Part shown: piece by piece, positions 1 to 32,069 of the stretch
How the letters are laid out: each line of letters begins with the position of its first letter
Position numbering within the stretch: the first letter of the stretch is position 1
NCBI GenBank assembly: GCA_028281535.1
Contig: JANQJS010000027.1
Coordinates: 1-32,069 of the forward strand
Source of the DNA: Sedimentisphaerales bacterium
GTDB taxonomy: Bacteria; Planctomycetota; Phycisphaerae; Sedimentisphaerales; SM23-30
DNA length: 32,069 nt
Direction: 5' to 3'
The notes under the pieces: model-generated
The model's database searches: none
What the model saw: the letters and a program-made list of their open reading frames with translations, nothing else
Told to the model about the DNA's origin: nothing
Translations under genes and position numbers: made by a program

Positions 1-1114
1 CACCCCTGCCGATTCCAAACGTGCCCGTAAATTTGGTGCACAAGGCATTGGTCTTTGCCGTACAGAACATATGTTCTTTGAAGGCGATCGTATCTGGGCC
101 ATCCGTCAATTGATCTTGGCTGCTGATGAATACAGCCGCCTCAAAGAAGAAATTCAAGAAATTGAAGCGGAAGATCAAATCGGTGCTGAAGATAAAAAAC
201 AACTCGCTACATTGAAAAAAGAATTCAAAGATCCTAAGAGCAAATTCGAAGGTGCTTTGAAAAAATTATTGCCATACCAACGTAAAGATTTCACCGGCAT
301 TTTCTCTGAAATGGCTGGTCTACCTGTAACGGTTCGTTTGTTGGATCCACCATTGCACGAATTCTTGCCACATGATGACAAGAGTCAAAAAGAAATGGCC
401 AAACGCTTGGGTGTGAAACCTGCTGACGTCAAAGCCAAAGTGGCTGAACTTCATGAATTCAATCCTATGTTGGGTCATCGTGGTTGTCGCCTGGCGATTA
501 CCTACCCTGAAATTTATCGCATGCAGGCACGTGCGATTATCGAAGCAGCGATTGCTGTGAAAAAGAAAAAGAAAATCGTTCTACCTGAAATCATGGTTCC
601 ATTGATCGGTACCACTGGCGAATTGGCGTTCGTAAAAGAACATATCGTTGACGAAATCAACAAAGTCTTCGCCGAGAAGAAAACCAAAGTCAAATACATG
701 ATTGGAACGATGATCGAAGTGCCTCGTGCTGCGATGGTTGCTGAAACGATTGCTGAAGAAGCTGAATTCTTTAGCTTCGGCACCAACGACCTAACACAAA
801 TGGGGCTTGGTTTCAGCCGTGACGATGCTGGCAAGTTCATTTCTGAATATGTCAAACATGGCATCTACGATATTGATCCATTCCAAAGCTTGGATCAACA
901 AGGTACTGGGCGTTTCATCGAAACCGGTATCAAACTGGGACGCTCTACTCGTAAAAACCTTAAAATCGGTATCTGTGGCGAACATGGTGGTGACCCATCC
1001 AGTATCGACTTCTGCCATAGAGCTGGCATGAACTATGTGAGCTGCTCGCCTTTCCGTGTACCTGTTGCACGATTAGCCGCTGCTCAAGCTGTTCTCGCTA
1101 ATGGCAAAAAGTAA
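1..1114 (+). CDS. ppdK: Pyruvate, phosphate dikinase, C-terminal part (5' end outside window)
   Basis: The reading frame is open from base 2 and encodes about 370 residues of PPDK, which interconverts pyruvate, ATP and phosphate with phosphoenolpyruvate, AMP and pyrophosphate. The start lies upstream. What is present is the PEP/pyruvate-binding TIM barrel. Family motifs appear in order: [12 protein letters not shown], the [12 protein letters not shown] strand, [30 protein letters not shown], and the active-site cysteine in GICGEHGGD followed by [14 protein letters not shown]. The swivelling phosphohistidine and nucleotide-binding domains are not in the window. A lysine/glutamate-rich stretch at about 145-255, between the RTEHMFF segment and LPYQRKDF, looks longer than in typical bacterial PPDK. 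The gene ends at TAA 1112-1114 and is followed by a terminator, so it is probably the last gene of its transcript. Confidence 0.96.
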
Positions 1115-1154
1115 TATCACCTGTCGGATGAACCCGATGATGATTTAAATATCC

Positions 1155-1190
1155 AACCCCCTGTTCTCATACGAGTTCAGGGGGTTTTTT
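1155..1190 (+). terminator. Intrinsic terminator of ppdK
   Basis: The arms ccccctg (1157-1163) and caggggg (1178-1184) pair. Inside them a second short stem, ctc with gag, closes a four-base loop across a TT/TT internal mismatch. Six T residues follow at 1185-1190. It lies about 40 bases after the ppdK stop codon and matches a classical rho-independent terminator. Confidence 0.9.
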
Positions 1191-1263
1191 AATGAACCGC
1201 CTTCTCAACTCCACCTTTAAGTTGTTAGCTAAAAGCTCTTTAAGAAAAACAGAGACAAAAGAC

Positions 1264-1293
1264 TTGACCCATCCTCTTTGCATTCGCTAGAAT
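1264..1293 (+). promoter_or_regulatory. Candidate sigma-70 type promoter of the YWTD protein gene
   Basis: TTGACC at 1264-1269 and TAGAAT at 1288-1293 are separated by 18 bases, downstream of the ppdK terminator and about 90 bases upstream of the chosen start at 1382. The hexamers are close to the generic sigma-70 consensus. Promoters of this group are not well defined, so this remains a candidate. Confidence 0.4.
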
Positions 1294-1381
1294 TTACCTG
1301 TTGGGTAAATTTCGCTTGATTTGCATTTTATATATTCCAACAGAAAAACTATCTGTCGGTATTTTCAAAGGAGATTCGATT

Positions 1382-3181
1382 ATGAAGCTTTATGCTTGTA
1401 TTGTTTTTACAATGATAGCTTTCTTAAATCAATATCTGAATGGTCAAATCATTTATTCGACCGATGACCTGTTAAATGAAATCAATCGCTATGACACAAC
1501 AACAAACCCAACCCAAAAAGACAATCTGTTTTCTTCCGTCCTTGACACTCCCGATGGTATCGCATTAGACTTAACCGCATCCAAAGTTTACTGGACCGAT
1601 CGTGGGGCAAACAAAATTCAACGTTCCAACTTAGATGGCAGTAATAAAGAAGATATAATTACTGCAGGATTATCTTCTCCCCAAGCGATTGCAATTGATT
1701 CATCTGGTGGAAAAATGTATTGGGTCGAATCGGCCAAAGTAAGACGAGCCAATTTGGATGGAACAAACATGGAAACACTCGTCACAGCCGGTCTTTCTGA
1801 TCCTCATGGCATTGCAATCGACACGACTGCAGGTAAAGTCTATTGGACCGATGATGGCAGTTCTAATAAAATTCAGCGAGCCAATTTTGATGGAAGTAAT
1901 GTTGAAGATTTAGTCACTGGGGTCAATGGATTAAAAGGTATAGCTCTTGATACCGCCTCAGGAAAAATGTATTGGGTTGCCCCCGTAGGAAAAGGGACAG
2001 ATAAAATTCAAAGAGCCAACCTGGACGGCTCAAACATTGAAGATCTGATCACATCTGGTACCTTTTTCGCTGAAAGCATCACCCTTGATCTTGCCAATGG
2101 GAAAATGTATATCGGCGATCCAGGATTTAATAACATATTCAGAGCCAATCTGGATGGTACAGGCCTGGAAACGATCGTATCACAAACGTTTACGTATCCT
2201 GATGGCATGACCATTGATCCTACTAACGGGAAAATATATTGGGCAAACCATAGCACATCAAAAAAAATCCAGCGAGCCAACTTAGATGGCTCAAACATTG
2301 AAGACCTCGTTTTCAATCACGCTGAAGAACCAACAGGTATAGCAATCGACACCACCATGGGAAAAATATATTGGACAGAAAAATCGCTTTTACAAATTAA
2401 AACATCAAATATTGATGGAACCAATTTTGAAAATATATCGCTTAACAGTTTTACATTCCCTGAAAGTATCGCACTCGACATTGCCAACGGAAAAATGTAT
2501 TGGACAGACACGATATACAAAGAAATCTTGCGATCAAATCTTGATGGTTCTAACATAGAAGAACTTTTAAGTACTGGATCAAATAAAGCGCATACTATTG
2601 CTCTCGATTTGGACAATGAAAAAATGTATTGGACCAGTGCTGGATCATCTGACAAAATCCAACGTGCTAACCTGGATGGCACTAACATTGAAGATATTGT
2701 TACAAGCGGTCTTAGCTATCCATGGGGAATTGCATTAGATCTGACTTCCGGAAAGATTTATTGGACAGATGCAGGCACAAATATAATCCAACGAGCAAAC
2801 CTGGATGGATCAAATGTTGAAACACTTATTTCTTCAGGCCTGAATAACCCATGGGCTATTGAACTCGATCTCATCGCAAATAAGATGTATTGGACGGATG
2901 AAGGCTCCAAAAAGATTCAACGAGCAAACCTTGATGGCTCAAACATTGAAAATATTGTGACGAGTGGCTTAGACCGTCCTTATGATATTGCATTATATTT
3001 CCCACTACTTCCAACAGATCTCAATCAAGATCACATTATTAACATCATCGATTTTTCGCTCCTTAGTAGTGACTTTGGATGCCTAGCAAGTTGTATGGCT
3101 GATATTAATAATGATGGACAAGTTGATTTAGATGATGCTATTCAATTCGTTTCTGATTGGCTAGAAGGCGCATCCAACTAA
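1382..3181 (+). CDS. Secreted YWTD (LDL-receptor class B type) double beta-propeller with dockerin-like C-terminus
   Basis: The start at 1382 is chosen because AAAGGAG lies about ten bases upstream and the product then begins with a signal peptide (MKLYACIVFTMIAFLNQYLNG). An in-frame ATG at 1301 would bury that signal. The 599-residue protein carries about eleven repeats of the pattern GIALD...GK-YWTD...IQRANLDGSN, plus an initial IIYSTD and a final strand DIALYF. That is enough for about twelve blades, that is two six-bladed YWTD propellers. The last 55 residues hold two calcium-loop motifs, DLNQDHIINIID and DINNDGQVDLDD, of the dockerin or EF-hand type common in exported proteins of Phycisphaerae. 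Such propellers usually bind proteins or glycans; the ligand is not predictable here. No catalytic residues were seen. It stands as a single gene between ppdK and the glycosyltransferase. Confidence 0.88.
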   Translation: MKLYACIVFTMIAFLNQYLNGQIIYSTDDLLNEINRYDTTTNPTQKDNLFSSVLDTPDGIALDLTASKVYWTDRGANKIQRSNLDGSNKEDIITAGLSSPQAIAIDSSGGKMYWVESAKVRRANLDGTNMETLVTAGLSDPHGIAIDTTAGKVYWTDDGSSNKIQRANFDGSNVEDLVTGVNGLKGIALDTASGKMYWVAPVGKGTDKIQRANLDGSNIEDLITSGTFFAESITLDLANGKMYIGDPGFNNIFRANLDGTGLETIVSQTFTYPDGMTIDPTNGKIYWANHSTSKKIQRANLDGSNIEDLVFNHAEEPTGIAIDTTMGKIYWTEKSLLQIKTSNIDGTNFENISLNSFTFPESIALDIANGKMYWTDTIYKEILRSNLDGSNIEELLSTGSNKAHTIALDLDNEKMYWTSAGSSDKIQRANLDGTNIEDIVTSGLSYPWGIALDLTSGKIYWTDAGTNIIQRANLDGSNVETLISSGLNNPWAIELDLIANKMYWTDEGSKKIQRANLDGSNIENIVTSGLDRPYDIALYFPLLPTDLNQDHIINIIDFSLLSSDFGCLASCMADINNDGQVDLDDAIQFVSDWLEGASN

Positions 3182-3353
3182 GTTAATATAATTCTAATTC
3201 TACCGTAAAGTAGTTTCAGAGAGACTAACAGAGCGATTAATCCACACGAGAAAGTGTTTATCTATTGTAAGGAGGTTTATTTTTTAGTAATTTATATTAT
3301 AATACCTGCATAACTATTTATGTAATTATCAATATTGGATTGAGACGCGTCAT

Positions 3354-5156
3354 ATGGCGAAACAACGACAATCAAAGCATAAAACCCCCATCCAAACTCA
3401 ACGCGATATATCCCCAACGGAGTTAAACGCCCCATTAGCTGACAACTCTAAAGCGAACAAAAAACTTGAGTGGCTTATCGCATTGGTTTTATTGGCGGTG
3501 GGCATATTCCAATCTATCATTTATTTTGATCATAAGGTTGTTCCGAACCTGGATTTCCCTGCGTTTTATAGTAGCGGTGAAGCTTTGTGGTCAGGGACAC
3601 TTCCCAGCAATTTAAAGCGAGCACCTGTCTTAGGGTTTATGCAAGTCGGACTCAGTCATTTTGTGGGTGGCCAAACTCCAGGGTTAACGGCAGGTAGAAT
3701 CATTAACGCCATCTTTCACCCACTATGTATTTTACTGCTGTGGGGTATTGGTAAACGCCTGATTGGGTCGGCCGCTATTTGGGTTACTCTGCTGGCCCTG
3801 ATGAACCCATGGGTTATCTGGCTGATCCCTGAACCGATTGCACAACCTCCGATGCTCTTTTTTATGCTGGCAGGTTTTTACCTAGCACTAAAAGGTTCGC
3901 GATGGGCTTATCTATTTGGTGCACTCGCATGCATGACACGTTATGATGGCGGGGCCATCCTACTGGCGATCGGCCTGTATGATCTTCTCACTAGAAAAAC
4001 TACCAAAGAAAAGTTAATGACGTTTGTCTGGGGCCTAATCGGGTTTTTACCTTTGATGATCTGGATGTTATTAACCTATCTAAAATGGGATGATCAAGGT
4101 GGCGAACATTATCTAAAAGTCATGACAGGCGGCGACAAAGGATTATGGGTTGCGTTTACACACAACTTGAAACAGGCCTGGGATGTGGCATTTTCGCCAT
4201 TAATTTACTCACCGAAAGATCCCACTAATGCCAGTAAATTATGGATACTTATATGTCAAATTATCGTGGGAACAAGTTTCTTCCTATCATTTATTTGGGC
4301 ATGTATCAAACGCAACTGGATCATCGTGTCACTATTTGTCTTTTTAATACCTTACTTCTGTGTCCATGCGATGATGTCGTTTAATTATCATAAATTCCAT
4401 TCCGCGAGTCACTGGGCAATATTGCTTATCTGTGCGTATGGAATTTATACCAGTTGGTTATTTTTAAATAATAAACTCTCGATCCCAAAATGGTTCACAT
4501 TGACCTGCCAAAGTCTAATTGGGTTAGGTGCCATTTTACTCATCGTTTATCTGGCAAAACAGATTCCAACAATTTCAAAACTAAGCCAAAACTCAACGCT
4601 TCTGACAGGTGTTGGTCTTTCAGCTGTCGTCGTCATATGCATTGCAAGACTAATCATTACCAAAAAAGAGTTTCTGATTCGTGATCTATCAGGTGCATTG
4701 ATCGTCGCTGCCATGATACTCTCAAATCAATTTGTACTTGTGAATATCGTGGGGAGCGGACAAAGAGATATTGAATTCAAATTACTCGCAGACTGGTACG
4801 TCAAAAATGCCCAGTCTGGTGAAAAACTAGCCACCACCATGCCACACATTGTACGTATTTTTGCTCCGAAAGCCTCCGATGAATTTTCCCATACCAGATT
4901 TATTCGAGGCAAAGACATCAATGAATTCACCCAAAGCTGCTACAAAAAAAATATTACCTATGTAGCCTGGGACTCACGGATGGGCTATTATCCTCAAGAT
5001 ATTTACTACAAACGTTATGGGCTCCAAAAAATTGCCCCACTCTACCGCCCACAAGATTTAGGACCTTACAAATACCTAACTACTATGGGAACTAAGTTTC
5101 GACACATTCATGTTTTTCGATTACAAGATCTCGCCAGTTTTCAAAAAGAAAAATAA
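3354..5156 (+). CDS. Integral membrane GT-C type glycosyltransferase (ArnT/PMT-like)
   Basis: This is a 600-residue protein with a basic cytoplasmic N-terminus (MAKQRQSKHK), a first membrane helix near residues 42-60, an acidic extracytoplasmic segment (VVPNLDFPAFYSSGEAL) and then about ten further hydrophobic helices. The layout, the early aspartate in the first loop, and the PEPIAQPPMLFF segment before a helix resemble lipid-phosphate-sugar dependent glycosyltransferases of the dolichyl-phosphate mannosyltransferase/ArnT superfamily. Those enzymes move a sugar from a polyprenyl carrier to lipid A, protein or glycan outside the membrane. Donor and acceptor cannot be told from the sequence. 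The ATG at 3354 has no obvious Shine-Dalgarno site. It converges with the gene ending at 5182, only 25 bases away, and no terminator hairpin is visible between them. Confidence 0.75.
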   Translation: MAKQRQSKHKTPIQTQRDISPTELNAPLADNSKANKKLEWLIALVLLAVGIFQSIIYFDHKVVPNLDFPAFYSSGEALWSGTLPSNLKRAPVLGFMQVGLSHFVGGQTPGLTAGRIINAIFHPLCILLLWGIGKRLIGSAAIWVTLLALMNPWVIWLIPEPIAQPPMLFFMLAGFYLALKGSRWAYLFGALACMTRYDGGAILLAIGLYDLLTRKTTKEKLMTFVWGLIGFLPLMIWMLLTYLKWDDQGGEHYLKVMTGGDKGLWVAFTHNLKQAWDVAFSPLIYSPKDPTNASKLWILICQIIVGTSFFLSFIWACIKRNWIIVSLFVFLIPYFCVHAMMSFNYHKFHSASHWAILLICAYGIYTSWLFLNNKLSIPKWFTLTCQSLIGLGAILLIVYLAKQIPTISKLSQNSTLLTGVGLSAVVVICIARLIITKKEFLIRDLSGALIVAAMILSNQFVLVNIVGSGQRDIEFKLLADWYVKNAQSGEKLATTMPHIVRIFAPKASDEFSHTRFIRGKDINEFTQSCYKKNITYVAWDSRMGYYPQDIYYKRYGLQKIAPLYRPQDLGPYKYLTTMGTKFRHIHVFRLQDLASFQKEK

Positions 5157-5181
5157 GATACTATCTTCGATTGCGGCAATG

Positions 5182-7254
5182 TTATTTACTTAAAGCAGGA
5201 TCTCCTTCTAAAAGCACCGTTTTAATCGACATTAAGTTCTGAGGAGCATCTTTATAGTCGTCTTTTACACCGGTCGAATAATGCTTGATGACTTTGGGAT
5301 ACCATTGCCCCTGCTTTGTTTGTGAGAACTCTTTCACTTCATGAATATCATAAGAACCATATTCATTTGCCTGGTCATCAACAGAAACAACATACTTCGG
5401 TTTATTTTTCCAGTTGGCTTTTGAGTTTTGTTCAATGCGAACTTTAACACAAATATAATCCTTATTTGGATCTATGTAATATAAAATCCGACCAGGCAAC
5501 CTCTCCGTATTATTGATATGATTTTTAAACCCTGCATAGAGACACTGCAAGCAAATGAGATCATTATTATTTGCATACATATCATTTGAGATTAACGTAA
5601 GGTCAGAATCCTCTAAAGATGGCCACCCTAAACCATCATCTCCCTCAACAATCTCTTGAATATCGACAAGTTGATTATTTGAATCTTTTTCCGTTGTCTC
5701 AATCAAATAGAAATAATCCTGCTTAAACGCACGTTTATAAGAATAATATTTTTCAAAGAAGGTTTCTTCAATCTTTTCAAACACACTCGCATCACGCGGT
5801 GCACCAATATCATAAATATCTTCGGGACCATGATCAGGATAGACATACGACTTTGTTATTTTATACCCACCGCCAGCTCCACGCTTCCCTGGGTTATCAA
5901 AAAATATTTCGATCGATTCCATAACCAAGTAAGTTTCAGGATCTATATAATTGATACTTCGTCGTTTAATTTGGTTATCTTTATAAAGTTCAATCTCAAC
6001 CATTTTATATTTATGGTTTTCCCGATTAATCGCAGACACTGCTATTTTTGCTTCATACCCAGCCTCTTCCATAACGTCAGCATATTTTTTAATCATCGCC
6101 ATCGGCTTATCAACAGGAATATCCCAACCGGAATAATCATTATCCATTTCTTGAATCGTAATATCATTCTCAAATGGATTATAAATAAACATTTTTTTAT
6201 GAGTATAATCAAAAAATTCCAGGTGCCACATGCTATTCTTATCAGGCATAATTTTACTCTTATAAAAATAATTGTTAGTAGGAATATGCTTCCAACTTTC
6301 AGCAGAGTAAGTTTTCCCATTCATCGTTGCAGTATCCTTGGTATGCACCCAATGTTTTCCATATATCGTATCAACAACTTTAGCCCAATACAATTTAGAC
6401 TCTTCGGTGGAAACTGACGAATCGAATTCTTTAAGAACCGCATCATCCGGAACGCCTAGATCATAAAGATTTCGGGGTCCCTGTTTTGGATAATCAAATG
6501 TAACATCTCCTTGCTTAACCAGATTGCCATTTTGATCAAATAAACGACTGCTCCCTTTTATCAGCAATTTACTGTTCACATCAACAACTAATTCAATTTC
6601 TCCATCCAGATCATCATTGGTATCTATCTTTAATGTTTGAATTTGGATCTTCTTGCTATCAACAAATCCCTCCTCAATCAAAAGCTGATAATCTTTTTGA
6701 TCCGCTTCTTGCACAATTTCTTCCATCAAATCTAAAGGAGTTGACATCCTGAATTGAGCTTTATTACTCAGCCTGGTTTTTTCGATGACATTGACATCAG
6801 GGTCATGTTCATAGCGAATCCGATCGATATAATCTATATAGATTACTTTTCCACGATTTGTTTTAGTGAACCATTTTTTTTGATCAAATCGTATCCAATG
6901 TTCCTCTACAGCATCATTTCCATGTTCTATTCCCTTGATAGACATATGCATCCAAGGTACATGACTCATCGCCGCTCTTATATCTGCTAAGGCAATGGAC
7001 GCCCCATCAATACTACCAAAACGACTGAATAACCCTGCCGTGATTATGAATAAAACAACAGCCGCTGTCGCATATTTTGTCATTCTATGATTCATTATTC
7101 GTCTCCATATCGGATCAGCTTGAAGGCCCATAGAATCATTGTTACGTTTCTTTATTTCTACCTGCATATCGCGTAGAATCTTACGATCTAATCCCTCAGT
7201 CGTTTCAAACTGACATTGTTTTAATTGTTGCTCTAAAGATTCATTGTTTTTCAT
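5182..7254 (-). CDS. Large membrane-anchored partner of ECF sigma factor (putative anti-sigma/sensor, LolA/RseB-like repeats)
   Basis: The start is placed at 7254, where the ATG overlaps the stop of the upstream sigma gene as ATGA. This indicates translational coupling. A longer in-frame reading would lie inside the sigma gene. The 690-residue product has a short cytoplasmic N-terminus with an IWRRIMNHRMTKYA segment, one membrane helix at about residues 61-78, and a long outside part. That part holds at least two related modules, each ending in the same signature: LYDLGVPDDA at about 263-272 and IYDIGAPRDA at about 480-489. A third beta-rich module lies near the C-terminus (ILYYIDPNKDYICVKV). 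The modules look like the lipoprotein-sorting/RseB-like fold found in many planctomycete sigma partners. The likely role is to hold or sense for the sigma factor; binding to it is inferred from position and coupling only. Confidence 0.7.
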   Translation of the reverse strand: MKNNESLEQQLKQCQFETTEGLDRKILRDMQVEIKKRNNDSMGLQADPIWRRIMNHRMTKYATAAVVLFIITAGLFSRFGSIDGASIALADIRAAMSHVPWMHMSIKGIEHGNDAVEEHWIRFDQKKWFTKTNRGKVIYIDYIDRIRYEHDPDVNVIEKTRLSNKAQFRMSTPLDLMEEIVQEADQKDYQLLIEEGFVDSKKIQIQTLKIDTNDDLDGEIELVVDVNSKLLIKGSSRLFDQNGNLVKQGDVTFDYPKQGPRNLYDLGVPDDAVLKEFDSSVSTEESKLYWAKVVDTIYGKHWVHTKDTATMNGKTYSAESWKHIPTNNYFYKSKIMPDKNSMWHLEFFDYTHKKMFIYNPFENDITIQEMDNDYSGWDIPVDKPMAMIKKYADVMEEAGYEAKIAVSAINRENHKYKMVEIELYKDNQIKRRSINYIDPETYLVMESIEIFFDNPGKRGAGGGYKITKSYVYPDHGPEDIYDIGAPRDASVFEKIEETFFEKYYSYKRAFKQDYFYLIETTEKDSNNQLVDIQEIVEGDDGLGWPSLEDSDLTLISNDMYANNNDLICLQCLYAGFKNHINNTERLPGRILYYIDPNKDYICVKVRIEQNSKANWKNKPKYVVSVDDQANEYGSYDIHEVKEFSQTKQGQWYPKVIKHYSTGVKDDYKDAPQNLMSIKTVLLEGDPALSK

Positions 7255-7790
7255 GACGTCGCCTCCGAACTTAAATGATTTCGAAGTTTTTCGAGTCCAT
7301 AGCGATAACGACTTTTTGCCGTCGATGTAGAAATCCCACATTCTTTAGCAATCTGCTTAAAGGTTAGACCGCCATGCAATCTTAGCGTTATCACTTCACG
7401 TTGATCCAACTGACAGTGCATGAGAGCCTGATAAACCTCTTGGGTTTCTTCAAATTTTAACAGCTTAAGCAAAGGACCTGCTTCGCTTGCTTCCTCTAAT
7501 TCAATCCATTCAGATGCATCGCTGTCTGGCGTACGTTTTCGCATCATGTCACGGGCCCGATTGGCCACACTGGAAACAAGATAACTTTTGAGATTGGACT
7601 TTATTTTGATCTGACCGGCCTGACCTGTAAATTTAACAAACACATCATGTACACAATCTTCCGCTTTCTCATGAGATTTCAGCATACAGCAAGCCACGGT
7701 GAACATGGTGGTCTTATAGAGATGATATATCTCTTCAAGTGCCTTCATGTCACCTTTAAGGTATTGTGAGATAAGCGCTTGCTCGTCCAA
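7251..7790 (-). CDS. ECF-family RNA polymerase sigma factor (module 1)
   Basis: This 179-residue protein has the two domains of an extracytoplasmic-function sigma factor. Region 2 (about residues 20-85) contains AEDCVHDVFVKF and SYLVSSVANRARDMMRKR. Region 4 (about 118-170) contains LDQREVITLRLHGGLTFKQIA and the helix-turn-helix ECGISTSTAKSRYRYGLEKL. The start codon is TTG at 7788-7790. GGAG sits seven bases upstream, and an in-frame stop further upstream leaves no ATG alternative. It overlaps the membrane partner at 5182-7254 by four bases. Related pairs in planctomycetes respond to envelope or polymer signals, but the signal here is unknown. Confidence 0.92.
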   Translation of the reverse strand: MDEQALISQYLKGDMKALEEIYHLYKTTMFTVACCMLKSHEKAEDCVHDVFVKFTGQAGQIKIKSNLKSYLVSSVANRARDMMRKRTPDSDASEWIELEEASEAGPLLKLLKFEETQEVYQALMHCQLDQREVITLRLHGGLTFKQIAKECGISTSTAKSRYRYGLEKLRNHLSSEATS

Positions 7791-7840
7791 TCGGCGTCTC
7801 CATTGCGATCCAAATCAGGATGCTCGTCACCCATAAGACG

Positions 7841-7846
7841 ATTATA
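7841..7846 (-). promoter_or_regulatory. Candidate -10 element upstream of ECF sigma module 1
   Basis: The minus strand reads TATAAT here, about 50 bases before the TTG start of the sigma gene. No convincing -35 hexamer is found at normal spacing, so it may be a weak or regulated promoter, or chance in AT-rich DNA. Confidence 0.25.
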
Positions 7847-7914
7847 AAGGGAAATGGATTTAAAAGATCTTAATTTTATATGAGAAATATTTTAATGCTA
7901 CATTCTGATGCTTT

Positions 7915-7923
7915 CCCCCCCCC
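7915..7923. repeat. Nine-base poly-C (poly-G on the minus strand) tract
   Basis: An uninterrupted run of nine C lies nine bases past the stop codon of the coiled-coil gene and about 125 bases upstream of ECF sigma module 1, in otherwise AT-rich spacer. Runs of this length can slip during replication. Confidence 0.85.
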
Positions 7924-7932
7924 TCAAGTGAG

Positions 7933-9087
7933 CTATTGATTAGGAACAACTTTTTTATGAAGAACGGTTACTTTAGGAGATTGAGCGATTCTAAGATCTT
8001 GTTCAATCGCTTCAAGTTCATTAATCATACCCTCTAATTCACTCTTTAACTTTTTATTTTCAGTTTCAGCATGATTAAATTGTTCAACAAGCAACATATA
8101 GTCTTCATTAATGATCTTATCTATCTTACTTTGATAATGTTTTTTCAAAGCCTCTTTTTCGCTACTACTAATAGAAATCTGAGCTAACTCCTGATTCCAT
8201 TTGTGTAGTTGCTGACCAGAATGATAATGAACAATTTCTTCTTTTCGTTTAGCCTGTTCAATCCGACTCTTAGCAAGCTCTTCTCGGAATTTGTCAATTT
8301 CATACTCATTTATAACGGGCCTTCCATCCTCGGTCTTTTCATTTAACATTTTTTCATAAAGTTCATAACGCTTTTCTTTAAGCTCAACAATCTTTCCCAG
8401 CTCTTTTAATATAACATCTTCATTTGTCAGCGTATGAATATGTTCTTGTTGTTTAAGTATTTCTACACTTATGGCTTTTCGCTTCGCTTGCACCATAACC
8501 AATTCATGCTCGATCGGCTCTAGCTTAGACTTTAATTCACGTAAAATATGCAAAACACCAGCAGTAGTATATAAAGTTGGTATACCAGTTTTTTTCCGTA
8601 GATCACTTTGAAGTTGTGTATTGCTTGAAATTTGATCTCTGTATCTTTCAATTTCTATTTTAAGATAGTCTCGTCTGTCGTGTACATTGCGATTCTTTTC
8701 ATTATTTTTTGTACGGTAATAATCATTGATCAACTCGATAACCCGATCTGCCAATTCAGCAGCAATAGGTTTATATTTCTCTGGATATTTTTCTTTCATA
8801 TTTCGCAATGATATCTCAAAACCTAATATGCTCGATTCTACGTTATCGATAAAACTCAAATCAATGCTACCTACAGGCAAATCTAAACCAAAATACTCAT
8901 CAATCAAGATATCCAGAAATGGCCCTTTCATATAAACGAGTAAACTGGGTTCGTGTGTAATTCGCTTCTGAAAATGGACCGAAGCATAAATGGAATTCGA
9001 ATTGGATTTGTTATCCTCCTGGGTATATCCATAATTTACAAAAGCCAATAAACTAACTAAAATCGCTATATTGTATTTTTTTCTCAT
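7933..9087 (-). CDS. Exported coiled-coil protein of unknown function
   Basis: This is a 384-residue protein with a typical signal peptide (MRKKYNIAILVSLLAFVNYGYTQ), so it is exported. Residues about 35-120 look globular (EPSLLVYMKGPFLDILIDEY). From about 125 to 370 the sequence is almost all charged heptad-like helix with many Lys, Glu and Gln residues (KIEIERYRDQI, VELKEKRYELYEKML, ENKKLKSELEGMINELEAI). The start at 9087 has an excellent AAAGGAG site six bases upstream, inside the previous gene; the two genes overlap by 35 bases, which argues for one transcript with the sigma gene at 9666-10256. I do not recognise the family. The globular N-terminus plus long coiled coil could span the periplasm or scaffold an envelope complex, but that is speculation. 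Confidence 0.8.
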   Translation of the reverse strand: MRKKYNIAILVSLLAFVNYGYTQEDNKSNSNSIYASVHFQKRITHEPSLLVYMKGPFLDILIDEYFGLDLPVGSIDLSFIDNVESSILGFEISLRNMKEKYPEKYKPIAAELADRVIELINDYYRTKNNEKNRNVHDRRDYLKIEIERYRDQISSNTQLQSDLRKKTGIPTLYTTAGVLHILRELKSKLEPIEHELVMVQAKRKAISVEILKQQEHIHTLTNEDVILKELGKIVELKEKRYELYEKMLNEKTEDGRPVINEYEIDKFREELAKSRIEQAKRKEEIVHYHSGQQLHKWNQELAQISISSSEKEALKKHYQSKIDKIINEDYMLLVEQFNHAETENKKLKSELEGMINELEAIEQDLRIAQSPKVTVLHKKVVPNQ

Positions 9088-9664
9088 CGAATACTCCTTT
9101 CTGGTCGGTTTCGACGTCGTTCAATTCTTTCCGAGCTTTATCTGCTGCTGGTGTATCAGGAAACAGATGAATGACCTGTATGTAATCTTCAATGGCAGAT
9201 TGCTTTAGATTCAACTCATTGAATTTACGTTTAGCTTGAGCATAAATGGTCTCTGCCGTCTCTTCATCCTGCTGCTTGATTATAAGCAGTGGGTCTACTC
9301 TAGATTCCAACTCAGCGTTTAAGTGGTTCATCCTATCTTTATGACGCTGAGCCAATAGCATTTCGTCTACTTTCTGCTGCGTTAGATTTAGTTCCTGTGT
9401 TAATAATGAAATTTCATATCGTAACTGTTCGATGGTTTTACTTTCTCTCACAATTTTATTTGTTTGACGGACTTGATCGATCCAAAGAAGTCCAATCGAA
9501 CTTGCAAAAACAAGCAGTGCTGCAAGTGACAAATTTTTTCGTCTCTTTTTTTGTCTCGATGACTGTTGATATACGTTTGACAGTAATTCACCAGATGATA
9601 TAGATTTAGGTGTCGCTTGTTTATCGATCGTATGTAACATTTCTTTAATTTTATGATCCGACAT
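9053..9664 (-). CDS. Single-pass membrane protein coupled to ECF sigma factor (putative anti-sigma factor)
   Basis: The start at 9664 (MSDHKIKEML) is preferred over an in-frame ATG at 9682 because it follows the sigma stop codon by one base and has GGAG nine bases upstream. The 203-residue product has a cytoplasmic N-terminus of about 43 residues, one membrane helix (LSLAALLVFASSIGLLWI), a coiled-coil stretch (IEQLRYEISLLTQELNLTQQKV), and a C-terminal helical pair (AKRKFNELNLKQSAIEDYIQ, LFPDTPAADKARKEL) that looks like one TPR-type repeat. Position and topology fit an anti-sigma factor. No zinc-binding HxxxCxxC motif is present, so it is not a classical ZAS-type anti-sigma. It overlaps the next gene by 35 bases. 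Confidence 0.75.
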   Translation of the reverse strand: MSDHKIKEMLHTIDKQATPKSISSGELLSNVYQQSSRQKKRRKNLSLAALLVFASSIGLLWIDQVRQTNKIVRESKTIEQLRYEISLLTQELNLTQQKVDEMLLAQRHKDRMNHLNAELESRVDPLLIIKQQDEETAETIYAQAKRKFNELNLKQSAIEDYIQVIHLFPDTPAADKARKELNDVETDQKGVFDEKKIQYSDFS

Positions 9665-9665
9665 A

Positions 9666-10256
9666 TTAATCAACTCCATCATCGAGAACTTCTTTTAATT
9701 TCTTTTTACCCCGATGCAATCTAACATTTATCAGTGATTTACTTAAACCAGTCACGGTTTCAATTTGGTCCAACTCCATCTCTTCCAAATATCGCATAAT
9801 TATGACTTCGCGATATTTTGGCTTTAATTTTTGTATCATGATTTTTAATTGTTCATGCTTATCGGTATTTTGCAATTGATGATTTTGCTGTCGAGCATTT
9901 TGTCGCAATCCTGCCATGAGGGTCTCTTTAATCTTCTGACGACGGTGATAACTGCGACACTTATTGATAGTAATGGTTGTAATCCATGTTTTCAGACTGC
10001 TTTCATGTCGGAATTTCTTTAAATGCTTATGTACGGAAAAAAATACCTCCTGCACAACATCCTCGGTCTCATCTGACCAACCCAATAACCGATGTGTTAA
10101 TGTGGTCACATAAGCTTGGTACATGTGTACAATATCCTCAATCGATCGAGGTATTTCTGACGATCCAAAGTCATAATCTGTCAGTTTAGCCGTTTTTTTA
10201 CACGATTCTTCTATTTTGAATTTCTCCTGACGAAGTCGACATCCTATTAGACCCAA
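9666..10256 (-). CDS. ECF-family RNA polymerase sigma factor (module 2)
   Basis: Region 2 is seen in MYQAYVTTLTHRLLGW, DETEDVVQEVFFSVHKHLKKF and SSLKTWITTITINKCRSYHRR. Region 4 is seen in LKPKYREVIIMRYLEEMELDQI and the helix-turn-helix TGLSKSLINVRLHRGKKKLKEV. The family is clear but the start is not. The open frame extends to a TTG at 10254-10256 with no ribosome site, giving 196 residues. An ATG at codon 45 (10124), just inside region 2, has only a distant GAGG. The true start probably lies between them. The gene heads a three-gene unit with the membrane protein (9053-9664) and the exported coiled-coil protein (7933-9087). Confidence 0.88.
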   Translation of the reverse strand: MGLIGCRLRQEKFKIEESCKKTAKLTDYDFGSSEIPRSIEDIVHMYQAYVTTLTHRLLGWSDETEDVVQEVFFSVHKHLKKFRHESSLKTWITTITINKCRSYHRRQKIKETLMAGLRQNARQQNHQLQNTDKHEQLKIMIQKLKPKYREVIIMRYLEEMELDQIETVTGLSKSLINVRLHRGKKKLKEVLDDGVD

Positions 10257-10376
10257 ATTTTCAGGAAAAATTACAAAAAAATGAAAAATATTAAGAGATT
10301 TATAAAATAATGAGCGGGCTTAATCAGAAACATACCCATGCTTGTGCGCAGCAGGTAATATCCATCCGAAATGACA

Positions 10377-10407
10377 AGAAAAACATGCCCACGTAAACGT
10401 GGGCATG
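10377..10407 (-). terminator. Intrinsic terminator of the 728-residue exported protein gene
   Basis: Perfect 11-base arms (10384-10394 and 10397-10407, catgcccacgt with acgtgggcatg) are followed on the minus strand by TTTTTC. The hairpin starts eleven bases after the stop codon at 10418. It separates this gene from ECF module 2 downstream, so module 2 should have its own promoter between about 10257 and 10376. Confidence 0.9.
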
Positions 10408-10417
10408 GCATCGATAA

Positions 10418-12604
10418 TTATTTTAGACTAAGGGTAATTTTAGCTGGTAGATTAATCGTATTGCCAAACCAAAGCAGGTGATTTTTCTCTTTGGTTCTGT
10501 GCTGTCGAAATTGATCTTGACTTATTGTCTGGCCATTTATCTTAATGGATTCAATCGTTTTAAAATGGCAGCGGTTGATTTGCAAGACTGGGCTATGCCA
10601 GTTTATATATTCTTTTACAGGATTGATTTGAAAACTTAATTCTTTAGAAGGGCCTGTCATTTGGAATTCTAAGGCTTTATAGCGACGATCATTTTTAACA
10701 AATCGCCATGGGCCAGCTGTCACACTGACACTTCCCGGATCGAGCCAGGATTGCGTACGCTGTTTCATGGTTTTGGGATCATCAAAATCACCCAGCCCTA
10801 CGAGCAATACCCAATCACGATATTTTCTACCACGCTGGTCAACTTTATAATCCTTATCCCAAAGAGCAGTCCCTTCATCGTGTGCACCAAAACTCAACAG
10901 GCAGGCATGCGATACTTCCGCTTTCCAAAGACCATAACTGCCAAAGGCTCCGGTATAAGGGCGTTTGCCTACGGGCCAGTGCGTATGTTTTCCAGTGGCA
11001 TGATGCCAGGTGTATTGAAAATTTGTTCTGTTTGAATATGTATCCGGATAGTTTGAATCACTTGAAGTAACGATGAAAGGACTTGGTAAGTTATTAAGAT
11101 TGGTTGCCATGATTACCTGTCCCCAATCGTCAATAGGTGAGTAATAATCAAACTTGGGGCCTGGATGACCGGTTTGCATTTGCTCTTTTAAATTGAATAA
11201 TTTTAAAGCAGGTTTACCGATAAAATCACTACAGTGCGACTGCGAACCCGCGATCGCAATCAGTTCTCCTAATTCATGATTACTCTCATAACCGGAATCG
11301 AGTTTGGGTGTATAGACCATGTAACGGGTTGCTGAGCCATCCGGATAAAAGGTCCAGATCTCATCCGCTTCGGGTACTTGTTTACCAATATTGCGGTGTG
11401 GGGGATAATAATCAGGATCCACCAAAGCATACTTCCAATGCACAACTTTTCGTACGGGATTATTTTCGAGAATTTTAACCTGACTCCATCGATTTAATCG
11501 ATCACTCATCGGTTCATGGCAACCCGGATTTCCTCCATTCCAGCATTCCATAAATTCGTAAGTATACTGAAGTTGATTATTTAAATGCCAGGCAGGCACA
11601 TAATTGGATTCTTCCCAAAAGACCCACTTAACGTCGTCGTCATGGTACTTAAAGGCATCATCAAACGAAATAACAACTGCCGGGCCAAAAAAACCTGACC
11701 AATTGTATTCACGACGGACGGCTTGGAACCCCGTCTGGCGGTCATCTTGATCTTTGATTGGTTTTTGGAGCACTTCAATCTTATCGAACGTGGATTGCCC
11801 TTTATTAAGATTAATCAACGCCACGTAAAAAGTTTGATTTGGTTTAGCCCAGTCTTTACTTGGTGCCAACTCCATCCAGTTTTGAGCGGACTTGCCTCGA
11901 ATGGTTTTCTTTACTGAATAATAGTAATGAAAAAAACCGCCAGGCCCGTCACGAAAGATTCGTAACTGGTTATTGGTTTTTGTAAAAGGTACCGAATATT
12001 TCTTACCTGTTAAAATATGTTCATAACCATCGGTTTGAAAATCAATCTCTCTTGGCCGATCAGGATCAATCTTTTCTTCTTCACCATTGTTTTCTCGTCG
12101 CTGCTCTTCCCGCTGCTTTTTCTCTTCTTGCCAGTCGCGTTCAAGATGTTTATTTTTACGAAGAAGTTCACCCGTATTATCCAACACATCCCTTCGACCA
12201 TTTTGGCAATCACGGATTCGAACAACAGAGTGCCCTTCATGATTTCTATCCACGGTAATCATGGTAAAATTATTGACATCGGGTTGTCCATTTTTCTCAT
12301 GTATTATGGCCATACCAATATTCTTATCTTGCAGAAATGCAACCTCAGCAACAAAATGGCCACTGAATGGTTTGTCAAAATAAATGCCAGAATACCCAGC
12401 GCCGCTTAATGTTAAACGACCAGATTTGACTGAAATATTTCCTGTTTGATTTTCATTAAGAGATATAGGTTTCCATTGCGAATTCTGTATTGAAAAATCA
12501 TCAATAACCAATACGCTTGATTGACTGGCAATACAAAAAGATAACAAAAATTGAAACGAAAACAGAATAACCCCAAGAAAGTAACTACGACTCACACTAA
12601 TCAT
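10418..12604 (-). CDS. Large exported protein of unknown function, possibly carbohydrate-active
   Basis: The 728-residue product starts at an ATG with GGAG seven bases upstream and has an N-terminal signal peptide (VILFSFQFLLSFCIAS), so it is exported. Residues about 30-280 look like a laminin-G/concanavalin-type beta-sandwich (VIDDFSIQNSQWKPIS, GRLTLSGAGYSGIYF, ending STFDKIEVLQKP). They are interrupted by a very charged helical insert at about 155-195 (DWQEEKKQREEQRRENNGEEE). Residues about 300-660 form a second region rich in Trp, Tyr and His, for example VPAWHLNNQLQYTYEFMECW, NGGNPGCHEPMSDRLNRW and VVHWKYALVDPDYYPPHR. A small beta domain ends the protein. The aromatic and histidine-rich core resembles secreted polysaccharide lyase-like proteins of marine bacteria, but I cannot assign a family or active site. 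It is probably transcribed alone. Confidence 0.8.
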   Translation of the reverse strand: MISVSRSYFLGVILFSFQFLLSFCIASQSSVLVIDDFSIQNSQWKPISLNENQTGNISVKSGRLTLSGAGYSGIYFDKPFSGHFVAEVAFLQDKNIGMAIIHEKNGQPDVNNFTMITVDRNHEGHSVVRIRDCQNGRRDVLDNTGELLRKNKHLERDWQEEKKQREEQRRENNGEEEKIDPDRPREIDFQTDGYEHILTGKKYSVPFTKTNNQLRIFRDGPGGFFHYYYSVKKTIRGKSAQNWMELAPSKDWAKPNQTFYVALINLNKGQSTFDKIEVLQKPIKDQDDRQTGFQAVRREYNWSGFFGPAVVISFDDAFKYHDDDVKWVFWEESNYVPAWHLNNQLQYTYEFMECWNGGNPGCHEPMSDRLNRWSQVKILENNPVRKVVHWKYALVDPDYYPPHRNIGKQVPEADEIWTFYPDGSATRYMVYTPKLDSGYESNHELGELIAIAGSQSHCSDFIGKPALKLFNLKEQMQTGHPGPKFDYYSPIDDWGQVIMATNLNNLPSPFIVTSSDSNYPDTYSNRTNFQYTWHHATGKHTHWPVGKRPYTGAFGSYGLWKAEVSHACLLSFGAHDEGTALWDKDYKVDQRGRKYRDWVLLVGLGDFDDPKTMKQRTQSWLDPGSVSVTAGPWRFVKNDRRYKALEFQMTGPSKELSFQINPVKEYINWHSPVLQINRCHFKTIESIKINGQTISQDQFRQHRTKEKNHLLWFGNTINLPAKITLSLK

Positions 12605-12917
12605 AAATAGTCTCCATTTTATTACATTATAGCGGGATAGTAGTAGGTGGTGTACTATAACAGACTAGACTCTAAAAGTCAACCAGTGCTTAAATTCATT
12701 AACGCTAGGGAAATTTAACTTGCGAAACGAAGCAAACATACATAAGCCATTTTGACAGGAATCGCTATGACGAGATAGAGGAAAATCTATAACCCCATGA
12801 ATCAATAACAACGCTGATCCCTGTTTTCATTGTTATTAGATCTCTCCCGATGACGCTCCAATCAAGATGGCTTTGGAAAGATGTTATGTCGTTATAAGAT
12901 ATTACAATCAAATGCGA
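12605..12917. other. 313-base spacer between folD and the 728-residue protein gene
   Basis: The spacer holds the near-consensus minus-strand promoter described separately. It also has a weak AT-rich inverted repeat (aataacaa 12804-12811, ttgttatt 12830-12837) with no T-tract. No intrinsic terminator for folD and no convincing gene was seen. Confidence 0.6.
12654..12682 (-). promoter_or_regulatory. Sigma-70 type promoter of the 728-residue exported protein gene
   Basis: On the minus strand TTGACT (12677-12682) is followed by exactly 17 bases and TATAGT (12654-12659). The start codon lies about 50 bases downstream at 12604, leaving a short leader with a good ribosome site. This is the best promoter match found in the window. 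Its spacer contains a small direct repeat, AGTCT AGTCT. Confidence 0.65.
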
Positions 12918-13793
12918 TTAAGCTTTTTGAGCTGCTTGTAGTGTATTAAGCATCAACATGGTAATCGTCATAGGGCCCACACCACCAGGAACTGGGGTAA
13001 TCGCAGAAGCGACTTCCTTGATCGGTTCGAAGTCTACATCACCTACAAGTATACGTTTGCCTTCTTCGGTTTTGCCCACCTCATTCACACCAACATCAAT
13101 GACCACAGCTCCGGGCTTGACCATATCGGCCGTCACTGCTTTAGGTACACCTGCGGCCACGATAAGAATATCTGCACGCTTGGTATGGGTTGCTAGATCT
13201 TTGGTTCGGGTATGACAAAGTGTAACCGTGGCATTAGCTCCTTCACCTTTTTGCAGGAGCATATTGGCAATCGGTTTCCCAACGATATTGCTACGCCCTA
13301 CCACCACAACTTCAGCACCTTCCGTTTGTGTGCCACTGCGGATGAGCATCTGCTGGATGCCATAAGGTGTACATGGCAGATAAGCCGGCTCGCCTACCAC
13401 CATACGCCCGACATTTACCGGATGAAATCCATCCACATCTTTATCCGGATCGATTGCATAAAGGACTTTACCTTCATCCACATGTTTTGGCAAAGGCAAC
13501 TGAACAAGAATGCCATGAATCTTTTCATCTTGATTATATTTTTCAATCAAAGCAAGGAGATCTTCTTCTGAGATATCTGCAGGTTGATTATCTTGAACAG
13601 AATAATAGCCTAGATCATGCGCGGTTTTTTGTTTCGCACGCACATAACTTTGAGAAGCAGGATTTTCACCAACCAGTATAGTAACCAAACCAGGGGTAAT
13701 GCCTTTTTCACTTTTTAATGAATCAACGTCTTGTTTAATTTCTGCTCGAATTTGTTCGGCAATCTCTTTACCTTTAATCAGTTTCGCGGTCAT
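12918..13793 (-). CDS. folD: Bifunctional methylenetetrahydrofolate dehydrogenase / methenyltetrahydrofolate cyclohydrolase
   Basis: FolD interconverts 5,10-methylene-, 5,10-methenyl- and 10-formyl-tetrahydrofolate in the cytoplasm, with NADP as cofactor, feeding purine, fMet and one-carbon supply. The 291 residues are standard length. Motifs seen are SYVRAKQK with the active-site Tyr50 and Lys54, GILVQLPLP, DPDKDVDGFHP, PCTPYGIQQML, the Rossmann segment VVVGRSNIVGKP, and the C-terminal PVPGGVGPMTITML. The ATG at 13793 has AGGA seven bases upstream, directly against the base of a long inverted repeat (13805-13867). That structure could affect its expression. Confidence 0.98.
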   Translation of the reverse strand: MTAKLIKGKEIAEQIRAEIKQDVDSLKSEKGITPGLVTILVGENPASQSYVRAKQKTAHDLGYYSVQDNQPADISEEDLLALIEKYNQDEKIHGILVQLPLPKHVDEGKVLYAIDPDKDVDGFHPVNVGRMVVGEPAYLPCTPYGIQQMLIRSGTQTEGAEVVVVGRSNIVGKPIANMLLQKGEGANATVTLCHTRTKDLATHTKRADILIVAAGVPKAVTADMVKPGAVVIDVGVNEVGKTEEGKRILVGDVDFEPIKEVASAITPVPGGVGPMTITMLMLNTLQAAQKA

Positions 13794-13804
13794 ATATCTA
13801 TCCT

Positions 13805-13867
13805 GTAGGTCAGGCCACGCCTGACAATTGAATGTTTAGAGAACCTGTCAGGCAAGGCCTGACCTAC
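13805..13867. repeat. REP-like element: paired inverted palindromes upstream of folD
   Basis: Arms at 13805-13825 and 13847-13867 are 21 bases each and match at 19 of 21 positions as an inverted repeat, with a 21-base loop. Each arm is itself a small palindrome: gtcaggc/gcctgac around cac on the left and around aag on the right. The element could therefore form one long hairpin or two short ones. The form (two inverted copies of a short GC-rich palindrome between genes) is like REP/BIME elements. It lies between the diguanylate cyclase stop and the folD ribosome site, with no T-tract. Confidence 0.88.
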
Positions 13868-13912
13868 TAAAAAGAAGATGATATCAGGGAGTGTTTGATG
13901 AAGCCAGAAAAA

Positions 13913-14965
13913 TCAGCCCATAACAACGCAGTTACGACCTTGATTTTTAGCTTGATAAAGGGCTTTATCTGCCAAATGAAGGAGATGATTGGCATCTTGA
14001 GGTCGATGTCGAAAGATGGATGCAATACCTATACTGATGCCCAGACATTTACTTGGATCGATTTGAGTAACGCCATCATCATTAGTTTGACTTGAAAAAC
14101 GTGACGCTTCCTGGGCAAAATGGGAACGGATGCGTTCGGCAATTTCGGTTGCTTCTTGCTGAGTACAATTCGGTAGCAACATTACAAATTCATCACCACC
14201 ATATCGTGCAACAAAATCACAGTCACGAACACAAGCCTGAAGTAGATCGCCTAAAAAGTTAATCGCTTCGTCACCCATGGCATGACCTTGCGTATCATTA
14301 ACCTGTTTGAAATTATCCATGTCGATCATCATACAGGTTAAATCAACATGAGTATTTTTTGCCAACTCAAAATATTCGGGCAACTTCTTATCAAAATGAC
14401 CTCGATTAGATAATCCTGTTAACCCATCTAAATTGGTTTTTTGTTTGAGAAAACGTACATCACGTCGAAACTTATCAAACGTATTGTTAAGCTTCTGTTT
14501 GACGGCACTTTTATATTTTTTCAGATCTTCTTGCGAACCATTTAATGATTCATGCAAATGCATAAATTCCTGCTGGATACCATCTAATTCTGCCTGCATC
14601 CTGGGATTGGAACAGGCTTTCTTTAATCCTAATCGCATACCACGCATTTCACGCATGAGCTGATGGAGAGGCTCAACATAATACCAACGCGCCAAAGACC
14701 AACTGATAATTAATGTTAAGATAAAACAAAATGACATTACCGCCAGAGCATGATAATAAAAGGCATTATTTTTTTCTGGTTCTTGATTGAGAAATGATGC
14801 AATCTCAACATCTTCCGGCTCATTCAGTATGGGAATCAATGCTTTCTGATCGTCTTTGGGCTGGATATGATATAGTAAAAAAGCAGAGCTCACCAGCATC
14901 GATACGACCAGAAGAATCATCCCTCCAATCAGCGTATTTCGACGTTGTTGTTGCGATTGTTGCAT
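13913..14965 (-). CDS. Membrane diguanylate cyclase (GGDEF domain)
   Basis: This 350-residue protein has two membrane helices (about residues 12-32 and 72-92) enclosing a short extracytoplasmic loop with no recognised sensor domain. A juxtamembrane and coiled-coil linker (about 95-178) follows, then a complete GGDEF domain (about 178-350). The domain starts NLDGLTGLSNRGHF. It has the metal-binding IDMDNFKQVND, the active site GGDEF at 256-260, and an inhibitory-site RDCD at 247-250, five residues before it. All key residues for making c-di-GMP from two GTP are present, and product feedback inhibition is expected. There is no EAL or HD-GYP partner in the window. It sits between dapF and folD near the flagellar locus. 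The ribosome site is weak. Confidence 0.94.
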   Translation of the reverse strand: MQQSQQQRRNTLIGGMILLVVSMLVSSAFLLYHIQPKDDQKALIPILNEPEDVEIASFLNQEPEKNNAFYYHALAVMSFCFILTLIISWSLARWYYVEPLHQLMREMRGMRLGLKKACSNPRMQAELDGIQQEFMHLHESLNGSQEDLKKYKSAVKQKLNNTFDKFRRDVRFLKQKTNLDGLTGLSNRGHFDKKLPEYFELAKNTHVDLTCMMIDMDNFKQVNDTQGHAMGDEAINFLGDLLQACVRDCDFVARYGGDEFVMLLPNCTQQEATEIAERIRSHFAQEASRFSSQTNDDGVTQIDPSKCLGISIGIASIFRHRPQDANHLLHLADKALYQAKNQGRNCVVMG

Positions 14966-15015
14966 GTGGCTATTTGGCTACCTATTCAAACCTTTTTATT
15001 TCCCGCATTACACCA

Positions 15016-15036
15016 TTGGCTAACATGTTGAGCCAA
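15016..15036. repeat. Small inverted repeat between dapF and the diguanylate cyclase gene
   Basis: ttggct (15016-15021) and agccaa (15031-15036) are perfect six-base arms with a nine-base loop, about 50 bases upstream of the cyclase start. No T-tract follows, so it is not a clear terminator. It could be an operator or chance. Confidence 0.35.
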
Positions 15037-15150
15037 CGTATTTAAAGTATAAAATAAAGATCAGCTAAATGAGTAGGCTAGCTTAGGAGAAATGAGTCGG
15101 AATCGACAGAATATTGCTGGGTTGCACTCGGCCTGTAAGGATTGTAACGA

Positions 15151-16047
15151 TTATGACCATTGCCCTGTAAAAACAACGGTCGCAGGCCCTGCCATATAAA
15201 CATGGTTGTCATCGGGATCCCACCGTAAATTTAAATCACCCCCAGGTAAATGAGCAAGAATATCGTGTCCAGTTTTACTAGCTAGTATACCCGCTACGCA
15301 TACGGACGCCGCCCCAGTACCACAAGCAAGCGTAATTCCAGTGCCTCGCTCCCAGGTTCGCATAATGACTTCCGTATCGGAGAGTCGCTGAACAAAATGA
15401 ACATTAATTCGCTGAGGAAACATGTCATGGTTTTCAATGAGCTGTCCTAGATGCTCAAGATCAATGGCTGCTACATCGTCGCAATAAATAATGACATGAG
15501 GATTTCCCATCGATACGCAGGTTAAAAGAAAATGATGATCCTCTATCTGCAGCGGAATCCCAACAGCCTGCTGACCGGTGACATTAACAGGAATATCTGT
15601 TGGTAACAAAATAGGCTCTTCCATATCGACACAAATCAGTTCAGCTTTACCTTCTTTGACTGCCAGGCTAATGGGCAAAACGCCACGACCTGTTTCAACG
15701 GATATTTCCAAAATTTCTTGAGCATCAGGCACCAACGATTTGAGCATGTTTTCACACACGGCATTCTGAGGTTTCTGTCCCTTGGCAAGATTATTTTCAA
15801 AGGCATATTTAGCCACGCAGCGTACGCCATTGCCGCACATCTCGGATTCACTGCCATCAGCATTGAACATGCGCATGCGTACATCGGCACTATCTGATGG
15901 ACATATTAAAATTAGCCCATCACTACCAATGCCATAATGACGGTCACTCACTTCAACAGCACATTTTTCTGGTGATTCGACGGTTTCAGTAAAACAGTTT
16001 ACATAAACGTAATCATTGCCAATGCCATGCATTTTGGTAAATTGCAT
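15151..16047 (-). CDS. dapF: Diaminopimelate epimerase
   Basis: DapF converts LL- to meso-diaminopimelate in the cytoplasm for lysine and peptidoglycan synthesis, so this organism probably makes DAP-type peptidoglycan. The 298-residue protein has both catalytic cysteines: Cys71 in MFNADGSESEMCGNGVRC and Cys242 in RTWERGTGITLACGTGA. It also has the N-terminal FTKMHGIGNDYV and the repeat-fold element SMGNPHVIIYCDD. The ATG at 16047 follows GGAG by five bases. The protein is slightly longer than E. coli DapF (274 residues), with extra length around residues 85-112 (NNLAKGQKPQNAVCENML). Confidence 0.97.
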   Translation of the reverse strand: MQFTKMHGIGNDYVYVNCFTETVESPEKCAVEVSDRHYGIGSDGLILICPSDSADVRMRMFNADGSESEMCGNGVRCVAKYAFENNLAKGQKPQNAVCENMLKSLVPDAQEILEISVETGRGVLPISLAVKEGKAELICVDMEEPILLPTDIPVNVTGQQAVGIPLQIEDHHFLLTCVSMGNPHVIIYCDDVAAIDLEHLGQLIENHDMFPQRINVHFVQRLSDTEVIMRTWERGTGITLACGTGAASVCVAGILASKTGHDILAHLPGGDLNLRWDPDDNHVYMAGPATVVFTGQWS

Positions 16048-16114
16048 AGGGTCTCCATAGTTAAAATTAAGAGGGTAAGATACAATTTGAGAGGAAAATC
16101 TGCAAGGAAGAAAC

Positions 16115-16498
16115 TTAGGCGGATAAATCGATGCCTAGACGTCGAGAATTATCTGAGTTGTCGTCGTCGTCATGAGCATTTCCAGAGCCCACATTCCCTT
16201 GAGCATTGTAGAGTCCAGGGTCTTCTTGTTCGGTATTCTCTGTGGATTCTTCTTCGTCTTGTTGGTGATCATCAGTATTCTGCTGGTCACCTTCCCCCTG
16301 ACGATGAACACGTTGATGTTCAGTTTCTTCGGTGTTTTCGACTTCGTGCTGTTGCTGATCTGCGAGTTTGGCTAATTCTGTAGCATCTCTCGCCCGCTTA
16401 TTTCGCTGAGCATCAGCGGACTTGGCAGATTCACTGGAAGCTACCTGCGATTGGGCAAACGCCCCGGCAATATTCGAATTTGGAGGAATGCTGGTCAT
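16115..16498 (-). CDS. Small acidic, low-complexity protein next to fliA (unknown)
   Basis: This 127-residue protein has no membrane segment and no fold that I recognise. Residues 1-55 are Ala/Ser/Lys-rich and probably helical (MTSIPPNSNIAGAFAQSQVA, ARDATELAKLADQQQHEVEN). Residues 55-115 are almost all Glu, Asp, Gln, Asn and Thr (EEESTENTEQED, DDDDNSDNS) and probably disordered. A short basic/hydrophobic tail (RRLGIDLSA) ends it. The ATG at 16498 has AGGA six bases upstream. It is the first gene after fliA in the same direction. From memory, planctomycete genomes carry similar MTSIPP... proteins near flagellar genes; I could not check this. Possible roles are a sigma or export chaperone, or regulator. 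Confidence 0.7.
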   Translation of the reverse strand: MTSIPPNSNIAGAFAQSQVASSESAKSADAQRNKRARDATELAKLADQQQHEVENTEETEHQRVHRQGEGDQQNTDDHQQDEEESTENTEQEDPGLYNAQGNVGSGNAHDDDDNSDNSRRLGIDLSA

Positions 16499-16605
16499 AG
16501 TTCATCCTATACATTAAATATAAGATATAATTCAAAACCACCTTACACTCTTTTTATCGACTTATCGAATTGCAGCATCCAAATAATTGCTACAATCGAT
16601 ATTTA

Positions 16606-17394
16606 TCACACCTTTAGTTCATTTTTTTGATGATTCATCTGAGCTTTTAAACGAGCTAGAATGGACGAATGCATCTGAGACACTCGGGATTCTGAAAGAT
16701 CCAGTGTCGCACCAATTTCTTTCATAGTCATTTCTTCATAATAATAGAGTACCAAAATCAGTTTTTCAGCTCGACTAAGCCCTTTGGTCAGAATATCTTT
16801 GAGATCACGACGTTGAGTTTCTTTCAGTGGATCTTCACCACGCTTATCTTCCAGGACATCAATTTCGCATATATCTTTCTGGCTATCTGTTTCAAACCAC
16901 TTACGACTTAAAGAAACGAGGCCAACAGCAGTCGCATCACGTTTGAGTTTGATATATTCATCGTTTGACATGCCCATACGATTGGCAATCTCTTCATCGG
17001 TTGCCAAACGACCATGTTCTGCTTCCAGTGACTTGGTGGCGTTTTCTAATTGGTGTGCTCTGGATCGCACCAACCGAGGTACCCAGTCCATACTACGAAG
17101 CTCATCAAGGATTGCACCACGAATTCTTGGCGCGCAATAGGTCTCAAACTTAACCCCTCTAGATAAGTCAAAGGCAGAAATCGCGTCTATCAGGCCAAAA
17201 ATACCGGCACTAATCAAGTCATCTAGCTCGACTTCATCGGGTAACTTAGCGTAAATACGCTCTGCATTATATTTGACCACTGGCAGATATTTTTCGACGA
17301 GCATGTTTCTCATTTCTTCGTTTGGGCTTTTCTTAAATTTCACCCAAACTTTCATGATTTCTGGGTCGACTTTCTTTTTGGTCTTCTCCGCCAT
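16606..17394 (-). CDS. fliA: Flagellar sigma factor sigma-28 (FliA/WhiG type)
   Basis: This 262-residue protein has three sigma-70 domains. Region 2 contains LVEKYLPVVKYNAERIYAKL, LISAGIFGLIDAISAFDLSR and KFETYCAPRIRGAILDELRS. The DWVPRLVRSR linker into region 3 is typical of FliA. Region 4 contains LSRAEKLILVLYYYEEMTMKEI and the helix-turn-helix LDLSESRVSQMHSSILARLKA. It directs RNA polymerase to late flagellar genes. The ATG at 17394 has GAGG six bases upstream. It follows the flhF-flhG-small membrane protein run with short gaps, the usual place for fliA in many bacteria. No flgM-like anti-sigma factor is recognised in the window. Confidence 0.95.
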   Translation of the reverse strand: MAEKTKKKVDPEIMKVWVKFKKSPNEEMRNMLVEKYLPVVKYNAERIYAKLPDEVELDDLISAGIFGLIDAISAFDLSRGVKFETYCAPRIRGAILDELRSMDWVPRLVRSRAHQLENATKSLEAEHGRLATDEEIANRMGMSNDEYIKLKRDATAVGLVSLSRKWFETDSQKDICEIDVLEDKRGEDPLKETQRRDLKDILTKGLSRAEKLILVLYYYEEMTMKEIGATLDLSESRVSQMHSSILARLKAQMNHQKNELKV

Positions 17395-17450
17395 AAACTA
17401 CCTCATTTCTTACAATTATTTTTAAATCGGTTTTATTCGATTCCAGAGTC

Positions 17451-17792
17451 CTAACTTAATTCGGCTTCAGGAACGGCCGGTTGCGGCTGCTGTGGAACAT
17501 CCTGTTCATCTTGTTGTTTTGTTTCAACGGCTCCATCCATATCAACATCGACGACATCACCCTGCTCATTCAAAGCCTGGTGATATAGTCTTTCCTTTTC
17601 GGCTTCAAAGTTTTCTTTAATCACTCTCTGGCCTATAAGCGACAATATCGCTCCCAGAATATAGAAAACAAACAATATTACGACAGAACGCCTAACGACA
17701 GTGACAAAGGGATTGTCTACGTAAAGTCCGATAATCAGACTAACGGTAAATCCTAAAAACGCCATCGCAGCAGCACAATATTGCGTTGCCAA
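17451..17792 (-). CDS. Small two-helix membrane protein between flhG and fliA (unknown)
   Basis: This 113-residue protein has two membrane helices (about residues 7-24 and 36-54) joined by a short loop (YVDNPFVTVVRR). A cytoplasmic helix (QRVIKENFEAEKERLYHQALNE) and a Gln/Pro/Glu-rich disordered tail follow. The start is TTG at 17790-17792 with GAGG seven bases upstream; an ATG at codon 10 would cut into the first helix. It lies in the flhF-flhG-fliA run, 59 bases after flhG and 56 before fliA, so it is probably co-expressed. The family is unknown to me. A membrane anchor or docking factor for FlhF/FlhG is one possible role, from location only. Confidence 0.75.
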   Translation of the reverse strand: MATQYCAAAMAFLGFTVSLIIGLYVDNPFVTVVRRSVVILFVFYILGAILSLIGQRVIKENFEAEKERLYHQALNEQGDVVDVDMDGAVETKQQDEQDVPQQPQPAVPEAELS

Positions 17793-17851
17793 ATTACTAC
17801 CTCAAACTATAAGCATCTAAATTATTTTATCGGCCCAAATCGCCACAATAT

Positions 17852-18700
17852 TTAAAAGAACCAGTTAACAACTTTTTTAAAGAAGCCCGTATCCGTTTCA
17901 TCCAGCTCAGCGGCACGTGCTAATTTACCTGCTAAGGCCATGAAACAATAGCTGGCTTGACATCTTGGATGCTGTAAAACCACCGGTTTTTGATTGCAAA
18001 CCGCATCTGGTACATGTTCATCCCGCAGGATATACCCTGCATCTGACAAAGTGGCACCCAAAAATTGTGACGCCACCTTGGAAATTCTTTGATATATTTT
18101 TTTTGCTTCGACACGAGATTCTGCCATATTGACCAGTAATGATATTTTGACGCCGTTTCGGTTCTTATTTAAGCTTTTAATAACGGCATAAGCATCGGAA
18201 ATACTTGTTGGCTCAGGAGTTGTAACAACGAGTGTGTGATCAGCCGCATCGCAGAACCCTAAGACGTTTTTGGAAATTCCTGCTCCGGTATCCACAATGA
18301 TGACATCCGCGCGATGTTCCAGGCTGGTCATTTCCTGGATTAATCTCTGGCGCTGAAATTCATTTAGATCGGCTAAATTGGTAATTCCTGAGACACCACT
18401 AATTAATTTAAGCCCGGCTGGACCAGTCTCGATGATTTCATCCAAGTGTTTTTGTCCAGAAATGACATGCATTAAGTTTAATCTTGTTTTCATTCCCAAA
18501 ACGACATCGAGGTTTGCCAGTCCCAAATCTGCATCCAACAGAATGACATTTTTCCTAGATGCCATCAAACATAATGCCAGATTGGCAGCGACATTGGTTT
18601 TCCCAACCCCCCCTTTGCCACTGGTAACAGCCAAAACCTGGGCAGATTGGTTTTGCCCTTTGACCATTAATCTTAATTTTTCAGCTTGATCGACAATCAT
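17852..18700 (-). CDS. flhG: Flagellar number regulator, MinD-like ATPase
   Basis: FlhG (also FleN/YlxH) is a MinD-type ATPase that limits flagellar number and stimulates the GTPase FlhF. The 282 residues show the N-terminal DQAEKLR helix (residues 4-10) that activates FlhF, the deviant Walker A SGKGGVGKT (27-35), the switch region LLDADLGLANLD, the Walker B-type VIIVDTGAGIS, and a C-terminal amphipathic helix FFKKVVNWFF resembling a membrane-targeting sequence. The ATG at 18700 has GGAG seven bases upstream. It follows flhF by 27 bases, the standard pair. Confidence 0.95.
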   Translation of the reverse strand: MIVDQAEKLRLMVKGQNQSAQVLAVTSGKGGVGKTNVAANLALCLMASRKNVILLDADLGLANLDVVLGMKTRLNLMHVISGQKHLDEIIETGPAGLKLISGVSGITNLADLNEFQRQRLIQEMTSLEHRADVIIVDTGAGISKNVLGFCDAADHTLVVTTPEPTSISDAYAVIKSLNKNRNGVKISLLVNMAESRVEAKKIYQRISKVASQFLGATLSDAGYILRDEHVPDAVCNQKPVVLQHPRCQASYCFMALAGKLARAAELDETDTGFFKKVVNWFF

Positions 18701-18727
18701 TGTTTCGCTCCAATTAATTTTCTGACA

Positions 18728-19993
18728 TTACACGGTGCTTTCTTCAGGGTTTTTACTATCTGACAATATCGCATGGTGATTATTACTTAGTAGAAGTTGT
18801 GCAAGTTTTCTACCATTTCCTACTTCAATATCTGCTGGTACGTCCTGGCCAGTCGTTATATATGACAACGAGGCATCCACTTTTTGCAGAACGGAAAAAA
18901 TAACCCCGAAACTGATCGCCTCATCTAATTTTGTGAAAATAACTCGATCAATTCCTACCTTACTGAACTTTTCGGCAACATTAATCATGGTAGTATGGTG
19001 TCCAGTCGTCGAGAGAACTAAATGGACTTCATCCGCATTTGCCGCTTGCAGAAAGGATTGCAATTCTTTGATTTTGATATCATCATTTTGGCTACGACCG
19101 GCGGTATCGATAAAAATCATATCCAAATCGGACATCAGACTGATCGCTTCCTTAAGTTCTTCAGGAGTCAACACCACTTTCAGCGGTACATCAATAATTT
19201 GGGCATACATACGAAGTTGATCTACAGCACCGATTCGATAGGTATCAATCGTGATGAGTCCAACATTTTTGTTTTGTTTCAGCTTAAAATGAGCGGCCAA
19301 TTTGGCAATGGTTGTGGTTTTACCAACACCCGTTGGCCCAATGAGTGCCACCGTTCTAGGCGTTCCATTGATATTGGGAGTCACGGGCCCTGTGGTATCG
19401 ATCATGTTTTCCAATGTGTCGGCCAATCGCTGTTCGACAACATGGCTGCTTTTCATTTGATTGCCGGTTAAATCTTTTTGTACGGAATCAATAATTTCGC
19501 GAGCCAATTCATCAGCGACTTCCTTCTGAATCAAATTTAGGTAAAAATCAAACAATTGCTCGGGCATGTTGGGCGAATGAACCTGGCGTTGTTCTTTGAC
19601 CAGATTCTCAACCAACTGCTTGATTTCCGAAATTTCATTTTTTAATTCGCCTTGTCCACTTGCAGCTTGCTGGGAGGCTATTGCCTGGGACAAAAATTCA
19701 CTCATACGATGATTGCTTGTTTTTTCGGCTGGAACCATCGTTTCACTTGGCTGAGCATAAAGACGTTTTAATCGGTTACTGCTATTGCCAGGCATAGGGC
19801 GTTTAGGGGTATCCTCTTTCTGAGATTTTCTCGCTGTTACTTCAACAACCGTTTTTTGTCCGAACCCAAACATTCCCCCTTCTCTTAAGGAACGGGTATT
19901 GACGATCACGGCGTCTGATCCAAGATCCTGTTTAATTTTGGCTAAAACCTGAGGCATGGTTGCAGCCTTATACGTTTTCAATTTTGTACTCAT
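18728..19993 (-). CDS. flhF: Flagellar placement SRP-type GTPase
   Basis: FlhF is the third SRP GTPase. It sets the site of flagellar assembly at the membrane, usually at a pole. The 421 residues contain an N-terminal basic B-domain (KTYKAATMPQVLAKIKQDLG), a linker, an N-domain helical bundle (about 145-200) and the GTPase domain. Motifs seen are G1 GPTGVGKTTT (219-228), the DTYR segment (250-253), G3 DTAGR (296-300) and G4 TKLDE (354-358). It sits between flhA and flhG with 43- and 27-base spacers. Together with FlhG it suggests a fixed, probably polar, flagellum; position cannot be read from sequence. Confidence 0.96.
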   Translation of the reverse strand: MSTKLKTYKAATMPQVLAKIKQDLGSDAVIVNTRSLREGGMFGFGQKTVVEVTARKSQKEDTPKRPMPGNSSNRLKRLYAQPSETMVPAEKTSNHRMSEFLSQAIASQQAASGQGELKNEISEIKQLVENLVKEQRQVHSPNMPEQLFDFYLNLIQKEVADELAREIIDSVQKDLTGNQMKSSHVVEQRLADTLENMIDTTGPVTPNINGTPRTVALIGPTGVGKTTTIAKLAAHFKLKQNKNVGLITIDTYRIGAVDQLRMYAQIIDVPLKVVLTPEELKEAISLMSDLDMIFIDTAGRSQNDDIKIKELQSFLQAANADEVHLVLSTTGHHTTMINVAEKFSKVGIDRVIFTKLDEAISFGVIFSVLQKVDASLSYITTGQDVPADIEVGNGRKLAQLLLSNNHHAILSDSKNPEESTV

Positions 19994-20036
19994 TAACCAC
20001 CTACGTAAACTATACTATTCTACCTTACCTACTCAT

Positions 20037-22139
20037 TTATAATTCAACGCTGACCATACCCAGCGAATCAATTTGGATGTCTTTGACGATTTCGTTATAT
20101 GCCAACACCACGATATTGGGAATTGAAGCCGCCAATAATCGCCTCAAAGACAACCTGATTTGAGGCGAACATAAAACCACAGGTTGAGCCCCCATGGTCA
20201 GTAAATTCTGCAATTGCTGTGAGCAGCTTTCAACAATTTTGGTTGCCGTTGCTGGCGGTAATGTTAAAAAGCTACCACGATCCCCACGTTCGATATGACG
20301 ATTAACCATATCTTCCATCGCTGGATCGAGGGTTATGCATTTAAGATGATTATCATCTTCTTTATACTGAGAACAAATCGTCCGAGCCAATGCATTTCGG
20401 ACATATTCGGACAGAACCTCTAGATCTTGCGTTCTTGGAGCCCAATCTCCCAGAGTTTCCAAAATGGTTTCCATATCTCGGATTGGAACGCGTTCTTCTA
20501 GCAATGAATGCAATACTTTTTGTATTTCTCCAGCTTTGAGAGAACCACCAACCACCTCTTCAACAACGGCAGGCGATTTTTCTTTGACCGTATCTAATAA
20601 GGAATTCAGATCCTGCCTCGTTAATAATTCAGAGGCGTGAATTTTTATCACTTCTGTTAAGTGAGTCGCTAATACACTGGAGCAATCAACCACAGTGTAA
20701 TTCATCATTTCAGCTTGTTCTTTTTTATTGGCTGGTACCCAAACAGCAGGCAGTCCAAAGGCTGGTTCTATGGTTTCTTTTCCTGTTAGTTTTCCAGTCA
20801 CCGCACCAGAATCCATGGCTAAAAATTGCTCCACGTAAGCCTGGCCACTGGCAACATCGACCCCCTTGATTTTAATGACATAGTCATTAGGGCCAAGACG
20901 GACATTATCACGAATACGAATACTGGGAACCACGATCCCAAGTTCCAAAGCAACTTGACGACGAATCATACTAATCCTCTGGAGCAGATCGCCACCTTGT
21001 TTGGTATCAACTAATTTGATGAGGCCATAGCCAATTTCTAATTCCATGCGATCAAGAGGCAGTAAGGATTCGACCTTATCATCTTTGGCTTCTGGTTTTT
21101 TGGTTTTTTCTGTCTTGATCTGTGCCAATTGTTCCTGTTTTTTATTCCTTGTAATGATATACGCAATGGCGGCACTGGATGCGGCAAGGGTGAATAATGG
21201 AATTTTTGGCAGCTTGGCAAACCCAAGCATCACAAGGAAAACGGCCGCAACAATCAATGCTTTGGGTTTACTGATCATTTGGGAGATCAATTCATCTCCC
21301 AGGTTGGTTTTTGCCGTTGATCGCGTGACAATCAGACCAGCAGAAATGGAAATAATGAACGCAGGAATCTGACTTACCAGGCCATCACCAATGGTCAGCT
21401 TAGTAAAGACTTCAAAGCACTGTGACATCGTCCAGTCATATTGAAGCATACCGACAGCCAATCCGCCCATAATATTGACCAAAGTAATAATAATACCTGC
21501 TATGGCATCACCTCGAACAAATTTACTGGCACCATCCATTGCCCCGTAGAAATCGGCTTCATTACTGATTTCTTCACGACGACGTTTGGCTTCGCCTTCA
21601 TTAATCAAACCGGCATTCAAGTCGGCATCAATCGCCATCTGCTTACCCGGCATTCCATCCAGTACAAATCTGGCAGCCACTTCACTAATACGCGTAGCAC
21701 CCTTAGTGATAACAACAAACTGAATAACAATCAGGATGATAAATATAATGAGTCCAACGGCCATTGAGTCCCCAGCCACAAAATTCCCAAATGCTTCGAT
21801 GACTTGCCCTGCAGCGGCAGTGGCCCCACCATCTGCGGAACGATCTCCGGCAGTTAAAATCAACCGCGTGGTCGCACAATTGAGCACCAATCTGAACAAT
21901 GTTGCTGCTAATAACATGGAGGGAAAGACGGAAAATTCTAATGGTGATGTAATGTAGATCGTCGTTAAGAGAATAATTGCAGCAAAAGCAAGATTGGCTG
22001 ACAAAAAGACATCCATCAGCATCGTTGGCAACGGAATCAGCATGACAAATATCAGAGCAACAGCCCCAATAGGCATGATTAAATCACGATACTTAAGTAT
22101 GCGTGATAAAATTGATTCATTTGATGCTGCTGCTGGCAT
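20037..22139 (-). CDS. flhA: Flagellar type III export gate protein FlhA
   Basis: This 700-residue protein is the usual length for FlhA. The first 330 residues form the membrane domain of about eight helices (IMPIGAVALIFVMLIPLP, SPLEFSVFPSMLLAATLFRL). It carries the conserved FHIPEP-family cytoplasmic loop EISNEADFYGAMDGASKFVRG followed by DAIAGIIITLVNIMGG. After a charged linker (about 335-360) comes the cytoplasmic domain that forms the nonameric ring and docks chaperone-substrate complexes. FlhA takes part in proton-driven export of rod, hook and filament subunits. The start has AAAGGA five bases upstream, and the gene follows flhB by 18 bases. Confidence 0.98.
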   Translation of the reverse strand: MPAAASNESILSRILKYRDLIMPIGAVALIFVMLIPLPTMLMDVFLSANLAFAAIILLTTIYITSPLEFSVFPSMLLAATLFRLVLNCATTRLILTAGDRSADGGATAAAGQVIEAFGNFVAGDSMAVGLIIFIILIVIQFVVITKGATRISEVAARFVLDGMPGKQMAIDADLNAGLINEGEAKRRREEISNEADFYGAMDGASKFVRGDAIAGIIITLVNIMGGLAVGMLQYDWTMSQCFEVFTKLTIGDGLVSQIPAFIISISAGLIVTRSTAKTNLGDELISQMISKPKALIVAAVFLVMLGFAKLPKIPLFTLAASSAAIAYIITRNKKQEQLAQIKTEKTKKPEAKDDKVESLLPLDRMELEIGYGLIKLVDTKQGGDLLQRISMIRRQVALELGIVVPSIRIRDNVRLGPNDYVIKIKGVDVASGQAYVEQFLAMDSGAVTGKLTGKETIEPAFGLPAVWVPANKKEQAEMMNYTVVDCSSVLATHLTEVIKIHASELLTRQDLNSLLDTVKEKSPAVVEEVVGGSLKAGEIQKVLHSLLEERVPIRDMETILETLGDWAPRTQDLEVLSEYVRNALARTICSQYKEDDNHLKCITLDPAMEDMVNRHIERGDRGSFLTLPPATATKIVESCSQQLQNLLTMGAQPVVLCSPQIRLSLRRLLAASIPNIVVLAYNEIVKDIQIDSLGMVSVEL

Positions 22140-22157
22140 TCTAATCCTTTACTTCAA

Positions 22158-23240
22158 CTAACTAGAGACTGCTTTACGATACCCTTTACCTGCCAATTCG
22201 AAGACGTAGGCTAAAACTTCAGCCACCGCCTTATAAAGATCTGCAGGGATGTAATCCCCCACATCGCACGCTTTGTATAATGCTCGCGCCAATGGCTTTC
22301 GTTCAACCATAGGCACACCATTTTCCATCGCAATTTCCCGGATGCGGGCTGCGACAAAATCAGCTCCCTTCGCTACGACTTTAGGTGCGGGCATGGTATC
22401 ATGATCATATTTTAACGCGATAGCAATATGCGTAGGGTTGGTGACCACAACATCCGCATTGGGAACAGCCTGGCTCATTCTTTGCATAGCCAATTCCTGA
22501 GCGACTTTACGCCGGCGTTGCCGCATAATGGGGTCACCTTCCATACGCTTCATTTCTTCTTTGACTTCATCTTTGGTCATCCGAAGGTCTTGTGTCATTT
22601 GATATTTTTGATAAGCGTAATCAATAATGGCTAAAATCAATAAAATAGCGGCCATTCTTAATCCAAGCATATATACCATTTCAGCTGAAAAACTGATTAC
22701 TTCAGTAAAACTCAGCATCGTCAAACCAACTAATTCGGGTAAATCGGATTGAATGGACAAATAAGCAACCAAGCCAATAATACCCACTTTGAACATACTC
22801 ATCGCAAATCGCACGAAGGTTCTAAGTGAAAATAATCTTTTAAAACCTTGAAGTGGAGAAATTTTGTCTAATTTTGGCGTTATCGGTTGAGTGGATAACA
22901 TGAAACCTACTTGAAATAAGTTGGCTAATACGGCAATAATAAATAACACGACAAAAATAGGGCCTAAAATGGCCATGGATTTCATAATAAGCAGCCGCCA
23001 TGATTCCTGAAACGCTAACATGGAAGAAAGTGGAATATCCTCCATGGTAAACGCCCGAACCATTAAGTATTTAAAGTTTTGAAAAATAGCTTTGCCATAT
23101 AAATCCAATACAATTAGGCCTGCTAATAAACCAACCGCAGCTGTCAGGTCGTTACTTTTGGCAACTTGACCTTTCTCTCTTGCATCCTGGAGCCGGCGAG
23201 GCGTAGGGGCTTCTGTTTTTTCACCAGAATCTGCTGGCAT
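22158..23240 (-). CDS. flhB: Flagellar export gate protein and substrate-specificity switch FlhB
   Basis: The 360-residue protein has an N-terminal motif EKTEAPTPRRLQDAREKGQV, four membrane helices within about residues 33-210, and a cytoplasmic domain with the autocleavage site NPTH at 268-271 (VVVTNPTHIAIALKY). Cleavage there switches export from rod/hook to filament subunits. The downstream sequence PMVERKPLARALYKACDVGD matches the family. The start has AAGGA upstream. It lies directly after fliR with a 14-base spacer. Confidence 0.98.
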   Translation of the reverse strand: MPADSGEKTEAPTPRRLQDAREKGQVAKSNDLTAAVGLLAGLIVLDLYGKAIFQNFKYLMVRAFTMEDIPLSSMLAFQESWRLLIMKSMAILGPIFVVLFIIAVLANLFQVGFMLSTQPITPKLDKISPLQGFKRLFSLRTFVRFAMSMFKVGIIGLVAYLSIQSDLPELVGLTMLSFTEVISFSAEMVYMLGLRMAAILLILAIIDYAYQKYQMTQDLRMTKDEVKEEMKRMEGDPIMRQRRRKVAQELAMQRMSQAVPNADVVVTNPTHIAIALKYDHDTMPAPKVVAKGADFVAARIREIAMENGVPMVERKPLARALYKACDVGDYIPADLYKAVAEVLAYVFELAGKGYRKAVSS

Positions 23241-23254
23241 CTTTTATCCTTAAC

Positions 23255-24049
23255 TTACGCGAATAGCATTCCTAAATTTGATAAAACATTTACGATACTG
23301 CCCTCAAAAAGAGCAAAAACGGAGGCAAATGAAGCGATAATCAATACCAGTGAGAGGACAATTCTCACAGGAAAACCTGCCGCAAGAATGTTTAACTGAG
23401 GCATGGTCCTAGAAATAAAGCCCATGGCGAGGGTCGCTAGAAATACCGCAGCTAAAGCTGGGCCTGCAACGCGAACTCCAAGCATAAATGATCCGGTTAA
23501 TATAGCAACAAATGTCGCTACTAGACTCTCTCCTATATGCACTCCCATTAATGGTATTCTTTCGAATGTTTCGACGATGGTCTTGATTAATATGATGTGG
23601 CCATTCATTAGTACATATAATAGAGTGGCTACCAACATGTAAAATTGAGCCATAATGTCTGTATCATTTCCTGTCATAGGATCGATGACACGTGACAAAT
23701 TCAGTCCCATTTGCTGACTAATCATTTCAGCCCCCACTTGTACCCCCACAAACATTAAAAGTAGAGCAAATCCCATTGATATTCCAATGATCAGCTCTTT
23801 CATGACACCAACAGATAGGTTTATGAATGTATTGGGAATTTCTACCCCCAACTTCATCGTTTGGGGAGCGACCATGGGGAAAACAGCAAATGCTAGAATA
23901 AGGACTAAAAAGATTTTAATTTGATAGGGAATATTGAAACTTCCTAATATGGGTGCATAAACCAAGACACCCGCTATTCTGAACATAATCAGGATAAAAA
24001 TAGGTGTTTGGCTATACAATAATTTTATTGGGTCTAAATATTCCATCAT
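23255..24049 (-). CDS. fliR: Flagellar export gate protein FliR
   Basis: This 264-residue membrane protein has about six hydrophobic helices and FliR-type features. These are the early IFILIMFRIAGVLVYAPILG, the MISQQMGLNLSRVIDPMTGND loop, and the C-terminal MGFISRTMPQLNILAAGFPV. It packs with FliP and FliQ in the helical export-gate core. Two ATG codons in tandem (24049 and 24046) are both possible starts, and the ribosome site is weak. It lies 12 bases after fliQ. Confidence 0.96.
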   Translation of the reverse strand: MMEYLDPIKLLYSQTPIFILIMFRIAGVLVYAPILGSFNIPYQIKIFLVLILAFAVFPMVAPQTMKLGVEIPNTFINLSVGVMKELIIGISMGFALLLMFVGVQVGAEMISQQMGLNLSRVIDPMTGNDTDIMAQFYMLVATLLYVLMNGHIILIKTIVETFERIPLMGVHIGESLVATFVAILTGSFMLGVRVAGPALAAVFLATLAMGFISRTMPQLNILAAGFPVRIVLSLVLIIASFASVFALFEGSIVNVLSNLGMLFA

Positions 24050-24061
24050 TCTTTCGTATCA

Positions 24062-24325
24062 CTAAGGAATGGGCATAGGCCCGAACATTTCCCTGGCATA
24101 GTCCATCATTAATCCTAACAAATAGGGCATAAAAAATACGGCTGCAATGACCATCGCAATAATTTTCGGGACAAATGTAAGCGTCATTTCCTGAATCTGG
24201 GTCACGGCCTGTACAATCGAGATTGCTACACCAATGACCAAACCGACCATGAGCAAAGGAAATGAGACAATGAGCATCATCATTAAAGCATTTCTTCCTA
24301 AATCTAGCGCAATTTCTGGTTCCAT
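24062..24325 (-). CDS. fliQ: Flagellar export gate protein FliQ
   Basis: The 87 residues are the usual FliQ length: two hydrophobic hairpin helices (LMMMLIVSFPLLMVGLVIG and VPKIIAMVIAAVFFMPYLLG) with the conserved loop ISIVQAVTQIQEMTLTFVPK. Several copies of FliQ surround the FliP5FliR1 core. It lies 14 bases after fliP and 12 before fliR in the standard order P-Q-R. Confidence 0.97.
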   Translation of the reverse strand: MEPEIALDLGRNALMMMLIVSFPLLMVGLVIGVAISIVQAVTQIQEMTLTFVPKIIAMVIAAVFFMPYLLGLMMDYAREMFGPMPIP

Positions 24326-24339
24326 ATTTACATCATCCG

Positions 24340-25215
24340 CTATATTGCAATATTATTGGTAAAACTTGATAGCAACGATCCAACGACCAAGTTCCATCCA
24401 TCTACCAATACAAAAAGTAACAATTTAAAAGGCAATGAAATGAGCACCGGTGGCAACATCATCATCCCCATTGACATCAAAATCGAGGCAATAACCATAT
24501 CAATAATTAAGAATGGGAGATAAATGTAAAATCCCATTAAAAATGCTTGCTTGAGCTCGCTGGTAATAAAAGCTGGTATCAGTGTGCTCAAGGAAATATC
24601 TTGCCACTGGAGCGTTTCTTCCTGAATTTTCACTCTTAATTCAGGTGTCGGTGACGTAAAACTGGCAAACATGTAGACATCTTCCGTATTACCAGTGTTG
24701 TCAATTTGTTTAATCATAAAACCACGAAGGTGGGTTTTTGCTCTGGCCCAGGCTTCGGCTTGGCCTATTGGCTGTTGATCTTCTGGCGGGTTGACATATG
24801 GCTGAATGGCCTCTTGATTTATCTGATTCCAAGTGGGTGCCATGACACAAAAAGTCATAAATAATGCCAAACCAGTAATAACCTGTGATGGCGGTAATTG
24901 CTGTGTCCCAATAGCTTGCCTTAGTAATGCTAAAACCACAACTATTCTTGTGAAGGATGTGGTCATAATCAAAATTGCTGGGACCAGGGTCAAAATGGTC
25001 AATAGAAGCATTACTTCAAGCGAAGAAGATAGTCTTTCAGGCTTGGTAGCCTCTGTTAAAAGCTGAGAAGGGTTACTCGTATCGAAAACGAAGGAATTAT
25101 TTGAAGATGAAGGGGTCTCAGTTGATGTTGTTCTGGTATTAACATCCTGAGCATTAGCTACAGCATGAAACATACATAAGCAAACAAGCATAATTTTGAA
25201 TTGTATTTTTGTCAT
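24340..25215 (-). CDS. fliP: Flagellar export gate protein FliP
   Basis: The start is placed at the ATG at 25215, giving a 291-residue protein that opens with a cleavable signal (MTKIQFKIMLVCLCMFHAVA). A longer frame to 25278 needs a TTG and puts 21 extra residues before the signal. The FliP core is clear: LLTILTLVPAILIMTTSFTR, IVVVLALLRQAIGTQQLPPS, GFYIYLPFLIIDMVIASILM, and MMMLPPVLISLPFKLLLFVL. A Ser/Thr/Asn-rich stretch at about residues 25-60 separates the signal from the core. FliP forms the pentameric pore of the export gate. Confidence 0.96.
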   Translation of the reverse strand: MTKIQFKIMLVCLCMFHAVANAQDVNTRTTSTETPSSSNNSFVFDTSNPSQLLTEATKPERLSSSLEVMLLLTILTLVPAILIMTTSFTRIVVVLALLRQAIGTQQLPPSQVITGLALFMTFCVMAPTWNQINQEAIQPYVNPPEDQQPIGQAEAWARAKTHLRGFMIKQIDNTGNTEDVYMFASFTSPTPELRVKIQEETLQWQDISLSTLIPAFITSELKQAFLMGFYIYLPFLIIDMVIASILMSMGMMMLPPVLISLPFKLLLFVLVDGWNLVVGSLLSSFTNNIAI

Positions 25216-25253
25216 CCTTGACACCTGAAACAATCCATATTCCAAATAGTTTA

Positions 25254-25277
25254 TGCCAGTACTATCTGTTACTGGCA
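25254..25277. repeat. Perfect inverted repeat in the fliO-fliP spacer
   Basis: tgccagta (25254-25261) and tactggca (25270-25277) are perfect eight-base arms with an eight-base loop, about 40 bases upstream of the fliP start. No T-tract follows. It could be a transcript hairpin or a protein-binding site within the operon. Confidence 0.55.
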
Positions 25278-25315
25278 AATATAATTTATTAACACCACGA
25301 AGTTTGACTTGAGTA

Positions 25316-26218
25316 TTAGAGCCGGTTTCTGAGATGCGTCAATCCTTTGACTTTTTCCAATAAACCGTTTAATTCGTTTCTAGCCATATCAACCTGAGCA
25401 TTTTCGGGTGACATTCGTTTTTTATTTATACCACTTTTTCTTGATGTTGGTATGTCATATTTATCAGATTCTTTATGAAATAATTTATTAAATGAATTCT
25501 TAATTGATTGGTTTTCTGAAGATTCCAGTTGACCCAATATATACGCAATTTCATCAGAATCATCAACAACACTTAGTGGTGCCATGTGATTGGGGCTTAG
25601 GCCCACTAACAATAAGCGAGATCCACATCGCACAAGACACAAGGATTGTTTAGAATCTATCATTGTTTTTGATAAAATTTCAACAGATTGATTGTTGCTT
25701 GCCCGTTTTGCACCCGGAATAAACTTTCTAGCTAAATATGCTAAGAAAATAATTAATATCAATACTGATATCAATGCAATGGCTGTTTTTACAGGGGACA
25801 TGGAGTCAACAATTGATTGGTCTTTGTTTTGCGTACTGGCTTGGGACTTATTTGCTTTTTTTCGTTGTCCCAAAGTTTGATTTTCATAAGGGTTCAGCTT
25901 TATTTTGCTGGTCTCAGGAATGGCAACATTTTGGGTAATTGATAATGGATTCGCTTGCTCTTTGCTAGTGTTATTCAGATCAACTTTTGTTGACTTAACT
26001 TCAACCAAAGACTCTTTAGCTGGTTTGTCTTTAGAAGCGTTTTCTGATTGAATCACTTTATCAGGAACATTTTTTGGTTCATGAACTACCAGTTCATTGG
26101 CCATGAATGTACCTTGAGCGGCTACTATTCCACAAAACAAGGGAATCAAAAACAATACAGAGATGACTTTAAACCCATTTATTATCAATGAGTTATATTT
26201 TTTAATTTGGCTTAACAT
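25316..26218 (-). CDS. fliO: Flagellar biosynthetic protein FliO
   Basis: This 300-residue protein has an N-terminal signal/anchor (ISVLFLIPLFCGIVAAQG), a long polar Lys/Asn/Ser-rich segment (about residues 35-140), and one membrane helix (TAIALISVLILIIFLAYLARKF). The FliO core domain follows (VEILSKTMIDSKQSLCLVRC, GSRLLLVGLSPNHMAPLSVV) with a charged tail. FliO helps assemble the FliP ring. The assignment rests on this domain and on its place just before fliP. At about twice the length of enterobacterial FliO it has a long periplasmic part, as in many non-enteric bacteria. No good ribosome site is seen at 26218. Confidence 0.88.
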   Translation of the reverse strand: MLSQIKKYNSLIINGFKVISVLFLIPLFCGIVAAQGTFMANELVVHEPKNVPDKVIQSENASKDKPAKESLVEVKSTKVDLNNTSKEQANPLSITQNVAIPETSKIKLNPYENQTLGQRKKANKSQASTQNKDQSIVDSMSPVKTAIALISVLILIIFLAYLARKFIPGAKRASNNQSVEILSKTMIDSKQSLCLVRCGSRLLLVGLSPNHMAPLSVVDDSDEIAYILGQLESSENQSIKNSFNKLFHKESDKYDIPTSRKSGINKKRMSPENAQVDMARNELNGLLEKVKGLTHLRNRL

Positions 26219-26310
26219 GGCTTAATGTCCGCCTGGCTTTACGTTGGGTCAGTTTTATACAGTTCTGAGTGAAAAAATCAGTTATTGTCTCGGCGAAGAC
26301 TTTTAACTAT

Positions 26311-26769
26311 TTAATCCTGATTAATTCGTTCAGACATTCCTGGAATTATCTCATTAATCCTCACACAAAAATTATCATTTAAAACGAGAACTTCGCCCCG
26401 AGCGATCAATTGCTCATTAACGAAAACATCAACAGGATCACCAGCAAGTTTATTCAACTCTACGACAGCTCCCGAATTCAATTTTAAAATTTCATCGACG
26501 GTCATTTCGGCGCGACCGAGTTCAATTTTAACATTCAGTTCAACATCTTTTAGTAAATCAATTGAACTGTTAGCGGCTTCAGAAAGCATATCAGAAAAAT
26601 CTGGTAAATCAGGGACATCTTGTCCAATATTTTCTTGTGGTTGATCATTTGCAACATCAGCGACTGCAGTTTGAGCATCATCCGTTGCGGGTTGGTCCGG
26701 AGCAGACTCTTGAGAATCACCTGCTTGTGATTCTTGATCATCCTGATTTTCTAATTCATCCGCTGCCAT
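26311..26769 (-). CDS. fliN: Flagellar motor switch protein FliN
   Basis: This 152-residue protein has a very acidic, probably disordered N-terminus of about 65 residues. A SpoA domain (about 70-150) follows with the family pattern [40 protein letters not shown] and [20 protein letters not shown]. FliN forms the base of the C-ring and binds export components. The ATG at 26769 has AAGGA six bases upstream. It lies between fliL and fliO, where fliM would normally precede it; fliM is absent. The one SpoA domain and short length make it FliN rather than FliM or a FliY fusion. Confidence 0.95.
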
Positions 26770-26871
26770 TTTGTATCCTTACAAAATATGTGTATTAATT
26801 AAAGTTTATTTTACCTTTTTCTTTCTTAAATGTCGATAGTGTAAGTTCTTTTTTATTAAAATATTTTAACT

Positions 26872-27408
26872 TTATTCGATAGTAATAGCAGACCATTTTG
26901 GCAGTAAGATATCTATAATCACACCTTCACCTATAATTTGTTCTACTTCACTTTTTATGATTCGTTTTATCACTTCCAATTTGGGATCCGTCAAGTCATT
27001 TGGTTTTGCTGAAGAGACAATCATTCTTACCTTATCAAGAATTTGCGATTTATTTGTTGTCACCAACTCTTCAACTTCTAACTTTTTCGCTTCAACTTCT
27101 TCAGGGGCCCCTTTTAAATAAGTACCTGATACCTCAAGGGTGACCATGGTACGAGCACTGCCTTTCATGTAGTTATCTACTTGAAAACGAGCGGCTAATT
27201 CAACTTCCGCCATGTCTTTACTAGCTTGTTTTTCAGTATCTTCAATTGCTTCGGTTGCTTCAGCTGGATCTGGACCGCCCTTCATCATCCAAAACATAGA
27301 TATGACAGCAGCTTCAATGACAAATACGCTTGCCATGATAATAATCATTTTCATTGGCAGCTTTGATTTTGGCTTCTGCTCTTCTGGCGTGGGTGCATCA
27401 TCAGCCAT
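26872..27408 (-). CDS. fliL: Flagellar basal body-associated protein FliL
   Basis: This 178-residue protein has a short cytoplasmic N-terminus, one membrane helix (about residues 18-43, MKMIIIMASVFVIEAAVISM), a linker, and a periplasmic FliL domain (about 70-178). Features of that domain are MVTLEVSGTYLKGAPEEVEA, ILDKVRMIVSSAKPNDLTDP, and IKRIIKSEVEQIIGEGVIID with the final LLPKWSAI. FliL surrounds the stator and tunes its output. Its ATG overlaps the motB stop by eight bases (ATGGCTGA), with AGGAG upstream inside motB, so the two are coupled. Confidence 0.93.
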   Translation of the reverse strand: MADDAPTPEEQKPKSKLPMKMIIIMASVFVIEAAVISMFWMMKGGPDPAEATEAIEDTEKQASKDMAEVELAARFQVDNYMKGSARTMVTLEVSGTYLKGAPEEVEAKKLEVEELVTTNKSQILDKVRMIVSSAKPNDLTDPKLEVIKRIIKSEVEQIIGEGVIIDILLPKWSAITIE

Positions 27409-28153
27409 CTATAATTTCTCCTGTATCTTCTGGTGGTTGGCCTTCAAAGTCTTCGACCAGATTATCGGTCACAATAATTGAGACACGACGATTTTTCGCC
27501 CGGTCATTTGCATCATAAGCCTGTCCCACAATGGGTTCATTATCTCCGCATGATTCGATGGTAATTCGCTGTTCACGAATTCCTTTTGAAACAAAATACT
27601 CTTTTAATGCTACTCCACGTGCATAAGCCAATTCGTCTAGTGACTTATAGGGCCTATATTCATCAGGATGTTTTCGTGACGCATGGCCACGGACTCGGAT
27701 CTTACTATTCATTCCGATAATAACTTCGATAAAAACATCTAATTCAGCCTTAGCTTGATCGAGTAAAACCGCTTTTCCTGCTTCAAAGCTGATTTTACCG
27801 CCAATGGTGTATTCCATCCCTTCACGTACCTTTTTGACGCTGGGATTTTCACCTTCAATGGCTCTTTCTTTACTACGGCCTTTATTAAGTTCGACTTTTT
27901 GGACAATGATGTTTATTTTTTCTGGGTCCCAAGTATTGGTTGGCACCATATTTCCAGGAACAAACCCAATACTATTTTTGTATCCAAAGGCTCTTTTGAT
28001 TGATTCAGTAACTTTTTGAAAGCGTTTTGGTTGCTTAATTTCGCTCATGGACACAATAATCACGAAGAAACAGAGCAAGAGACTCATCATATCGCCGAAT
28101 GTAACCATCCATTCGGGAGCACCAGCGGGTGGACATTTACATTTTTTACCCAT
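27401..28153 (-). CDS. motB: Flagellar stator protein MotB/PomB
   Basis: The 250 residues include a single N-terminal membrane helix with the ion-binding aspartate Asp21 in GAPEWMVTFGDMMSLLLCFF, the plug/linker region (about 40-110), and an OmpA-like peptidoglycan-binding domain (about 115-230). In that domain ISFEAGKAVL, IRVRGHASRKHPDEY, ITIESCGDNEPI and NRRVSIIV are visible. MotB anchors the stator to the cell wall, which fits with the dapF-type peptidoglycan inferred here. The start follows the motA stop by two bases, so the pair is coupled. The ion used is better judged from the PomA-like MotA. Confidence 0.96.
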   Translation of the reverse strand: MGKKCKCPPAGAPEWMVTFGDMMSLLLCFFVIIVSMSEIKQPKRFQKVTESIKRAFGYKNSIGFVPGNMVPTNTWDPEKINIIVQKVELNKGRSKERAIEGENPSVKKVREGMEYTIGGKISFEAGKAVLLDQAKAELDVFIEVIIGMNSKIRVRGHASRKHPDEYRPYKSLDELAYARGVALKEYFVSKGIREQRITIESCGDNEPIVGQAYDANDRAKNRRVSIIVTDNLVEDFEGQPPEDTGEIIDG

Positions 28154-28155
28154 GA

Positions 28156-28935
28156 TTACTCTTCATTCTCATCTTCTTCGCCACGCTGACTTGGTGGTAA
28201 GAATGTTTTAAGTTTCTGTTCAACAATTCTGGGATTATCTCCAGACTGAATGCTCATGACGCCCCGTAGTACGATCATTTTTCGCATCAGTTCTTCTTCA
28301 TTTCTGACACCTAATTTATCTGCGATGGGTAAAGCAAACATATTGGCGAACATCGAACCATAAAGTGTTGTAAGTAGAGCAACGGCCATACCAGGACCAA
28401 TCGCAGAAGGATCGTCCATATTCATCAACATGATAACCAGCCCAACAAGTGTTCCGATCATACCAAACGCGGGAGCATATCTTCCAAAACCATCGAAAAT
28501 GGCTTTTCCGCCATTATGTCTATCAGAGATTGCTTCCAGTTCACTTTCCATAATTTGCTCGATGAGATCTGGATCGGTACCATCGACCGCCATTTGTATG
28601 CCTTTTACGATAAAAGGATCGCGAGCATCACGTGTGGCATTTTCTAAAGATAGGATTCCATCACGACGAGCGATTTCAGCGTAACCAACGAGATCATCAA
28701 TCAAATCTTTGATGGATTCATCTTTATGAAAATAGGCATTTTTAAGAACTTTTCCAAATCCTAGAAAATGTTTTAAGGGAAATACCATCATGGTTGATGC
28801 GATAGCCCCACCCACAACGATCATGGCAGAACTTACACTGATAAAAGCACCAATTTTATCACCGGCACCTGAGACGATAGCAAAACCGACCAATCCCATC
28901 CCCAGCAGTGCACCAATCAATGTTGCTAGATCCAT
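28156..28935 (-). CDS. motA: Flagellar stator protein MotA, PomA-like (probably sodium type)
   Basis: This 259-residue protein has four membrane helices. The cytoplasmic loop carries the charged residues Arg90 and Glu98 that act on FliG. Helices 3 and 4 read APAFGMIGTLVGLVIMLMNM, DDPSAIGPGMAVALLTTLYG, and then SMFANMFALPIADKL, which closely follows PomA of Vibrio (as remembered) rather than E. coli MotA. The N-terminus MDLATLIG and the C-terminal SIQSGDNPRIVEQKLKTFL also match the PomA type. A sodium-driven motor is therefore likely but not proven. It is followed by motB after two bases. Confidence 0.96.
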   Translation of the reverse strand: MDLATLIGALLGMGLVGFAIVSGAGDKIGAFISVSSAMIVVGGAIASTMMVFPLKHFLGFGKVLKNAYFHKDESIKDLIDDLVGYAEIARRDGILSLENATRDARDPFIVKGIQMAVDGTDPDLIEQIMESELEAISDRHNGGKAIFDGFGRYAPAFGMIGTLVGLVIMLMNMDDPSAIGPGMAVALLTTLYGSMFANMFALPIADKLGVRNEEELMRKMIVLRGVMSIQSGDNPRIVEQKLKTFLPPSQRGEEDENEE

Positions 28936-28976
28936 TTTCTCAAAACTCCTATATGTTCTCTTTTATAAATTTCATT

Positions 28977-29168
28977 TCAGGTTGATAAAATATTTAGTTG
29001 TCTTTTATATTCAATAGTCAATTGAACAATCGCATCAATGGATTCCTGAACAATCACTTTATCCCCGGTACTTAATGTTATCATGGTATCTGGTGTTGAT
29101 TCGATATAGCGAATCATTTCAGCATTTACCACAAATCTTTTACCATTTAATTTTGTCACAGCAATCAT
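28977..29168 (-). CDS. flbD: Small flagellar protein, FlbD family
   Basis: The start is placed at 29168 (MIAVTKLNGKRFVVNAEMIR), because GGTGA just upstream fits the anti-Shine-Dalgarno end and family members begin this way. An ATG three codons earlier is possible. The 63-residue product has the family pattern LNG-FVVNAE-IRYIESTPDT-ITL-GDKVIVQESIDAIV and ends EYKRQL. FlbD-family small proteins sit between flgE and motA in many bacteria; their role is unclear, and this is not the NtrC-like FlbD of Caulobacter. Two strong hairpin repeats lie just upstream (29191-29314). Confidence 0.88.
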   Translation of the reverse strand: MIAVTKLNGKRFVVNAEMIRYIESTPDTMITLSTGDKVIVQESIDAIVQLTIEYKRQLNILST

Positions 29169-29190
29169 TTCACCCATTTCATTTAAGGTT

Positions 29191-29229
29191 GGCCTCGCGA
29201 CAGCAGAATAAACACCCTGCCGCGAGGCC
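29191..29229. repeat. GC-rich hairpin repeat, copy 1 (flbD-proximal)
   Basis: Arms ggcctcgcgacag (29191-29203) and ctgccgcgaggcc (29217-29229) pair at 12 of 13 positions around a 13-base AT-rich loop. The same unit recurs in the same orientation at 29275-29314. On the transcribed strand it ends about 22 bases before the flbD start. No T-tract follows, so it is not a standard terminator. Confidence 0.92.
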
Positions 29230-29274
29230 CGGGAGTAGTTTGTGATCGTGCCCGGAGCACGTTATATTTTAGGT

Positions 29275-29314
29275 GGCCTCGCGACAGCAGAATAAACACC
29301 CCTGTCGCGAGGCC
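29275..29314. repeat. GC-rich hairpin repeat, copy 2 (flgE-proximal)
   Basis: Arms ggcctcgcgacag (29275-29287) and ctgtcgcgaggcc (29302-29314) are a perfect 13-base inverted repeat with a 14-base loop (cagaataaacaccc). It differs from copy 1 by one base in the stem and one base in loop length, and the likeness extends into the flanking cccggg. The hairpin begins about 22 bases after the flgE stop. Between the copies a small stem (cgtgc/gcacg) is also present. Confidence 0.92.
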
Positions 29315-29336
29315 CGGGGTTATTTCAATTTAGACC

Positions 29337-31172
29337 TTACCTAGATAAAGCAATTAATTCATTTAATAGTCGATCACTCGTTTGAATAACTCGAGAGGAT
29401 GCTGAGAAACCTGTACTACTAATAATTAAGTTGATAAATTCACGGCTTAAATCGACATTACTTAATTCAAGAGCCGCGGATTGAATACTACCAGCACCTA
29501 ATTCCAAAGGTTTTTTCACCAGAGAGTTACCTGAGTTAGGACCTCCTTTAAAAAGGTTTCCTTCTTGGCTAACCAGCCCTTCATAATTTCTAAAAGTGGC
29601 TAAAACAACCTGGCCAAGATCACGTGTTAATCCATTATCAAAGGAACCAACAATTACACCATCTTGACCAATTGAATAGTCTTGAAGCGTACCAGATTGG
29701 AAGCCATCCTGGCTTAGGAGTGACATAGCACTGGGAAGTTTGAATCCATTCATTCTTGAAAAATCGAGTGTAATACTTTGTGGTGTTGATGCCCCTGTAT
29801 CTGCTCTATCAATACTAATGACTTGATCTGTTGCACTAAGAAATTGTCCGAAGGAATCGATAACAATGGTTCCTGTACCTAAAACTGTATCAGGCATGAC
29901 ACCAAGCCCTTTTGAATCATCAGGACTTTCGGCAAAATATCGCCATATATGGCCACCATTGTTTGTGGTTTCTTTGACCATGGTAACATTTATATTCATC
30001 GGATTACCTAATGAATCATAAGCTCGAAATGAAGTTCGAATACTTTCACCTAATTTTGCTTTCAATTCATCCGTTGTCGTTAATGAGGCTGTAGACGAGG
30101 CAAACTGGAATGGCGTCGTAACCGGGGGAACACCCGCAGCAGTACCTTGCTCGACAGTGATTGCTTTTGATCCGAGTATGATATTGTTTTCATGTCCAAT
30201 ATTTCCCACAATACGAATCGTACCATCATCTGCTGGTGCGCTACTACCAATATTGGCACCAGGATTGTAATCAGCAGATAACGCTGTCATATCGATAAGA
30301 TTTGCAGAGGTATTTATACCTAAGACACCTTCAAGCCAAGTGGCTAATTCGCCATAGGTTGTCCCGGTAGTTCCGACAGTAAATTGTTTCACCGCGAGGT
30401 TTGCTCCACCTTTATTTGCTTCAGCGAGATTAATCACATTACCATTAGCAAATAATTGTTGGCCTGCAGCATTATATAAACTGGTTAATGCTGTTGCAGC
30501 AACAGCAGGAACTGTGGCAGCTAAATCGCTATATAAAACCTGACTGGTAAGTACAGTCCTTGGCACTAAGGTTGGATCGGTACCAGCAATCGCTTCAGCT
30601 GCACGGGTATTTGCAGCTTTGACATTTTGATTGGCGTCGAGATTACCACTGAACTGTGCAAACGAAGTTGTTGCTGCAGTTGTAATTTCACCGATGGGAA
30701 TTCTGATCCTGTCGAGTTGTCCTTCAACAATATTAAAGTTACTGTCAATACCATATCCACTCAGATAAAGTCCATGTTGTGATACCAGGAAATTTTCTTT
30801 ATTGAAAGCAAAACTGCCATCACGAGAAAAAATCTGTGAGCCATCCGCTTTTTCAAGAATGAACAAGCCTTGGCCTTGAACAGCCAAGTCGGTTTTTAAT
30901 CCAGTTGATTCCGGCGCACCAACACTGAAATCTCTGGCCATTCCACCTACCATGGAACCTGATCCGATTTGAACAGGATTCGTTCCACCAATGGTTGCAG
31001 AAGGTGCTGAACCAAAGCTGAACGTAGATGAGAACTGCGATTGAAATGTCACACGTTGTGACTTAAAAGCATGGGTGTTCACATTTGCGATGTTATTACC
31101 AATGACATCCATCCTGAATTCATTGGTTTTCATGCCGGATAAACCAGCAAATAATGATGACGTTAAACCCAT
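29337..31172 (-). CDS. flgE: Flagellar hook protein FlgE
   Basis: This 611-residue protein has the rod/hook-family N-terminus (LFAGLSGMKTNEFRMDVIGN, NIANVNTHAFKSQRVTFQSQ) and C-terminus (LELSNVDLSREFINLIISST, GFSASSRVIQTSDRLLNELI), which pair into the coiled-coil core of the hook. DLAVQGQGLFILEKADG and FSRDGSFAFNKENFLVSQHG form the D1 part. The middle (about residues 180-380) is an Ala/Thr/Gly-rich extra domain, making it longer than the E. coli hook protein (402 residues). Large hook proteins are usual in non-enteric bacteria. The start has GGAGG nine bases upstream, 19 bases after flgD. Confidence 0.96.
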   Translation of the reverse strand: MGLTSSLFAGLSGMKTNEFRMDVIGNNIANVNTHAFKSQRVTFQSQFSSTFSFGSAPSATIGGTNPVQIGSGSMVGGMARDFSVGAPESTGLKTDLAVQGQGLFILEKADGSQIFSRDGSFAFNKENFLVSQHGLYLSGYGIDSNFNIVEGQLDRIRIPIGEITTAATTSFAQFSGNLDANQNVKAANTRAAEAIAGTDPTLVPRTVLTSQVLYSDLAATVPAVAATALTSLYNAAGQQLFANGNVINLAEANKGGANLAVKQFTVGTTGTTYGELATWLEGVLGINTSANLIDMTALSADYNPGANIGSSAPADDGTIRIVGNIGHENNIILGSKAITVEQGTAAGVPPVTTPFQFASSTASLTTTDELKAKLGESIRTSFRAYDSLGNPMNINVTMVKETTNNGGHIWRYFAESPDDSKGLGVMPDTVLGTGTIVIDSFGQFLSATDQVISIDRADTGASTPQSITLDFSRMNGFKLPSAMSLLSQDGFQSGTLQDYSIGQDGVIVGSFDNGLTRDLGQVVLATFRNYEGLVSQEGNLFKGGPNSGNSLVKKPLELGAGSIQSAALELSNVDLSREFINLIISSTGFSASSRVIQTSDRLLNELIALSR

Positions 31173-31191
31173 TTCTAATTACCTCCGGTAT

Positions 31192-32019
31192 TTATAAACT
31201 ACTACTAGGGTTAATGCTTGTGACACCCTTTAAGGGCAAAATAATTTTATCCGCAACACTTGGGTTGGTAAGAATCAATTTGATTCCTTCACTATCAATT
31301 TTAAAACTATCCACTACACCTGATACAGCGGAACCATTGTTGCCGTCGACATTTAGTCCGATCATAAGATCGGCGGTTGTTTCATTTATAGCTGTGGCAC
31401 TGGATAGCGGCACGCTGACTGTCGAGTTACTGCTGCCACCTGTTTCATCAATGTTTAAGATAACTTCACTTTCATCAATTTCTACAGATTCTACAGTACC
31501 AATAATTTGGCGTCCCTGGCTGGCACCAATAACGACCTGGCCAACCATATCACTCGCTTTAATACTATCGATAGTACCTCCTAAACGAGTGAGTTGATCC
31601 ATAGACACGGTTTCACCATTATCTAATTCCAGATTAACAACACCGTCGTCAACACTAATAGAATTAACTTTACCAAAAACGGCATCGCCATCAGCGTTCA
31701 GACCAGAAACCAATTGACCAATTAATTTTCCAGCAGTGCTTAATTGTTCACGATTTAAAAGACCATCAAATTGCGAGACAAATGTATCCAATCGGTCCAT
31801 CAAATTACTAAATGAATCACTCATATTCTGATTTGATTCCAATGCTTGAATACTGGATATTTGATCAATCAGATCTTGATTTTTCATAGGTTCAAAAGGA
31901 TCCTGGTTGGTTAATTCAGTTATTAATAACTGCATAAACTCATCAGATTTCAACGCCTGATTAATTCGCCCTGAATTTAATGTATTCTGAGTATCAACAG
32001 AAGAGGGAATTGCACTCAC
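31192..32019 (-). CDS. flgD: Hook-capping protein FlgD with three tandem tudor-like domains
   Basis: The start is GTG at 32017-32019 with AAGGAG seven bases upstream. The 275-residue protein has the FlgD N-terminal signature (SDEFMQLLITELTNQDPFEP, QDLIDQISSIQALESNQNMS) that caps the growing hook. Instead of the usual single tudor-like domain split by an Ig-like insert, three similar beta-units follow at about 97-150, 155-211 and 216-269. Each has the pattern [IV]G..V......G..V.G.V.S..ID...V.L.......V....L...T.I. FlgE follows after 19 bases. Confidence 0.94.
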   Translation of the reverse strand: MSAIPSSVDTQNTLNSGRINQALKSDEFMQLLITELTNQDPFEPMKNQDLIDQISSIQALESNQNMSDSFSNLMDRLDTFVSQFDGLLNREQLSTAGKLIGQLVSGLNADGDAVFGKVNSISVDDGVVNLELDNGETVSMDQLTRLGGTIDSIKASDMVGQVVIGASQGRQIIGTVESVEIDESEVILNIDETGGSSNSTVSVPLSSATAINETTADLMIGLNVDGNNGSAVSGVVDSFKIDSEGIKLILTNPSVADKIILPLKGVTSINPSSSL

Positions 32020-32069
32020 TGAATAACTCCTTTCACCAGGATGTTGTGTTCTATATTATATTTCATGTA

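Follow-up and report, generated by a model that had tools for sequence, protein, structure and literature searches.

The spacer between the hook protein gene flgE and the gene flbD in a planctomycete flagellar operon holds two near-identical GC-rich hairpins, which raises the question of what a repeated structure of this kind does at the end of a hook transcript. Here, we analysed a window of 32,069 nucleotides from a planctomycete genome of 4.44 Mb (G000, contig C59), the closest named relatives of which, by FlgE, are Sedimentisphaerales and Phycisphaerae MAGs, and compared the hairpins with those of related genomes.

The hairpins of the flgE-flbD spacer

The flagellar genes of the window lie on the minus strand in the order flgD, flgE, flbD, motA, motB, fliL, fliN-like, fliO, fliP, fliR, flhB, flhA, flhF-like, a gene for a MinD/ParA-like ATPase and one for a sigma-70-family (FliA-like) factor. 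The hook gene flgE (29337..31172, minus strand; Pfam FlgE_D2 and Flg_bbr_C) is followed by the SwrD-like flbD (28977..29168, minus strand; PF06289) and then by motA (28156..28935, minus strand; PF01618), and Pfam confirmed the identities of FlgE, FlbD, MotA and MotB. A first-pass annotation of the same DNA had described two hairpins in one orientation with 45 bases between them, and we found them as described. Copy 1, on the side of the flgE stop (29275..29314, minus strand), is a perfect 13-base inverted repeat on the plus strand and forms a 13-bp stem with a 14-base loop; copy 2, on the side of the flbD start (29191..29229, minus strand), has one change in the stem and a loop shorter by one G. 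This single change is a G-U pair when read as mRNA of the minus strand, and therefore both 13-bp stems are intact in the mRNA. Each copy lies about 22 bases from the neighbouring gene, copy 1 from the flgE stop (29337) and copy 2 from the flbD start (29168), in agreement with the placement noted before. The hairpin pattern appeared in 0 of 100 shuffles, and the predicted folding of the spacer RNA was 4.7 SD below that of dinucleotide shuffles. An intrinsic terminator, for which a GC-rich stem should be followed immediately by a U-tract, was rejected for both window copies since neither has a T-tract behind it, as had been pointed out; the bases 3′ of the stem are T-rich in some relatives.

In the mRNA sense, the conserved unit reads ACCC(C)GG-GCCUCGCG(A/G)CAG-(G)GGUGUUUAUUCUG-CUGUCGCGAGGCC, and it extends to a 5′ flank, ACCC(C), which was overlooked in the first-pass annotation. 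The flank is ACCCCGG at copy 1 (29315..29321, minus strand) and a diverged version, ACUCCCGG, at copy 2 (29230..29237, minus strand). Pairing between the flank ACCC(C) and the loop GGG(G)U, which is GGGGU in copy 1, is suggestive only: the lengths of the C-run and the G-run tend to match, but no double-sided change was found. A pseudoknot of this kind is moreover broken in some copies (copy 2 of G251 and copy 2 of G248), and a link of 1-2 nt could hardly bridge a 13-bp stem. A second small hairpin, of the GTGCC...GGCAC type, is present in several genomes, either between the hairpin copies or behind them; in the window it is CGTGCTCCGGGCACG at 29240-29265.

Two other features were observed elsewhere in the window. 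A separate 22-base inverted repeat with a REP-like look, GTAGGTCAGGCCACGCCTGACA...TGTCAGGCAAGGCCTGACCTAC, lies in a spacer at 13805-13867, and an ORF at 1301-3181 contains at least 10 tandem repeats of about 129 bases, which encode a beta-propeller-like IYWT(D/E)...(R)ANLDG motif.

Distribution and conservation of the element

A dispersed repeat of the REP or MITE type, one of the origins suggested earlier, would be expected in many spacers. Searches of the whole window genome with the 13-base arm (at most one mismatch), with an 81-base blastn query and with a covariance model all agreed on two copies in 4.44 Mb, both in the flgE-flbD spacer, and the relatives likewise carry the unit at this single locus. 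Because it is absent elsewhere in the genome, the unit is not a dispersed repeat, and the mobile-element reading was abandoned. A further arm match with one mismatch (G000:C27:79065) belonged to a different hairpin, located 3′ of flagellin C, and viral spread was rejected since no match was found among viral contigs.

By pattern search and with the covariance model, 22 copies of the unit were recovered, one to three per genome, from the flgE-flbD spacers of 12 of the family's 13 genomes (11 genera), and flgE was found upstream and flbD downstream wherever the contig permits reading. The thirteenth genome (G255, 78% complete) has no unit, and its assembly also has neither an flgE ortholog nor FlbD. 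Among the remaining 148 genomes of the order there was one weak partial match (E 0.008, 24 positions), and among 392 genomes of the phylum another weak one (G705, E 8e-4), which has a differing loop and was regarded as chance; no convincing copy was thus found outside the family in the order or the phylum sample. The window had no match in Rfam at the gathering threshold, and the weak sub-threshold matches were mostly to microRNA models. Within the order, the genomes with FlbD are precisely the 12 that bear the unit, which would suit a reading in which an RNA-binding protein, such as FlbD itself, binds loop and stem and thereby controls the operon, and conservation of the ACCC(C) flank would suit it as well. 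However, FlbD is present in 115 of the 392 phylum genomes, and none of those outside the family carries the unit in that sample; nor would a protein site predict the complement of the loop in flagellin A described below, and we consider this explanation very improbable. In the search at the level of the order, FlgE and FlbD of the unit-bearing family were very different from those of the remaining genomes or had no counterpart there, so that the flagellar cluster of this family may have a separate history.

Covariation among relatives had been proposed as a check on the hairpins, and the alignment provided it. Over the 12 inner stem pairs of the 22 copies, we counted 240 Watson-Crick pairs and 24 G-U pairs on the flgE strand, with no A-C and no other mismatch, while the thirteenth pair, at the loop, is lost in four copies. 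Three stem pairs show compensatory two-sided changes (GC/AU, CG/UA and GC/AU), and the covariation score was above all shuffles and slid controls, although related sequences may beat shuffles without any structure. These substitutions show that the stem has been kept at the level of RNA, on the flgE strand. The loop is more constant still: its invariant bases are GUGUUUAUUCUG, and the 12 bases GTGTTTATTCTG are identical in 22 of 22 copies, with the limit that the search patterns and the model contained the loop, so that strongly diverged loops could escape detection. Across the unit-bearing genera, FlgE identity to the window protein is as low as 57-66%, yet GTGTTTATTCTG is unchanged. Loop and stem are both conserved, and the earlier suspicion that the unit is more than a plain hairpin was well founded; a conserved structured element in the 3′UTR is also what characterizes a 3′UTR-encoded trans-acting regulatory RNA. 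A peptide encoded by the loop (GTG TTT ATT CTG CTG TCG ...) was rejected, since the third codon positions are invariant and the downstream bases and frames are variable.

The spacing between the flgE stop and the first copy is 10-20 nt in 10 of 12 genomes, and 34 and 60 nt in the remaining two, whereas the gap between the last copy and the flbD start varies between 22 and 314 nt. The element thus keeps its position relative to the end of flgE and not to the start of flbD, which disfavours the translational control of flbD that had been put forward. This fixed place would equally suit a 3′ processing or stability element of flgE, acting as an exonuclease barrier, an RNase III site or a partial attenuator before flbD-motA, to which the match with flagellin would be secondary or accidental; the very stable 13-bp stems, the T-rich bases 3′ of the stem in some relatives and the presence, 3′ of the flagellin cluster, of a hairpin whose stem is related point the same way. 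The loop, however, which a barrier would not need to keep unchanged, varies least of all parts of the unit, and the fixed synonymous codons of flagellin A (see below) would be left unexplained. We regard this as an improbable account of the whole element; protection of the flgE mRNA or attenuation, as proposed earlier, may act in addition, but it does not explain the loop.

Complementarity between the loop and the start of flagellin A

An exact search of the family for the complement of the loop returned, outside the spacer, three matches in orthologous genes, and the shared site was the start of a flagellin, ATG AGC AGA ATA AAC ACC. Flagellin was the only recurring gene in the sense orientation among the exact 12-mer matches beyond the spacer; a second site, shared by G235 and G253 of one genus, is antisense to its reading frame and was set aside. 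A search with the flagellin N-terminus identified three closely related paralogs per genome, which we named A, B and C. The loop together with the top of the stem is antisense to AGC AGA AUA AAC AC, that is, codons 2-6 of flagellin A. In the window, the antisense segment is GGUGUUUAUUCUGCU in the mRNA, at 29286..29300 in copy 1 and, with identical sequence, at 29202..29216 in copy 2 (both minus strand). Flagellins with readable starts in other families of the order begin with MLAIKNN, so there is no target there.

Of 11 genomes, 8 have a paralog A that begins with ATG AGC AGA ATA AAC AC(C/T/A), and the rest show deviations of single codons; the loop with the first bases of the 3′ stem matches paralog A over 14-15 positions with no mismatch in 9 of 11. 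Of the 10 genomes that yielded both the unit and paralog A, 8 show full pairing. G253 has a single mismatch in the target, and G250 has one mismatch plus one extra G-U pair; neither is compensated by a change in the loop, which means that loop and target show conservation but no covariation. In contrast, B and C encode a near-identical peptide, M(S/A/T)RINTN, with other codons (e.g., TCA CGT ATC AAT ACG) and do not fit. The mean number of paired positions out of 15 was 14.6 for A, 11.8 for B and 8.9 for C. Hybrid energies ranged from -18.4 to -25.0 kcal/mol for A and were never better than -15.2 for B or C, even when the 100 bases surrounding the start were considered; for codons 2-6, the values of A did not overlap with those of B and C (Mann-Whitney p 4e-6, the genomes not being independent). 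After subtraction of the cost of opening the target, the means were -19.8, -7.8 and -2.2 kcal/mol for A, B and C, and the most accessible site among the three paralogs was that of A. Complementarity to the start of a target mRNA, as expected of a regulatory RNA, is thus conserved over 14-15 bp for A and not for B or C.

We compared these values with background. In the window genome, flagellin A reached -23.0 kcal/mol, while the best of 29 gene starts of the window reached -16.5; 1.5% of random 100-base stretches reach -18.4, and the lowest value among 19,778 random stretches was -22.5, with none at -23. A 14-nt match alone is common within one genome (E 3.8), and the case therefore rests on the comparison between genomes. 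Codon identity of flagellin A among genomes was 0.82, 0.82, 0.65 and 1.0 for codons 2-5, falling to 0.31 at codon 6, with a mean of 0.43 over codons 7-49. Codons 2-5 rank first of 51 four-codon windows for synonymous conservation in A and are not at the top in B or C; AGC AGA ATA AAC is near-fixed in A, whereas B and C use other codons, and the conservation ends together with the match, at the third base of codon 6. Codons 2-3 of paralog C (TCA CGT) are likewise conserved, which cautions that a start region may owe its conservation to something else.

The shared sequence might also be bound by a transcription factor, as double-stranded DNA and at both loci, in which case either orientation would be possible. 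The slightest of weights is given to this reading, since the stems depart from Watson-Crick pairing solely by G-U in the mRNA strand and never by A-C, and the flagellin copy lies within the coding sequence directly after the start codon in every genome.

Further features were observed around the other flagellin genes. A terminator-like hairpin, CCCGGGCCTCCGACAGG...CCTGTCGCGAGGCC, followed by a T-run, lies 3′ of flagellin C (G000:C27:79040-79140); its stem is nearly that of the flgE unit and its loop is variable, and it is preceded by about 250 bases of structured-looking, partly conserved 3′UTR. The leaders of flagellin C, and in part of B, carry a conserved GTCACGGAGGAT around the Shine-Dalgarno sequence which is absent from A, and no complement of the CCTCCGTGACA type was found in the window.

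A possible role of the hook transcript and its relation to known regulators

The evidence points to antisense pairing in trans with a flagellin mRNA, a role absent from the proposals of the first-pass annotation. On the comparisons above, pairing between the loop and flagellin A is supported; from it we infer the direction of regulation, its repressive outcome, a role in the timing of assembly and pairing in the cell. The reading that we favour, and think likely, is that the one to three hairpins of the flgE 3′UTR pair through their loops with codons 2-6 of flagellin A and lower its translation initiation. The loop would base-pair with the flagellin A mRNA just past the start codon, inside the ribosome footprint, and initiation would be reduced as a result; a small RNA that pairs anywhere in the first five codons will usually prevent initiation, according to the five-codon window cited in PMC7769764. 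A 14-nt loop sits on a 13-bp stem, and pairing over the full length is perhaps impossible without opening of the stem top. The hairpin might act within the intact flgE-flbD-mot transcript or as a processed 3′UTR fragment, and abundant hook-operon mRNA would then hold the filament protein back, which would add a post-transcriptional layer to the hook-before-filament order. Because the invariant loop is antisense to the first flagellin codons, the hook transcript probably helps to control the timing of the filament protein.

All the pairing evidence is neutral on direction, and the two RNAs might pair with a reversed or positive effect, in which the flagellin mRNA would change, for instance, how the flgE-flbD-mot transcript is degraded or processed, or would itself be protected or co-localised by the hook mRNA. 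As a rule, flagellin transcripts far outnumber those of the hook gene, which would count for such an effect. However, the site is exactly codons 2-6 of flagellin, in the zone where pairing usually blocks initiation (the five-codon window, as cited in PMC7769764), and this position would bring no advantage if the hook mRNA alone were regulated; we judge this explanation unlikely, though the least so of the alternatives. Returning to repression of flagellin A, a more specific and tentative version, to which we lend somewhat less than even credence, is that the hook operon mRNA serves as a checkpoint, with the loops silencing or titrating one flagellin mRNA, the copy number (1-3) setting the dose and the ACCC(C) flank locking the loop. 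If true, this would be a direct base-pairing link from hook to filament genes in planctomycetes. The delay of the filament behind the hook is mostly explained by the sigma28/FlgM switch, and a hook mRNA with conserved antisense loops against a flagellin start is a candidate for a second route beside it. Such a candidate would be a flagellar RNA regulator in Planctomycetota for which the exact base pairs are predicted.

Regulators that act through antisense loops are known, such as RNAIII of Staphylococcus aureus, the hairpin loops of which pair in trans with translation initiation regions; RNAIII is a separate multi-domain RNA, unlike the planctomycete unit, which is an element of an operon spacer. 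In the open-access literature that was searched, we found no earlier report of the element and no flagellar RNA regulator in planctomycetes.

It is established that RNAs from flgE 3′ ends (CJnc230) and from flagellar UTRs (FliX, FlgO and MotR) regulate flagellar mRNAs. MotR, FliX and FlgO of E. coli are sigma28-dependent RNAs from the UTRs of flagellar genes that act on flagellar mRNAs (PMC10578931), and FliX, from the fliC 3′UTR, is reported to have its pairing site inside the fliC coding sequence and, when overexpressed, to lower flagellin (PMC10578931). They differ from the planctomycete unit in that they are bound by Hfq and come from other genes, the pairing is internal to fliC and not at codons 2-6, and there are no repeated hairpins (PMC10578931). 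The flg-Rhizobiales RNA motif (RF01736), as listed in PMC2864571, is likewise a comparative-genomics motif named for flagellar genes; it belongs to other bacteria, and the window was below the threshold of every Rfam model. The closest likeness is to CJnc230 (FlmE) of Campylobacter jejuni, which is encoded directly downstream of flgE, as the planctomycete hairpins are, is co-transcribed with it and cut from its mRNA, and pairs at the translation starts of flagellar mRNAs (PMC11187230). The pairing segment of CJnc230 is single-stranded, a 12-nt anti-Shine-Dalgarno stretch flanked by two stem-loops, whereas that of the planctomycete unit is a hairpin loop in one to three copies; and CJnc230 represses flgM and Cj1387c and so raises flagellin (PMC11187230), whereas the planctomycete target is the coding start of a flagellin. 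The planctomycete unit is set apart from these regulators by the phylum, the use of a loop as the pairing segment, the repetition of the unit and a flagellin coding-start target with a paralog control within each genome. Campylobacter belongs to a different phylum and we do not claim a common origin; a regulator in the flgE 3′UTR may have arisen in planctomycetes independently of the Campylobacter one.
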